This document shows, in pieces, positions 1 to 58,619 of a stretch of DNA of 58,619 nt (position 1 is the first letter of the stretch; each line of letters opens with the position of its first letter). The notes below the pieces were generated by a model, which saw nothing but the letters and a program-made list of their open reading frames with translations, ran no database searches and had not been told where the DNA came from. The stretch covers positions 1 to 58,619 of the forward strand of contig JAUNCL010000002.1 of the NCBI GenBank assembly GCA_030535235.1. The letters run 5' to 3'. The position numbers and the translations under genes were made by a program. This DNA comes from Bacillota bacterium (lineage in GTDB: Bacteria; Bacillota; Clostridia; Oscillospirales; Oscillospiraceae).

Positions 1-3
1 GCC

Positions 4-1362
4 TCAATACGGTTCAGCATTGGCCTTTGTCAGCAATGTCACGGTTTCCACATGGTGGGTGCGGGGGAAGAGGTCGGCGGCTTCGGCTTGGATCAGGCGG
101 TAGCCCCGCTGGTCCAGGAGCTTTACGTCCCGGGCCAGGGTGGCGGGGTCGCAGGAGACGTAAACTAACCGCTTGGGATTCATCTGGACGATGGCCTCAA
201 TGACCTGGGGAGAGATCCCCTTCCGGGGCGGGTCCACGCAGATCACATCGGGGCGGATCCCCTGCTCGGCCAGCCGGAGGGCGGCCTCCCCGGCGTCGGC
301 GCAGAAGAACTCGGCGTTTTCAATGCCGTTGCGCCGGGCGTTCTCCCGGGCGTCCTCCACGGCGGAGGGGACTACCTCGGCCCCCAGGGCCTTTTTGGCC
401 TTCCGGGCCATGCAGAGGGTGATGGTGCCGATGCCGCAGTACAGGTCCAGGACGGTCTCCTCCCCGGTGAGCCCGGCAAAGTCCAGGGCCCGGTTGTACA
501 GCAGCTCCGCCTGGTCCCGGTTCACCTGGTAAAAAGAGGGAACGGACAGCCGGAAGGTCAGGCCGCAGAGGGTGTCCTCCAAATAGTCCCGGCCCCAGAG
601 GGTGCAATGCTCCTTGCCCAGGATCACGTTGGTCTTTTCCGTGTTCACAGAGAGGACCACCCCCACCAGACCCGGCTCGGCCTCCCGGAGCATCCCGATG
701 AGCGCCTCGGCCTTGGGCAGCTTCCGCCCGTTGGCAATGACGGCGCAGAGGGACCGGCCCTCCCGGTTCACCCGCACATAGAAGTGGCGGATGAGGCCCC
801 GGTGGGCCACCTCGTCGTAGGCGGGGATGTGATATTTCTCCATCCAGTCCTTAAAGGCCGTCCGCAGGCGGGTGGCGGGCAGGGGCTGGAGGAGGCAGTC
901 GGCCGCGTCGATGACGTCGTGGCTGCGTGCCCGGAAAAAGCCCACCCGGGGGCCGTCGGCCACAGGGAACTGGATCTTGTTCCGGTAGCGGTCGGGCGCT
1001 TTGGCCCCGTGGATGACCTCCACACGGCCCTCCCAGCCGCCGATCCGCTGAAGGGCATCCTGGACCCGGCGGCGCTTCATCTCGGTCTCCTCGGCATAGG
1101 TCATGTGCCGGAGCTGACAGCCGCCGCACTTGGGGTACTGGGGACAGTCGGGGGTCTGCCGGTGGGGGGAGGTCTCCAGGACCTGCTCCACTCGGCCCCA
1201 GGCGGCGGACTTGCCCACCTTCAGCAGCTGGACCTGGCACAGTTCTCCCTCCAGGGCCCCCTTGACAAAGACCGCCTGGCCGTCCAGCCGGGCCACGCCC
1301 TCGCCGGAGGAGCCGTAGCCCTCGATCCGCAGGGGATATCTCTCGTTTTTCTTCGGTGCCAT
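4..1362 (-). CDS. rlmD: 23S rRNA (uracil-5-)-methyltransferase, RlmD/RumA family
   Basis: SAM-dependent methyltransferase that makes 5-methyluridine in 23S rRNA. The 452-residue product opens with a TRAM-like RNA-binding region (about 8-65). Cysteines C73, C79, C82 and C154 are placed like the [4Fe-4S] ligands of RumA. The SAM-binding motif is LDLYCGIGT. A DPPRKG motif precedes the nucleophilic cysteine C404 in YVSCDPATLARD, and the C-terminal HHVETV carries the conserved glutamate. The frame is open another 61 codons upstream, but the start at 1362 has a GGAGG-containing ribosome site and begins the conserved TRAM sequence. It diverges from secA. Firmicutes homologues may modify two sites (RlmCD), so the exact uridine is not determined. 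The stop codon lies only 4 bases from the window edge. Confidence 0.93.
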   Translation of the reverse strand: MAPKKNERYPLRIEGYGSSGEGVARLDGQAVFVKGALEGELCQVQLLKVGKSAAWGRVEQVLETSPHRQTPDCPQYPKCGGCQLRHMTYAEETEMKRRRVQDALQRIGGWEGRVEVIHGAKAPDRYRNKIQFPVADGPRVGFFRARSHDVIDAADCLLQPLPATRLRTAFKDWMEKYHIPAYDEVAHRGLIRHFYVRVNREGRSLCAVIANGRKLPKAEALIGMLREAEPGLVGVVLSVNTEKTNVILGKEHCTLWGRDYLEDTLCGLTFRLSVPSFYQVNRDQAELLYNRALDFAGLTGEETVLDLYCGIGTITLCMARKAKKALGAEVVPSAVEDARENARRNGIENAEFFCADAGEAALRLAEQGIRPDVICVDPPRKGISPQVIEAIVQMNPKRLVYVSCDPATLARDVKLLDQRGYRLIQAEAADLFPRTHHVETVTLLTKANAEPY

Positions 1363-1423
1363 CGCCGTCCGCTCCCTTCCTCCGGGGCTTCCCGTGGAAA
1401 TTGTTACAAATCTATTAAGCTGT

Positions 1424-1432
1424 AGTATACCA
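1424..1432 (-). promoter_or_regulatory. Extended -10 promoter of rlmD
   Basis: On the minus strand this reads TGGTATACT, an extended -10, about 60 bases upstream of the rlmD start. No convincing -35 is present. The preceding bases read TTGTGG, so the full GTGGTATACT form matches four other promoters in the window. Confidence 0.55.
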
Positions 1433-1531
1433 CAACTTGCGCCCTGTGAACAGTGTCGATTTTTCCCTCTGATATTTATTTGCATTTCTCCCCGAAATTC
1501 ACAGATTCTTCTTTTTTCTCCTGGGCAGATG

Positions 1532-1540
1532 TGATATAAT
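1532..1540 (+). promoter_or_regulatory. Extended -10 promoter of secA
   Basis: TGATATAAT is a perfect extended -10 (TGn followed by TATAAT), about 88 bases upstream of the secA start. The -35 region is only T-rich, which fits an extended -10 promoter. Confidence 0.6.
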
Positions 1541-1627
1541 ATCATGAATCTGGGTCAATATGCCCAGACTGTCACAGAGATGTAAACTACAAGCGGTTTG
1601 CCGCTTTTTGAAAGGATTTCTCCAACT

Positions 1628-4378
<2,751 letters not shown>

Positions 4379-4405
4379 GCCCAGCCACTTTTCCCTGAGA
4401 GCGTT

Positions 4406-4480
4406 GTAGGGGCGATTCATGAATCGCCCGCCGCGCAGCGTTTCCCTCAACGTTGGACGGGCGAACACAGTTCGCCCCTC
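4406..4480. repeat. GTAGGGG-type palindromic repeat pair
   Basis: Two small inverted repeats lie in the secA-pgeF gap. One has the core GGCGATTCATGAATCGCC, preceded by GTAGG. The other is GGGCGAACACAGTTCGCCC. The outer ends GTAGGGGC and GCCCCTC are themselves inverted. The same family recurs at 15305, 28637, 36509, 48522, 51712 and 53844. Confidence 0.75.
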
Positions 4481-4512
4481 TTACAAATCTGTGCATGACC
4501 GTGAGGTGTTTT

Positions 4513-5331
4513 ATGGCATTTACCAAGCAAACCAAAGACAACGTGGTTTTCCACACCTCCGACAACCTGTCCGCCGCCGGGTGTGTGGCCCACGGCTTCG
4601 CCACCCGGCTGGGGGGCGTCAGCACCGGGCCCTGCGCGGAGCTGAACCTGGGCCTCTCCCGCCACGACAGGCCCGAGGCCGTCCGGGAGAATTACGCCCG
4701 GTTCTGCGCCGCCGTGGGCGCCGACAAGGACCGCCTGGTCATGACCCATCAGGTCCACCAGGACACCGTCCGGGTGGCCGGGGAGGGCGATATCCTGGCC
4801 GACCTCTTCGACCCCATCCCCTACGACGCCGACGGGCTGGTCACCAACCAGCCCGGCCTCTGCCTTACCATCTACTACGCCGACTGCATCCCGGTCCTCC
4901 TCTGCGACCCGGTGAAAAAGGTCATCGCCGCCGTCCACTCCGGCTGGCGGGGGACCGCCCTGGCCATCGCCCCCAAGGCCGTCCGCAAAATGGCCGACCT
5001 CTACGGCAGCCGGCCGGAGAACATCCTGGCCGCCATCGGCCCGGGCATCGGCCCCTGCTGCTTCGAGACCCACGACGACGTCCCCACCGCCATGGCCGCC
5101 CAACTGGGCGACGGCGTGAGGGACTACATAAAAACCCTGGAGACCCCCGGAAAGTTCTCCGTGGATCTGAAGGGCATCCTCACCTGGCAGCTCACCGCCG
5201 CCGGCCTGACCCTGGAGCATGTGGAGGTCCTGACCCAGTGCACCGGCTGCCACCCGGAGCTCTGGTGGTCCCACCGGAAGCTGGGGGACCGGCGGGGCAA
5301 CCAGGCCGCCATGATCCAGCTTCTCCCCTGA
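4513..5331 (+). CDS. pgeF: Polyphenol oxidase/purine nucleoside phosphorylase family protein (laccase domain, YfiH)
   Basis: Member of the COG1496 family. These zinc enzymes phosphorolyse purine nucleosides and were earlier called laccase-like; the E. coli member edits peptidoglycan precursors. The 272-residue product shows the metal/catalytic triad H79 (in THQVHQ), C125 (in YYADCIP) and H142 (in VHSGWRG), plus the C-terminal IGPGIGPCCFE motif. A GAGGTG site lies 4 bases before the start at 4513. Upstream in-frame ATGs fall in the repeat-derived sequence and lack a ribosome site. The following M23 peptidase gene begins 43 bases downstream, so the two may be co-transcribed with secA. Confidence 0.9.
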   Translation: MAFTKQTKDNVVFHTSDNLSAAGCVAHGFATRLGGVSTGPCAELNLGLSRHDRPEAVRENYARFCAAVGADKDRLVMTHQVHQDTVRVAGEGDILADLFDPIPYDADGLVTNQPGLCLTIYYADCIPVLLCDPVKKVIAAVHSGWRGTALAIAPKAVRKMADLYGSRPENILAAIGPGIGPCCFETHDDVPTAMAAQLGDGVRDYIKTLETPGKFSVDLKGILTWQLTAAGLTLEHVEVLTQCTGCHPELWWSHRKLGDRRGNQAAMIQLLP

Positions 5332-5374
5332 CCCCAGCAATTCCCAGCATACAGAAAGAAGGAGGCGTGTTTCC

Positions 5375-7192
5375 GTGCGCGGAACATCCCAAAACTCTTC
5401 CCCTCCGGACTGGAGGGAACGGCTCGCCCGGCTCCGGCAGAATCTGGAGACCCAGGGCGTCCTCCATCCCGTCCGCACCAGCCTGCCCTTTTTGGGGATC
5501 ACGGCGGTGGTCCTGTCCGGGGCCATCCTGATCTCCTCCTGTACCCTGTGCTACACCGTGGCCATCCAGGGGCACCGGGTCACCTACTTCGAGGGCGGCG
5601 AGGCCACCTATCAGCAGGCCGTGAGCCAGGCTGAACGGCGGACCTCCGAAATTCTGAACACCGACTACTCCTTTACCCAGGAGGTCAGCCTGAAAACCAC
5701 CCTGGCCCCCAAGGATCGGCTGGCGTCCACCACCCAGGTGGCTGACTCCATCATGGATACGATCCCCGAGCTGGAGCACGTCTACACACTCTGGGTGGAC
5801 GGGGTCATGGTGGGGGCCTCCCAGGACTCCGACACCATCAACCAGGCCATGAATCTGGTAAAAGAGCGCTACGCCACCCCCGACACCCGGTCCATCACCG
5901 TGGACAGCCAGGTGAACCTGCGCTATGAGTACATATCCGCCGAGACCGGCGTCCTCTCCGCCCGGGAGCTGGCCGACCTGCTGCTGACCGAGGCCCCCCG
6001 GACCTTCCCCTACACCGTCCAGGAAGGGGAGACCCTAGAGGTCCTGCTGGAGCGCTTTGGCATGACCCAGGAGCGGCTCCAGGCGCTCAACCCCGACATA
6101 GACCTGGAGGCCCACGCCACCGCCATGGGTCTGGAGCTCTCCGAGCCCGGTGAGGAGGAGTCGGAGGAGGGATCCATAGCCAATCTCATCGAGATCTGGG
6201 CCGCCGAGTTCGGCACTCCCCTGGAAGCCGGTCTGGAGCTCACCGTGGAGCAGACCTGCCCCCTGCTGGTGGTCTCCACCGTGGAGGAGCAGTCCCTCAC
6301 CCGGACGGTGACCCCGGAGCTGCAGACCCAGCCTGACGCCACCATGTTCAACGGCGAGCAGCGCATCCTTCAGGAGGGCGCCGCCGGAGAAGAGGCCGTC
6401 CTGGCCCGAGTGGTGAAGCGCTGCGGCGTCCCCGTGGCCAGCACCGACCTGAGCGCCGTGACCACCGCCGAAGCCACCCCCCTCATCGTGGCCACCGGCA
6501 CCCAGCCCAAGCCCCAGCTCCCCGACGGCTGTCTCTTCCTGTGGCCCGTCCGGGGCCCCATCACCTCGGACTACGGCTACCGGTTCATCTTTGGCGAGAA
6601 CAACTTCCACCGGGGCATCGACATCGCCGCCCCCGCCGGCACCGCCATCAACGCCGCCGCCGACGGGGTGGTCACCTTCGCCGGCGTGAAGGGGACCTAT
6701 GGCAACCTGGTGGTGGTCTCCCACCAGAACGGCTTTGCGACCTACTACGCCCACTGCTCCAAGCTGCTGGTCAGCCCCGGGGACACCGTCACCCAGGGCC
6801 AGCCCGTGGCCGCTGTTGGCTCCACCGGCCGGTCCACCGGCCCCCACTGCCACTTCGAGGTGCGGTACCAGAACAGCCCCATCGACCCGCTGCTCTACCT
6901 GCCCGGGGAGAACAACGCCCCCGCCCGGACGGAGATCACCGAGGAAGAGCCGGAGGAACCCGCCGAGACCGAGGAGCCCGTCACCCCCGAGACCCCGGAG
7001 GTTCCCGAGACTCCCGCCCTGCCGGAGACCCCGGAGGAGCCGGAGATTCCCGACGTCCCCCAGGAGCCTGCCGAGCCGGAACTCCCCCACGAGGGAGGCG
7101 AGGAGGCCGCGCCGGCGGAGGAAACCGCCCCCCTCAACGTGACCGCCGAAGCCGCTCTGGCTCCGGAGTCAGAAGAGCAAGAGAGCCCGTAA
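5375..7192 (+). CDS. Membrane-anchored M23 metallopeptidase with LysM domain
   Basis: Probable peptidoglycan endopeptidase at the cell surface. The 605-residue product has a short cytoplasmic N terminus and one membrane segment (about 38-60). An extracellular region follows, with a LysM-like motif beginning YTVQEGETLE at about 213-241. The M23/LytM domain spans about 385-515, with zinc ligands H412, D416 and H493, the HCHFE motif and the catalytic YYAH. The last ~85 residues form a proline/glutamate-rich tail with repeated PETPE-like units, probably disordered and wall-spanning. The start is GTG, supported by AAGGAGG 9 bases upstream; no ATG fits. It may act in septum or spore-envelope remodelling, but nothing here fixes the role. 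Confidence 0.88.
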   Translation: MRGTSQNSSPPDWRERLARLRQNLETQGVLHPVRTSLPFLGITAVVLSGAILISSCTLCYTVAIQGHRVTYFEGGEATYQQAVSQAERRTSEILNTDYSFTQEVSLKTTLAPKDRLASTTQVADSIMDTIPELEHVYTLWVDGVMVGASQDSDTINQAMNLVKERYATPDTRSITVDSQVNLRYEYISAETGVLSARELADLLLTEAPRTFPYTVQEGETLEVLLERFGMTQERLQALNPDIDLEAHATAMGLELSEPGEEESEEGSIANLIEIWAAEFGTPLEAGLELTVEQTCPLLVVSTVEEQSLTRTVTPELQTQPDATMFNGEQRILQEGAAGEEAVLARVVKRCGVPVASTDLSAVTTAEATPLIVATGTQPKPQLPDGCLFLWPVRGPITSDYGYRFIFGENNFHRGIDIAAPAGTAINAAADGVVTFAGVKGTYGNLVVVSHQNGFATYYAHCSKLLVSPGDTVTQGQPVAAVGSTGRSTGPHCHFEVRYQNSPIDPLLYLPGENNAPARTEITEEEPEEPAETEEPVTPETPEVPETPALPETPEEPEIPDVPQEPAEPELPHEGGEEAAPAEETAPLNVTAEAALAPESEEQESP

Positions 7193-7197
7193 AACCC

Positions 7198-7238
7198 AAA
7201 GGACCTGCTGCAAACCGCAGTTTGCAGCAGGTCCTTTT
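7198..7238. terminator. Bidirectional terminator between converging genes
   Basis: Perfect 18-bp inverted repeat (AAAGGACCTGCTGCAAAC and its complement) around a 4-base CGCA loop, ending in TTTT on the plus strand and AAA on the other side. It serves both the M23 gene and the leftward SLH gene. Confidence 0.92.
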
Positions 7239-7248
7239 CTAGTTCTCG

Positions 7249-8655
7249 TTACGCCAGATCCCGATAGAGGAAGGTGACAATCTGGCCGCGGGTGCAGATT
7301 TGGTTGGGGGCGAAGGTGGTGCTGCTGGTGCCCTTGGTGATCCCGGCCTTTACCGCCCATGCTACCGCCTGGGCGTAGGGGGCAGACGCACTCACATCCG
7401 AGAAGGCCGCCCCGCCGGCAGCGGGAGATCCGGCCATCCGCCAGAGGTACAGAACCACGTCACTGCGCTTGCAGGCCCCGTTGGGGTCCAGGCTCTTGTC
7501 GGTGACGATCCCCTGCTCATAGGCCCAGAGAAGGGCCTTGTAATAATATTGTCCGCTCACCACAGCGGAGTTGGTGAAGGGGTTGGAGCCGGAGGGATTC
7601 GGCTCGCCCTTGGCCCGCCACAGGAAGGTCAGAATCTGCCCCTGGGTGCAGGCCTGGTCGGGGGAGAAGGTGGTAGCGGAGGTGCCGTTGGTGATCTTTT
7701 TCTCCACCGCCCAGGCGACAGGCTCATAGGCGTAGTGGCTCTTGCCCACATCCACAAAGCCCCCGGTGGCAGCGGCATAGGCCTTTGCGTAGCCGGTGAG
7801 GGCGGTCTTCATGTCAGAAACGGTAGACCAGGTGCCAACAAGCTCGACGCTTCCGGTGGTCACCTCGATAAACTGCTCATTATATGCGCCCCGGGAAAAC
7901 GCATTCCGTTCGCTCTCCCACCAGGAATTCGCCTCCTCCACACTGGTAAAGAAGAGGTAGTTTCCATCCACTTTATCCAGGACGAAATAAGAATTGCTGG
8001 AATCGTGATACCAACCAGCCCGGATCAGATCGGCAACAGAAGCCATTATCCTACCATATTCATCCTTGGTTGCTCGAACCAGGGGCAGGGTCGTTCCATA
8101 GGCGGTGATTCCATCCATGCTGTCTGCGGAATAGTGCATGGCATGACGGATTAGAGACAGTTGTGCATCCTGCACCTTGTAATAGAGATCACCAGCTGCA
8201 CCGCCAACAGCCACACTACAGCCGTCTCCTACCCAAAGAGCCGGCTGACCTTGGTAAGTGCCTAGAGTATATCCGAAGGTATCGAATTCAAGATCCCCGG
8301 CAAAGTTATAGGCAGCAGCCCGCTGGCCGTTCCAGGTCCAGATCTTCAGATTAACATCAAGGTCATAGCCCCAGGGGTCATTGGAATAGGTCGTGACCAG
8401 CAGGGGCATCCCGTCTCCGGCGGGGTCGATCAGAATGGCCTTTCCATTGGAAGGAAGGGTCTTTAACGCTTCAGCATAGGCCATGGCCATGCTGTGGTCC
8501 ATGACGCAGCGGCTCACCTGGCCCCGATAGGCGCCGGAGCGCAGGTAGGCCTTGGGGTCTGTCGGGGCCGCTCCGGCAGTGAGGCTCAGGCTGAGCACCA
8601 GCGTCAGGCTCAGCACCGCCGCAGTCAGCCGTTTCCCCAGAGAATTTTGTTTCAT
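7249..8655 (-). CDS. Secreted SLH-domain surface protein of unknown function
   Basis: The 468-residue product has a clear signal peptide (about 1-29, ending AGAAP), a ~280-residue unrecognised extracellular domain and three C-terminal S-layer homology repeats (about 292-468), marked by AWAVEKKITNGTS, LWAYEQGIV and AWAVKAGITKGTS. SLH repeats hold proteins to the secondary wall polymer, so it is surface-anchored. The N-terminal part has tryptophan/glycine-rich segments such as PALWVGDGCS, which I cannot assign. The start is 27 bases after the stop of the upstream VWA/lectin gene, in the same direction, so the two are probably one operon driven from the promoter near 10,920. A GGAGAGGAG site precedes the start. 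Confidence 0.85.
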   Translation of the reverse strand: MKQNSLGKRLTAAVLSLTLVLSLSLTAGAAPTDPKAYLRSGAYRGQVSRCVMDHSMAMAYAEALKTLPSNGKAILIDPAGDGMPLLVTTYSNDPWGYDLDVNLKIWTWNGQRAAAYNFAGDLEFDTFGYTLGTYQGQPALWVGDGCSVAVGGAAGDLYYKVQDAQLSLIRHAMHYSADSMDGITAYGTTLPLVRATKDEYGRIMASVADLIRAGWYHDSSNSYFVLDKVDGNYLFFTSVEEANSWWESERNAFSRGAYNEQFIEVTTGSVELVGTWSTVSDMKTALTGYAKAYAAATGGFVDVGKSHYAYEPVAWAVEKKITNGTSATTFSPDQACTQGQILTFLWRAKGEPNPSGSNPFTNSAVVSGQYYYKALLWAYEQGIVTDKSLDPNGACKRSDVVLYLWRMAGSPAAGGAAFSDVSASAPYAQAVAWAVKAGITKGTSSTTFAPNQICTRGQIVTFLYRDLA

Positions 8656-8682
8656 TTTCAGGTCAGCTCCTCTCCTGTTCTG

Positions 8683-10865
8683 TCAATACTCATACTCACA
8701 GATGAAGGCCGCGCTCTTTTCCAGCTTGACGTTGGCCGGGAAGGGGTAGTTCCGCTGGTCGTTCCAGGACCAGCCGCCGTAGTCGGGCAGGTACCAGAGC
8801 ATGATGTACCACTCGGAAACGCCGTCGGCATCCACCCGGGAGGGCTCGTTGACCGTCCAGGCCTCGTAGCTGAAGTCCTCGCCGGTGACCCAGTGGCCGT
8901 AGACATTGTCGTTCTCATCGTAAGAGGTGTAGCCGCCCAGCCAGGCGTACTTGAGGTCGTTGTCCTCCAGCATCTTGGTCAGGGTGTCCATCTCGGACTG
9001 AGAGGTGATGGTGGCCAGGTGACCGCCCATGTCACGGCACTTCTGGTCGGCCTCCTCCCAGCTGTACACGCCCTTTACCAGCTCATAGCGGGTGGAGCGG
9101 GACTTCTCCTCCTCGGTCAGGCTGTGGACGGGGGTGAAGGTAAAGCTCTCCTCGCCCCGGCAGCTGCCGCCGTCCACCCGGATGGTCAGGTCCCGGGTCA
9201 GGTAGGGGTCCAGAGACTTGTCGCTCTCGTACTCCACCACGTAGAGCTGCATCTGCTCGGCATAGACCTGGTTGAAGATGACCTCCAGGTCGTACAGGTC
9301 GTCGATGTGCCAGTACTGGCCGCCGGTCTGGTTGGCCATGGAGCGCAGGGTCTGGGTCTCCACGCTGCCGCCCACACCGATGATGTAGACGGGGACCTGC
9401 TTGCTGATGGCGTAGGAGACCACCTCGTTGGCAGAGTGCTCGCTGGCGTTGTCCATGCCGTCGGTGAAGGCCACCACGCACCGGGCGCCGCCCTGGAGGG
9501 CGGAGTTGGTGACGCCGTCGTACACCGCGTCGTAGAAGGCCGTGCAGTCGCCGGGACTCATGTTGTCGATGCGTTGAGCAGCAGGGTCAGGTCGTTGGTG
9601 TAGAAGCACATCTGCTGGACGATGTCGTCAAAGGACAGGATCTCCGCCCGGTCGCCCACCCGGAAGTTCAGCTGGCGGACGAAGTCGGACATGACCCGCT
9701 TGATCTTTTCCAGGTCGCTGAAGGAGATACTGCCGCTCTTGTCGGCGGCCAGACTGATATTCAGGCCGGCATTCTCCTCCAGGATGAAGGCGGACTTCAC
9801 CTCACGGGCCAGGAACTGGCCGCCCTCCACCCGTTCCTTTACCACGAAGGAGGAGGCGGACAGGTTGGTCAAGGGGTCGCCGTCGGCGTCGGTGATCTGG
9901 AAATAGACCCGGACCCTGGGATACTCGCTGACGTCCGTGGTGACCATGGACAGATGGGCCTCCTCAAAGTAGGGGGTGGTGTAGTCCCCTGTCATGGTCA
10001 ACTGGATCTCATCCAGGGTCACCACCAGGGAGACCGAGCGCTCCTCCTCGCTGAGGAAGCTCTCCTCCGCCTCGTAGGTCAGCCGGATGCCGCTGCCGGT
10101 CTCCTGGGCCTCGTCGATGGTTCGGCTCTCGCCGCCCTCCAGAATGGCAAAGTCCTTCTCCTCCAGGGCAAAGTCACCGGTGTCTTCCACGATCACCGTG
10201 ATCTCAGGGAATGCCCCGGCGTCCACCTGCAGGGAGGTCCCGGCCAGCCGGATCAGGGTCAGCAGCCTTCGCCGGAGGTCATAGCCCTTCTCTCCCTCCG
10301 GAATCTCCAGGCCGGTCAGCAGGGTCTCTGCCTCGGCGTAGTTCCCCAGGCACAGGTAGGCCTTGGCCATGCCCAGGACAGGCTCCGTTTCCTCGGGCTT
10401 CAGCTCCAGGGCCGCCCGGTAGAAGTCGATAGCCGCGGCATAATCGCCCCTCTCCAGGGCGTCCTCCGCCGACCGCATGGCATCCCGATAGGCGCCGTTC
10501 TCCGTGTTCATGTTGACGAACAGGGCGATGCAGACGATCAGGGCCACAGCCACCACGCCGATGGCGATCAGGAGCGGGGTTTGTCTCTTTTTGGCAGGGG
10601 CCGGCTTCTCCTCCTCCGCCATAGGGGGTTCGTCCTGGAAGAATTCCGGGGGGATAAAGGGGACATCGTCCTTCTCGGGGACCGCTTCCTCCTGGGGGGT
10701 CTCGTAAACCGGCCCTTCCCCCTCCGGGGGCGGCCCAACGACCTCTTCGGGGATCGCGTCTTCTTCTCCGGGGGGACGAGGCGCCTCTTCCAGAACAGGC
10801 GTGCCGCAGCTGGGACAGAAGCGGGCGTCTTCCGGCAGAGGGATTCCGCAGTTTCTGCAATACAT
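8683..10865 (-). pseudogene. Zinc-ribbon/VWA/C-type-lectin surface protein, interrupted by a one-base frameshift
   Basis: The reading frame from 10865 encodes an N-terminal zinc ribbon (C3, C6, C17, C20), an acidic proline-rich linker, a membrane segment (about 97-118), a TPR-like helical pair (about 125-175), and the first half of a von Willebrand A domain with MIDAS motif DKSGS at 375-379. It then runs into a stop after LLLNASTT. The matching second half of the VWA domain (IDNMSPGDCTAFYDAV, then AFTDGMDN) continues in another frame, followed by a C-type-lectin-like domain (WEEADQKCRDMGGHLATI). Adding one base near 9570/9571 restores a single ~727-residue protein. Start supported by AAGGAGGA. 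The break may be a real mutation, a phase-variable state or a sequencing error. Either fragment alone would lack an intact VWA fold. Confidence 0.85.
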
Positions 10866-10912
10866 AGGGTTCCTCCTTTTTCTCTCTTTTGGGACAGGAA
10901 ACGCGTAATTTT

Positions 10913-10941
10913 ATTGTAAGTGACACATAAGGGAAAGTCAA
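10913..10941 (-). promoter_or_regulatory. Sigma-A promoter of the VWA/lectin-SLH operon
   Basis: On the minus strand TTGACT and TACAAT are separated by 17 bases, about 48 bases upstream of the start at 10865. Confidence 0.75.
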
Positions 10942-10980
10942 TCGCCCAATCCCCTTTTATTCGCCCGGGAAAGAGGAAAC

Positions 10981-11018
10981 AAAAACACCCTCTGAAGAAA
11001 AAACTTCTCCTCAGAGGG
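10981..11018 (-). terminator. Terminator of spoIIP
   Basis: Minus-strand hairpin with stem CCCTCTGA/TCAGAGGG followed by GTGTTTTTG, 12 bases past the spoIIP stop. Confidence 0.75.
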
Positions 11019-11030
11019 CGTCTTGCGCTG

Positions 11031-12131
11031 TTATCCCGCCGTCTCATGGCTTCTTATGACCTGGCCGGCGGCCCGGGCGAAGAGGCGGGCGCCCGCCAGG
11101 ACCTCCTCCAGGGTGTTGCCGTGGCTGCCCACCTCCACCAGGAGGGAGCCCTTGGTGAGCTGCTGGTTGAACCGGGCCGTCCGCAGGGTGATGGGCCGGG
11201 CCAGACCGGGCCAGAGGGCGTTCATCTGCTCCTGGATCTCCATGGCCAGGGCCAGGTGCTCCGTCCAGTCCGGGAAGGAGGCCCCGGCATCGTCACTGCC
11301 CACCAGGAGCATCACCTGGGCGGTCTTTACCCCGTCCACCTGGAGGACGGGCTTATAGATGGTGCCGTCGCTGCCCACCAGGGCGTCCCGATGAATGTCC
11401 AGCACCATCCGGATGGTGGGGTACTGGGCCAGATAGCCCTCGATGGCCGCCCGGGACCGGTCATAGGCCCCGTTGTAGGAGGGGTAATCGTAAAATTCCC
11501 GGTCATGCAGAACAGAAATCCCCTGTTCTTCAAAAATTCGTGCTATCTCATCGCCCACTCGTATGATATTATAAGAGGAGTCCGTGGTGTGGGCGGTGCC
11601 GGTCTCCGTGTAGGGCTCGGTACCGTCCCGGGCAAAGGACTCGGTGCCGTGGGTGTGGATGATGAGGACCTGGGGCCCCTGGGCCGCCGGAAGGAAGGAC
11701 AGGCTGGTCCCCGCCGCCGCCACAGCGGCCAGGTCCACCGTCTTCTCCGTCCGGTTAAACAGGGAGATCCCCCCGCCGTTCACATACCCGGCGCCGCCGG
11801 AGATGGTCCGCTCCTCCACCTTGTCCGGGGTCACCGCCTCCAGATTCTGCTCCTCGTCGGCCTCCTCCGGGGAGGTCTCCTCCGGCTTGGCCGCCGCCTC
11901 CCGCCCCGACGCCCACTGGGCCACCAGGGCGGACTCCCCCAGCAGCAGCCGCCGGAGGAAGGGGATCGGCTCGTCCCCGGCCTGGGCGGCCGAGGCCTGA
12001 CGGAAATCCGGCGGGGACAGGCCTGCCGCCCCCGCGGCCATCCACAGGCCCAGAAAGGCCAGTATCCCCGCGGCGCACCGCCGCAGGAAGCGGCCCGCCC
12101 CGCCGGCAGTCCCACGTTTTTTCATTGGCAT
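11031..12131 (-). CDS. spoIIP: Stage II sporulation protein P, cell wall amidase
   Basis: N-acetylmuramoyl-L-alanine amidase/endopeptidase of the SpoIID-SpoIIM-SpoIIP engulfment machine, acting in the septal peptidoglycan during sporulation. The 366-residue product has a basic N terminus and one membrane segment (about 15-35), a variable acidic linker (PEETSPEEADEE), then the SpoIIP domain with zinc-site motifs IHTHGTESF and DIHRDA, and the late motif LVEVGSHGNTLEE. Two in-frame ATGs (12131 and 12125) fit the same AGGGAG site; I take the first, which leaves 4 bases of spacing, against 10 for the second. It diverges from yihY. Its partner spoIID lies at 39024 in this window. Confidence 0.93.
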   Translation of the reverse strand: MPMKKRGTAGGAGRFLRRCAAGILAFLGLWMAAGAAGLSPPDFRQASAAQAGDEPIPFLRRLLLGESALVAQWASGREAAAKPEETSPEEADEEQNLEAVTPDKVEERTISGGAGYVNGGGISLFNRTEKTVDLAAVAAAGTSLSFLPAAQGPQVLIIHTHGTESFARDGTEPYTETGTAHTTDSSYNIIRVGDEIARIFEEQGISVLHDREFYDYPSYNGAYDRSRAAIEGYLAQYPTIRMVLDIHRDALVGSDGTIYKPVLQVDGVKTAQVMLLVGSDDAGASFPDWTEHLALAMEIQEQMNALWPGLARPITLRTARFNQQLTKGSLLVEVGSHGNTLEEVLAGARLFARAAGQVIRSHETAG

Positions 12132-12212
12132 CACGCTCCCTGTGTCTGGCTCTACTCTATGCGGGCCGGTCCCCTTCCAGAACCAACCACCCCCCGAAAA
12201 GGAGGTCTCCCC

Positions 12213-13070
12213 GTGCGTAAACACCTGCGAAAGCTCTTCTCCTTTCCGCCGATGCGATTCTTTGGCGAAGGGATCTCCCTCTACTTCAACCATCGGGTGG
12301 CCCAGTCCGCTGCCTGCCTGGCCTACTTCGTCCTGCTGGCCGTCTTCCCCGTGCTCATCTGCGTGTCCTACCTGCTGGGTCTGTCCAACATCGACATCAC
12401 CAGCGTCATCAACCAGCTCCAGCCCATCCTGCCGGAGGAGGCCCTGACGGTCATCCGGAGCTACCTGATGTATGTGTCCTACCGGCAGACCCCCGCCCTG
12501 TTCATCGCCGGGCTGGCGGCCTGCTGGTTCTCCGCTGCCGCGGCCTACCGGACCATCGCCCGGGTGATCCTGGACGTCTATGACTACGACCCCAAGTCCC
12601 CCCTGCGGAGCCTGTGGGTGAGCATCCTCTTCCCCCCCGCCCTGCTGGTGACCCTGGACCTGTCGGTGGTGGTGGTGGTCACCGGAGAAAAGACCCTCCA
12701 GGCCATCGTGGACCGGCTGCCCTTCCTGGGCAGCGTGCTGGACCTGTGGCACTGGCTGCGGTACATCCTCCTCTTCGCCATCTTCTTCCTGTTCATCCTG
12801 GCCGTCCTCATCATGGCCTCCCCCAGAGGGACCCCCAGGACCCCCATGATGGTCAGCAGCCTGGCCGCCACCCTGGCCCTGGTGGCCGCCTCGGGCTTCT
12901 TCTCCTGGTTCATCGGCATGTCCTCTCGCTACTCCCTGATCTACGGCTCCCTGGTGTCCATCGTGGTCCTCCTCATCTGGCTCTACCTCTGCGGGCAGAT
13001 CCTCTTCCTGGCCCTGGTCTTCACCAGCGTGTGGTACCGAAACCGCCGCAGAGACCGCCGGGCGTCGTGA
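12213..13070 (+). CDS. YihY/virulence factor BrkB family membrane protein
   Basis: Integral membrane protein of 285 residues with about six hydrophobic segments, in the YihY/UPF0761 family, whose biochemical function is unsettled (it was once mis-assigned as RNase BN). Typical features are the N-terminal amphipathic stretch before the first membrane helix, the SAACLAYFVLLAVFP segment, and the glycine/serine-containing final helices (SLIYGSLVSIVVLLIWLYL). The start is a GTG at 12213, placed 7 bases after AAAAGGAGG. An open frame runs far upstream across spoIIP but has no support. A small terminator follows at 13084. Confidence 0.88.
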   Translation: MRKHLRKLFSFPPMRFFGEGISLYFNHRVAQSAACLAYFVLLAVFPVLICVSYLLGLSNIDITSVINQLQPILPEEALTVIRSYLMYVSYRQTPALFIAGLAACWFSAAAAYRTIARVILDVYDYDPKSPLRSLWVSILFPPALLVTLDLSVVVVVTGEKTLQAIVDRLPFLGSVLDLWHWLRYILLFAIFFLFILAVLIMASPRGTPRTPMMVSSLAATLALVAASGFFSWFIGMSSRYSLIYGSLVSIVVLLIWLYLCGQILFLALVFTSVWYRNRRRDRRAS

Positions 13071-13083
13071 TTCCAGGGAAAAA

Positions 13084-13104
13084 GGCGGAAATCCGCCCCC
13101 TTTT
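13084..13104 (+). terminator. Terminator of yihY
   Basis: GGCGGA/TCCGCC stem with a 2-base loop, then CCC and TTTT, 14 bases past the yihY stop. Confidence 0.7.
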
Positions 13105-13129
13105 CTCCCTTGGTTTCCGGGTTTTTCGG

Positions 13130-13158
13130 TTGTAAGTCCCGGTGGGGTGTGGTATAAT
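13130..13158 (+). promoter_or_regulatory. Promoter of the gdpP-ftsH operon
   Basis: TTGTAA and TATAAT are separated by 17 bases. The -10 is also extended (TGGTATAAT), in the GTGG form shared with rlmD, dtd, the COG2509 gene and rlmB. It lies 59 bases before gdpP. Confidence 0.8.
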
Positions 13159-13217
13159 GTAGGTTATCTTTTTGCGACTATTTTCAGGCAGCCCCGGGCT
13201 GCATTGGAGGTGCGCAT

Positions 13218-15224
13218 ATGCGTCAGCAAACCTTCCACAAGGCGCTGTCCCACCTGACAGAGACCGGTTTCCGGGTGTTTTTTGCCGTCTGCCTGGTCTT
13301 CGCGGTGCTGACAGGCCTCTTTAACGTCTGGCTCTCCCTGGCGGAGATCGCCGTGGTCCTGGGCCTCTACCTCTACCTCCACGCCGGCACCAGCCGCCGG
13401 AAAAACGAGGTCCTGGCCTACCTGGACCACGTGACCAACGGGGTGGACTCCGCCTCCCGGCGGACCATGATCTCCTCCCCCCTGCCCATCGTCATCTTCC
13501 GGCCGGACACCGACGACATCATCTGGAGCAACGACCGGTTCCTCCACCTCACCGGGGACCGGGACCACCTCTTCGAGACCAAGCTCTCCTCTCTGGTTCC
13601 CGCCTTCCAGACCCAGTGGCTTCTGAACGGAGACCACGTCTGCGGCGAGCCGGTGCAGATCGGCGACTGCCAGTACCTGGTCTACGGCAACCTGGTAAAC
13701 GTCGGCGACGAGGAGGAGGGGGAATTTCTGGCCACCACCTACTGGGTGGATGTGACCGAATACGCCCACACCGCCGCAAAATTCAACGCCACCCGCCCCG
13801 TCCTCATGATCATCCAGGTGGATAACTACGAGGACCTGAGCAAGGGTCTGGACGAGGGGGAGCGCTCGGTGCTGCGGACCCAGATCAACAACCTCCTCAC
13901 CGACTGGCTGGAACCCGCCCAGGGCATGATCTGCCGGTATGACCGGGACCACTACCTCTTCCTCACGGAGGCCGGAAACCTCCAGGACTTCCAGCGGCGG
14001 AAGTTCTCCGTCCTGGAGGAAATTCGCCGGGTCCAGAGCCCCAACGGGGTGGCCGCCACCCTGTCCATCGGCGTCGGCCGGGGGGCCGAGACCCCCAGGC
14101 AGCTCCACGAGTACGCCTCCCTGGCCCTGGACATGGCCCTGAGCCGGGGCGGCGACCAGGTGGTCATCAAGAACGGCACCGACTTCTCCTTCATCGGCGG
14201 CCGGTCCAAGGAGACCGAGCGCCGCACCAAGGTCAAGAGCCGGGTGGTGGCCACCGCCCTGGCGGAAATTCTGGATGTGGCCGAACGGGTCATTGTCATG
14301 GGCCACAAGTCCCCCGACCTGGATGTTTTAGGGGCCGCCGCAGGCGTGGCCGCCATGGCCCGGAAGCAGAAGGTGCCGGTGAACATCATCCAGGCCCCCT
14401 CTCCCTACCCCGCCGAGGCCATGACCAAACGGCTTGCCGTGCTGCCGGAGTACAAAAACCTCTTCATCCCCCCGGAGCAGGCCCGCCATCTGGCCGGGCC
14501 CAACACCGCCGTGGTGGTGGTGGACACCAACCGGCCCGAGCAGACCCAGGCCCCGGAGCTGCTGAACTCCGGCGCGAAGATCGTGGTCATCGACCACCAC
14601 CGCCGGGCGGCCTCCTATATCGAAAAGCCCTCCCTGAGCTTCCAGGACCCCTACGCCTCCTCGGCCAGCGAGCTGGTCACCGAGCTGGTCCAGTACAACC
14701 TGGACGCCGGGGACCTGATGCGCCTGGAGGCCGAGGCCCTGCTGGCGGGCATCGTGCTGGACACCAAGGCCTTCACCATGCGCACCGGCAGCCGCACCTT
14801 TGAGACCGCCGCCTTTCTGCGAAAGACCGGCGCCGACACCACCGAGGTGAAAAAATTCTTCCAGAACAACCTGGAGGACACCGTGGCCAAGTTCCACATC
14901 ATCCAGAAAGCCCAGACCTACCGCAAGTCCATGGCCATCACCTGGACTGACCACAAGGTGGGCCGGGCCATCGCCGGGCAGACCGCCGACGATCTGCTGA
15001 ACATCGCCGGCATCGACGCCTCCTTCGTCCTCTTCCCCGAGGAGGGACAGGTCTGTCTCTCCTCCCGGTCCAGCGGCAAAACCAATGTCCAGGTCATCTG
15101 TGAGATGCTGGGGGGCGGCGGCAACGCGGCCACCGCAGGCGCCCAGTTCCCCGGCAAGACCGTGGAGGAGGTCCTGGACCTGGTCAAGGGGGCCATCGAT
15201 CAATATTTTGAAGAAGAAAGCTGA
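13218..15224 (+). CDS. gdpP: Cyclic-di-AMP phosphodiesterase GdpP (DHH/DHHA1)
   Basis: Membrane-bound enzyme that hydrolyses c-di-AMP, controlling turgor and wall homeostasis. The 668-residue protein has two N-terminal membrane helices (about 18-55), a PAS-like region (about 75-170), a degenerate GGDEF domain (about 175-305) and a DHH/DHHA1 module. Visible catalytic motifs are GHKSPDLD (about 358-365), VVVVDTNRP and VIDHHRR, plus LDTKAFTMRTGSRTFE. The C-terminal glycine motif reads GGGGNAATAG; family members I remember have GGGGH here. VDTNRP likewise has N where Bacillus has H. Start supported by GGAGGT 6 bases upstream. First gene of a run ending in ftsH. Confidence 0.93.
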   Translation: MRQQTFHKALSHLTETGFRVFFAVCLVFAVLTGLFNVWLSLAEIAVVLGLYLYLHAGTSRRKNEVLAYLDHVTNGVDSASRRTMISSPLPIVIFRPDTDDIIWSNDRFLHLTGDRDHLFETKLSSLVPAFQTQWLLNGDHVCGEPVQIGDCQYLVYGNLVNVGDEEEGEFLATTYWVDVTEYAHTAAKFNATRPVLMIIQVDNYEDLSKGLDEGERSVLRTQINNLLTDWLEPAQGMICRYDRDHYLFLTEAGNLQDFQRRKFSVLEEIRRVQSPNGVAATLSIGVGRGAETPRQLHEYASLALDMALSRGGDQVVIKNGTDFSFIGGRSKETERRTKVKSRVVATALAEILDVAERVIVMGHKSPDLDVLGAAAGVAAMARKQKVPVNIIQAPSPYPAEAMTKRLAVLPEYKNLFIPPEQARHLAGPNTAVVVVDTNRPEQTQAPELLNSGAKIVVIDHHRRAASYIEKPSLSFQDPYASSASELVTELVQYNLDAGDLMRLEAEALLAGIVLDTKAFTMRTGSRTFETAAFLRKTGADTTEVKKFFQNNLEDTVAKFHIIQKAQTYRKSMAITWTDHKVGRAIAGQTADDLLNIAGIDASFVLFPEEGQVCLSSRSSGKTNVQVICEMLGGGGNAATAGAQFPGKTVEEVLDLVKGAIDQYFEEES

Positions 15225-15304
15225 TATCCCGGATGGCGGAAAGAGCCCTCTTCCAACGGAGGCCCAGAGGCGTAGGAGAGGGATAGTCGATCCCCTTTGG
15301 ATAA

Positions 15305-15381
15305 CGGGCGATTCGTGAATCGCCCCTACCATGTTGGTGGTACGCCCCCAATCGTAGGGGCGCTTCATGAAGCGCCCCTAC
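15305..15381. repeat. GTAGGGG-type palindromic repeat pair
   Basis: Two adjacent palindromes, GGGCGATTCGTGAATCGCCC and GGGCGCTTCATGAAGCGCCC, with CCCCTAC and GTAGGGGC boundaries, in the 266-base gdpP-rplI gap. Nothing else is apparent there apart from the rplI ribosome site. Confidence 0.75.
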
Positions 15382-15490
15382 GTCGCATTGCTCTCCATGT
15401 GGAGATTTCATACTCAGCGAGGCTTTTTCGAAAATTCCGGTATCTTTTCTTTCATAATAAACGATTCTATTTCAAACGGAGGTACTACCC

Positions 15491-15937
15491 ATGAAAGTGA
15501 TTTTACAGCAGGACGTGAAGGGCCAGGGCAAGCGTGGCCAGCTGGTGAACGTGTCCGACGGCTATGCCCGGAACTTCCTCTTCCCCAAGAACCTGGCCGT
15601 CCCCGCCAACGCCGACAACATGAACAAGATGATCATGCAGGACAAGGCCAAGAAGGCCCAGATGGAGGCCGAAAAGGCCGAGGCCCAGGCCATCGCCGCC
15701 AAGCTCAAGGACCTGGTGGTGAAGATCCCCGCCAAGGCCGGGGCAGGCGGCCGGCTCTTCGGCGCCGTCACCTCCAAAGAGGTCTCCGACGCCCTGAAGG
15801 CCCAGCACGACATCACCATCGCCAAGGCCAAGATCGTCCAGGACGAGCCCATCAAGAGCTTCGGCGCCTACCAGCTCAAGTGCAAGCTGGGCTATGAGAT
15901 CGTGGGCACCGTCCACGTGGAGGTCGTAGAGGCCTAA
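15491..15937 (+). CDS. rplI: 50S ribosomal protein bL9
   Basis: Structural protein of the large ribosomal subunit. At 148 residues it has the normal family length. The N-terminal domain motif GYARNFLFPKNLA is intact, followed by the lysine/glutamate/alanine-rich connecting helix and the C-terminal domain with AGGRLFGAVTSKE. The start at 15491 follows GGAGGT by 8 bases. It lies between gdpP and dnaB, the usual Firmicutes order. Confidence 0.97.
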   Translation: MKVILQQDVKGQGKRGQLVNVSDGYARNFLFPKNLAVPANADNMNKMIMQDKAKKAQMEAEKAEAQAIAAKLKDLVVKIPAKAGAGGRLFGAVTSKEVSDALKAQHDITIAKAKIVQDEPIKSFGAYQLKCKLGYEIVGTVHVEVVEA

Positions 15938-15960
15938 ACCAGACGCCGTCAGTCTGCGGC

Positions 15961-15980
15961 GGAGCGGGCATGCCCGTTCC
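15961..15980. repeat. GGGCATGCCC palindrome
   Basis: Palindrome built on CGGGCATGCCCG with GGA and TCC flanks, between rplI and dnaB. The same core occurs in the composite repeat at 36509. Confidence 0.55.
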
Positions 15981-16013
15981 CTGCAATTTCTTTGAAAAAG
16001 GAGGGGAACCGTC

Positions 16014-17366
16014 ATGGATGAAGCCTTATTGCTCCGGCAGATCCCCCACAGCGTGGAGGCCGAGCAGTCGGTGCTGGGGGCTATGCTCATCGACGCCCGG
16101 TGCATCCCCGATGTGATCGAGTCCCTCTCCGGCCAGGACTTCTACCTGAAGGCCAACCGGGAGATCTACGAGACCATCTACTCCATGTTCAACTTCTCCG
16201 CCACCATCGACCCGGTGACGGTGCTGGACCAAATGAAGCTCACCGGCGTCTATGACGAGAACACCTCCCGGAACTACATCCTCCAGCTCATGGAGATCAC
16301 CCCCACCTCGGCCAACGTGAAGGAGTACGTCCGTATCGTCAAGGACAAGGCCCTCCTCCGGCGGATCGCCGAGACCGCCAAGGAGATGACCGCCCTAGTC
16401 CAGGAGGGAGGCGAGACCGCCCAGACCGTTCTGGACCTGGCCGAGCAGCGGATCTACGCCATCCGCCAGGGGCGGAACACCCAGGGGCTGGAACCCCTGT
16501 CGAAGATCCTGGTGGACGTCTTTGACCGCCTCCAGGAGCTCTCCATGACGGGATCGGAGGTCCCCGGCATGGCCACGGGCTTCGTGGACCTGGACCGGAC
16601 CCTCACGGGCTTCCACCCCTCGGAGCTCATCCTCCTGGCCGCCCGACCCGGCATGGGCAAGACCTCCTTCGCCCTGAACATCCTGCTCAACGCGGGAAAA
16701 TTCTCCGGCAAGACCGTGGTCTTCTTCTCCCTGGAAATGAGCCGGGAGCAGCTGGCCAACCGCCTGATCTCCAGCGAGGCCTTTCTGGACAACAAAAAGC
16801 TCATGACCGGCAAGCTCAACGCCGACGATTGGGACAAGGTCACCCTGGCCTCCTCCTCCCTGGCCCACACCTCCATCTACATCGACGACAACCCCTCCCT
16901 GTCGGTGGCCGACATGAACGCCAAGTGCCGGCGGGTGGACAACCTGGGGCTGGTCATCATCGACTACCTCCAGCTCATGCAGTCCTCGGGCAGCGGCAGA
17001 AGCTACGCCGGGGAGAACCGCCAGCAGGTGGTGGCCGACATCAGCCGGGCCCTGAAGATCATGGCCAAGGAGCTCCACGTCCCCGTCCTCTGCCTGTCCC
17101 AGCTCTCCCGCGCCAACGAGAGCCGCTCGGACAAGCGGCCCATGCTGTCCGACCTGCGCGAGTCCGGCGCCATCGAGCAGGACGCCGACGTGGTCATGTT
17201 CCTCTACCGGGACGACTACTATAACAAGGACAGCGACAAGCGGAACCAGGCCGAGTGCATCATCGCCAAGAACCGCCGGGGGGAGACCACCACCGTCCCC
17301 CTCCAGTGGCTGCCCGAGTTCACCACCTTCTCCTCGGTGGAGCGCAACCATGAGGAGCCCTACTGA
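16014..17366 (+). CDS. dnaB: Replicative DNA helicase DnaB
   Basis: Hexameric 5'-3' helicase at the replication fork (called DnaC in Bacillus). The 450-residue protein has the N-terminal helical domain beginning IPHSVEAEQSVLGAM (about 9-23), a linker, then the RecA-type ATPase domain. Walker A is at about 213-217 (PGMGKT), LVIIDYLQLM is Walker B, and SDLRESGAIEQDADVV is motif H4. Start supported by AAGGAGGGG. It overlaps tilS by 17 bases, indicating translational coupling in this operon. Confidence 0.97.
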   Translation: MDEALLLRQIPHSVEAEQSVLGAMLIDARCIPDVIESLSGQDFYLKANREIYETIYSMFNFSATIDPVTVLDQMKLTGVYDENTSRNYILQLMEITPTSANVKEYVRIVKDKALLRRIAETAKEMTALVQEGGETAQTVLDLAEQRIYAIRQGRNTQGLEPLSKILVDVFDRLQELSMTGSEVPGMATGFVDLDRTLTGFHPSELILLAARPGMGKTSFALNILLNAGKFSGKTVVFFSLEMSREQLANRLISSEAFLDNKKLMTGKLNADDWDKVTLASSSLAHTSIYIDDNPSLSVADMNAKCRRVDNLGLVIIDYLQLMQSSGSGRSYAGENRQQVVADISRALKIMAKELHVPVLCLSQLSRANESRSDKRPMLSDLRESGAIEQDADVVMFLYRDDYYNKDSDKRNQAECIIAKNRRGETTTVPLQWLPEFTTFSSVERNHEEPY

Positions 17367-18726
17367 CTTTCCCGCCCGGGTCCTGGCCTTTGCCGACGGC
17401 CATGGCATGCTCCCCGCCGGGAGCACCCTCCTCTGCGCCCTCTCCGGCGGCGGGGATTCCATGGCCCTGCTCACCTGCCTGCTGACCCTGGCGAAGGACC
17501 GGGACCTCACCGTCCTGGCCGCCCACTACAACCACCAGCTCCGGGGGGAGGAATCCCAACAGGACGAGGCCTTCGTCACGGACTGGTGCAAAAAGCAGAA
17601 CGTTCCCCTGACCCTGGGCCGGGGGGACGTGGCCGCCCGGGCCGCCCAACAGGGCAAAGGCATCGAGGAGACCGCCCGGGCCATGCGGTACGCCTTTCTC
17701 CAGGAGACCGCCCGGGCTGTGGGGGCCGACTGCATCGCCACCGCCCACAACGCCGACGACAACGCCGAGACCCTTCTGCTCCATCTGGTCCGGGGAACCG
17801 GGCTGGACGGGCTGGCTGGGATCCCCCCCAGACGGGGGACCATCATCCGCCCCCTGCTGACCCAGACCCGGCAGGAGATCGAGGCCTATCTGCGGGAACA
17901 GGACGTCCCCTTTCGGGTGGACAGCTCCAACGCCGACCTCGCCTACGCCCGGAACCGCATCCGCCATCAGGTGATGCCCGTGCTGCGGGAAGTAAACCCC
18001 AATTTTTCCCCCCGATTGGCAGAAAACCTCCGGCACATCCGGGAAGACCGGGAATTTTTAGAGACGCTGGCTCACACCGCCATCGAACCTCAACAGGAAG
18101 AGGAGGGGCTGTCCCTCCCCGCCGGGGAATTGGCCGGCCTGCCCCGTCCGGTGGCCGTCCGGGTGGTGAAGCAGACCCTGGCGGCGCTGGGCCGCCACCA
18201 GATCGCCGCCGTCCACCTGGACCAGATTCTGGCCCTGGCGGACAGCCAACGGCCCTCCGCCCGGATCCCTCTGCCCCAGGGGCTGCTGGTACGCCGGGAC
18301 TACGACCGGCTTCTCTTTACCCATAAGCCCCACCCGGCTCCCGACTTCTCCCCGGTGACCATCCCCGGCGAGGGGACCTGCCAACTGGGCCGCTGGCAGC
18401 TGGAGGTCCGCCGGACCCTCTGCCCCGCCGGGGCCGTCCAGGGTCCCTTCCAATGGTTCCTCCGGCCGGAGGCCCTGCAATTTCCCCTCACCGCCCGGAG
18501 CCGGGAGACCGGCGACCGGCTTCACCTCCCCGGACGAACCGGCAAACCCCTGAAAAAGTGGTATATCGAAGAAAAAATCCCCCGGCAGGACCGGGACACC
18601 CTCCCTGTTCTGACCGATTCCCACGGCCTGATCGCCGCCGCCGGGTTAGGCCCCCAGGAGGCCCGCATCGCTTCTCCGGGGGAACCCGCCATCCGCTTCA
18701 CCCTGACAAAGACAGAAAGGACATGA
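17350..18726 (+). CDS. tilS: tRNA(Ile)-lysidine synthase
   Basis: ATP-dependent ligase that converts C34 of the CAU-anticodon isoleucine tRNA to lysidine, needed to read AUA. The 458-residue protein has the PP-loop motif SGGGDS at residues 32-37, HNADDNAETLLLHLVRG in the N-terminal nucleotide-binding domain, and a C-terminal TilS domain (about 385-455, with LKKWYIEEKIPRQDRD). The start overlaps the dnaB end by 17 bases. hpt follows after 7 bases, as in Bacillus, where tilS-hpt-ftsH is conserved. Confidence 0.95.
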   Translation: MRSPTDFPARVLAFADGHGMLPAGSTLLCALSGGGDSMALLTCLLTLAKDRDLTVLAAHYNHQLRGEESQQDEAFVTDWCKKQNVPLTLGRGDVAARAAQQGKGIEETARAMRYAFLQETARAVGADCIATAHNADDNAETLLLHLVRGTGLDGLAGIPPRRGTIIRPLLTQTRQEIEAYLREQDVPFRVDSSNADLAYARNRIRHQVMPVLREVNPNFSPRLAENLRHIREDREFLETLAHTAIEPQQEEEGLSLPAGELAGLPRPVAVRVVKQTLAALGRHQIAAVHLDQILALADSQRPSARIPLPQGLLVRRDYDRLLFTHKPHPAPDFSPVTIPGEGTCQLGRWQLEVRRTLCPAGAVQGPFQWFLRPEALQFPLTARSRETGDRLHLPGRTGKPLKKWYIEEKIPRQDRDTLPVLTDSHGLIAAAGLGPQEARIASPGEPAIRFTLTKTERT

Positions 18727-18733
18727 CCGCCTT

Positions 18734-19276
18734 ATGATGGAACAGGACATGCAGGAGATCCTCTTCACCCGCGAGCAACTCTCCGCCCGCATCAAGGAAA
18801 TCGCCGCCCAGATGAACGAGGACTACCGGGGCAAGGCCCCCGTGGTCATCGGCATCCTCCGGGGCTCCTTCATCTTTATGGCAGACCTGGTCCGGGAGCT
18901 GGACATCCCCGACATGACCCTGGACTTTATGTCGGCCTCCTCCTACGGCTCCGGCACCGTCAGCTCCGGGCTGGTGGACATCAAGCTGGATACCTCCGAG
19001 CCCATCACCGGCAAGGACGTCATCCTGGTAGAGGATATCCTGGACACCGGCAACACCCTGTCCAAGCTGGTGGCCGAGCTGAAAAAGCGGGATCCTGCCT
19101 CCATCCGGCTCTGCGTCATGCTGGACAAACCGGAACGCCGCACCAAGCCCATCCAGGCCGACTACGTGGGCTTCCGGATTCCCGACGGCTTCGTGGTGGG
19201 CTGCGGCCTGGACTACGACCAGCGGTACCGCCAGCTGGACTACATCGGCATTCTGAAACCCGAGATCTACGAATAA
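18734..19276 (+). CDS. hpt: Hypoxanthine phosphoribosyltransferase
   Basis: Purine salvage enzyme that joins hypoxanthine or guanine to PRPP, giving IMP or GMP. The 180-residue protein has the PRPP-binding motif VILVEDILDTGNT at about 96-108, the flexible-loop region SSYGSGTVSSG and the C-terminal VVGCGLDYDQRYR segment. The start is assigned at 18734, with AAAGGA 13 bases upstream; an internal M6 is possible. It sits between tilS and ftsH; in Bacillus, TilS and HprT jointly influence ftsH expression. Confidence 0.95.
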   Translation: MMEQDMQEILFTREQLSARIKEIAAQMNEDYRGKAPVVIGILRGSFIFMADLVRELDIPDMTLDFMSASSYGSGTVSSGLVDIKLDTSEPITGKDVILVEDILDTGNTLSKLVAELKKRDPASIRLCVMLDKPERRTKPIQADYVGFRIPDGFVVGCGLDYDQRYRQLDYIGILKPEIYE

Positions 19277-19330
19277 TTTCGTGTATAGCCTCTCTCCCCC
19301 TCCGCGGAGAGCCAAAGGATGTGACACCCA

Positions 19331-21376
<2,046 letters not shown>

Positions 21377-21382
21377 CCGCAC

Positions 21383-21417
21383 AACCCCCGACCGCTGATG
21401 ATATGCGGTCGGGGGTT
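21383..21417. terminator. Bidirectional terminator after ftsH
   Basis: 13-bp perfect stem AACCCCCGACCGC and its complement with a 9-base loop, serving ftsH and the leftward gene ending at 21457. Confidence 0.9.
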
Positions 21418-21456
21418 TGATCTGTCAAAAAGGCGATGCAGGGTTTTAGCAGAGCT

Positions 21457-22131
21457 TCAGATAAAGGGGAGCAGGAGAAGGACCTCCACCACGGCCAGGG
21501 GAGCCTGGAGGAAACTCAGGGCGTTTTTCAGGGGAATGAACCGGGACAGGGCATCGTCAGGACGATAGACCCGCTTCCACGCTCTGGCCTCTCCCAGGCC
21601 GATCCCATGGCGGCGGCTCGCCCACCACTCCAGCAGGTCAATGACGATCGACAGAAGGCTGAGGGTCAAGAGGATGGGAAGGATCGGCCCCTGAATGACC
21701 ATGGAGGACAGGTCCTCAAAGAGCCAGCGGCCAAAGTCCGTGTCCCGGAAGAGCAGCAGCAGGAGGAGAAGCACCGGAATGCCGTGGGCCAGGCGGCGGC
21801 CAATCCCCAACGCGCTGAAGGAGGGGACTTCTCCCCGGGCATCCAGAAAGGTCTCCCCCCAGGATGGGTCAGGCTCGGCAGGCCGGTCCGCAGGATAGAT
21901 GCCAATGCCGGTGTTCTCAAGGCCGGGAATCCTGGGATACCCCTCCGCCGAGGCGTCCGGCCACCTCCCGTCGGGGTCGAAGCCCATGGTGTAGCCCCTG
22001 GGCGGGGTCTCCGTCCGCTGGAAAACCGTAGCGGTGGGCCAGATGCGGGCAGCCTCCCAGCCCTCCCTGGCCTGGGCCTGGAGGTAGGCCAGAAATCCCT
22101 CCCGGTCCTGGAGGTCAACGGGGGCAACCAC
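21457..22131 (-). CDS. DUF2812-like membrane protein, start uncertain, possibly 5'-truncated
   Basis: The region begins with a DUF2812-like stretch (DREGFLAYLQAQAREGWEA, then a YTMGFDPDG end). Three hydrophobic segments follow: one leucine-rich (PVLLLLLLLF), one at ILPILLTLSLLSIVIDLL and one at the C terminus. DUF2812 proteins are small membrane proteins often paired with PadR regulators; none is present here. No ATG fits. The frame stays open upstream, overlapping the neighbouring lipoprotein gene, but that stretch is low-complexity and clearly a shadow. I place the start at a GTG (22131) with no visible ribosome site. A hairpin repeat sits directly upstream, so the gene may have lost its own start. 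A run of about 225 codons with sensible membrane topology still argues for a real or recently functional gene. Confidence 0.5.
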   Translation of the reverse strand: MVAPVDLQDREGFLAYLQAQAREGWEAARIWPTATVFQRTETPPRGYTMGFDPDGRWPDASAEGYPRIPGLENTGIGIYPADRPAEPDPSWGETFLDARGEVPSFSALGIGRRLAHGIPVLLLLLLLFRDTDFGRWLFEDLSSMVIQGPILPILLTLSLLSIVIDLLEWWASRRHGIGLGEARAWKRVYRPDDALSRFIPLKNALSFLQAPLAVVEVLLLLPFI

Positions 22132-22177
22132 TACGTTGTTATGGAAGGAACCGTCTGCCCCATCCCCCGCAGGAAAT

Positions 22178-22205
22178 GCCTCCCTCTGATGAGGGAGCCT
22201 TTTTG
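22178..22205. repeat. Short CTCCCTC/GAGGGAG hairpin
   Basis: CTCCCTC-TGAT-GAGGGAG stem-loop followed on the plus strand by TTTTTT, between the two leftward genes. A near-identical hairpin is at 33580-33597. These resemble solo ends of the larger MITE-like elements. Confidence 0.6.
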
Positions 22206-22210
22206 TTGTC

Positions 22211-22957
22211 TCACGACACGGCGTAGGCGCCCACATTGTAATCCGACCAGTGGCCGTTGGCGGAGCGGGCGGCGGTGCAGTCGGAGAAGTATTGGGCGCC
22301 CAGGCCGCTGCGCCAGGACTGGGCGTCAAAAGTGACCCGGTCCTCTGCCGTCTGCTCCTTCTCCGCAATGGACAGGAAGAGGCCGTCCTCCCAGATGAGA
22401 TCCTCCCCGTCGATATACCCCTGGTCCACCAGCTCCTGCCAGGTCCCTTCCACCACGGGCAGGTTTTCCTCCCCGCCCAGCGCCAGGGCCACGGCGCTCC
22501 GCTCGGCGGGGGTCAGCCGGGTCTGGGACAGGTCCAGGCCAAGCTGGGTGATCCCCTGGGCCAGGGCCTCGTCCTCGTCCATCAGGTCGTCCAGCACGTC
22601 CAGGTAGCGCTCGCACAGGTCGTCAAAGCCCTCCCGCCGGACGGTGACCTGGTTGACCTCTCCCAGTTGGGCGGGGTAGGTCTCCAGGATAGGGCCGGAG
22701 AAGGTCACATCCACCAGGTCGCCCTCCTCCAGCTCCTGCCCCCGGAAGGTGGCGGTGTACACATCCGACGGGCTGCCATCCAGGCGGGCCAGCAGCAGAC
22801 TGCCGTCCTCCTCCCGGACCACCCGGCAGGTCATGGTCTCGGCCCCCTCCGGGGCGGGGTTCGTTTCCGCCGCCGGCGGGTTGTTCTGGTTCCCGCCACA
22901 GGCCGTCAGCAGGGACAGGGTCAGGCAAGCGATCAGCATACACATCCATTTTTTCAT
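22211..22957 (-). CDS. Secreted lipoprotein of unknown function
   Basis: The 248-residue product starts MKKWMCMLIACLTLSLLTAC, a lipoprotein signal with lipobox LTAC, so cysteine 20 should be lipid-anchored on the outer face of the membrane. The mature part has a short Pro/Ala/Glu linker, then a small domain (about 35-105) of beta-rich character (TFRGQELEEGDLVDVTFSG) resembling the DUF3221-type lipoprotein fold. An acidic helical region and a C-terminal segment follow that I do not recognise. Start chosen at 22957 because AAAAAGGAGG lies 8 bases upstream and the signal peptide begins there; the frame is open 41 codons further. Confidence 0.8.
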   Translation of the reverse strand: MKKWMCMLIACLTLSLLTACGGNQNNPPAAETNPAPEGAETMTCRVVREEDGSLLLARLDGSPSDVYTATFRGQELEEGDLVDVTFSGPILETYPAQLGEVNQVTVRREGFDDLCERYLDVLDDLMDEDEALAQGITQLGLDLSQTRLTPAERSAVALALGGEENLPVVEGTWQELVDQGYIDGEDLIWEDGLFLSIAEKEQTAEDRVTFDAQSWRSGLGAQYFSDCTAARSANGHWSDYNVGAYAVS

Positions 22958-23046
22958 GGCAAATTCCTCCTTTTTGGAATTAGACGGAGGCCGGAGGCAA
23001 AAAGTTCCCCGGTCTCCAAGGTTTTTTCTCCGAAAAGAGAACGGCA

Positions 23047-23076
23047 TTGACGTTTCCTCTTTCCCCGTGGTATACT
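23047..23076 (+). promoter_or_regulatory. Promoter of dtd
   Basis: TTGACG and TATACT separated by 18 bases, with an extended -10 (TGGTATACT), 48 bases before the dtd start. Confidence 0.8.
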
Positions 23077-23124
23077 GCATTGTATACCCTTATTTAATTA
23101 AAATCATGCACAGGAGGATATGCC

Positions 23125-23568
23125 ATGCGTGCAGTGGTAACAAGAGTGTCCCAGGCCGCCGTCGCCATCGACGGAAACACCGTGGGGCAGATCGGGCAGG
23201 GCTTCCTGGTCCTGCTGGGTATCGCCCCGGAGGACACCGAGGCCCAGGCGGAAAAGCTGGCCGACAAGATCTGCGGCCTGCGGGTCTTTTCCGACGAGGC
23301 GGGCAAAATGAATTTGAACCTGGAGGCCGTGGGCGGGTCCCTGCTGGTGGTCTCCCAGTTCACCCTCTACGCCGACATCAAGAGCCGCCGCCCCGGCTTC
23401 ACCAAGGCCGCCAAGCCCGACGTGGCCATTCCCCTGTATGAGAAGTTCATGGCGCTCTGCCGGGGCCGTGGATTCCAGGTGGAGCACGGCGAGTTCGGCG
23501 CGGACATGGCCGTGTCCTCGGTGAACGACGGCCCCGTGACCATCTGGATGGACACGGAGACCATGTGA
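23125..23568 (+). CDS. dtd: D-aminoacyl-tRNA deacylase
   Basis: Hydrolyses D-amino acids mis-attached to tRNA, protecting translation. At 147 residues it has the normal family length. The signatures are LLVVSQFTLYADIKSRRPGF (about 73-92, containing the SQFTL active-site threonine motif) and the late NDGPVTIWMDT (about 134-144, carrying the Gly-Pro motif that enforces chiral selection). Start supported by AGGAGG. In related Clostridia dtd lies between relA and the MBL/hemZ genes. Here relA is absent but the MBL-hemZ pair follows after a MITE-like element. Confidence 0.95.
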   Translation: MRAVVTRVSQAAVAIDGNTVGQIGQGFLVLLGIAPEDTEAQAEKLADKICGLRVFSDEAGKMNLNLEAVGGSLLVVSQFTLYADIKSRRPGFTKAAKPDVAIPLYEKFMALCRGRGFQVEHGEFGADMAVSSVNDGPVTIWMDTETM

Positions 23569-23587
23569 GAACTGCCGCCTCCGTCCC

Positions 23588-23741
23588 CTTGCCTCCCCCT
23601 TTGGGTGAGGTGGCGCCGCCAAAGGCGGTGACGGAGAGGGCAATCTGTCAAGGGCATTGACCACCAAACGTGGTTCCCCATCAGCAGTGATTCGCCCTCT
23701 CAGTCAGCTTCGCTGACAGCTCCCCCAGAGGGGGAGCCAAG
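23588..23741. mobile_element. MITE-like element with imperfect inverted ends
   Basis: A 154-base non-coding element between dtd and the MBL gene. Its ends are imperfect inverted repeats of about 50 bases: CTTGCCTCCCCCTTTGGG at the left and, read from the right, CTTGGCTCCCCCTCTGGG. Each contains a small internal hairpin (GCCGCCAAAGGCGG at the left; GTCAGCTTCGCTGAC at the right) and ends in GAGAGGGC towards the centre. There is no coding capacity. A second element of the same plan but different sequence is at 55948. Confidence 0.7.
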
Positions 23742-23783
23742 AATCTATTGAACCCCAATCATTCCCATTCCGAGGTGATTTTT

Positions 23784-24401
23784 ATGTTACAGATCAAGCG
23801 TATGCAGGTGGGCCAGATCGGCACCAACTGCTATCTGCTGGAAGACCCCGACTCCAAGGCCTGCGCCGTCATCGACCCCGGCGACAACGCCAACGGCATC
23901 GACCGGGAGCTTCGCAAGGACGGCCTTTCCCTGACCATGATCCTCATCACCCACGGCCACTTTGACCACGTTCTGGGCGTCCCCGGCCTGCTGGCCAAGT
24001 GGCCCGACATCCCCGTGTACGTCCACAAGCAGGAGGTCAACTGGGAGGGTCAGGGGGACCAGTATATGCTCCTGGGCCCCGTCTCCAACATCAAGACCGT
24101 GGGGGAGGGAGATGTCATCGACTTCTCCGGCCACGCCATCCAGGTCCTCCACACCCCCGGCCACTCCCCCGGCTCCGTGTGCTATCTGGTGGGGGATATC
24201 CTCTTCGCCGGGGATACCCTCTTTGCCGGCTCCTGCGGCCGCACCGACTTCGTGGGCGGCTCGGTGAGCCAGATCCTGATGTCCCTGAAGCGCCTGGCCC
24301 AGCTGAAGGGCAACCCGCGGGTCTGCCCCGGCCATGACCGGCTCACCACCCTGGACGCCGAGCGGGCCGGCAATCCCTTCGTCCTGCAGGCCCTGCGATG
24401 A
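23784..24401 (+). CDS. MBL-fold metallo-hydrolase (glyoxalase II-like)
   Basis: The 205-residue product has the metal-binding motif THGHFDH (about 54-60), the downstream histidine in HTPGHSPGS, the aspartate in FAGDTLFAG and the final PGHD. The metal site is complete and of the glyoxalase II/YcbL type. Substrate is unknown; family members hydrolyse thioesters or act on persulfides. The start at 23784 follows GAGGTG by 6 bases. It overlaps hemZ by the 4-base ATGA, so the two are translationally coupled. Confidence 0.88.
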   Translation: MLQIKRMQVGQIGTNCYLLEDPDSKACAVIDPGDNANGIDRELRKDGLSLTMILITHGHFDHVLGVPGLLAKWPDIPVYVHKQEVNWEGQGDQYMLLGPVSNIKTVGEGDVIDFSGHAIQVLHTPGHSPGSVCYLVGDILFAGDTLFAGSCGRTDFVGGSVSQILMSLKRLAQLKGNPRVCPGHDRLTTLDAERAGNPFVLQALR

Positions 24402-25858
24402 AGCTTTTCTTCTCCGGCCACAACGAGAAGTACGCCGTGGAGCAGACCCTGCTCACCCTCTTCCCCCAGGAGCGGCCCCTCTACCCGGAGGAGGCCCCCG
24501 GCGGGGACAACGAGCTGGAGCTGGCCTTCTCCCGGGGCCCTCAGTGGGCCACCGCCTCGGCCCTGCTGCGGCGGGAGGGCAAGACCTTCTCCCGCCGGTG
24601 CCGGGTGAGAACGGCGGAGCTGCCTGACGACGACCCCGTGACCGCCACCCGGCTCACCCGAAGGACCCTCCAGCGGGCCTTCTATCTGGCCGCCATTGAC
24701 TGCCTGGGCACGGAGCCCCCCTGGGGGATGCTCTCCGGGGTCCGCCCGGTGAAGCTGCCCACCAAGGCCATGGAGGAGGGGGCCACCCCCCGGCAGGCCG
24801 AGGCCATGCTCCGGGACCGCTACCGGGTCTCCCCGGAACGGCGGCGGCTGGCCATGGACTGCGCCCGGGCCAGCTATGCCCTGAAGCAGTCCCTGCAGCC
24901 CCAGGAGATCTCCCTCTACGCCGGGATCCCCTTCTGCCCCACCCGCTGCGCCTACTGCTCCTTCATCTCCTCCTCCGGCTCGGCCAACCGGCTCATCCCT
25001 GGGTATCTGGACTGCCTGCTCCGGGAGATCGACGCCGCCGGAGAAGCCGTCCGGGCGGCGGGAAAAACCGTCCGCTCGGTCTACATCGGCGGCGGCACCC
25101 CCACCACCCTGGAGGCCGACCAGCTCCGCCGGCTGCTGGAGGGCATCCACCGGGCCTTTGACTTAAAACCCGGCACGGAGTTCACCGTGGAGGCCGGCCG
25201 GCCGGACACCATCACCCGGGAAAAGCTCCTCGCCATCCGGGACGGCGGCGGCAACCGGATCTCGGTGAATCCCCAGACCATGTCCGACACGGTGCTGGAG
25301 GCCATCGGCCGCAGCCACCGGGCAGAGGATATCTTAAGGGCCTACGAGCTGGCCCGGGAGACCGGGGTGGGGGCCGTGAACATGGACCTCATCGCCGGGC
25401 TGCCCGCCGACACCCTCTCCGGCTTTCAGGACACCCTGCATCAGGTCATCGCCCTGGACCCGGAAAACATCACCGTCCACACCCTGGCCCTCAAGCGGGG
25501 CGCCCGGCTCCGCCAGGAGGAGGCCGTCCTCCCCACCGGGGAGGAGGTGGCCCAAATGCTGGCCTTCGCCTGGGAGACCCTCCGGGGGGCCGGTTACCTG
25601 CCCTACTACCTGTACCGGCAGAAATTCATGTCCGGCTCCTTTGAAAACGTAGGCTGGTGCAAGCCGGGCTATGAAAATGTGTATAATATCTGCATGATGG
25701 AGGAGCTTCACACCGTCCTCTCCCTGGGGGCCGGAGGGGTCACCAAGACCGTGGGGGAGGGAACCGTCCGCCGCATGGCCAACCCCAAGTACCCCCAGGA
25801 GTACATTCGCGACATCCCCCGGATTCTGGAGGAAAAGAAATCCTTCTTCACCCCCTGA
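24398..25858 (+). CDS. hemZ: Radical SAM coproporphyrinogen dehydrogenase-like protein HemZ
   Basis: The 486-residue protein has a distinctive N-terminal domain (about 1-165, containing WGMLSGVRPVKL) followed by a radical SAM core with cluster motif C180-x3-C184-x2-C187 (PFCPTRCAYCSF), a GGGTPT motif and the NMDLIAGLP segment. This layout is that of Firmicutes HemZ, proposed to act as oxygen-independent coproporphyrinogen III oxidase. Whether it really works in heme synthesis is doubtful in anaerobes, and no other heme genes are visible. Coupled to the MBL gene by an ATGA overlap; the nucleoside kinase follows 43 bases after. Confidence 0.87.
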   Translation: MKLFFSGHNEKYAVEQTLLTLFPQERPLYPEEAPGGDNELELAFSRGPQWATASALLRREGKTFSRRCRVRTAELPDDDPVTATRLTRRTLQRAFYLAAIDCLGTEPPWGMLSGVRPVKLPTKAMEEGATPRQAEAMLRDRYRVSPERRRLAMDCARASYALKQSLQPQEISLYAGIPFCPTRCAYCSFISSSGSANRLIPGYLDCLLREIDAAGEAVRAAGKTVRSVYIGGGTPTTLEADQLRRLLEGIHRAFDLKPGTEFTVEAGRPDTITREKLLAIRDGGGNRISVNPQTMSDTVLEAIGRSHRAEDILRAYELARETGVGAVNMDLIAGLPADTLSGFQDTLHQVIALDPENITVHTLALKRGARLRQEEAVLPTGEEVAQMLAFAWETLRGAGYLPYYLYRQKFMSGSFENVGWCKPGYENVYNICMMEELHTVLSLGAGGVTKTVGEGTVRRMANPKYPQEYIRDIPRILEEKKSFFTP

Positions 25859-25901
25859 TCTGTGACCTATGTCCTTGACCCGCCTGAAAGGAGGCATTAT
25901 C

Positions 25902-26840
25902 ATGGCTTATCAGCTCCAAGAGATCAACCGCCGCATCAACGAAGACGTAAAGGGCTTTCTGGAGGAATCCGACGCCCAGTACGCCCAGAAGGTCAGCGCT
26001 GCCGCCGACGTGATCCTGAACAATCTGAAGCTCAGCCCCATTGTCCTGCTCTCCGGTCCCTCCGGCTCCGGCAAGACCACCACCGCCATGAAGATCGAGG
26101 AGGAGCTGGAAAAGCGGGGCGTTCTCACCCACACCATCTCCATGGACAACTACTTCAAGACCCTGGACCCCAAGACCGCTCCCCGGACCGCTGACGGTAT
26201 GCTGGACTTTGAGTCCCCCCTGTGCATGGACATGGACCTGCTGAACACCCATTTTGCCAGACTCTCCAAGGGGGAGACCATCCTGGTCCCCAAGTTTGAG
26301 TTCGCCCGCCAGATGCGCAACGACAGCCTGGGCACCCCCCTGCGGCTGGGGAAAAACGAGGTGGCCATCTTCGAGGGCATCCACGCTCTCAACGACGACT
26401 GCGCCGGCCGGTTCCCCCAGGCCGCCTGTATTTACATCTCTGCCCGGTCCGATGTGCTGGAGGGCCAGGACCTCCGGTTCAAGGGGACCTGGATGCGCCT
26501 GTCCCGCCGGGCCGTCCGGGACTACAACTTCCGGGGGACCAGCGTGGGCGAGACCATGGACATGTGGGCCAACGTCCGCCGGGGCGAAAAGCTCTACATC
26601 TCCCCCTACAAGCACCGGGCCAACTACATGTTTGACTCCTCCCTGCCCTATGAGGTCTCGGTCATCAAGCACTACGCCTCCCCCCTCATGGAAGCCGTTC
26701 CCCAGGAGAACGTCCGGCGGAGAGAACTGCTGGATCTGTGCGAAGCCTTCCAGCACTTCCTGGACATCGACCCCGCCCTGGTCCCCGCCGACTCCCTCAT
26801 CCGGGAGTTCATCGGCGGCGGAAGCTATGACTATAAGTAA
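25902..26840 (+). CDS. P-loop nucleoside (uridine) kinase-like protein
   Basis: The 312-residue protein has a P-loop GPSGSGKT (about 52-59) and sequence typical of the uridine kinase/phosphoribulokinase family: SMDNYFKTLD, a DFESPLCMDMDLL segment, FEGIHALND (Walker B-like) and late RRAVRDYNFRGTS. The N-terminal ~45 residues are helical and specific to this clostridial subgroup. It probably phosphorylates uridine or another nucleoside in salvage, but the substrate is inferred only. The start at 25902 is 7 bases after AAAGGAGG. Confidence 0.8.
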   Translation: MAYQLQEINRRINEDVKGFLEESDAQYAQKVSAAADVILNNLKLSPIVLLSGPSGSGKTTTAMKIEEELEKRGVLTHTISMDNYFKTLDPKTAPRTADGMLDFESPLCMDMDLLNTHFARLSKGETILVPKFEFARQMRNDSLGTPLRLGKNEVAIFEGIHALNDDCAGRFPQAACIYISARSDVLEGQDLRFKGTWMRLSRRAVRDYNFRGTSVGETMDMWANVRRGEKLYISPYKHRANYMFDSSLPYEVSVIKHYASPLMEAVPQENVRRRELLDLCEAFQHFLDIDPALVPADSLIREFIGGGSYDYK

Positions 26841-26894
26841 CCCCCTGGGCTGACGCCCGTTATCATCTATTGAACGAAAGGAAGTTTTTGCAAC

Positions 26895-27728
26895 ATGTCT
26901 GAAGCATGTACCCATGACTGCAGCACCTGTGGCTCCAGCTGCTCCACCGTCGATGAGAAGGACCTCATCGCACCTCTGAACAAATATTCCACCATCAAGC
27001 ACGTCTACGCCGTGATGTCTGGCAAGGGCGGCGTGGGCAAGTCCTCCGTCACCGCCAACCTGGCCGTGGCCATGGCCAAGAAGGGCTATCGGGTCGGCAT
27101 CATGGACGCCGACATCACCGGCCCCTCCATCCCCAAGGCCTTCGGTCTGAACACCCGTGCCGTCAGCGACGGCGAGTCCATCCTGCCCGAGCTGACCCTC
27201 AGCGGCATCAAGGTCATGTCCCTGAACCTGCTGCTGGAAAACCCCGCCGACCCCGTGGTGTGGCGCGGCAGCCTGGTGGGCGGCGTGGTCAAGCAGTTCT
27301 GGAGCGACGTGAACTGGGGTGAGCTGGACTACCTGTTCATCGACATGCCCCCCGGAACCGGCGACGTGCCCCTGACCGTCTACCAGTCCATCCCCGTGGA
27401 CGGCATCGTGGTGGTCACCTCTCCCCAGGACCTGGTCTCCCTCATCGTCACCAAGGCCGTCCGTATGGCCGACATGATGAAGAAGCCCATCCTGGGCGTG
27501 GTGGAGAACTACAGCTACTTCCAGTGCGATAAGTGCGGCGAGAAGCACTATATCTTCGGCAAGTCCAACCTGGAGCAGGTGGCCGGCGACCTGGGCGTGG
27601 AGATCCTGGCCCAGATCCCCATGGACCCCGCCATGGCCGAGGCCATGGACAAGGGCGCCGTGGAGGAGCTGGAGGGCAGCTACCTGACCCCCGTGGCCGA
27701 CAAGATCCTCTCCCACGAAGCGAAGTAA
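26895..27728 (+). CDS. mrp: Mrp/NBP35-type Fe-S carrier ATPase
   Basis: P-loop ATPase of the Mrp/ApbC family that binds and delivers [4Fe-4S] clusters. The 277-residue protein has an N-terminal cysteine cluster C5, C9, C12, C16 (NBP35-like), the deviant Walker A GKGGVGKS at 43-50, [13 protein letters not shown], and the conserved CDKCGEKH near residue 212, whose CxxC bridges the cluster in the dimer. Having both the N-terminal and the central Cys motifs is common in anaerobes. Preceded by GAAAGGAAG; a strong terminator follows. Confidence 0.92.
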
Positions 27729-27746
27729 TTTCCCCACAAATCAAAT

Positions 27747-27787
27747 CGCGCCGGCGGAAAGAGGGAATCCCTCTCCGCCGGCGCGTT
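27747..27787. terminator. Terminator after mrp
   Basis: Long GC-rich stem (CGCGCCGGCGG and its complement, extended by GAGGGA/CCCTC inside) ending in GTTCC, 18 bases past the mrp stop. The T-run is weak. Confidence 0.75.
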
Positions 27788-27813
27788 CCATTTCACACAA
27801 GGAGGCGTCGTCT

Positions 27814-28575
27814 ATGAAACTCATTTCCTGGAATGTCAACGGCCTGCGGGCCTGCCTGAAAAAGGACTTTATGGACTCCTTCCAGGCCCTGGACGCGGAT
27901 ATCTTCTGCCTCCAGGAGACCAAGCTCCAGCACCACGCCGGGCAGGCCGACGAGGTGGAGCTGCCCGGCTACCACCAGTTCTGGAACAGCGCCGAGAAGA
28001 AGGGGTACTCCGGGGTAGCCGTGTTCACCAAGGAGGAACCCCTGTCCGTCACCTACGGTCTGGGCATTGAGGACCACGACCATGAGGGCCGGGTCATCAC
28101 CGCCGAGTACCCGGACTTCTATCTGGTCTGCTGCTACACCCCCAATTCCCAGAACGAGCTGAAGCGGCTGGACTACCGCATGACCTGGGAGGATGACTTC
28201 CGGGCGTACTTACAAAAGCTGGACCAGGTCAAGCCGGTGATCCTCTGCGGGGATCTGAACGTGGCCCACCAGGAGATCGACCTGAAAAACCCCAAGACCA
28301 ACCGCCGCAACGCGGGCTTTACCGACGAAGAGCGGGGGAAGATGACCGAGCTGCTGGCCGCCGGGTTTTCCGACACCTTCCGGGCGCTCTACCCCGACTT
28401 AGAGGGGGCCTATTCCTGGTGGAGCTACCGGTTCCAGGCCCGGGCCAAGAACGCCGGGTGGCGCATCGACTACTTCATCGTGTCCAACCGGCTCATGGAT
28501 CGGGTGGAGGACGCCAAAATCCACCCGGAAATCTTCGGCAGCGACCACTGCCCGGTGGAATTGGTGCTGAAATAA
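27814..28575 (+). CDS. exoA: Exodeoxyribonuclease III / AP endonuclease
   Basis: Base-excision repair enzyme that cleaves 5' of abasic sites and degrades duplex DNA from 3' ends. The 253-residue protein shows all family motifs: N-terminal [17 protein letters not shown] (metal-binding Glu), [18 protein letters not shown] (Asp/Asn catalytic pair) and the final SDHCPVEL with catalytic His. Start supported by AAGGAGG. Length is normal for the XthA/ExoA family. Confidence 0.95.
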
Positions 28576-28636
28576 ATCGAATTCCGGCTCCCCTGTGAGG
28601 GGAGGCATTGGCGTTGGTCCACCACCCACCTGTTTT

Positions 28637-28696
28637 GTAGGGGCGATTCATGAATCGCCCGTGCTGCGTTTCGGGCGCTTCGTGAAGCGCCCCTAC
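28637..28696. repeat. GTAGGGG-type composite palindrome
   Basis: Exactly bounded by GTAGGGGC and GCCCCTAC, with cores GCGATTCATGAATCGC and GCGCTTCGTGAAGCGC separated by a short spacer. This is the cleanest two-core unit in the window. Confidence 0.8.
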
Positions 28697-28724
28697 GATG
28701 GGGTGGATCGTATGCCCCCCCTTG

Positions 28725-28750
28725 GCCTCCCCTTGCAGGGGAGGCTTTTT
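28725..28750 (+). terminator. Terminator downstream of exoA
   Basis: GCCTCCCC/GGGGAGGC stem with a TTGCA loop and a TTTTTGTTTTT tail. It ends just before the stop of the converging aminotransferase gene. A related GGCTCCCC/GGGGAGGC hairpin is at 28587-28607. Confidence 0.85.
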
Positions 28751-28754
28751 GTTT

Positions 28755-29948
28755 TTACAGGCCGTAATCGTCTGCCAGCTTCCGGAACTTGGGCAGGGCC
28801 CGGAGGATCTGCTCCGTGGGGACGCAGTAGGAGATCCGCACGTGGCCGGGGCAGCCGAAGCTGTCGCCGGGGACCAGCACCAGGTCGTATTCCTTCGCCT
28901 TCTCGCAAAAGGCCTTGGCGTCAGGCTCCGGGGTCCGGGGGAAGAGGTAGAAGGCCCCGTCGGGCTGGGCGCAGGTGTAGCCCATCTCCCGCAGCGCGTT
29001 CAGGAGGACGTCCCGGTTCTTCTTATAAATGGAGATATCGGCGGTCTGACCGGCGCACCGGGCGGCCACCTGCTGGAAGAGGGCGGGGGCGCACACATAG
29101 CCCAGGGCGCGGCCCGCCCCGGCGATGGCGGCGTAGACCAGGTCGAAGTCCTCCACCGTCCGGGGAACCAGCACGTAGCCGATCCTCTGGCCGGGCAGGG
29201 ACAGGGACTTACTATAGGAATAACAGATCAGGGTGTTGGAATAATAGGAGGGGACCCAGGGCAGGGGTTCCTCGGCGTAGCTGATCTCCCGATAAGGCTC
29301 GTCGGAGATCAGATAGATGGTGTGGCCGTACTCCCTGGACTTATCCTCCAGCATCCGGCCCAGCTTCTCCACGGTTTCCCGGGAGTAGACCACCCCGGTG
29401 GGGTTGTTGGGGGTGTTGATGATGACCGCCTTGGTATTGGGGCTCAGGGCCTGCTCAAAGGCGGCAAAGTCGATTTGAAAATCCTCGATGTCGGCGGGGA
29501 CGGCGATGAGCTTGCCGCCGGCGCTCTCCACAAAGACCTTGTACTCGGGGAAGTAGGGGGCGAAGGTGATGAACTCGTCCCCCTCACAGCCCATGGCCGA
29601 CAGGCAGCAGCACAGGGAGGCCGCCGCCCCCACGGTGAGGTAGAGGCAGTCCTTGTCATAGGATGTGCCAAAACGGCGGTTCAAATCCTCGGCCAGGGCC
29701 TGGCGCACATCGGGCGCGCCCTGGGCGGGGGTGTAGCCGTGGAGGGCCACCGGGTCGATCTCCTCCACCAGCCGGTGGATGGTCTCACCCACAGAGGGAG
29801 GGGCGGGGACGCTGGGGTTGCCGATGGAGAAGTCGTCCACATTTTCGGGACCGACCACGGCGGCCCGGGCCTGGGCAAAGGCGAAGGCCTCCCGGATCTC
29901 GGACCGGGCGGTCCCCAGGGCCACCATGCGTTGGGATAATCTTGCCAT
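28755..29948 (-). CDS. PLP-dependent aminotransferase, class I/II
   Basis: Fold-type I aminotransferase of 397 residues. Visible motifs are DFSIGNPSVPAPP near the N terminus, the substrate-gating YTPAQGAPDVRQAL, NTPNNPTGVVY (about 192-202), ISDEPYREI and the PLP-lysine motif YSYSKSLSLPGQRIGY. The C-terminal DGAFYLFPR is also typical. Related proteins act as aspartate, alanine or aromatic aminotransferases; the sequence does not decide. The start at 29948 follows GGAGGT by 8 bases. The upstream gap holds CIRCE, read towards the divergent hsp20. Confidence 0.9.
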   Translation of the reverse strand: MARLSQRMVALGTARSEIREAFAFAQARAAVVGPENVDDFSIGNPSVPAPPSVGETIHRLVEEIDPVALHGYTPAQGAPDVRQALAEDLNRRFGTSYDKDCLYLTVGAAASLCCCLSAMGCEGDEFITFAPYFPEYKVFVESAGGKLIAVPADIEDFQIDFAAFEQALSPNTKAVIINTPNNPTGVVYSRETVEKLGRMLEDKSREYGHTIYLISDEPYREISYAEEPLPWVPSYYSNTLICYSYSKSLSLPGQRIGYVLVPRTVEDFDLVYAAIAGAGRALGYVCAPALFQQVAARCAGQTADISIYKKNRDVLLNALREMGYTCAQPDGAFYLFPRTPEPDAKAFCEKAKEYDLVLVPGDSFGCPGHVRISYCVPTEQILRALPKFRKLADDYGL

Positions 29949-30040
29949 ATTCTTTGACCTCCAGTTCGTTGGGGTTGGATTCTGGCTGGTATTATAGCAT
30001 AAAAATTATGGAACGACAACTCAATCCCCCTCCCTTGTTT

Positions 30041-30067
30041 TTAGCACTCTCTCAAAAGGAGTGCTAA
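30041..30067 (+). promoter_or_regulatory. CIRCE operator (HrcA-binding site)
   Basis: Perfect consensus inverted repeat TTAGCACTC-N9-GAGTGCTAA. CIRCE is the operator of the heat-shock repressor HrcA and normally sits near the start of groES or dnaK operons. Here it lies about 170 bases upstream of hsp20, with nothing coding between. A half-site TTAGCACGC occurs at 30090-30098. I could not identify a confident promoter beside it. Confidence 0.93.
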
Positions 30068-30235
30068 CGTTTACAATTTGGACACATTTTTAGCACGCTT
30101 TATTCACAATCTTCCCGTATGATATGACCTGTAAACAGGAGATGGCGGAGCAAACATAAGCACTCCACTCAATCGACTGCAAATCCACCGTCTCAGACGG
30201 TAGACGATAAATCACTTCAATCAAAGGAGATATGT

Positions 30236-30655
30236 ATGATGTTTGGTATGATTCCTTTTTCCCGCAGAGACGACAACATGTTCGACTTCTTCGACAACTT
30301 CTTCAACCCCTCCAACACCGGCACCCCCACCTTCCGGGCTGACATCCGGGACCAGGGCGACAAGTTCCTGCTGGAGGCGGAGCTGCCCGGCTTTGACAAG
30401 GAGGACATCCACCTGGACCTGAAGGACAACATCCTGACCATCCAGGCCCAGCACAAGGAGTCCGAGGAACAGAAGGACGAGAACGGCACCTATATCCGCC
30501 GGGAGCGGCGCATCGGTACCTTCACCCGGACCTTCGACGTCACCGGCATCGACGAAAACGGCATCACCGCCGCCTACAACAACGGCATCCTGGCCCTGAC
30601 CCTGCCCAAGCAGGCCCCCGTGGTTCCCGCCAGCCGCCAGATCGCAATTCATTAA
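30236..30655 (+). CDS. Small heat-shock protein, Hsp20/alpha-crystallin family
   Basis: ATP-independent holdase chaperone. The 139-residue product has a short N-terminal arm rich in Phe (MFDFFDNFFNP), the alpha-crystallin domain (about 32-125, with ELPGFDKEDIHLDL and the conserved AAYNNGILALTLPK) and a short C-terminal extension with the IAI motif that docks oligomers. Two adjacent ATGs (30236, 30239) fit the AAAGGAGA site. Control by HrcA is expected from the upstream CIRCE. clpB follows 173 bases downstream, so aggregate binding (Hsp20) and disaggregation (ClpB) sit together. Confidence 0.95.
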   Translation: MMFGMIPFSRRDDNMFDFFDNFFNPSNTGTPTFRADIRDQGDKFLLEAELPGFDKEDIHLDLKDNILTIQAQHKESEEQKDENGTYIRRERRIGTFTRTFDVTGIDENGITAAYNNGILALTLPKQAPVVPASRQIAIH

Positions 30656-30765
30656 ACAAACTTCGTGGGTGCAGCCCCCATTTGATTTGCTCTTTTCTTT
30701 ACACTCCTCTCTTTTTATTCTCTCCTCTCTCTTTACACTTCTCTCGATTGCACCCCTTACGCAAA

Positions 30766-30790
30766 GGCACCGGAACCGACCGGTGCCCTT
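30766..30790 (+). terminator. Hairpin between hsp20 and clpB
   Basis: GGCACCGG/CCGGTGCC stem with a 6-base loop followed by CTTTGCT. The U-run is poor, so read-through into clpB is likely. The preceding ~70 bases are strikingly C/T-rich, with TTTACACTCC and TTTACACTTC repeats. Confidence 0.55.
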
Positions 30791-30828
30791 TGCTGTAAGG
30801 ACACTTACCTTAAAAGGAGGCCTGACCT

Positions 30829-33423
<2,595 letters not shown>

Positions 33424-33530
33424 CCAATAACAATCCCCATCGGTCGAAACAGCCCTCCCGGCGGGAGGGCAAGCCCCAGACCGAATTGCATTCGATATCT
33501 CTCACCTCCTCCAAATGTGCATAGAGCAGG

Positions 33531-33560
33531 ACGCCCCCGGCCCAATGCGGCCGGGGGCGT
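33531..33560 (+). terminator. Terminator after clpB
   Basis: ACGCCCCCGGCC stem, 6-base loop and perfect complement, ending GTTCTGCGT. A second hairpin, GCCCTCCC/GGGAGGGC, lies at 33452-33470, and a CTCCCTC/GAGGGAG hairpin at 33580-33597. Confidence 0.75.
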
Positions 33561-33609
33561 TCTGCGTCCCTCCTCCTGGCTCCCTCATCAGAGGGAGGCT
33601 TTAAGGCCC

Positions 33610-33667
33610 TCTTAAGAAAATCTTAATCATTCCCGGCATTGTTTCTTAATCCCATCTACGGTATCAT
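33610..33667 (+). promoter_or_regulatory. Promoter of the two-component operon with TCTTAA direct repeats
   Basis: TTGTTT (33639) and TATCAT (33662) are separated by 17 bases. TCTTAA copies start at 33610, 33621 and 33644: the first two are 11 bases apart, the third overlaps the -35. Evenly phased direct repeats of this kind are typical of OmpR-family binding sites, suggesting autoregulation. Confidence 0.6.
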
Positions 33668-33699
33668 GAAGGCAGAAAGAGACTCAAGGAGGTGCCGCC

Positions 33700-34395
33700 A
33701 TGTACAACATCCTCGTGTGCGACGACGAGCGGGACATCGTCTCCGCCCTGACCATCTATCTCACCACCAGCGGTTATCAGGTCTTCCCGGCCTACGACGG
33801 GAAGGAGGCCCTGGCGGTGATGGAGAAGGAGGACATTCATCTGGTCCTGCTGGATATCATGATGCCCAACATGGACGGCATCACCGCCATGACCCGGTTA
33901 CGGGAGAAGTCCAACGTCCCCGTGATCCTCCTCACCGCCAAGAGCGAGGACACGGACAAGATTCTCGGCCTGAACGTGGGGGCCGACGACTACATCACAA
34001 AGCCCTTCAACCCCGTGGAGGTGCTGGCCCGGGTGAAGTCCCAGCTCCGCCGGTATCTCCACCTGGGGGGCGGCACCGTGAAGCCCACCGCCCTCCAGCT
34101 CGGGGGCATCGCCCTGGACGACCGGACCAAGGAGGTCTCCCTGGACGGGGACCCGGTGGCCCTGACCCCCCGGGAGTATGAAATATTAAAACTGCTCATG
34201 CAGAACCCCGGCACCGTCTTCTCCCCCAAGCGCATCTACCGGGCGGTGTGGGGGGAGGACCCCTTCGGCGCGGAGAACGCCGTGGCCGTCCACATCCGCC
34301 ATTTACGGGAAAAGCTGGAGTACAACCCCTCGGAACCCCGGTACATCAAGGTGGTCTGGGGCCAGGGGTACAAAATGGAAGGAGGCACCCCATGA
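33700..34395 (+). CDS. OmpR/PhoB-family response regulator
   Basis: DNA-binding response regulator of 231 residues. The receiver domain (1-115) has the acidic pocket D8/D9, phospho-acceptor D52 in LLDIMMP and K101 in TKPF. The winged-helix effector domain (about 130-230) includes LTPREYEILKLLMQNPGTVFS and VWGQGYKME at the C terminus. Start follows AAGGAGG. Its stop overlaps the histidine kinase start (ATGA), so the pair is translationally coupled. Target genes are unknown; the TCTTAA repeats in its own promoter are the first candidate sites. Confidence 0.95.
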   Translation: MYNILVCDDERDIVSALTIYLTTSGYQVFPAYDGKEALAVMEKEDIHLVLLDIMMPNMDGITAMTRLREKSNVPVILLTAKSEDTDKILGLNVGADDYITKPFNPVEVLARVKSQLRRYLHLGGGTVKPTALQLGGIALDDRTKEVSLDGDPVALTPREYEILKLLMQNPGTVFSPKRIYRAVWGEDPFGAENAVAVHIRHLREKLEYNPSEPRYIKVVWGQGYKMEGGTP

Positions 34396-36443
34396 AAACC
34401 CTGCAAACCAAACCCTGGCTCAAGGCCATCGCCGGCGTGCTCTGCGTGGTCTCCCTGACCACCGCGGCGGTGAGCTTCGGCTCCGTCCAGTGGCTCGCCT
34501 CCCGGGGGGCCTATCAGGACAACGGATACAACCTCCTGATGGACAACGTGGAACAAACTCTTTTGCATAATCTCGTGCACAATGTGTATGTGAACTACGA
34601 GTCCCAGGAGTTGGGCTATCAGTCCGAAATCGAGCCCTTGCTGCCAGATCCCAACTTCTTCTACACCATCAAGGACAAGACCGGCAAGACCCTGGCGGCC
34701 AGTGAGGAGCTGGGGGACTACCGGGCCCGGTACAGTGATATTATTTCGGTCGGCCAGGCCGGCGAAGAAGTGACCATAGACGAGACCTACAACAGTCTCC
34801 AGGCCCGGCATGACGCCAAAACGAAAATTGAACTGGAACACCCCGACGCATCCATCGAGCTGAGCGACTGGGGCGATGGCCAGTATCGCCTGACCGCCAC
34901 CTATCAGGAGGGCTACTACGAGGAAAACCTCACCTTCACCGGCTTTCTCCGCTCGGACCTGAGAAACGTGGGCAACAGCTCTGTGTACCGGGAGATGTGC
35001 CGGGCGGCCACCCTATGGTCGGATAAGGACCTGTATCTGGCCGCTCTGACGGCGGGGGCCTGCCTGGGGGCGCTGTCCCTGATCTACCTGACCTGGGCCG
35101 CCGGCCGCCGGAAGGACACGGACGAGATCGCCCTGGGCTGGCTGGATCGGGCGGTGTTCTCAGACGTTCTGATCGTCGCCAGTCTGGTTCTGGGGGTGTT
35201 TACCCTTTGGATTCTGGACCAGAACGTGGGAAGAAACAGCATCCCCATTCTGGCGATCCCCCTGCTGGCCGCCTGCATCGCCCTGCTGCTGGTCTGGTAT
35301 CTCTCCCTGGTCCGCCGCCTCAAGGCGAAGGTCCTGGGGTCCAACCTGTTCCTGTGGAAGCTGGGCAAGCCGGGCCACTGGATCGTTGACCGGTGCCGCC
35401 GGGCGGCCCAGGCCATCCGCCGGAGCGGCTCCGCTTTCCTTGAGAAACTTCCCCTGATCTGGCAGGCCGGTATGCTCTTCCTGGTCTCTGCTTTGCTGGA
35501 GATCTGGGTCATTTTCGGGGATGCGATATCCTACGGGAACGGCCAAGCCGTCCTCTGGGTCCTCCTGAAATGTGTGGAGGCCGCCGGGATTGCGTATATT
35601 GTCCTGGCCATGCGGAAGTTAGAGGACGGGGCCCGAGAGCTGGCCGCCGGAAACCTGAACTATCAGGTGGACCTGCAAAATCTCCCGGGGGCCTTTTACA
35701 CCCACGGCGAGCACCTGAACAGCATGCGCACCGCCATCCAGGCCGCCGTGGAGGACCAGATCAAGTCGGAACGGATGAAGACCGAGCTGATTACCAACGT
35801 CTCCCACGACATCAAGACCCCCCTGACCTCCATCGTCAACTATGTGGACCTCCTGAAAAAGCAGGAGATGCCCACCGACGAGGCGAAAGAGTATTTAGAG
35901 GTCCTGGACCGTCAGGCCGGCAAGCTGAAAAAGCTCACCGAGGACCTGGTGGAGGCCGCCAAGGCCTCCGCGGGAACCATGCCGGTGAACTTCCAGCGGA
36001 CCGATGTGAACGTCCTGCTGACCCAGAGCTCCGGGGAGTACCAGGAGAAGCTCCAGAGCAAAAACCTCCAGCTCCTGCTGACCCCGGCCCAGGACAACCC
36101 AGCCATCTCCGCCGACGGCCGTCTGCTGTGGCGGGTCTTTGAAAACCTGCTGAGCAACATCTACAAATACGCCCTGCCGGGGACCCGGGTCTACCTGACC
36201 TGTCAGGCCACCGAGACCCAGGTGACCATTACCTTCCGGAACATCTCGGCCAACCCCTTAAATATTTCTGCCGACGAACTGCTGGAGCGGTTCGTCCGGG
36301 GGGACGATTCCCGCCACACCGAGGGCAGCGGCCTGGGGCTGTCCATCGCCCGGAGCCTGACCCAGCTGCAAAACGGGACCTTCGACCTGGCCATCGACGG
36401 GGACCTGTTCAAGGCCAGCCTCACCTTCCCCCGGATGGGTTGA
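34392..36443 (+). CDS. Sensor histidine kinase with six membrane segments
   Basis: The 683-residue kinase has one N-terminal membrane helix (about 10-32), a ~180-residue extracytoplasmic sensor region, then five more helices (about 213-235, 256-275, 283-304, 355-376 and 386-406). A HAMP-like linker and a catalytic core follow, with phospho-acceptor H472 in SHDIKTPLTS, the N-box (RVFENLLSNIYKYA) and the G-box (GSGLGLSIA). The last part overlaps no other gene; a terminator follows. The sensor region has no domain I recognise. Kinases of this clostridial type often face uncharacterised envelope or antibiotic signals. Start at 34392 is fixed by the ATGA overlap and an upstream GGAGG. Confidence 0.93.
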   Translation: MKTLQTKPWLKAIAGVLCVVSLTTAAVSFGSVQWLASRGAYQDNGYNLLMDNVEQTLLHNLVHNVYVNYESQELGYQSEIEPLLPDPNFFYTIKDKTGKTLAASEELGDYRARYSDIISVGQAGEEVTIDETYNSLQARHDAKTKIELEHPDASIELSDWGDGQYRLTATYQEGYYEENLTFTGFLRSDLRNVGNSSVYREMCRAATLWSDKDLYLAALTAGACLGALSLIYLTWAAGRRKDTDEIALGWLDRAVFSDVLIVASLVLGVFTLWILDQNVGRNSIPILAIPLLAACIALLLVWYLSLVRRLKAKVLGSNLFLWKLGKPGHWIVDRCRRAAQAIRRSGSAFLEKLPLIWQAGMLFLVSALLEIWVIFGDAISYGNGQAVLWVLLKCVEAAGIAYIVLAMRKLEDGARELAAGNLNYQVDLQNLPGAFYTHGEHLNSMRTAIQAAVEDQIKSERMKTELITNVSHDIKTPLTSIVNYVDLLKKQEMPTDEAKEYLEVLDRQAGKLKKLTEDLVEAAKASAGTMPVNFQRTDVNVLLTQSSGEYQEKLQSKNLQLLLTPAQDNPAISADGRLLWRVFENLLSNIYKYALPGTRVYLTCQATETQVTITFRNISANPLNISADELLERFVRGDDSRHTEGSGLGLSIARSLTQLQNGTFDLAIDGDLFKASLTFPRMG

Positions 36444-36461
36444 TTGCCGCCCCACAGAAAC

Positions 36462-36503
36462 AACGAACGCCTTCTGCTTCGGGCAAAAGGCGTTCGTTGT
36501 TTT
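36462..36503 (+). terminator. Terminator of the two-component operon
   Basis: 12-bp perfect stem AACGAACGCCTT and complement, 13-base loop, GTTTTCG tail. Confidence 0.85.
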
Positions 36504-36508
36504 CGTAT

Positions 36509-36562
36509 GTAGGGAACGGGCATGCCCGTTCCGCCTGGGCCGATGTGGTCATCGGCCCCTAC
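36509..36562. repeat. GTAGGG-type composite palindrome
   Basis: GTAGGG and CCCCTAC ends enclose two cores, GGAACGGGCATGCCCGTTCC and GGGCCGATGTGGTCATCGGC, different from those at 28637. It lies just past the kinase terminator and before the converging uraA. Confidence 0.75.
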
Positions 36563-36600
36563 AATATGGGTCGAGATCCGGCAAAACACAGGTTCGTGCA

Positions 36601-37953
36601 TCAGGACTCCTGGGACTCCTCGTTGCGGAGGATCTCCCGGACCTGCTGTTCCTCCTGGGTGGCCTCCTCCCGGTTGGGGAGGATGGCGTTGAGGATGACC
36701 CCCGCCAGGGCGGCGATGGCCAGGGCGGTGAGGGTGATGGTGGCCCCGCCCACGGTGAAGGTGATCCCGTCGGTGAAACCCAGGCCGCAGACGAACATCA
36801 CCGCCGCCACGATGAGGTTCCGGCTCTGGGTCAGGTCCACCTGGTGCTCCACGATGTTCCGCACCCCCACGGCGGAGATCATACCGTAGAGGATGAAGGA
36901 CACCCCGCCGATGATGGCGGTGGGGATGGTGTTGATGATGGTGGCGAACTTGGGGCTGAAGGAGAGGATCACCGCGTACAGAGCGGCCAGCCGGACCACC
37001 CGGGGGTCATAGACCCGGGACAGGGCCAGCACGCCGGTGTTCTCCCCATAGGTGGTGTTGGCGGGGCCGCCGAAGAGGCCCGCCAGGGCGGTGGCTACGC
37101 CGTCCCCCAGCAGGGTCCGGTGGAGGCCCGGGTTGGCGATAAAGTTGGTGCCGCAGGTGGCGGAGATGGCCGACATGTCGCCGATGTGCTCCATCATGGA
37201 GGCAATGGCGATGGGGGCCATCACCAGAATGGCGGTGATATCAAATTTTGCCACCTGGAAGGGGGGCAGACCCACCACGGCATCCTGCCCGGCGGCGGAG
37301 AGGTCCACCATGCCCAGGGCCAGAGCCACCACATAGGGGATGGCCACCCCCAGCAGGATGGGGATGATCTTCATCATGCCCTTGCCCCAGATGTTGGCCA
37401 CCACGATGACGGCGATGGCCAGAAGGGCCAGGGGCCAGCAGGCGGAGGCGTTGGTCACGGCGGTCCCCGCCAGGGAAAGGCCGATAAGGATAATCATGGG
37501 GCCGGTGACGATGGGCGGGAAGAAGCGCATGACCTTCTCCGGCCCCACCACCTTGAACAGCAGGGCCACCACCAGATACAGCAGGCCGGCCGCCACGATG
37601 CCGCCGGTGGCGTAGGGGAGCTTTTCTGCCCCGGTCATGTCGGCGTAGATGCCGGTGTCCAGCTTGCTCACCGCCTGGAAGCCCCCCAGAAAGGCGAAGG
37701 AGGAGCCCAGGAAAGCAGGGACCTTCAGCCTGGTGCAGGCGTGGAACATCAGGGTCCCTATGCCGGCGAAAAAGAGGGTGGTCTGGACGCTCAGGGGCAG
37801 ACCGTAGCTGTTGCTGACGATGATGGGCACCAGCACCGTGGCCCCGAACATGGCAAACATGTGCTGCAGCCCCAGGATCAGCATTCTGGGTTTGCCCAGG
37901 GTCCGGGCGTCATAGACGGCCTGGGACCCCAGGACGATTTTCTCTCTGGCCAT
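36601..37953 (-). CDS. uraA: Uracil permease, NCS2 family
   Basis: Proton-coupled uracil importer of 450 residues with the 14-segment NCS2 layout. Indicators are LGLQHMFAMFGATVLVPI at the N terminus (the QH of helix 1), the FLGSSFAFLGGF segment of helix 3, GPMIILIGLSLAG, and the substrate-site NTTYGENTGVLALSRVYD in helix 10 with its conserved Glu. The start at 37953 lies 9 bases after AAAGGAGA; upstream in-frame codons extend through the promoter and are not real. The promoter is at 38004-38032. I see no PyrR-binding anti-terminator in the short leader. Confidence 0.94.
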   Translation of the reverse strand: MAREKIVLGSQAVYDARTLGKPRMLILGLQHMFAMFGATVLVPIIVSNSYGLPLSVQTTLFFAGIGTLMFHACTRLKVPAFLGSSFAFLGGFQAVSKLDTGIYADMTGAEKLPYATGGIVAAGLLYLVVALLFKVVGPEKVMRFFPPIVTGPMIILIGLSLAGTAVTNASACWPLALLAIAVIVVANIWGKGMMKIIPILLGVAIPYVVALALGMVDLSAAGQDAVVGLPPFQVAKFDITAILVMAPIAIASMMEHIGDMSAISATCGTNFIANPGLHRTLLGDGVATALAGLFGGPANTTYGENTGVLALSRVYDPRVVRLAALYAVILSFSPKFATIINTIPTAIIGGVSFILYGMISAVGVRNIVEHQVDLTQSRNLIVAAVMFVCGLGFTDGITFTVGGATITLTALAIAALAGVILNAILPNREEATQEEQQVREILRNEESQES

Positions 37954-38003
37954 AGAACGTGTCTCCTTTTCTCTCAAATAAGCAAATCCTGTCCTAACGT
38001 TAT

Positions 38004-38032
38004 ATTGTAGCGGAATCCTGATGTTTTTACAA
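38004..38032 (-). promoter_or_regulatory. Promoter of uraA
   Basis: On the minus strand TTGTAA and TACAAT separated by exactly 17 bases, about 50 bases before the start. Confidence 0.8.
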
Positions 38033-38104
38033 GACGGCAGGCGATTTTTCCGAACCGGGTATTTTTTCCGGGTTCTTCGGCGAGCGGTTCCTTGGGCGGA
38101 GCCC

Positions 38105-38134
38105 TTGACAGCCCCCGGCGAAAGACGATATACT
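38105..38134 (+). promoter_or_regulatory. Strong sigma-A promoter upstream of the deacetylase-spoIID pair
   Basis: TTGACA and TATACT separated by 18 bases. The start of transcription should be near 38141, giving a ~130-base leader. A second possible -10, TATACT, is at 38231-38236. A GAACCGG/CCGGGTTC hairpin at 38056-38079 lies between this promoter and that of uraA. Confidence 0.75.
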
Positions 38135-38166
38135 ATCCTCAGGCATACCATGCCGTGTTCCTCCCC

Positions 38167-38209
38167 GCCGGCGCTGCCCCGGCTTCTTTTTTTGTAAAGA
38201 ACTGCCGGG
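38167..38209 (+). promoter_or_regulatory. Possible transcription attenuator in the deacetylase leader
   Basis: GCCGG (38167) pairs with CCGGC (38179) over a 7-base loop and is followed by TTCTTTTTTTG, which is a terminator. The same CCCGGC (38178) can instead pair perfectly with GCCGGG at 38204-38209. The two hairpins exclude each other, as in an attenuator. No known riboswitch class is recognisable. Confidence 0.4.
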
Positions 38210-38269
38210 AAAGCTCTCGCCTCTTCCGGGTATACTGGAAACAGCCTGTGGAAGCAAGGAGGAACCGCC

Positions 38270-38998
38270 ATGGCAGCCCGAAAAAAGAACATCCTGTGGA
38301 CCCTGTGGGGGATCGCCTTTCTGCTGACCCTGGCCGCCCTTCTCCTCCCCACCCGGGAGGAGGCCCAACCGGTCTCCGCCCAAAAAAACGGGGGCTATGT
38401 GGCCCTGACCTTTGACGACGGCCCCTGGTACAAAACCACCGAGACCCTCCTGGATGGCCTGGCGGAGCGGGGGGTGAAGGCCACCTTTTTCCTCATCGGC
38501 AGCCAGATCGAAGCCCGGCAGGCCACCGTGGAGCGCATGGCCGCCCAGGGCCACCAGATCGGCCTCCACACCTGGGACCACGTTCAGCTAAAGGGGTGCA
38601 GCCGGGCGACCATCCGGAACCAGCTGGATCCCTGCCGGGAGACCCTGACCGCCATCCTCGGCCCCACGGACTTCATGGTCCGGCCCCCCTACGGCTTCGT
38701 GGACGACAACCTGAAGACCTGGGTGGAGGCCCCCATCATCTGCTGGTCGGTGGACACCGAAGACTGGAAGGACAAAAACCCCGCCCGCATCCTCCAGGTC
38801 TGCCTGGACCAGGTGGAGGACGGGTCCATCATCCTCATGCATGACATTTACGACACCTCGGTGGAGGCCGCCCTCCAGACTGTGGACGCCCTCCTGGCCC
38901 GGGGGTACTATTTTGTCACGGTGGAGGAGCTCTTTGCCCTGCGGGGAGAAACCCCAGAAAATGGCACGGTCTATCTGGACCTGCCCCCCAACCCATAA
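38270..38998 (+). CDS. Polysaccharide deacetylase (NodB/CE4 family)
   Basis: Membrane-anchored or secreted CE4 esterase of 242 residues that probably removes acetyl groups from peptidoglycan. It has an N-terminal membrane segment (about 9-27) and the five NodB motifs: TFDDGP (47-52), the metal-binding HTWDH (100-104), RPPYG, the W-containing SVDTEDW and the final LMHDIY with catalytic His. Start follows AAGGAGG. spoIID begins 25 bases downstream, so the product may act on spore peptidoglycan (compare PdaA, which starts cortex muramic-lactam formation), though a vegetative role is possible. Confidence 0.9.
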   Translation: MAARKKNILWTLWGIAFLLTLAALLLPTREEAQPVSAQKNGGYVALTFDDGPWYKTTETLLDGLAERGVKATFFLIGSQIEARQATVERMAAQGHQIGLHTWDHVQLKGCSRATIRNQLDPCRETLTAILGPTDFMVRPPYGFVDDNLKTWVEAPIICWSVDTEDWKDKNPARILQVCLDQVEDGSIILMHDIYDTSVEAALQTVDALLARGYYFVTVEELFALRGETPENGTVYLDLPPNP

Positions 38999-39023
38999 CC
39001 ACCCCGGAAGGAGGGGGTACCCT

Positions 39024-39986
39024 ATGAAAAAAGTTGTCGGCGTGGCCCTGCTGCTGGCCCTGGTCCTCTTTCTCATCCCCCTGGGCATCCGCCATGACCA
39101 AAAGACCCAGACGGAAGGATCCTCCCAGCCCCTGACCCTGCCGGACAGCGGCCGGACCCTGAACATCCTCGTGGACGGACAGGTCCAGACCATGGATCTG
39201 AACGAATACCTGTGGGGGGTGGTGGCCGCCGAGATGCCCGCCTCCTTTGAGGAGGAGGCCCTGAAGGCCCAGGCGGTGGCCGCCCGGACCTACTCCCTCC
39301 ACAAGGCGGGCAACGCCGTCAACCACCCGGAGGCCGACCTGTGCACCAACTACGCCTGCTGCCAGGCCTGGATCTCCCGGGAAAAAGCCCAGGCCAACTG
39401 GGGGGAGAACGCGGCGGTTTACACGGATAAGATCACCCAGGCGGTGGCCGAGACCAACAACGAGGTCGTCCTCTACGACGGCCAGCTCATCTCCGCCGTC
39501 TTCCACTCCTCCTCCGGCGCCGCCACCCAGGACGCCGTGGCGGTGTGGGGGAACAGCGTGCCTTACTTACAGAGCGTGGACTCCCCCGAGGGGGAGGAGG
39601 TCCCCAACTTCCACAGCCAGGTCACCTTCACCGCCCAGGAATTCAAGGATACTTACTTAGCCGCCCAGCCCGAGGCGGTGCTGGAGGGGGAGCCGGCCAA
39701 CTGGTTCGGGGAGACCACCCTCACCAACGGCGGCAGCGTGGGGACCATCGTCATCGGCGGGGTCTCCGTCACCGGCGCCCAGGCCCGGCAGATCTTCGGC
39801 CTGCGGTCGGCGGCCTTCACCGTGGAAACCACGGCGGACTCCGTCACCTTCCAGGTCACCGGCTTCGGCCACGGGGTAGGCATGAGCCAGTACGGGGCCA
39901 ACGCCATGGCGGCTGACGGCAGCACCTACACCGAGATTTTGCAGCACTACTACACCGGGGTGACGGTGGAAGAGTACGCGGGGTGA
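39024..39986 (+). CDS. spoIID: Stage II sporulation protein D, lytic transglycosylase
   Basis: Glycan-cleaving component of the DMP engulfment machine. The 320-residue product has an N-terminal membrane anchor (about 3-22), then the SpoIID/LytB domain with the catalytic glutamate E70 in VVAAEMP and EALKAQAVAARTY, an FHSSSGAATQ motif and the C-terminal GFGHGVGMSQYGANAMA. Start follows AAGGAGG by 9 bases. Partner SpoIIP is at 11031. No spoIIM is present in this window. Confidence 0.94.
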   Translation: MKKVVGVALLLALVLFLIPLGIRHDQKTQTEGSSQPLTLPDSGRTLNILVDGQVQTMDLNEYLWGVVAAEMPASFEEEALKAQAVAARTYSLHKAGNAVNHPEADLCTNYACCQAWISREKAQANWGENAAVYTDKITQAVAETNNEVVLYDGQLISAVFHSSSGAATQDAVAVWGNSVPYLQSVDSPEGEEVPNFHSQVTFTAQEFKDTYLAAQPEAVLEGEPANWFGETTLTNGGSVGTIVIGGVSVTGAQARQIFGLRSAAFTVETTADSVTFQVTGFGHGVGMSQYGANAMAADGSTYTEILQHYYTGVTVEEYAG

Positions 39987-40029
39987 CCCGCGTTCCCCAG
40001 AGTGTAAAGATTTTTCGTTATATCCATCG

Positions 40030-40057
40030 TTGCATTTTACGAACAATCTGCTATACT
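40030..40057 (+). promoter_or_regulatory. Promoter of the toxin-antitoxin pair
   Basis: TTGCAT and TATACT separated by 16 bases, 21 bases before the antitoxin start. The region is AT-rich relative to its surroundings. Confidence 0.6.
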
Positions 40058-40078
40058 AAGGGAAAAGGAGGTGCCGCC

Positions 40079-40351
40079 ATGCCGAATATCAAGCCGGTCT
40101 CTGACCTGAGAAACTACGGAGAGGTCCTGCGGGACGTGGCCATCGGCCAGCCGGTGTTCCTCACCAAGAATGGCTATGGCCGCTACGCGGTTCTGGACAT
40201 CGAGGAGTACCGGGAGTACGAGCGGATGCGCGCCATGAACCGTCTCCTGGAGGAACTGGACCGAGGCCTTCAGTCAGAGAAAGAGGAGCCCCTCTTCTCC
40301 CTGGAAGACGTGGAAGCCGCCCTGGGTGTGACCGGGGAGCCCCATGGGTAA
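40079..40351 (+). CDS. Phd/YefM-type antitoxin
   Basis: A 90-residue antitoxin with the Phd/YefM N-terminal dimerising, DNA-binding domain (IKPVSDLRNYGEVLRDV, then PVFLTKNGYGRYAVLDI). A helical, acidic C-terminal tail (about 50-90) would wrap and neutralise the toxin. Start follows AAAAGGAGG. It overlaps the toxin gene by 8 bases. Antitoxins of this type repress their own promoter. Confidence 0.9.
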   Translation: MPNIKPVSDLRNYGEVLRDVAIGQPVFLTKNGYGRYAVLDIEEYREYERMRAMNRLLEELDRGLQSEKEEPLFSLEDVEAALGVTGEPHG

Positions 40352-40667
40352 GGTCATCCTCACCGCCCAGGCCAAGCGGGACCTGGAAGAGATCAAGGAC
40401 TATATTGCCCGCCGTCTGCAAAATCCCACGGCGGCCAAAAGCACCCTGGCGGCCATCACCAAGGAACTGCGCCGGTTGTCCAGCTTCCCCAAGCTGGGAC
40501 CTGTGCTGGACCGGGAATCCCTCCGGTTACAGGGAGAACGGATCCTGGTCTGCGGCCAGTACCTGGCCTTCTATCGGGCAGATGAACATGCTGTTATTGT
40601 TCATCGTGTTCTCTATGGCCGCCGCAACTACGCTGCTCTTTTATTTAAACTGGATGAAGAAACCTAA
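40344..40667 (+). CDS. RelE/ParE-family toxin
   Basis: A 107-residue toxin with the family pattern: AQAKRDLEEIKDYIA helix pair, then the beta-sheet with LGPVLDRESLRLQ, ILVCGQYLAFYRADE and HRVLYGRRNY at the end. The ending fits ParE (gyrase poison) at least as well as RelE (mRNA cleavage), so the target is not settled. The 8-base overlap with the antitoxin is normal for such modules. A perfect bidirectional terminator begins at its stop codon. Confidence 0.9.
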   Translation: MGKVILTAQAKRDLEEIKDYIARRLQNPTAAKSTLAAITKELRRLSSFPKLGPVLDRESLRLQGERILVCGQYLAFYRADEHAVIVHRVLYGRRNYAALLFKLDEET

Positions 40668-40709
40668 CGGTCCAGCCGGGGACGGAATTTCGTCCCCGGC
40701 TGGACCGTT
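40666..40709. terminator. Perfect bidirectional terminator
   Basis: 19-bp perfect stem AACGGTCCAGCCGGGGACG and complement with a 6-base GAATTT loop, between the converging toxin and anti-sigma genes. The stem begins within the toxin stop codon. Confidence 0.9.
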
Positions 40710-40713
40710 GCTT

Positions 40714-41751
40714 TCATGGAAATGGGATCTCGGTTTCCCCGATGACCACGGCGGTGACCTGGGAGGGGTCGATCACGTGGTAGAAGCGGCAGTAGAACTC
40801 GTATTTCTGCTGTCCGGTGGATTCCTCGGCCAGATAGGCGCCCTGGCTGACATGGTTGTAGTCAAAGGGGTCGATTGCCTGCCTGGTCCCGTCCTGGAAG
40901 ACCAAAGCCATGGGAACGTCGGGGAGGGATGCGTTGTCCGAGTAGATGTGCAGGGAGAAGGGGGAGATGGTGAGCTCCGTCACAACGGGAGTCCAGCCGT
41001 CCAGAACGATGGGGGCCTCCGGGGTTAAGGTGATTCCCGGCTCCACCTTGGTCAGCTCCCATTCCAATGTCCACGGGCCCTCCGCCAGCACCACGTCCTT
41101 CTGGTCCTCCCAGTATCCCAAGGTTGGCAGCACAAAGGAAACCGGGCCTTTCTCAATGGGGTCGGAAGGCAGAAAGGTGCTCAGGATCAGCATTCGATGG
41201 GGGTCCTGTTCCAAAATCTCCTGTCTGCCCAGGCCCCCTTGGACGCCGGTCGGATTTGCTTCCAAGGTCGGTGTGAGCCACCCGAGGGACCAGACGACCC
41301 CCTCCGGCAGCGTGATGCCGTCCGGCACGACGATCTCATACAGCATGTAGATTCCGTACTGGTCCGCCACAGTCTGCAAAACGGATATTGTCACCCCGTT
41401 TTCCGTCACCGAGCACTCCGGGACGTCCACAGCGTTTTCCAGCAAAGGGCTCTGTCCGTCGCCAACGCCGAAATAGCGGGCAAGCCCGTCATGCAGGCCA
41501 AAGGCCGTAACCGCCGCGGCAGTGGTCACCAGACACACCAGGGCGATGACGGCCGCCAGAGGAACGTTCCCCCACCGTTTTCTGGGGTTCTTTTTCGCCC
41601 CTCTGGCCATCAGGTTGGCCCAACCTGCCCGGGTATCAAAAGGGCTGGGGCCGTCCAGCGCATCCAGAGCGTCCAGGACCGGCCCCAGGTCCTCCGGGGC
41701 GGCGTCGGGGGCATCCAGCAGAGCCAGCAGGTCTTCTCGTCTTTCGTTCAT
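40714..41751 (-). CDS. Putative anti-sigma factor, DUF4179-type membrane protein
   Basis: The 345-residue product has a cytoplasmic N-terminal region (about 1-60) with acidic helices, one membrane segment (about 64-84, VPLAAVIALVCLVTTAAAVTA) and a ~260-residue extracytoplasmic domain of beta-rich sequence. Together with the ECF sigma gene immediately upstream (3-base gap) this is the usual sigma/anti-sigma arrangement in Clostridia, where such DUF4179-like proteins hold the sigma factor at the membrane. I see no zinc-binding HxxxCxxC motif. Start follows GGAGG located inside the end of the sigma gene. Confidence 0.75.
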   Translation of the reverse strand: MNERREDLLALLDAPDAAPEDLGPVLDALDALDGPSPFDTRAGWANLMARGAKKNPRKRWGNVPLAAVIALVCLVTTAAAVTAFGLHDGLARYFGVGDGQSPLLENAVDVPECSVTENGVTISVLQTVADQYGIYMLYEIVVPDGITLPEGVVWSLGWLTPTLEANPTGVQGGLGRQEILEQDPHRMLILSTFLPSDPIEKGPVSFVLPTLGYWEDQKDVVLAEGPWTLEWELTKVEPGITLTPEAPIVLDGWTPVVTELTISPFSLHIYSDNASLPDVPMALVFQDGTRQAIDPFDYNHVSQGAYLAEESTGQQKYEFYCRFYHVIDPSQVTAVVIGETEIPFP

Positions 41752-41754
41752 AGG

Positions 41755-42246
41755 TCAGACCTCCTTCGTTAAATACTTCCTGCACCGCTGTCTGGCCCGG
41801 TGGAGCCAGGTGCCGCAGGTGGCAGGGGGGATGTTCAGCCGCCTGGCGGCCTCCCGGTAGGTCAGGCCCTCCTCGTAGACCAGCTTCAGGACGGTTCGGT
41901 CCTGCTGGATCAGCTCCTTGGGGAGAATTTCGTCCAGGGAGTGGGCCTTGGGATCCCGGTGATCCGGAAGCCAGGAGAGCTCCGCGTCCGGGGCCTCTCT
42001 CTGCCGCTTGGCCTCCTGTCGGTCGAACTCGTGGAGCAGCTTGTGGTTTAATGTGGTGACCAGCCAGGCCATCAGGTTGGGGTGTTCCCTTACTTGAGGC
42101 GCCCGGTCCACCAGAACCAGGAAGACCTCCTGGACCATGTCATAGGCCAAGTCCGGGTCTCCCAACCGGTGGCGGGCCAGGCGGTACAGGTCCGGGGCGT
42201 ACCGGTCATACGCCTGGTGGACCCAGTCTCTTTGGTCTTTCTTCAT
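41755..42246 (-). CDS. ECF-type RNA polymerase sigma factor
   Basis: The 163-residue protein has region 2 (about 8-80, DLAYDMVQEVFLVLVDRAPQ, the -10 recognising part) and region 4 (about 105-160, LKLVYEEGLTYREAARRLN, then TWLHRARQRC). The region 4 helix-turn-helix is intact. Start follows AAGGGAGGG. Targets are unknown; it is expected to transcribe its own operon. I could not find a clear ECF-type promoter upstream, only an A-rich stretch. Confidence 0.92.
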   Translation of the reverse strand: MKKDQRDWVHQAYDRYAPDLYRLARHRLGDPDLAYDMVQEVFLVLVDRAPQVREHPNLMAWLVTTLNHKLLHEFDRQEAKRQREAPDAELSWLPDHRDPKAHSLDEILPKELIQQDRTVLKLVYEEGLTYREAARRLNIPPATCGTWLHRARQRCRKYLTKEV

Positions 42247-42350
42247 GGGTAGCCCTCCCTTCTGAAAGGTCCTTTCCCTTTATCTATCCTGCCAGGAACC
42301 TGTTTTCTTTCAAAATTTTTCATTTTTTGCAAAATTTCTTTCCGGATCAG

Positions 42351-42359
42351 TGGTATAAT
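42351..42359 (+). promoter_or_regulatory. Extended -10 promoter of the COG2509 gene
   Basis: TGGTATAAT extended -10 preceded by AG, i.e. the GTGGTATAAT form, 31 bases before the start. A possible TTGCAA lies too far upstream (21-base spacer). Confidence 0.6.
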
Positions 42360-42390
42360 ACTACCGTAACAAACCAAGGGAGGGAACCCC

Positions 42391-43791
42391 ATGCTTTACA
42401 CCTATGACACCGCCATTCTGGGCTGTGGGGAGGCCGGCATCTTCGCCGGGTATGAGCTGGTCCGCCGGAACCCCGGCATGAAGGTCCTCATTCTGGACCA
42501 GGGCCAGGACATCTACCACCGCAGCTGCCCCATTGTCCACGGCCGGGTGAAGGCCTGCGCCCAGTGCAGGGTCTGCCACACCATGTGCGGCTTCGGCGGC
42601 GCGGGAGCCTTCTCCGACGGAAAATACAACTTCACCACCGCCTTCGGCGGCTGGCTCACCGACTTCATGCCCGAGGCCGAGGTCATGGAGCTCATCGACT
42701 ATGTGGACGAGATCAACACCGCCCACGGGGCCACCAGGGAGGTCTTTTCCACCGACACCCCCGCCGCCCGGGCGTTGCGCAAGAAGGCCCTGGAGCACGA
42801 CCTCCACCTCCTCCAGGCCCGGGTGAAGCACCTGGGCACCGAGAACAACCTGCGCATCCTCACCAACATCTACGAGTCCCTCCGGGACAAGCTCACCTTT
42901 CGGTTCAACACCGCCGTCACCGACATCCGGCAGGCCCGGGGCGGGTATCTGTTAGAGACCGCCGGCGGGGACCAGTTTTTGTCCAAATACCTCATCGCCG
43001 CCCCGGGTCGCTCCGGGGCCGAGTGGTTCGCCGGCCAGTGCCGGGCCCTGGGGCTGCCCCTGCTGAACAACCAGATCGACATCGGCGTCCGGGTGGAGCT
43101 CCCCGCCCTGGTCTTTGAGCACATCACCGATGTAGTCTACGAGTCCAAGCTCCACTACCGCACCAAGGCCTACGGGGATCAGGTCCGCACCTTCTGCATG
43201 AACCCCTACGGCCATGTGGTGGCGGAGAACGTGGAGGGAATCATCACCGTCAACGGCCACAGCTACGCCGACCCCAAGCTCCGCAGCGAGAACACCAACT
43301 TTGCCCTGCTGGTGTCCAACCGGTTCACCGAGCCCTTCGACGAGCCCTACCGCTACGGCAAGCACATCGCCGCCCTGTCCAACATGCTGGCCGGGGGCGT
43401 CCTGGTCCAGCGGTTTGGCGACCTGGTCCGGGGGATGCGCACCAACCCCCACCGGCTGAGCAAGTCCACCACCCGGCCCACCCTCACCGCCGCCGTCCCC
43501 GGGGACCTGTCCCTCTCCCTCCCCAAGCGGCAGCTGGATGACATCATCGAGATGCTCTACGCCCTGGACAAGCTGGCCCCCGGCACCGCCAACTACGACA
43601 CCCTCCTCTACGGGGCCGAGGTGAAATTCTACTCCGCCCGTCTCCAGCTCTCCGGCGATCTGGAGACCCCCATGGAGAACTTCTTCGCCGTGGGCGACGG
43701 GGCGGGCATCACCCGGGGTCTGGCCCAGGCCGGGGCCTCCGGGGTCCGGGCCGCCCGGGCCATTACCCGCCGGGTCCAACAAACGGGATAG
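42391..43791 (+). CDS. FAD-dependent dehydrogenase of COG2509
   Basis: Uncharacterised flavoprotein of 466 residues. The N terminus is a Rossmann FAD motif in variant form (AILGCGEAGIFAGYEL), followed by a cysteine cluster C56-x2-C59-x2-C62-x3-C66 that resembles a ferredoxin [4Fe-4S] site, and then the family signature GFGGAGAFSDGK (67-78). The C-terminal NFFAVGDGAGITRGLAQAGASG closes the FAD site. Members are common in anaerobes and thought to be oxidoreductases; the substrate is not known. It is monocistronic with its own promoter, and the region after it is unusual (see 43801). Confidence 0.82.
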   Translation: MLYTYDTAILGCGEAGIFAGYELVRRNPGMKVLILDQGQDIYHRSCPIVHGRVKACAQCRVCHTMCGFGGAGAFSDGKYNFTTAFGGWLTDFMPEAEVMELIDYVDEINTAHGATREVFSTDTPAARALRKKALEHDLHLLQARVKHLGTENNLRILTNIYESLRDKLTFRFNTAVTDIRQARGGYLLETAGGDQFLSKYLIAAPGRSGAEWFAGQCRALGLPLLNNQIDIGVRVELPALVFEHITDVVYESKLHYRTKAYGDQVRTFCMNPYGHVVAENVEGIITVNGHSYADPKLRSENTNFALLVSNRFTEPFDEPYRYGKHIAALSNMLAGGVLVQRFGDLVRGMRTNPHRLSKSTTRPTLTAAVPGDLSLSLPKRQLDDIIEMLYALDKLAPGTANYDTLLYGAEVKFYSARLQLSGDLETPMENFFAVGDGAGITRGLAQAGASGVRAARAITRRVQQTG

Positions 43792-43800
43792 CAGGCACCT

Positions 43801-44060
43801 TTTGTCTACACCTGGCAACTTTTCGTCGATTTTACAATGGTTTTTCCCTTTTGTGCGTTCTGCCATGTCCAAAAACGGGGACAAATCCGTGGAAAGTGGG
43901 GAAAACCACAATGCAGTAATCCATGCAAAGTGAACATTCCCAAAGGTTTTGCACATTTTCCACCGACTTTTCCACACTGGGGAAAACCCCATGTGGATAT
44001 GACGAAAGGCTCTGTCAACCCCATTTTTCCCGGTGGATTTGCCAAATTTTGACCCCCCAA
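43801..44060. other. AT-richer intergenic region with DnaA-box-like motifs
   Basis: The ~280 bases before mnmE are less GC-rich than the rest. They contain TTTTGCACA (43947) and TTTTCCACA (43968), both matching TTWTNCACA, plus near matches TTTTCCACC (43956) and, on the other strand, ATATCCACA (43992-44000). A direct repeat TGGGGAAAACC starts at 43897 and 43978, 81 bases apart. No coding sequence is convincing on either strand, and I see no known RNA family. Confidence 0.5.
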
Positions 44061-44074
44061 AAGGAGGAACCCCC

Positions 44075-45445
44075 ATGTCTGACCTCATCGCCGCCGTGGC
44101 CACCGCTCCCGGAGCGGGTGGCGTGGGCATCCTGCGCCTGTCAGGACCCGGCGCGGCCCGGACCGCTGCCCAGGTCTTCCGCCCCGCAGGCAGGATTTCT
44201 CTCATCGACGCCCCGGACCGGAAGCTCCTGTACGGGGCCATCCTGGACAAGGAGGGCCGGGTCATCGACAACGGCCTGGCCTTCGTCAGCCGCGCCCCCC
44301 ACAGCTACACCGGCGAGGAGACCGCCGAGCTCCAGGGCCACGGCTCCCCCATGGTCCTCTCCCTGGCCCTGGAGGCCCTCTTCGCCCACGGGGCCCGGCA
44401 GGCCCTGGCCGGGGAGTTCACCCGGCGGGCCTTCCTCAACGGCAAGCTGGACCTCACCCAGGCCGAGGCCGTCATCGACCTCATCCATGCGGAGACCCCC
44501 GCCGCCGCCCGGCAGGCCGCCGGCAGGCTGGAGGGGTCCCTGTCCCGAAAAATCGCCGCCATCTACGATGGGCTGGTGGACCTGTCCGCCCACTTCCACG
44601 CCGTGCTGGACTACCCCGACGAGGACATCGACCCCTTCCGGGCAGAGACCATCCGCTCGGCCCTGGACACCGCCCTGAAAGGGACCGACGCCCTGCTGGC
44701 CACCTACGACCGGGGCCGTCAGCTCACCACCGGGGTCCCCACCGCCATCTTAGGCCGGCCCAACGTGGGCAAGTCCTCCCTGCTCAACGCCCTGGTGGGC
44801 TATGACCGGGCCATCGTCACCCAGGTCCCCGGCACCACCCGGGACACCATCGAGGCCCGGGCCAGCGTGGGGGGCGTCCTGCTGAACCTCACCGACACAG
44901 CGGGCCTCCGGGAGACCGGGGATGAGGCCGAGCGGCTGGGGGTGGCCCGGAGCCGGGCCGCCGCCGAAGAGGCCCGGCTGGTCCTACTGGTGCTGGACGG
45001 CGGCACGGAGCTCACCCCGGAGGACCGGGAGGCCATGGCTCTGGCCAAGGAGGCCCCCGCCTGCATCTGCATCGTGAACAAGTCCGACCTGGACCAGGTG
45101 CTGGACGTAGAGTCCCTCCGCCGGGACTTCCCCCACCTGTGTCCGGTCAGCGCCAAACACCAGGCCGGGCTGGAGGCCCTGGGCCCCCTGGTGGCCGCCC
45201 TCTTCCCCACGGGTGCCGAGAGTCAGGGGGAGGCCCTGCTGACCAACGCCCGTCAGGCCGAGGCGGTGAAGCGGGCCGCCGAGGACCTCCGCCGGGCCGC
45301 CGACGGCCTGGACCTGGGGATGCCCCCGGATCTCCTCCTCTCCGATGTGGAGAGCGCCCTGGAGGCCCTGGGGGAGGTCACCGGCACCACCGTCCGGGAG
45401 GACATCACCCACCGCATCTTCCAGCGGTTCTGCGTGGGCAAGTGA
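44075..45445 (+). CDS. mnmE: tRNA uridine-34 modification GTPase MnmE (TrmE)
   Basis: Works with MnmG to install 5-carboxymethylaminomethyl on wobble uridine of certain tRNAs. The 456-residue protein has the N-terminal folate-binding domain (about 1-118, APGAGGVGILRLSGPGA), a helical domain, and an inserted G domain with G1 GRPNVGKS, G3 DTAGLRET and G4 NKSD. It ends in the conserved FCVGK with the catalytic cysteine. The start at 44075 is 7 bases after AAAAGGAGG. Its usual Firmicutes neighbours (jag, yidC, mnmG, rsmG) are absent here. Confidence 0.96.
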   Translation: MSDLIAAVATAPGAGGVGILRLSGPGAARTAAQVFRPAGRISLIDAPDRKLLYGAILDKEGRVIDNGLAFVSRAPHSYTGEETAELQGHGSPMVLSLALEALFAHGARQALAGEFTRRAFLNGKLDLTQAEAVIDLIHAETPAAARQAAGRLEGSLSRKIAAIYDGLVDLSAHFHAVLDYPDEDIDPFRAETIRSALDTALKGTDALLATYDRGRQLTTGVPTAILGRPNVGKSSLLNALVGYDRAIVTQVPGTTRDTIEARASVGGVLLNLTDTAGLRETGDEAERLGVARSRAAAEEARLVLLVLDGGTELTPEDREAMALAKEAPACICIVNKSDLDQVLDVESLRRDFPHLCPVSAKHQAGLEALGPLVAALFPTGAESQGEALLTNARQAEAVKRAAEDLRRAADGLDLGMPPDLLLSDVESALEALGEVTGTTVREDITHRIFQRFCVGK

Positions 45446-45458
45446 CCGCCTTTTGCCA

Positions 45459-45487
45459 TTGCGCATCCGGCCAGTCTCCTGTATAAT
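45459..45487 (+). promoter_or_regulatory. Promoter upstream of the gene at 45588
   Basis: TTGCGC and TATAAT separated by 17 bases, about 100 bases before the start. Confidence 0.6.
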
Positions 45488-45587
45488 ATTAGGTACTTAA
45501 GAAACGGTGACATCCCTTCCATGGCCAATGTCCCCTTACCATACAAATTAGTATCCTTGCGATAAATACGATAAAGGAGAACGCATT

Positions 45588-46181
45588 ATGGATCTGAACA
45601 ACAACGCCCACCGTCTGGCCCTGGCCCAGCAGGCGGTGGAGACCCTCAACCGCTACACCCACTTCCACTCCAACTATCAGGTGTCCTTCACCCTGGCCGA
45701 CCCCGACGAGAAGGGCCTGCCCCGGATCCACGCCAGATTCGAGCGCTTCGATGGGGTCCCTTTCGCTGAGAGCGCCGTCCCCGCGGACAAGAAGTACACC
45801 CACCTGAAGAACCAGACCGTAGTCATCCGTCTCTTCTTCTTCCCCATGATGAAGGCCGAGTTCGACGAGACCGAGGTCAACCAGTTTGACGTAGTGGACT
45901 TCGACTATGCCGCCATCGTGGGCTACGGCAAGGACAGCCAGGGGAACTATGTGATGAAAGCCCTCTACTTCCCCCCCACCGACGCCCTCATCGCCGGTCA
46001 CAAGCCCGACGAGGACGGGGTGTGGCGGAGCATCCGGGTGCCCACCTACCACATGCACAAGCTGAGCATCGACCCCCGCCAGACCTTCTCCCGGCACCTG
46101 TACCTGGCCGAACGGTTCAGCGAGGCCCTGGAGTACCAGTACGACAAGTACGGCTTCTTCTTCAGCAACCCGGAGGGATAA
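45588..46181 (+). CDS. Conserved-looking protein of unknown function
   Basis: I do not recognise this 197-residue product. It is soluble, with no signal peptide or membrane segment. The N-terminal ~30 residues form a helix (RLALAQQAVETLNRY); the middle alternates beta-like strands (YQVSFTLAD, QTVVIRLFFFP, FDVVDFDYAAIVG), and the C terminus is aromatic (EYQYDKYGFFFSNPEG). It has no cysteine. A good promoter, an AAAGGAGA ribosome site and a following terminator show it is a monocistronic, expressed gene rather than a chance frame. Codon use matches the neighbours. Confidence 0.75.
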   Translation: MDLNNNAHRLALAQQAVETLNRYTHFHSNYQVSFTLADPDEKGLPRIHARFERFDGVPFAESAVPADKKYTHLKNQTVVIRLFFFPMMKAEFDETEVNQFDVVDFDYAAIVGYGKDSQGNYVMKALYFPPTDALIAGHKPDEDGVWRSIRVPTYHMHKLSIDPRQTFSRHLYLAERFSEALEYQYDKYGFFFSNPEG

Positions 46182-46190
46182 GCTTACCAG

Positions 46191-46221
46191 AAAGGACCTG
46201 TAACCGGCAGGTCCTTTTTTG
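46191..46221 (+). terminator. Terminator after the gene at 45588
   Basis: AAAGGACCTG and CAGGTCCTTT stem, short loop, TTTTTTG tail. Confidence 0.9.
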
Positions 46222-46269
46222 TTGCCATATCGTAAGAATTTTTGGGTGTTCCTCCTGGGAAAAATGAAG

Positions 46270-46275
46270 TATAAT
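46270..46275 (+). promoter_or_regulatory. -10 element of the 5'-nucleotidase gene
   Basis: TATAAT, 52 bases before the start. The matching -35 is poor (TGTTCC at a 17-base spacing). Confidence 0.45.
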
Positions 46276-46327
46276 ACGATTGCTCGAGAAATCTAAACCC
46301 GAGACCACAAACAAAGGAGGATGCGAC

Positions 46328-48490
46328 ATGAAAGCATGGAACAAATTCCTCTCCCTCTTCCTCACCCTAATCATGGTGCTGGCCCTGGCCGTCCCGGCGG
46401 GGGCTGTGGAGAGCGAGAAGGACCTGACGGGCTACACCGTCATTCTGCACACCAACGACGTCCACGGCGCCATCGACGGCTACGCCTCGGTGACAGCCTT
46501 GAAGGAACAATACACCGCCGCAGGGGCCAGCGTTTATCTGGTGGATGTCGGCGATTTCAGTCAGGGGGACCCCGCCGTGAGTCTCTCCCAGGGCAAAAAC
46601 GCCATCGACCTGATGAACCTGGCCCGGTATGACCTGGCCGTTCCGGGCAACCACGAGTTCGACTACGGCTTCGACAACCTGAAGGACCTGCAGAACCAGG
46701 CCTGGCCGGGCTTCCTGGCCGCCAACGTCTTATATGACAGCAACCCGGCCTTTACCCCCAACCGGATCTGCACCACCCCTGCCGGCGTCAAGGTGGGCTT
46801 CTTCGGCTTGGCCACCCCCGAGACCGCCACCAAGGCCCACCCCGCCAAGATCCAGGGGCTGACCTTCCTGGGCGGCCAGGAGATGTACGACTGCGCCCAG
46901 GCCCAGGTGGAGCTGCTGAAAGCCGAGGGCTGCGACGTCATCGTCTGCCTGGGCCACCTGGGCATCGACCCCGGCTCCGCCCCCAACCGCTCCATCGACC
47001 TGCTGGAGCACGTGGACGGCATCGACCTCTTCATCGACGGCCACTCCCACTCCACCCTGGCAGATGTCCAGTCCGTCACCAATGAGAGCGCCACCGTGAA
47101 CGGCGCCCTCCTCACCTCCACCGGCTCCAAGCTGAAGAACATCGGCGTGGTGGAGATCGCCCCCGACGGGACCATGGAGGCCCTCAACCTGGACACCGCC
47201 CAGCTCCAGACCCAGGAGGGCTTCACCCCCGACGCCGCCACCGCCCAGTGGGCCGCCGGCATCCAGGCGGAGATCGACGCCCAGTACGGCGTACCCTTCG
47301 CCACCACCCAGGTGACCCTCCAGGGGGAGACCCTGCAGGTCCGCACCGGGGAGACCAACCTGGGGGACCTCATCGCCGACGCCATGGTCTGGCAGGCCAA
47401 CCTGCTGGGTGAGCCCATCGACGGGGCCATCCTCAACGGCGGCGGCATCCGGGCCACCATCCTCGCCGGGGAGATCACCAGGCGGGACATCCAGACTGTG
47501 CTCCCCTTCGGCAACACCCTGTACATGGTGAAGGTCACCGGCGCGGATCTGCTGGAAGCCCTGGAGGCCTCCACCTACTGCACCCCCGACCCCACCGGCG
47601 CCTTCCCCCAGGTCTCCGGCATCACCTTCACCCTCAACACCGGCGCTCCCTTCTCCGCCCAGGAGAACTACCCCAGCTCCACCTACCAGAAGCCCGACGC
47701 CATCAACCGGGTGACCATCCACACCGTGGGCGGCCAGCTCTTTGACCCCAAGGAGACCTACACCATCGTCACCAACGACTACCTGGGGGCCGGAGGAGAC
47801 AGTTACTACTCCTTCACCGATTCCCCCGTCGGCTACGACCTGGGCCTCCCCCTGGACGAGGTAGTCATTGACTACATCACCTCCCAGCTGAAGGGCGTAG
47901 TCGCCGAGTCCGACTACGGCCAGGCCCAGGGCCGCATCGCCACCATCTCCTACCGCGATGTGAAGGCCAGCGACTGGTTCATCAACCCCGTGATCTTCGT
48001 GACCCGCAGCGGGCTGATGCAGGGCTCTGACGGGGCCTTCTATCCCAACGATAACCTGACCCGGGCCATGATGGTCACCGTCCTGTACCGCATGGCCGGC
48101 CAGCCGGAGGTTTCCGCGCCCCCCGTCTTCCTGGATGTGGATGACAACGCCTGGTACGCCGACGCCGTGGCCTGGGCCTATGAGGAGAACATCACCAAGG
48201 GCACAGACACCCTCCACTTCTCCCCCGACCAGCCCCTGACCCGGGAGCAGCTGGCTACCTTCTTCTACCGCTTCGCCGACTACGAGCGCTTTGACGAGAT
48301 CGTGGTGGAGGGGGACAACCTAACCGACTTCACCGACGGAAATCAGGTCAGCGACTTTGCCCGCACCGCCATGAACTGGGCCATCGCCGAGGGCCTGATC
48401 ACCGGTATGGGGGACAACACCCTGGCCCCCCAGGGCACCGCCACCCGCGCCCAGGTGGCCACCATCCTCATGCGCTATGTGAGTGAGTGA
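46328..48490 (+). CDS. SLH-anchored 5'-nucleotidase/metallophosphatase
   Basis: Surface enzyme of 720 residues that probably hydrolyses nucleotides or related phosphate esters for salvage. It has a signal peptide (about 1-26, ending PAGAV) and a calcineurin-like metallophosphatase domain with HTNDVHG (about 36-42), GDFSQGD, GNHEFDYG and the late GHSHS. The 5'-nucleotidase C-terminal domain (about 330-530) has GDLIADAM, NGGGIRATI and a YLGAGGDSYYSF substrate-binding region. Three SLH repeats (about 555-720) follow, with AWAYEENITKGTD and MNWAIAEGLITG. Start follows AAAGGAGG. It belongs with the SLH protein at 7249 as a wall-anchored surface protein. Confidence 0.92.
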   Translation: MKAWNKFLSLFLTLIMVLALAVPAGAVESEKDLTGYTVILHTNDVHGAIDGYASVTALKEQYTAAGASVYLVDVGDFSQGDPAVSLSQGKNAIDLMNLARYDLAVPGNHEFDYGFDNLKDLQNQAWPGFLAANVLYDSNPAFTPNRICTTPAGVKVGFFGLATPETATKAHPAKIQGLTFLGGQEMYDCAQAQVELLKAEGCDVIVCLGHLGIDPGSAPNRSIDLLEHVDGIDLFIDGHSHSTLADVQSVTNESATVNGALLTSTGSKLKNIGVVEIAPDGTMEALNLDTAQLQTQEGFTPDAATAQWAAGIQAEIDAQYGVPFATTQVTLQGETLQVRTGETNLGDLIADAMVWQANLLGEPIDGAILNGGGIRATILAGEITRRDIQTVLPFGNTLYMVKVTGADLLEALEASTYCTPDPTGAFPQVSGITFTLNTGAPFSAQENYPSSTYQKPDAINRVTIHTVGGQLFDPKETYTIVTNDYLGAGGDSYYSFTDSPVGYDLGLPLDEVVIDYITSQLKGVVAESDYGQAQGRIATISYRDVKASDWFINPVIFVTRSGLMQGSDGAFYPNDNLTRAMMVTVLYRMAGQPEVSAPPVFLDVDDNAWYADAVAWAYEENITKGTDTLHFSPDQPLTREQLATFFYRFADYERFDEIVVEGDNLTDFTDGNQVSDFARTAMNWAIAEGLITGMGDNTLAPQGTATRAQVATILMRYVSE

Positions 48491-48521
48491 TCGCCCCTGA
48501 AACGCAGCTTGCCCCCGGCCC

Positions 48522-48550
48522 GAGGGGCCGATGTGGTCATCGGCCCCTAC
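48522..48550. repeat. GATGTGGTCATC-core palindrome
   Basis: GGGGCCGAT/ATCGGCCCC palindrome with a right CCCCTAC boundary but no left GTAG, i.e. an incomplete unit of the GTAGGGG family. Confidence 0.65.
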
Positions 48551-48582
48551 AGGGGAAGCATACCATAAAAACATATAACCAC

Positions 48583-48646
48583 CCGGATATGACAACACCA
48601 CCCCCGCCCTGCATGTGCAGGGCGGGGGTGGTGTTGTCATATCCGG
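48583..48646. terminator. 64-base perfect palindrome between converging genes
   Basis: 31-bp perfect stem starting CCGGATATGACAACACC with only a 2-base TG centre, followed by TTTT on the plus strand. It separates the 5'-nucleotidase from the leftward ABC transporter and is much longer than the other terminators here. Confidence 0.85.
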
Positions 48647-48648
48647 TT

Positions 48649-49386
48649 TTACCGCTCCATAAAGCGGGAGAGGAACTCGCGGGTCTCGTCCCGCTGGGGA
48701 TCGGTGAAGATCTGCTCGGGGGCGCCCTCCTCCCAGATGACGCCGTCCCGCATGAAGACCACGTGGTTGGACACGTCCCGGGCGAAGGCCATCTCGTGGG
48801 TGACCACCAGCATGGTCAGGCCGTCGGCGGCCAGGTCCCGCATGACGGACAGAACCTCGCCCACCATTTCCGGGTCCAGGGCGGAGGTGGGCTCGTCAAA
48901 GAGCAGGACCTCCGGGTCCATGGCCAGGGCCCGGGCGATGGCCACACGCTGCTTCTGGCCGCCGGAGAGCTGCCGGGGCCGGGCGTTGATGTAGGGGGCC
49001 ATGCCCACCTTGGTCAGGTACTTCATGGCCTTCTCCTCGGCTTCCTTCCGGGGCCTCTTCAGCACCTTGGTCTGGCCCACGATGCAGTTTTCCAGCACGG
49101 TCATGTTGTTGAACAGGTTGAAGGACTGGAAGACCATGCCCACCTTGGACCGGTAGGCCGCCGCCCCGCCCTTCCGGGAGAGGATGTTCTCCCCCTGGAA
49201 GTGGATCTCCCCGCTGGTGGGGATCTCCAGGAGGTTGATGCACCGCAGGAGGGTGGACTTGCCGGAGCCGGAGGCCCCGATGATGGAGGTCACATCCCCC
49301 TTGCTCACGGTGAAGTCGATGTCCTTCAGGACCTGGTGATTGCCAAAGGCCTTGGAGAGGTGGTTGACCTGTAAGATCTCTTTCAT
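48649..49386 (-). CDS. Polar amino acid ABC transporter ATP-binding protein (probable lysine)
   Basis: ATPase subunit of a GlnQ-type importer, 245 residues. Walker A is GASGSGKST (about 35-43), the Q-loop is [12 protein letters not shown], the signature is [15 protein letters not shown] and Walker [13 protein letters not shown]. The H-loop VVTHEMAFA follows. The gene is last in a leftward operon (binding protein, permease, ATPase), only 3 bases after the permease. The lysine riboswitch at the head of the operon indicates lysine as the cargo. Start follows GAGGAGAG. Confidence 0.93.
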
Positions 49387-49389
49387 GGC

Positions 49390-50346
49390 TTACTCTCCTC
49401 TCTGGTCGTGGTCGCCGGCGGCGTTCTGGCGGCGGGTCTCCGCCCGTTCACCCTGGCGCTTGGCCTCGTCCCGCTCGGCCTGCCGGCGCAGCTCCTCCCG
49501 GAGCATACTCTTCACGGCCTCGGGGTTGCGCTCGTCAAAGGGCGTGCCCCGGCCGGGGTGGTTGTAGTTGCCGGCGGTCATGGTCAGGGCGTCCACCTGG
49601 GCCAGCTCGTAGCTGTTGGAGCCGTCCATCTTCTTCTCCAGCAGCCGCAGGAGGAAGGAGGCGGTCAGTGTCAGGCACAGATAGCCGATCATTTCAATGA
49701 CGGCGGAGGGGAAGTACATCAGGTTCACGCCCACGATGTTCCGGTGGACGGCGAAGAACTCGATGAAGCCGATGACGAACATCACGGAGGTGTCCTTGAT
49801 GTTGATGATGAAGTTGTTGCCGATCTGGGGGATGATGTTGCGGAAGGCCTGGGGCAGGATCACGTTGTACATGGTCTGCACGTGGGTCATGCCGATGGCC
49901 TTGGCCCCCTCGGTCTGGCCGGGGTCAATGGAGATGATACCGCCCCGGACGGACTCAGCCATGTAGGCGCCGGTATTGATGGAAACTACGATGAGGGAGG
50001 CAATCCAAATGCCCGTGTTTCCTTTAAATGCCACGGAGCCGCTGGTGAAATAGGGCAGGCCGAAGTAGATGAACACGGCCTGGAGGATCATGGGGGTGCC
50101 GCGGAAGACCTCCACATAGACCCGCACGACCACCCGGATCAGCTTTAAAATAAACCGCTTTCCCAGGGAGTCGTTTTTGGTGTAAGGGATGGTGTTGAGA
50201 ATGCCGCACACCAGGCCGATGATACAGCCCACCAGGGTAGCGACCACGGCTACGATGAGGGTGTTGCGGATACCGGTCAAATAGTTGGGCCAATAGTTCT
50301 CCCACAGGCGGGAGATATCGTAGCCCAATGCAAATAACTTATCCAT
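49390..50346 (-). CDS. Polar amino acid ABC transporter permease (probable lysine)
   Basis: HisM/GlnP-type permease of 318 residues. Several membrane helices and the EAA-loop (ESVRGGIISIDPGQTEGAKAIG) place it in the polar amino acid family; PGQTEGAKAIGM contacts the ATPase. After the last helix (about 210-235) there is a long charged tail of ~75 residues (DEAKRQGERAETRRQ), unusual for this family. I start at 50346 because AAAGGA lies 12 bases upstream. The earlier ATG at 50379 falls in the hairpin of the preceding gene and has no ribosome site. Confidence 0.9.
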   Translation of the reverse strand: MDKLFALGYDISRLWENYWPNYLTGIRNTLIVAVVATLVGCIIGLVCGILNTIPYTKNDSLGKRFILKLIRVVVRVYVEVFRGTPMILQAVFIYFGLPYFTSGSVAFKGNTGIWIASLIVVSINTGAYMAESVRGGIISIDPGQTEGAKAIGMTHVQTMYNVILPQAFRNIIPQIGNNFIINIKDTSVMFVIGFIEFFAVHRNIVGVNLMYFPSAVIEMIGYLCLTLTASFLLRLLEKKMDGSNSYELAQVDALTMTAGNYNHPGRGTPFDERNPEAVKSMLREELRRQAERDEAKRQGERAETRRQNAAGDHDQRGE

Positions 50347-50377
50347 TGGGTAAGGGGTTCCTTTCTCTGAAATCGAC

Positions 50378-50409
50378 ATTATCCGGCCCTGGTCTCAGGG
50401 CCGGATAAT
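50378..50409. terminator. Intercistronic hairpin between binding protein and permease
   Basis: Perfect 13-bp stem ATTATCCGGCCCT and complement with a 6-base loop, but no T-run towards the permease. It probably trims expression of the downstream genes or protects the binding-protein mRNA, giving excess binding protein. Confidence 0.75.
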
Positions 50410-50438
50410 GGGGACTTTTGATTTCTGACTGTGCCAGA

Positions 50439-51368
50439 TCAGATGGTGGGCTGGATTGCAATGGCCTGGTTCATCAGAGCGTTGAAAATGTCGGCGTTCA
50501 GGGGAGCCATCACAGTGTCAATGGCATCCTTCAGTTCGGTGTTGCCCTTGAGCACGGAGATACCGATGTTGATCTCGCCCTCGTCCACGGTGAAGTCATC
50601 TTCGGTGCCGGTGAAGTCCAGAATGGTCAGGTCGCTATAGGTGGCGCAAGCGCCCAGAGCGGTGGGCATGTCGGTGCAGATGAAGTCCACGGTGCCGGAG
50701 GCCACAGCCATAATCATAGCGGGTGCGGTCTCAGACTCGGGCATGATCTCAGCGCCGGCGATCTGGGGCAGGCAGGAGTCATACCAGATGGTGCCGGTCT
50801 GGGCGGTGCAGGTGCCGGTGAGCTCGCTGATGCCCTTGGCGGCAGCCTGCTCGCTGTCAGCCTTGGTGACGCAGACGATGGAGGCATAGAAGTAGGGGCC
50901 GGCCATGTCGACCTGCTCCATACGCTCGGCGGTCATGGACTGACCGGCAATGACGGCATCGATGGTGCCGGCCTGCAGGGCGGGGATCAGACCCTCCCAG
51001 CCAATGGACTGGATCTCCAGCTCCCAGCCGTAGGTATCGCAGATGCGCTGGGCAATCATCACGTCATAGCCGTTGGCATAGGAACCGGGGTTGTTCACGA
51101 TAGGCACAGCGCCGTTGGAGTCGTCGGTCTGAGTCCAGTTGTAGGGTGCGTAAGCGCACTCCATACCGACGGTGAGCACGCCGTCTTCCACGCCGGGGAT
51201 GGCGCTGGTGTCCACGCCGGTCAGGTCCTCAACAGGGGGGATCTCCACGGTTTCAGTCTGGTTATCGGGGGTTTCCTCGGGGGCAGGTTCCCCAGAGGTG
51301 GAACCGCCGCAGGCGCACAGGCCCAGAGACAGGACCAGTGCCAGGGTCAGGGCAAGAATCTTCTTCAT
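50439..51368 (-). CDS. Amino acid ABC transporter substrate-binding lipoprotein (probable lysine)
   Basis: The 309-residue family 3 solute-binding protein has a lipoprotein signal (MKKILALTLALVLSLGLCAC, lipobox LCAC). A short Pro/Glu/Thr linker and two alpha/beta lobes follow, with LTVGMECAYAPYNWTQ and NGYDVMIAQRICD in the first lobe and AVIAGQSMTAERMEQVD (Arg that grips the amino-acid carboxylate). First gene of the operon. The leader carries a lysine riboswitch with a terminator, so lysine should lower its expression. Start at 51368 follows AAGAGGAAA; the open frame upstream lies inside the leader and is not real. Confidence 0.93.
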   Translation of the reverse strand: MKKILALTLALVLSLGLCACGGSTSGEPAPEETPDNQTETVEIPPVEDLTGVDTSAIPGVEDGVLTVGMECAYAPYNWTQTDDSNGAVPIVNNPGSYANGYDVMIAQRICDTYGWELEIQSIGWEGLIPALQAGTIDAVIAGQSMTAERMEQVDMAGPYFYASIVCVTKADSEQAAAKGISELTGTCTAQTGTIWYDSCLPQIAGAEIMPESETAPAMIMAVASGTVDFICTDMPTALGACATYSDLTILDFTGTEDDFTVDEGEINIGISVLKGNTELKDAIDTVMAPLNADIFNALMNQAIAIQPTI

Positions 51369-51410
51369 GGTTGGTTTCCTCTTTTCATTAAAAATTTTTG
51401 AACGAACAGC

Positions 51411-51442
51411 AAAAGAGCCACGAATCCGGGCGGACTCATGGC
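51411..51442 (-). terminator. Riboswitch-controlled terminator of the lysine transporter operon
   Basis: Minus-strand GCCATGAGTCC/GGATTCGTGGC, an 11-bp stem with G-U pairs, then TCTTTT. The 5' arm (CCATGA) can instead pair with TCATGG that overlaps the 3' side of the aptamer P1 helix, giving a standard antiterminator. Confidence 0.8.
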
Positions 51443-51472
51443 AAACGCAGACAGGGGACATCCCCCTGCACC

Positions 51473-51639
51473 ATGATAGCGCTCCATTTGCGAAAAAATG
51501 GCAGTCCGGCAGATCTTCTCTGACGGCCCAGGCGTCCGGCGGACAGGCACCCGTCCGGACCCTTCGGCGGCGGCCCCTTTCCCTTCCCGGTCTTCCTGCC
51601 GGAGCTGGAAGGTACTGATGAACGCCGCGCCTCTATCAT
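51473..51639 (-). promoter_or_regulatory. Lysine riboswitch (L box)
   Basis: Minus-strand leader with the L-box landmarks in order: P1 5' arm ATGATAG, AGAGGCGCGG, CATCAGTA, GGGAAGGGAAAGG, CGCCGAAGG, CTGGGCCGTCAGAGAAGA, GGACTGCCAT, and the 3' end AATGGAGCGCTATCAT closing P1. The 167-base length is right. Known family behaviour: lysine binding stabilises P1 and turns transcription off. Here P1 competes with the antiterminator, so lysine should favour the terminator at 51411. Confidence 0.92.
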
Positions 51640-51647
51640 TTTTTCTC

Positions 51648-51676
51648 ATTATACGAGGGGAAAGGGGTGTTGTCAA
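51648..51676 (-). promoter_or_regulatory. Consensus promoter of the lysine transporter operon
   Basis: On the minus strand TTGACA and TATAAT, both perfect, with a 17-base spacer. Transcription should begin near 51641, right at the aptamer. Confidence 0.92.
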
Positions 51677-51711
51677 GGCGGGAACGGCGAAATTTTGGAG
51701 AAACCCACGCC

Positions 51712-51741
51712 GTAAGGGCCGATGTGGTCATCGGCCCCTAC
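51712..51741. repeat. GTAAGGGCC palindrome
   Basis: GTAAGGGCCGAT-GTGGTC-ATCGGCCCCTAC, a single-core unit with the same core as 36509 and 48522, between the transporter promoter and the reductase gene. Confidence 0.7.
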
Positions 51742-51791
51742 GAGGTTGATTGTATCTTAAGCCGCCTTGGCTCTCCGTGATAGGCGGCAAA

Positions 51792-53774
51792 TTAAATCTT
51801 CCGGCCCACGGTGTAGCCGGAGGCCACGGCGGTCATGACACTGCCCACCTTGACCCCGTCGCCTACGGGGTAGACCTCCAGACCGGCTCCCAGCAGGTCG
51901 CCGACCAGGGAGTCCCGGGGGGTGAAGCCCACGGCCAGGACCACCGTGTCGGCTTCCAGGGTTTCTTCCCCGTCGGGGGTGGAGAGGATCACGCCGTTCT
52001 CGGTGACGGCAGACAGGCGGCAGGCAGTTTTGATGGCCACCTTGCCCTCGGCCAGCAGGTCCCGGAGCATCTGCTCGTTGCTCTCGGGGACGGGAAGTCC
52101 GGCGGAGAGGATGTCGGGCAGGGCCTCCACCAGGGTGACGGTCTTGCCCGCCTGGGCATAGCCCACAGCGGTCTCGCAGCCCACCAGGCCGCCGCCCAGG
52201 ACCACCACCTTGTCCCCCACCTGGGGGTTGGCGGTCAGGGCGGTGACGCAGTCCACTACCTTGGGGCTGTCCACACCCGGAATCTTGGGAATCACCGGCA
52301 CCGCACCCTGGGCCAGAACCACCGCGTCGGGCTTCCGGGCCAGGATGGCGGCGGCGTCCAGCCGGGTGTTCAGCTCCACGGTGACGCCTGACTTGCTCAG
52401 CTGCCGCTGATACCAGCCGTTCAGGTCCCGCAGGTCGGCCTTGAAATCGTGGGCTCCGGCGGGGATCAGGGAGCCGCCCAGCCGGTCGGTCCCCTCGCAG
52501 AGGGTAACAGCATGTCCCCGGAGGGCGGCCACACGGGCGGCCTCCATCCCGGCCACGCCGCCGCCCACCACCAGGACGTTCTTCTTTTGCAGGGCAGGGG
52601 TCAGGCCGAAGGTAGCCTCCCGGGCGGCTTCGGCGTTCACGGCGCAGCCCGCCCGGCGGCCCAGCTTCAGGGCGCCGATGCAGCCCTGGTTGCAGCCGAT
52701 GCAGGGGCGGATGTCCTCGGGCCGGCCCATTTCCACCTTCTGGGGATAGGCCGGGTCGGCCAGGGAGGGCCGGCCCAGGACCACCCCGTCGATCTTCCCG
52801 GCCCGGACGGCCTCCGCCGCCAGCTCGGGGTCGTTCATGCGGCCGCCGCAGAGGATGGGGATGTTCACCGCCGCCTTGGCCTGGGCGGCCAGGTCGAGGA
52901 TGCGGCCCTTTTCCATGTAGCAGGGCGGGGCGGCGTAGTAGAAGGAGTCGTACTGGCCAAAGTCCACGCTGAGACAGTCGTAGCCGTATTCCTCCAGCTT
53001 CTTGCAGATGGTCAGGCCCTCCTCCAGGGTGCGGCCCACCTCCTCCTCGCCGTGGAGGGAGGGGGTGTTGTAATCCTTGATATAGGTCTTTAAGGCCAGA
53101 CGCATGGACACCACGAAGTCGGAGCCGCAGGCCGCCTTGACCCCGTCCAGGATCTCCCGGGCGCAGCGCAGGCGGTTCTCCAGCTCCCCGCCGTACTCGT
53201 CGGTGCGGTGGTTCATGAAGGTCAGGGCGAACTGGTCCAGCAGGTAGCCCCAGTGCATGGCGTGGACCTCAATGCCGGGAAAGCCGCATTGTTTCAGAAA
53301 GGCGGCGGTGGCGATCATCTGGTCGATCTTCTGGCGAATCTGGTCACGGGTCAGGGCGGGGGTGGTGACGGAGGGGTCGTGATAGTAGGGGATCTCCGAG
53401 GGGCCGTAGCAGCCCACGGCGTTGCGTCCGTAGCCCATGGACACCTGGGGGATCATCTTGGCCCCGTAGGCATCCAGCCGTTCCAGCAGCTCCACGGAGG
53501 AGCGCATGAAGGCCTTGGGGGACTTCATAGGCTGCTTGCTGTCCAGGGGGTGGACCGGGTCCACCAGCACGTCGGGGTGGAAGGCCCCGGTGAAGAGGAG
53601 GCCGAAGCCCCCCTTGGCCCGCGCCTCAAAGTAGGCCAGGCCGTCGGCGGAGAATTCCCCGAAGGGGCCGTGGAGGGAGGGCAGGGTCAGGGGACCCACG
53701 CAGAAGCGGTTTTTGATGGTGAGGTTTTTCCCCAGCTTCAGGGGCTGGAAGAGGGGGGAATAGGGATAGGACAT
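51792..53774 (-). CDS. NADH:flavin oxidoreductase, 2-enoate reductase/old yellow enzyme family
   Basis: Three-domain redox enzyme of 660 residues. The N-terminal TIM barrel binds FMN (KNRFCVGPLTLP, EVHAMHWGYLLDQF, and a tail AGKIDGVVLGRPSLADP). The linker holds a [4Fe-4S] motif CIGCNQGC followed by C after 11 residues (about 345-363). The C-terminal half binds FAD (VVGGGVAGMEAARVAA) and NAD(P)H (VVLGGGLVGCETAVG). This is the layout of 2,4-dienoyl-CoA and 2-enoate reductases; clostridial relatives reduce enoates or bile-acid and steroid intermediates. The substrate cannot be told from sequence. Start follows GAGGAGGAAC. Confidence 0.92.
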   Translation of the reverse strand: MSYPYSPLFQPLKLGKNLTIKNRFCVGPLTLPSLHGPFGEFSADGLAYFEARAKGGFGLLFTGAFHPDVLVDPVHPLDSKQPMKSPKAFMRSSVELLERLDAYGAKMIPQVSMGYGRNAVGCYGPSEIPYYHDPSVTTPALTRDQIRQKIDQMIATAAFLKQCGFPGIEVHAMHWGYLLDQFALTFMNHRTDEYGGELENRLRCAREILDGVKAACGSDFVVSMRLALKTYIKDYNTPSLHGEEEVGRTLEEGLTICKKLEEYGYDCLSVDFGQYDSFYYAAPPCYMEKGRILDLAAQAKAAVNIPILCGGRMNDPELAAEAVRAGKIDGVVLGRPSLADPAYPQKVEMGRPEDIRPCIGCNQGCIGALKLGRRAGCAVNAEAAREATFGLTPALQKKNVLVVGGGVAGMEAARVAALRGHAVTLCEGTDRLGGSLIPAGAHDFKADLRDLNGWYQRQLSKSGVTVELNTRLDAAAILARKPDAVVLAQGAVPVIPKIPGVDSPKVVDCVTALTANPQVGDKVVVLGGGLVGCETAVGYAQAGKTVTLVEALPDILSAGLPVPESNEQMLRDLLAEGKVAIKTACRLSAVTENGVILSTPDGEETLEADTVVLAVGFTPRDSLVGDLLGAGLEVYPVGDGVKVGSVMTAVASGYTVGRKI

Positions 53775-53843
53775 GGATGTTCCTCCTCATAATGAAAAAT
53801 TGGACAAAAATATTTCAACGCGGTGCATGCTCCGACCCATTTC

Positions 53844-53922
53844 GTAGGGGCGATTCAAGAATCGCCCGCCACCGGATCAGAGTTCTGTCACGCTGCTCGG
53901 GCGCTTCGTGAAGCGCCCCTAC
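53844..53922. repeat. GTAGGGG-type composite palindrome
   Basis: GTAGGGGC and GCCCCTAC ends with cores GGCGATTCAAGAATCGCC and GGGCGCTTCGTGAAGCGCCC. The first core has its centre changed from ATG to AA. Confidence 0.8.
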
Positions 53923-53948
53923 AACATGCAGGGGGGATAGGGACGGAT

Positions 53949-54887
53949 TCACAGGGTTTCTCTATAAAACCGCCAGACGTTTTCCCAGCAGATTTTGTCG
54001 ATCTCCCGCTGGGTGAAGCCGGCGTGTTCCATAGCCCGGATCAGCTGGCCCATGCCGGCGGCATCCACCATTTCCAGGGGGCAGGTGATGCCGTCGAAGT
54101 CGCTGCCCAGGGCCACCACCTCCAGGCCCCCCACGTCCACCATGTGCTTCATGTGGCGGACGATATCGGCGGTGCGGGTGGTCTCGCTGTCGGCCAGGAA
54201 GTCGGAATAAAAATTCACGCCCACCACGCCGCCCCGGTCGGCCACGGCCTTGATCTGCTCGTCGGTGAGGTTCCGGCGGTGGGGCCACAGGGTCCGGGCG
54301 CTGGAATGACTGGCGGCGAAGGGCTTTTGGACCAAACGGCACACGTCCCAAAAGCCCTCCTCGTTCAGGTGGGACACGTCGGGGACCATCCCCAGGGCTT
54401 CCATCTCCGCCAAAAATTCCGCCCCCTTCTCCTTCAGGCCGCCGGACTGGCCGTTGGGGAAGCCCAGCTCGTTCTCGTGGTTCCAGGTGAGGGTGAGCAT
54501 CCGCACCCCCAGGCGGTGGAGGGTGCGGAGGTTATTCAAATCTCCCTTGCACACGCCCCCCTCCTCCACGGTGAGGACAGCGGCGAGCTTTCCCTGCGCC
54601 CGGGCCTGTTCCAGGTCGGCAAAGGTCCGGCAGGGGGTCACCAGGTCCCGGTTTTTCTCCACCTCGCTGGTGTACAGCTCCGCCAGGGTGAGGACCGCCC
54701 CCCAGGGGTCGGGCTCCTCCGCCAGGTTTACAAACAGGGCGAAGTTTTGCAGGAGGTAGCCGCTCGTTTGCAGCTTTTTCAGGTTGATGTGCATGGGCTC
54801 CGAGTCCCGGAGGCCCATCTCCTTCCCCCGGCGGCGGTTGTGCCTGATCCAGGCGATGGTATCACAGTGCAGGTCGACAAAGGGCAT
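53949..54887 (-). CDS. Membrane (renal) dipeptidase family protein, M19
   Basis: Zinc dipeptidase of 312 residues with a full M19 metal site: HCD near the N terminus (H7, D9), the bridging Glu in TVEEGG (about 107), DVSHL, ASHSSAR and GSDFDG. Family members cleave L-Xaa-(D/L)-Xaa dipeptides, including Cys-Gly and wall-derived peptides. It has no signal peptide, so it is cytosolic. Start follows AGGAG, and a separate extended -10 promoter is at 54928. The tandem glycine riboswitch lies upstream on the same strand, but two terminators intervene, so control by it is uncertain. Confidence 0.9.
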   Translation of the reverse strand: MPFVDLHCDTIAWIRHNRRRGKEMGLRDSEPMHINLKKLQTSGYLLQNFALFVNLAEEPDPWGAVLTLAELYTSEVEKNRDLVTPCRTFADLEQARAQGKLAAVLTVEEGGVCKGDLNNLRTLHRLGVRMLTLTWNHENELGFPNGQSGGLKEKGAEFLAEMEALGMVPDVSHLNEEGFWDVCRLVQKPFAASHSSARTLWPHRRNLTDEQIKAVADRGGVVGVNFYSDFLADSETTRTADIVRHMKHMVDVGGLEVVALGSDFDGITCPLEMVDAAGMGQLIRAMEHAGFTQREIDKICWENVWRFYRETL

Positions 54888-54927
54888 GGGTCACACTCCT
54901 ATTACAATGGGCGAAACAGTTTCATTC

Positions 54928-54956
54928 AGTGTAGCACAGGCGGGGCGGTTGGGCAA
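54928..54956 (-). promoter_or_regulatory. Promoter of the dipeptidase gene
   Basis: On the minus strand TTGCCC and TACACT separated by 17 bases, with an extended -10 (TGCTACACT), 41 bases before the start. Confidence 0.7.
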
Positions 54957-54990
54957 CTCCTTTCCCCCGGTCCACAGGCAAAAAAGGATG

Positions 54991-55017
54991 CAAAAAAGAC
55001 AGCTGTTTCCAGCTGCC
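54991..55017 (-). terminator. Second terminator downstream of the glycine riboswitch
   Basis: Minus-strand GGCAGCTG-GAAA-CAGCTGTC, an 8-bp stem with a GAAA tetraloop, then TTTTTT. It lies 57 bases beyond the first terminator, with no gene between them. Confidence 0.85.
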
Positions 55018-55073
55018 TTTCTTGCAGAAAAAGAGAGTGTTCCCTGGAAGGTGGGAAGGAATCACAAAAAAAG

Positions 55074-55126
55074 AAAATAAAAAAAGATATACGGGCAGTT
55101 CTCGCGTCATCGCGTGCCTGTATATC
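55074..55126 (-). terminator. Riboswitch-associated terminator
   Basis: Minus-strand hairpin GATATAC-(A)GGCA ... TGCC(C)-GTATATC with an inner CGCG/CGCG, then TTTTTTTATTTTC. It begins directly after the P1 helix of the second aptamer, so it is likely the expression platform. Confidence 0.85.
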
Positions 55127-55296
55127 CTCTGTACCTCAACCTGAAAGCGTTACTTCTACGGCGACCGCCGGGGGCGGTACTCTCCAGAGTTTCGTCCATA
55201 GAAGGTACCTGGTACCTGAAAGATTCTCCCGAGGCTGGCGACCTGGGGATTGCTTCATCGGTTTCTCTCGGCAGGGCCGAAAGAATCTCCCTTCTA
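55127..55296 (-). promoter_or_regulatory. Tandem glycine riboswitch
   Basis: Minus-strand RNA with two glycine aptamers in series. Aptamer I (55199-55296) is closed by TAGAAGG/CCTTCTA and contains GCCGA, GAAGCAA and ATCTTTCAGGTACCAGG. The linker reads ATGGACGAA. Aptamer II (55127-55189) is closed by CTCTG/CAGAG and contains CTGGAGAG, GCCGTAGAAGTAA and GCTTTCAGGT. These are the diagnostic glycine-aptamer landmarks. Family members usually activate gcvT or glycine-transport genes; neither is nearby. Confidence 0.9.
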
Positions 55297-55329
55297 CTTC
55301 ATCCGAATCGATTCAATTTTTACGAGTGC

Positions 55330-55358
55330 ATTATAGCGCAGTCCCTCCCCTCTGTCAA
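55330..55358 (-). promoter_or_regulatory. Consensus promoter of the glycine riboswitch transcript
   Basis: On the minus strand TTGACA and TATAAT, both perfect, with a 17-base spacer, just upstream of aptamer I. Confidence 0.92.
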
Positions 55359-55402
55359 CCCCTTTTTTCTTCTCTTTTCCGCAGAAATTTTCCCCGGCCG
55401 CA

Positions 55403-55431
55403 TTCCCATTTCTTCTGTTTTGCGGTATAAT
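55403..55431 (+). promoter_or_regulatory. Promoter of the Rrf2 gene
   Basis: TTCCCA and TATAAT separated by 17 bases, 71 bases before the start. AT-rich sequence AATATCAAATATTAGG follows the -10 and could be an operator. Confidence 0.6.
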
Positions 55432-55502
55432 CAATATCAAATATTAGGTTTCTCCCCGGGGGGTTGGCCCCAAGAAACGGAAAGAAAGAAGGACGCAACG
55501 AC

Positions 55503-55919
55503 ATGATGATCTCTACCAAAGGCCGCTACGCTCTGCGGGTGATGCTCGATCTCGCTGACCACAACACGGGCGACTATATTCCTCTGAAGGATATCGCTCG
55601 CCGCCAGGAGATCTCCGTGAAGTACCTGGAAAACATTCTCGCCTCGCTCAGCCGGGCGGAGCTGGTGGATGCCGCCCGGGGGAAGGGGGGCGGCTACCGC
55701 CTGTCCAAGCCCCCCGCCGACTACCCCGCCGGCGAGATCATCCGTCTGGCCGAAGGGGACCTGGCCTCGGTGGCCTGTCTGAAGGGGGACGGCGTGGGCT
55801 GCGAAAAGGCCAACCACTGCCGGGCCCTCCCCCTGTGGCAGGGGCTGGACAAGGTAATCGTGGAATACCTCAACAGCTATTCCCTGGCCGACCTCCAGCA
55901 GATCGAGGAAGACATCTGA
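55503..55919 (+). CDS. Rrf2-family transcriptional regulator with three cysteines
   Basis: The 138-residue protein has the N-terminal winged helix (MISTKGRYALRVMLDLA, DIARRQEISVKYLENILASL, ARGKGGGYRL) and a C-terminal segment with C92, C100 and C106. Three cysteines in this place bind a [2Fe-2S] cluster in IscR/NsrR-type members; the spacing here (8 then 6) is close to, but not the same as, the usual one. CymR-type members lack them. It may sense iron-sulfur status, redox or nitric oxide. No suf/isc genes follow; the next gene is a MATE exporter beyond a MITE-like element. Two adjacent ATGs (55503, 55506) fit AAGAAGGA. Confidence 0.88.
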   Translation: MMISTKGRYALRVMLDLADHNTGDYIPLKDIARRQEISVKYLENILASLSRAELVDAARGKGGGYRLSKPPADYPAGEIIRLAEGDLASVACLKGDGVGCEKANHCRALPLWQGLDKVIVEYLNSYSLADLQQIEEDI

Positions 55920-55947
55920 TCCCCAGGAAGAGAATCGGCCGCAAAAT

Positions 55948-56084
55948 GGCCTCCCTTGTGAAAGGGAGGGGGACCGCCGTCAGGCGGTGGAGGGATTCCG
56001 GTTTCCCGCTCACGCTGGTGGTCAACGGGAATCCCCCCCTGTCACAGCTTCGCTGTGCCACCCCCCTTTGACAAGGGGGGCCTT
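55948..56084. mobile_element. MITE-like element with imperfect inverted ends
   Basis: A 137-base non-coding element between the Rrf2 and MATE genes. Left end GGCCTCCCTTGTGAAAGGGA; the right end read inward is AAGGCCCCCCTTGTCAAAGG. Each end has an inner hairpin (ACCGCCGTCAGGCGGT; CACAGCTTCGCTGTG) and GGATT towards the centre. Same plan as the element at 23588, different sequence. Confidence 0.7.
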
Positions 56085-56155
56085 GTGCACCCTGTGCCTC
56101 TACAGCGCCCGGACGACGCAGACCCCGTTTCACACTGAAAGGAGAGAACATCCCC

Positions 56156-57547
56156 ATGAAACCTGCCGAGACCCCCGGGGGCAATCCCCTGGGCACCGCC
56201 CCGCTGGGGCCGCTGATCCTCAAGTTCGCCGTGCCCTCCATCATCGCCATGCTGGTGGGCTCGGTCTATAACATCACCGACCAGATCTTCATCGGCCAGG
56301 TGGTGGGTATGCTGGGCAACGCCGCCACCAACGTGGTCTTCCCCCTGGTGTCCCTGTCCATCGCCCTGTCCCAGATGGTGGGCGTGGGTATGGCGGCGGG
56401 GTTCAACCTCTCCCTGGGAGCCGGGAAGGAGGACGAGGCCAAGGGCTTCGTGGGGACCGGCCTGACCCTGGCCGCTTTGCTGGGGCTGGTGTTCACCGTG
56501 GTGGTCCTCCTCTTTGAGACCCCCCTCCTTCTCCTCTGCGGGGCCACGGAAAACGCCCTGCCCTACGCCCGGGAGTACCTCTCCATCACCGTCTGGGGGA
56601 TGCCCTTCGTCATCTTCGCCAACGGAGTCTACCCCATCATCCGGGCCGACCGGAGCCCCAAGGTGGCCATGACCTCCTCCCTGCTGGGGGCGGGGCTGAA
56701 CATCTTCCTGGATTGGCTCTTCCTCTATCCCCTGGGCATGGGGATCCGGGGGGCGGCCATCGCCACGGTCATCAGCCAGGTGGCCTCCTTCCTGGTGTGC
56801 CTGGCCTACTTCCCCAGGTTCCAGGCCTTCCCCCTCCGTTGGTCCATCCTGGGGCTGAACGGGCAGTACGTCGCCCGCATCGTGAAATTAGGCACCGCCA
56901 GCTTCTCCAACCACATGGTCATGACCCTGGTGAACGTGGTGATGAACAACACCCTCACCCACTACGGCGCCCTGTCGGTCTACGGCAGCGACATCCCCCT
57001 GGCAGTGGCCGGGGTGGTGACCAAGGTCAACATGATCATGGTCTCCTTCGCGGTGGGTCTGGCCCACGGCTGCCAGCCCATTCTCAGCTTCAACATGGGG
57101 GCGAAGCAGTACAGCCGGGTGAAGGGGACCTTCCTGCGGAGCGCGGCGGCGGGGCTGGTCTTCAGCCTGTGCGCCTTCGTCCTCTTCCAGTGCTTCCCCC
57201 GGCAGATCGTCTCCATCTTCGGTGCGGGGGATCCCCTCTACTTTGACTTCGCCGAGTCCTATCTGCGGATCTTCATGTTCATGGTCTGCCTCTTTGGCAT
57301 CCAGCCCCTGTCGGTGAACTACTTCACCGCCGTGGGCGAGGTGAAGCAGGGCATCTTTCTGTCGGTCTCTCGGCAGGGCTTCCTGCTGCTCCCCCTGCTT
57401 CTGATCCTGCCCCTCTTCCTGGGGCTGAACGGCGTCCTCTGCGCCGGCCCCATCGCCGACTTCCTGGCGGTGGTCCTGTCGGTGACCATGCTGCGGCGGA
57501 ACTTCCGAAAGCTGGACCGGCTGGAGCGGGAAAAAGCCACCTCCTGA
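56156..57547 (+). CDS. MATE family efflux transporter
   Basis: Sodium- or proton-driven multidrug exporter of 463 residues with 12 membrane segments in two similar halves. Typical stretches are FAVPSIIAMLVGSVYNITDQIFIGQ in helix 1, the NITDQ loop, and PILSFNMGAKQY (about 302-313), which marks the MepA-like branch. Substrate unknown. Start follows AAAGGAGA. The upstream gap is the MITE-like element plus ~70 bases with no clear promoter, so it may be read through from the Rrf2 gene and be its target, but this is inference. Confidence 0.9.
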   Translation: MKPAETPGGNPLGTAPLGPLILKFAVPSIIAMLVGSVYNITDQIFIGQVVGMLGNAATNVVFPLVSLSIALSQMVGVGMAAGFNLSLGAGKEDEAKGFVGTGLTLAALLGLVFTVVVLLFETPLLLLCGATENALPYAREYLSITVWGMPFVIFANGVYPIIRADRSPKVAMTSSLLGAGLNIFLDWLFLYPLGMGIRGAAIATVISQVASFLVCLAYFPRFQAFPLRWSILGLNGQYVARIVKLGTASFSNHMVMTLVNVVMNNTLTHYGALSVYGSDIPLAVAGVVTKVNMIMVSFAVGLAHGCQPILSFNMGAKQYSRVKGTFLRSAAAGLVFSLCAFVLFQCFPRQIVSIFGAGDPLYFDFAESYLRIFMFMVCLFGIQPLSVNYFTAVGEVKQGIFLSVSRQGFLLLPLLLILPLFLGLNGVLCAGPIADFLAVVLSVTMLRRNFRKLDRLEREKATS

Positions 57548-57597
57548 GGCTGTCGGGCAATTTCCCGGGGAAACCCCTTTTTCTCGACACGAATCCG

Positions 57598-57606
57598 TGG
57601 TATAAT
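57598..57606 (+). promoter_or_regulatory. Extended -10 promoter of rlmB
   Basis: TGGTATAAT preceded by CG, i.e. the recurrent GTGGTATAAT form, 58 bases before the start. No good -35. Confidence 0.6.
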
Positions 57607-57664
57607 CCGTAGTATATTCAAAAAATTCTTCCTTTGGCCGTGTTCCGGCCAGGATTGGAGTGTT

Positions 57665-58453
57665 ATGAAAGAAAAACGCAGCGATTCCCGTCCCACCCGC
57701 CAGCTCCGGGAGGAGACCGCCGCCGACGGCATCATCGAGGGCCGCAACGCGGTCATCGAAGCCCTCCGGGCCGGGACCAACATCGACAAGATCTTCATCA
57801 TGAAGGGCGAGGTGGACACCGCCCTGGGCCACATCGCCTCCACCGCCCGGAAGCAGGGCATCGTGGTGGCCGACGCCGACAAGAACAAGCTGGACAAGAT
57901 GAGCCGCACCCACGCCCACCAGGGGGTCATCGCCGTGGCCTCCGTCCGGGCCTATGTCTCCGTGGAGGACATCCTCCAGATCGCCCGGGACAAGGGGGAA
58001 CAGCCCCTCCTCGTGGTCTGCGACGAGCTCTCCGACCCCCACAACCTGGGGGCGGTCATCCGCACCGCCGAGTGCGCCGGGGCCCACGGCGTGGTGATCC
58101 CCAAGCGCCGGAGCGCCGGTCTCACCGCCGTGGTGGCCAAGACCTCCGCCGGGGCGGTCTCTCACCTGCCGGTGGCCCGGGTGGCCAACCTGCCCGCCCT
58201 GCTGAAGGACCTGAAAAAGGAGGGGCTGTGGATCTTCGGCACCGACGCCGCCGGCACCACCTCCCTCTACGACGCCGACCTGAAGGGGCCTGCCGCCATC
58301 GTCATCGGTTCCGAGGGCGAGGGCATGGGCCGCCTGGTGGCCGAGACCTGCGACTTCCTGGTAAGCATCCCCATGAAGGGGAAGATCAACTCCCTCAACG
58401 CCAGCGCTGCCGCCGCCATCCTTCTCTATGAAGCGGTCCGCCAGCGCCTTTGA
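57665..58453 (+). CDS. rlmB: 23S rRNA 2'-O-methyltransferase RlmB (TrmH/SpoU family)
   Basis: SPOUT-fold methyltransferase of 262 residues. The N-terminal substrate-binding domain (about 22-95, IEGRNAVIEALRAGTNIDKIF) is followed by the knotted catalytic domain with motif 1 DPHNLGAVIRTAECAGAHGVV (catalytic Asn and Arg), motif 2 IVIGSEGEGM and motif 3 IPMKGKINSLNASAAAAILLYE. By family it methylates G2251 of 23S rRNA, but TrmH-like relatives modify other RNAs. A charged N-terminal extension of ~20 residues precedes the fold. Start follows GGAG. Confidence 0.92.
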   Translation: MKEKRSDSRPTRQLREETAADGIIEGRNAVIEALRAGTNIDKIFIMKGEVDTALGHIASTARKQGIVVADADKNKLDKMSRTHAHQGVIAVASVRAYVSVEDILQIARDKGEQPLLVVCDELSDPHNLGAVIRTAECAGAHGVVIPKRRSAGLTAVVAKTSAGAVSHLPVARVANLPALLKDLKKEGLWIFGTDAAGTTSLYDADLKGPAAIVIGSEGEGMGRLVAETCDFLVSIPMKGKINSLNASAAAAILLYEAVRQRL

Positions 58454-58475
58454 TTCCAATTTGTGAGGCTTTCCT

Positions 58476-58619
58476 ATGTCCGATGACAATCATTTCAGCT
58501 TAGGGGACATTCTGTGGGAATACGCGGACTACACCCCGCCGGAGCCGGAACCGGCTCCCGCCGTCCCGCTGCCGCCGGAAGAGCCCAAGCAGACGGCCCC
58601 CGCCAAGCAGACGGCTCCC
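58476..58619 (+). CDS. Start of an unknown gene, cut by the window edge
   Basis: ATG at 58476, preceded by GTGAGG, begins MSDDNHFSLGDILWEYADY and continues into a proline/glutamate-rich stretch with two copies of KQTAPA. Only 48 codons are present, so the function cannot be judged. It is 22 bases after rlmB in the same direction, so probably co-transcribed. The low-complexity segment suggests a linker before a domain outside the window. Confidence 0.6.
   Translation, partial: MSDDNHFSLGDILWEYADYTPPEPEPAPAVPLPPEEPKQTAPAKQTAP

Follow-up and report, generated by a model that had tools for sequence, protein, structure and literature searches.

What does a tandem glycine riboswitch control when no gene for glycine metabolism or transport follows it? 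The question is raised by the minus strand of a 58,619-nt stretch of Oscillospiraceae DNA (the window), in which a promoter, glycine aptamer 1, glycine aptamer 2, a terminator (T1), a second terminator (T2), and a second promoter precede, in that order, the gene for an M19 dipeptidase. The sigma-70 promoter of the riboswitch (positions 55330 to 55358, minus strand; TTGACA-17-TATAAT) matches the consensus at 12 of 12 positions, and a promoter scan over 3.5 kb returned 3 promoter-like sites, compared with 0.7 ± 0.7 in shuffled sequences. With the Rfam glycine model RF00504, which has a gathering cut-off of 32 bits, aptamer 1 (55193 to 55302, minus strand) scored 44.1 bits and aptamer 2 (55119 to 55197, minus strand), which has a short P3, scored 41.2 bits in a search of its own genome, so that both qualify by score as glycine riboswitches; a cmscan of the whole window at the gathering cut-off listed aptamer 1 alone. 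Aptamer 2 scored 53.4 bits with a local glycine model (R1), of whose training set it is a member. The GGAGA, CCG, and CT-T-CAGG core is kept in both aptamers and falls in invariant columns of a 20-row alignment that has the two aptamers among its rows. The 344-nt leader folds at −126.9 kcal/mol (z score, −5.4), a value equaled by none of 100 shuffles. The tandem model RF03166 (glycine-GGAnGA) covers both aptamers over its full length (55306 to 55125; 80.6 bits; E value, 3.4e-17), yet this score lies below the 110-bit cut-off, and membership was rejected; the gcvT tandem of this genome scores 76.7 bits with the same model. Rfam matches to SpF25, frnS, rox2, STnc50, and ZNFX1-AS1_2 between 54900 and 55450 were far below their cut-offs and were taken as chance.

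T1 with its U run occupies 55079 to 55130 on the minus strand (−21.6 kcal/mol; z score, −4.9), with core arms at 55126 to 55115 and 55097 to 55086, and its lower stem (AGAG:UUUU) shares sequence with the 3′ strand of the aptamer 2 P1. T2 (54989 to 55026, minus strand) is a 17-bp stem with a GAAA loop (−26.5 kcal/mol; z score, −7.8). A consensus terminator scan listed T2 and missed T1, its total of 5 sites being not above that in shuffles (4.0 ± 2.3). The T2 pattern has a single copy in the genome at up to 3 mismatches, and near-copies lie at the ends of a short-chain dehydrogenase gene in G002 and a histidine kinase gene in G158 (genes judged by eye); in form, T2 resembles ordinary gene-end terminators. 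A repeated or mobile element was rejected as the source of the block, as the T2 pattern occurs only once and the flanking repeats are weak and have no terminal inverted repeats. The interval between the terminators (55027 to 55078, minus strand) is pyrimidine-rich and holds no credible gene. The sole minus-strand frame of at least 60 amino acids across it (54922 to 55110; 62 amino acids) passes through both hairpins and was not accepted as a gene. The preliminary description of this locus had reported a consensus promoter, two glycine aptamers, and a terminator on the minus strand and had proposed the RF00504 search, and all of these elements are borne out; the strong second terminator with its GAAA loop is also as described, except that its low end lies at 54989, not 54991.

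Neither a gcv gene nor a glycine transport gene is adjacent to the block, as had been stated, and the downstream glycine metabolism or transport gene expected of an RF00504 member was not found; the next gene is that of the M19 dipeptidase, behind T2 and a promoter of its own. The dipeptidase gene (53949 to 54887, minus strand) is intact (PF01244; 295 bits; residues 1 to 309 of 312), and its extended −10 promoter, also pointed out previously, is real (54956 to 54928 on the minus strand). The same motif stands before the dppD-like gene in G001, G002, and G008, the pattern having been derived from these three sequences and the window. The gene order in the genus is an Rrf2-family regulator divergent from dppD-dppF-like ATPase genes, which are followed by the dipeptidase gene. 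An oligopeptide/dipeptide-type ABC ATPase gene (dppF) lies directly upstream of the dipeptidase gene in 7 of 8 same-genus genomes in which the upstream side was read (only 166 nt in G009; G011 differs). In G002 and G008, one contig carries both the dpp-dipeptidase operon and the Rrf2 gene divergent from it; in G010 and G004, Rrf2 is separated from the first ATPase gene by a small gene, only Rrf2 and the dppD-like start are seen in G001, and the assemblies of G009 and G013 stop short of the rrf2 spacer. The best match to dppF in this genome is 48% identical, compared with 76 to 79% for the dipeptidase orthologs and 84 to 86% for the Rrf2 orthologs of the nearest species. By sequence comparison, two dpp ATPase genes have been deleted here and the dipeptidase has inherited the promoter of dppD; the putative scar of the deletion (54888 to 54927, minus strand; compared with G001, G002, G008, G009, and G013) is fused to the dipeptidase ribosome-binding site.

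The riboswitch block itself is an extra segment in this neighborhood. The divergent Rrf2 gene of the window (55464 to 55919, plus strand) matches PF02082 at 119.5 bits and scores above the cut-off of TIGR00738 and below that of the IscR model. Its start codon and the dppD-type promoter lie 547 nt apart in the window versus 229 nt in G002, 234 nt in G001, and 198 nt in G008, a spacer 313 to 349 nt longer, in which the excess is the riboswitch block and the flanks are alignable, the exact edges varying with the alignment mode. No riboswitch was found in same-genus rrf2 spacers with RF00504 (E ≤ 0.001 and stricter filters) or, at loci L112, L119 to L121, and L127 to L131, with the local glycine model (E ≤ 1). 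In G002, iscS- and iscU-like genes (by eye) follow Rrf2; the window has no iscS match by tblastn and has a MatE transporter after Rrf2 (55464 to 57547, plus strand), and therefore rrf2 looks rearranged on both sides. A lysine riboswitch is also present in the window (51469 to 51643, minus strand; RF00168, 95.3 bits), before an amino acid ABC binding protein (50439 to 51461), and another lies downstream of the dipeptidase in G013 (L110, 5378 to 5548).

The origin of the block is suggested by its closest relative. When the promoter-to-T1 DNA was used as a query against 400 family genomes, 18 matched at an E value of ≤0.01, and the nearest tandem besides that of the window was in G289, of another genus (E value, 4.1e-22; 73% over about 200 nt, positions 42 to 241 of 286); the next-best match had an E value of 1.3e-4. 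Downstream of the G289 tandem come, in order, a terminator, a ribosome-binding site, the gene for a 443-amino-acid APC permease (PF13520, 210 bits; TIGR00911, 229 bits, below the cut-off of that model), and a gene-end terminator hairpin. This leader (contig C23) shares with the window two adjacent aptamers, a sigma-70-type promoter, and a terminator right after aptamer 2, but the window has no gene after T1. No ortholog of the permease was found in this genome, where the best match is 29% identical. A second tandem-permease pair, L165 in G119, involves a different APC permease (147 bits). Among 47 standard pairs compared between the window and G289, 33 are the same, 7 are changed on one side, 3 on both sides, and 4 are broken, and the both-side changes are not above slid controls (0 to 3 pairs).

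Taken with the anatomy above, the position of the closest tandem before a permease gene points to the block as a relic leader, in the order promoter, tandem, T1, lost permease gene, and T2, to which we give a probability of about 0.7. At some time the spacer from rrf2 to the dppD promoter would have contained, originally or by insertion, a unit composed of promoter, tandem glycine riboswitch, T1, amino acid permease, and T2. Its permease gene, which would have occupied the T1-T2 interval, would then have been lost, leaving the intact promoter, both aptamers, T1, and T2, the latter presumably the 3′ terminator of the lost gene. The deletion of the two peptide transporter ATPase genes would be a separate event, as a result of which transcription of the dipeptidase would now start directly from the former dppD promoter. 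Transcripts are predicted to start near 55323 and either to end at T1, giving an RNA of about 250 nt, or to pass T1 and end at T2 (about 335 nt), with little or no transcript from the block reaching the dipeptidase. A decayed leader whose gene was lost was among the explanations first offered for this locus and is now the favored one; the preliminary description had leaned away from it because the promoter and aptamers are intact, and it is the relatives that favor a lost gene. Against the relic reading, the permease context comes from one genome of another genus, no decay is visible in the promoter or the aptamers, and the T1-T2 interval, some 50 nt long, shows no trace of a permease frame. 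The lack of visible decay indicates either that the loss was recent or that something keeps the promoter and aptamers. A glycine transporter or gcv gene between the terminators in relatives had been named as a sign of recent deletion, and the tandem-permease-terminator arrangement of G289 comes close to this; since this nearest tandem belongs to another genus, the loss need not be recent.

Alternatively, the leader may have stayed on after the loss of the permease as a free-standing glycine-sensing small RNA gene, in which glycine-governed read-through of T1 would yield a longer transcript ending at T2, with the CU-rich, Shine-Dalgarno-complementary UUCCUUCCCACCUUCC exposed for action in trans. 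We consider this unlikely. The block is indeed self-contained, with a perfect promoter, intact aptamers, two terminators, and a CU-rich interval between them, and riboswitches acting as or within regulatory RNAs have been described, such as SreA/SreB and EutX (in the part of the source consulted, PMC4691137). SreA/SreB of Listeria and EutX of Enterococcus likewise are riboswitch RNAs without an essential downstream gene, but they bind other ligands, and the likeness of the block to them is one of layout. EutX has two successive terminators, as does the window block. In Clostridioides difficile, a c-di-GMP riboswitch lying between CD2517 and CD2517.1 is listed as an orphan with "no known function" (PMC11477304); it too is an aptamer without an assigned gene, for a different ligand and in a different organism. 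In a literature search of limited coverage, no report of a trans-acting glycine riboswitch was found, and PMC2765633, which contains the terms "glycine riboswitch" and "dipeptidase," concerned unrelated matter in the part seen. To our knowledge, no trans-acting glycine riboswitch has been described.

A trans-acting RNA would be expected to persist as a gene-less unit in relatives, and the preliminary description had proposed a synteny comparison of the riboswitch-double terminator block for this. As a DNA query against 200 family genomes, the whole block returned, besides itself, short matches alone; no second copy of its T1 part lacking a gene turned up in 400 family genomes, and the readable same-genus rrf2 spacers did not contain it. 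T1 also seems weakly coupled to P1. A T1 that requires the 3′ strand of the aptamer 2 P1, as in G289 and the gcvT leader, is the usual ON-switch logic. Withholding this strand changes the energy of the window T1 from −21.6 to −18.1 kcal/mol, a cost of 3.5 kcal/mol, compared with 13.0 kcal/mol in G289 and 9.2 kcal/mol in the gcvT leader of this genome, and the T1 lower stem over P1 is rich in G-U and A-U pairs in the window versus CAGAG:CUCUG in G289. The modeled coupling looks weaker in the window, in favor of a relic, and because the remaining hairpin stays flush with the U run, T1 may no longer respond. This is a hint rather than a proof, because the cation-efflux leader of G013, with its gene in place, shows a cost of only 1.5 kcal/mol. 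In unconstrained folding, the probability of the aptamer 2 P1 was 0.000 with T1 and 0.003 before the T1 3′ arm, values that do not separate the directions of switching. If the small RNA reading were true, the block would be a trans-acting glycine riboswitch and would show the leader of a lost gene becoming a small RNA.

Gene-less glycine aptamers occur elsewhere in the genus and family. RF00504 was found in 35 of 60 relatives searched, a set that includes the genome of the window and 15 others of its genus. The 32 loci in these 16 genomes precede, as judged by eye from translations, gcvT (11 loci), a Na/Ala symporter (11 loci of two kinds, 5 and 6), or a cation-efflux gene with an RF03166 tandem (3 loci); six are adjacent to a LysR gene with no intervening gene, one of them cut by a contig end, and one is the window. 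An RF03166 match at a contig end (G002:C48:95467-95588) was left out of this count. When the 30 best-scoring RF03166 loci of the family were fetched and the window and the contig-end locus were set aside, 1 of 28 (L168 in G070) had no visible same-strand gene, and together with the same-genus loci this indicates that glycine aptamers without a gene are uncommon, although the window is not the only case. The L168 tandem (G070:C9, about 1501 to 1660) lies beside an IS110-type transposase and is another stranded leader.

The LysR-adjacent riboswitch is represented by L122 (G000:C51, 3698 to 3797) and its homologs L163, L154, L155, L156, and L161, each with a single glycine aptamer and a conserved terminator and no gene of its own. 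It was aligned in six species (G000, G001, G002, G009, G013, and G015, the G015 contig ending before LysR), and the next same-strand gene, about 330 to 630 nt away, encodes a LysR regulator. A gene judged by eye to encode a phosphoketolase lies upstream in G013, with no symporter visible in between. The roughly 400 nt from riboswitch to LysR have a mean identity of 80% in four species (L156, 5226 to 5620; L163, 880 to 1268; L155, 1975 to 2355; L154, 1888 to 2280), with an invariant AAAAGGAGAATATGGAAA and a strong terminator-like hairpin on the strand opposite LysR. This segment had no Rfam match at an E value of ≤0.5 (L122, L154, L155, and L163) and a covariation term of just −0.88; it is possibly an unknown noncoding RNA. 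As a candidate for a functional orphan, the LysR-adjacent riboswitch is more promising than the window block.

Dual control of the dipeptidase had also been proposed; that glycine acts on it through transcripts passing T1 and T2, in addition to its own promoter, is very improbable. The gene is on the same strand, with 232 nt between aptamer 2 and its start codon, and M19 dipeptidases can release amino acids. The very strong T2 intervenes, however, the promoter is inherited from the dpp operon, and of the 44 dipeptidase loci fetched from named genomes, the 40 that extend 400 nt or more upstream all lack a glycine aptamer according to the local glycine model. The sole weak match, in L080 (14.5 bits; E value, 0.9), is inside the dipeptidase gene. 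Among tandem loci that had not been used to train it, the model detected 3 of 3, but only one aptamer of each. Equally improbable is a remnant of another glycine riboswitch gene of the genus, such as that for the 218-amino-acid Cation_efflux protein behind RF03166 tandems in G013, G009, and G001 (L113, L114, and L115; 131 bits), for which the absence of a match to this protein in this genome and the 80.6 bits of the window speak, but that score is under the cut-off and the gcvT tandem scores similarly, the AUAACCAAC signature that marks those leaders is absent from aptamer 2, and local alignment scores to them (49 to 53) are no better than those to gcvT leaders (54 to 64).

The left-over control region of a lost transporter gene beside an unrelated peptidase is probably ordinary. 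As a relic, the block would be a clear example of how an orphan riboswitch may originate: the leader outlives its gene, and through a deletion close by, an enzyme with no relation to it comes to look like its target. A pipeline that automatically assigns a riboswitch to the closest gene within 500 nt, a rule used in PMC6944388, would record this locus as a riboswitch-controlled dipeptidase.
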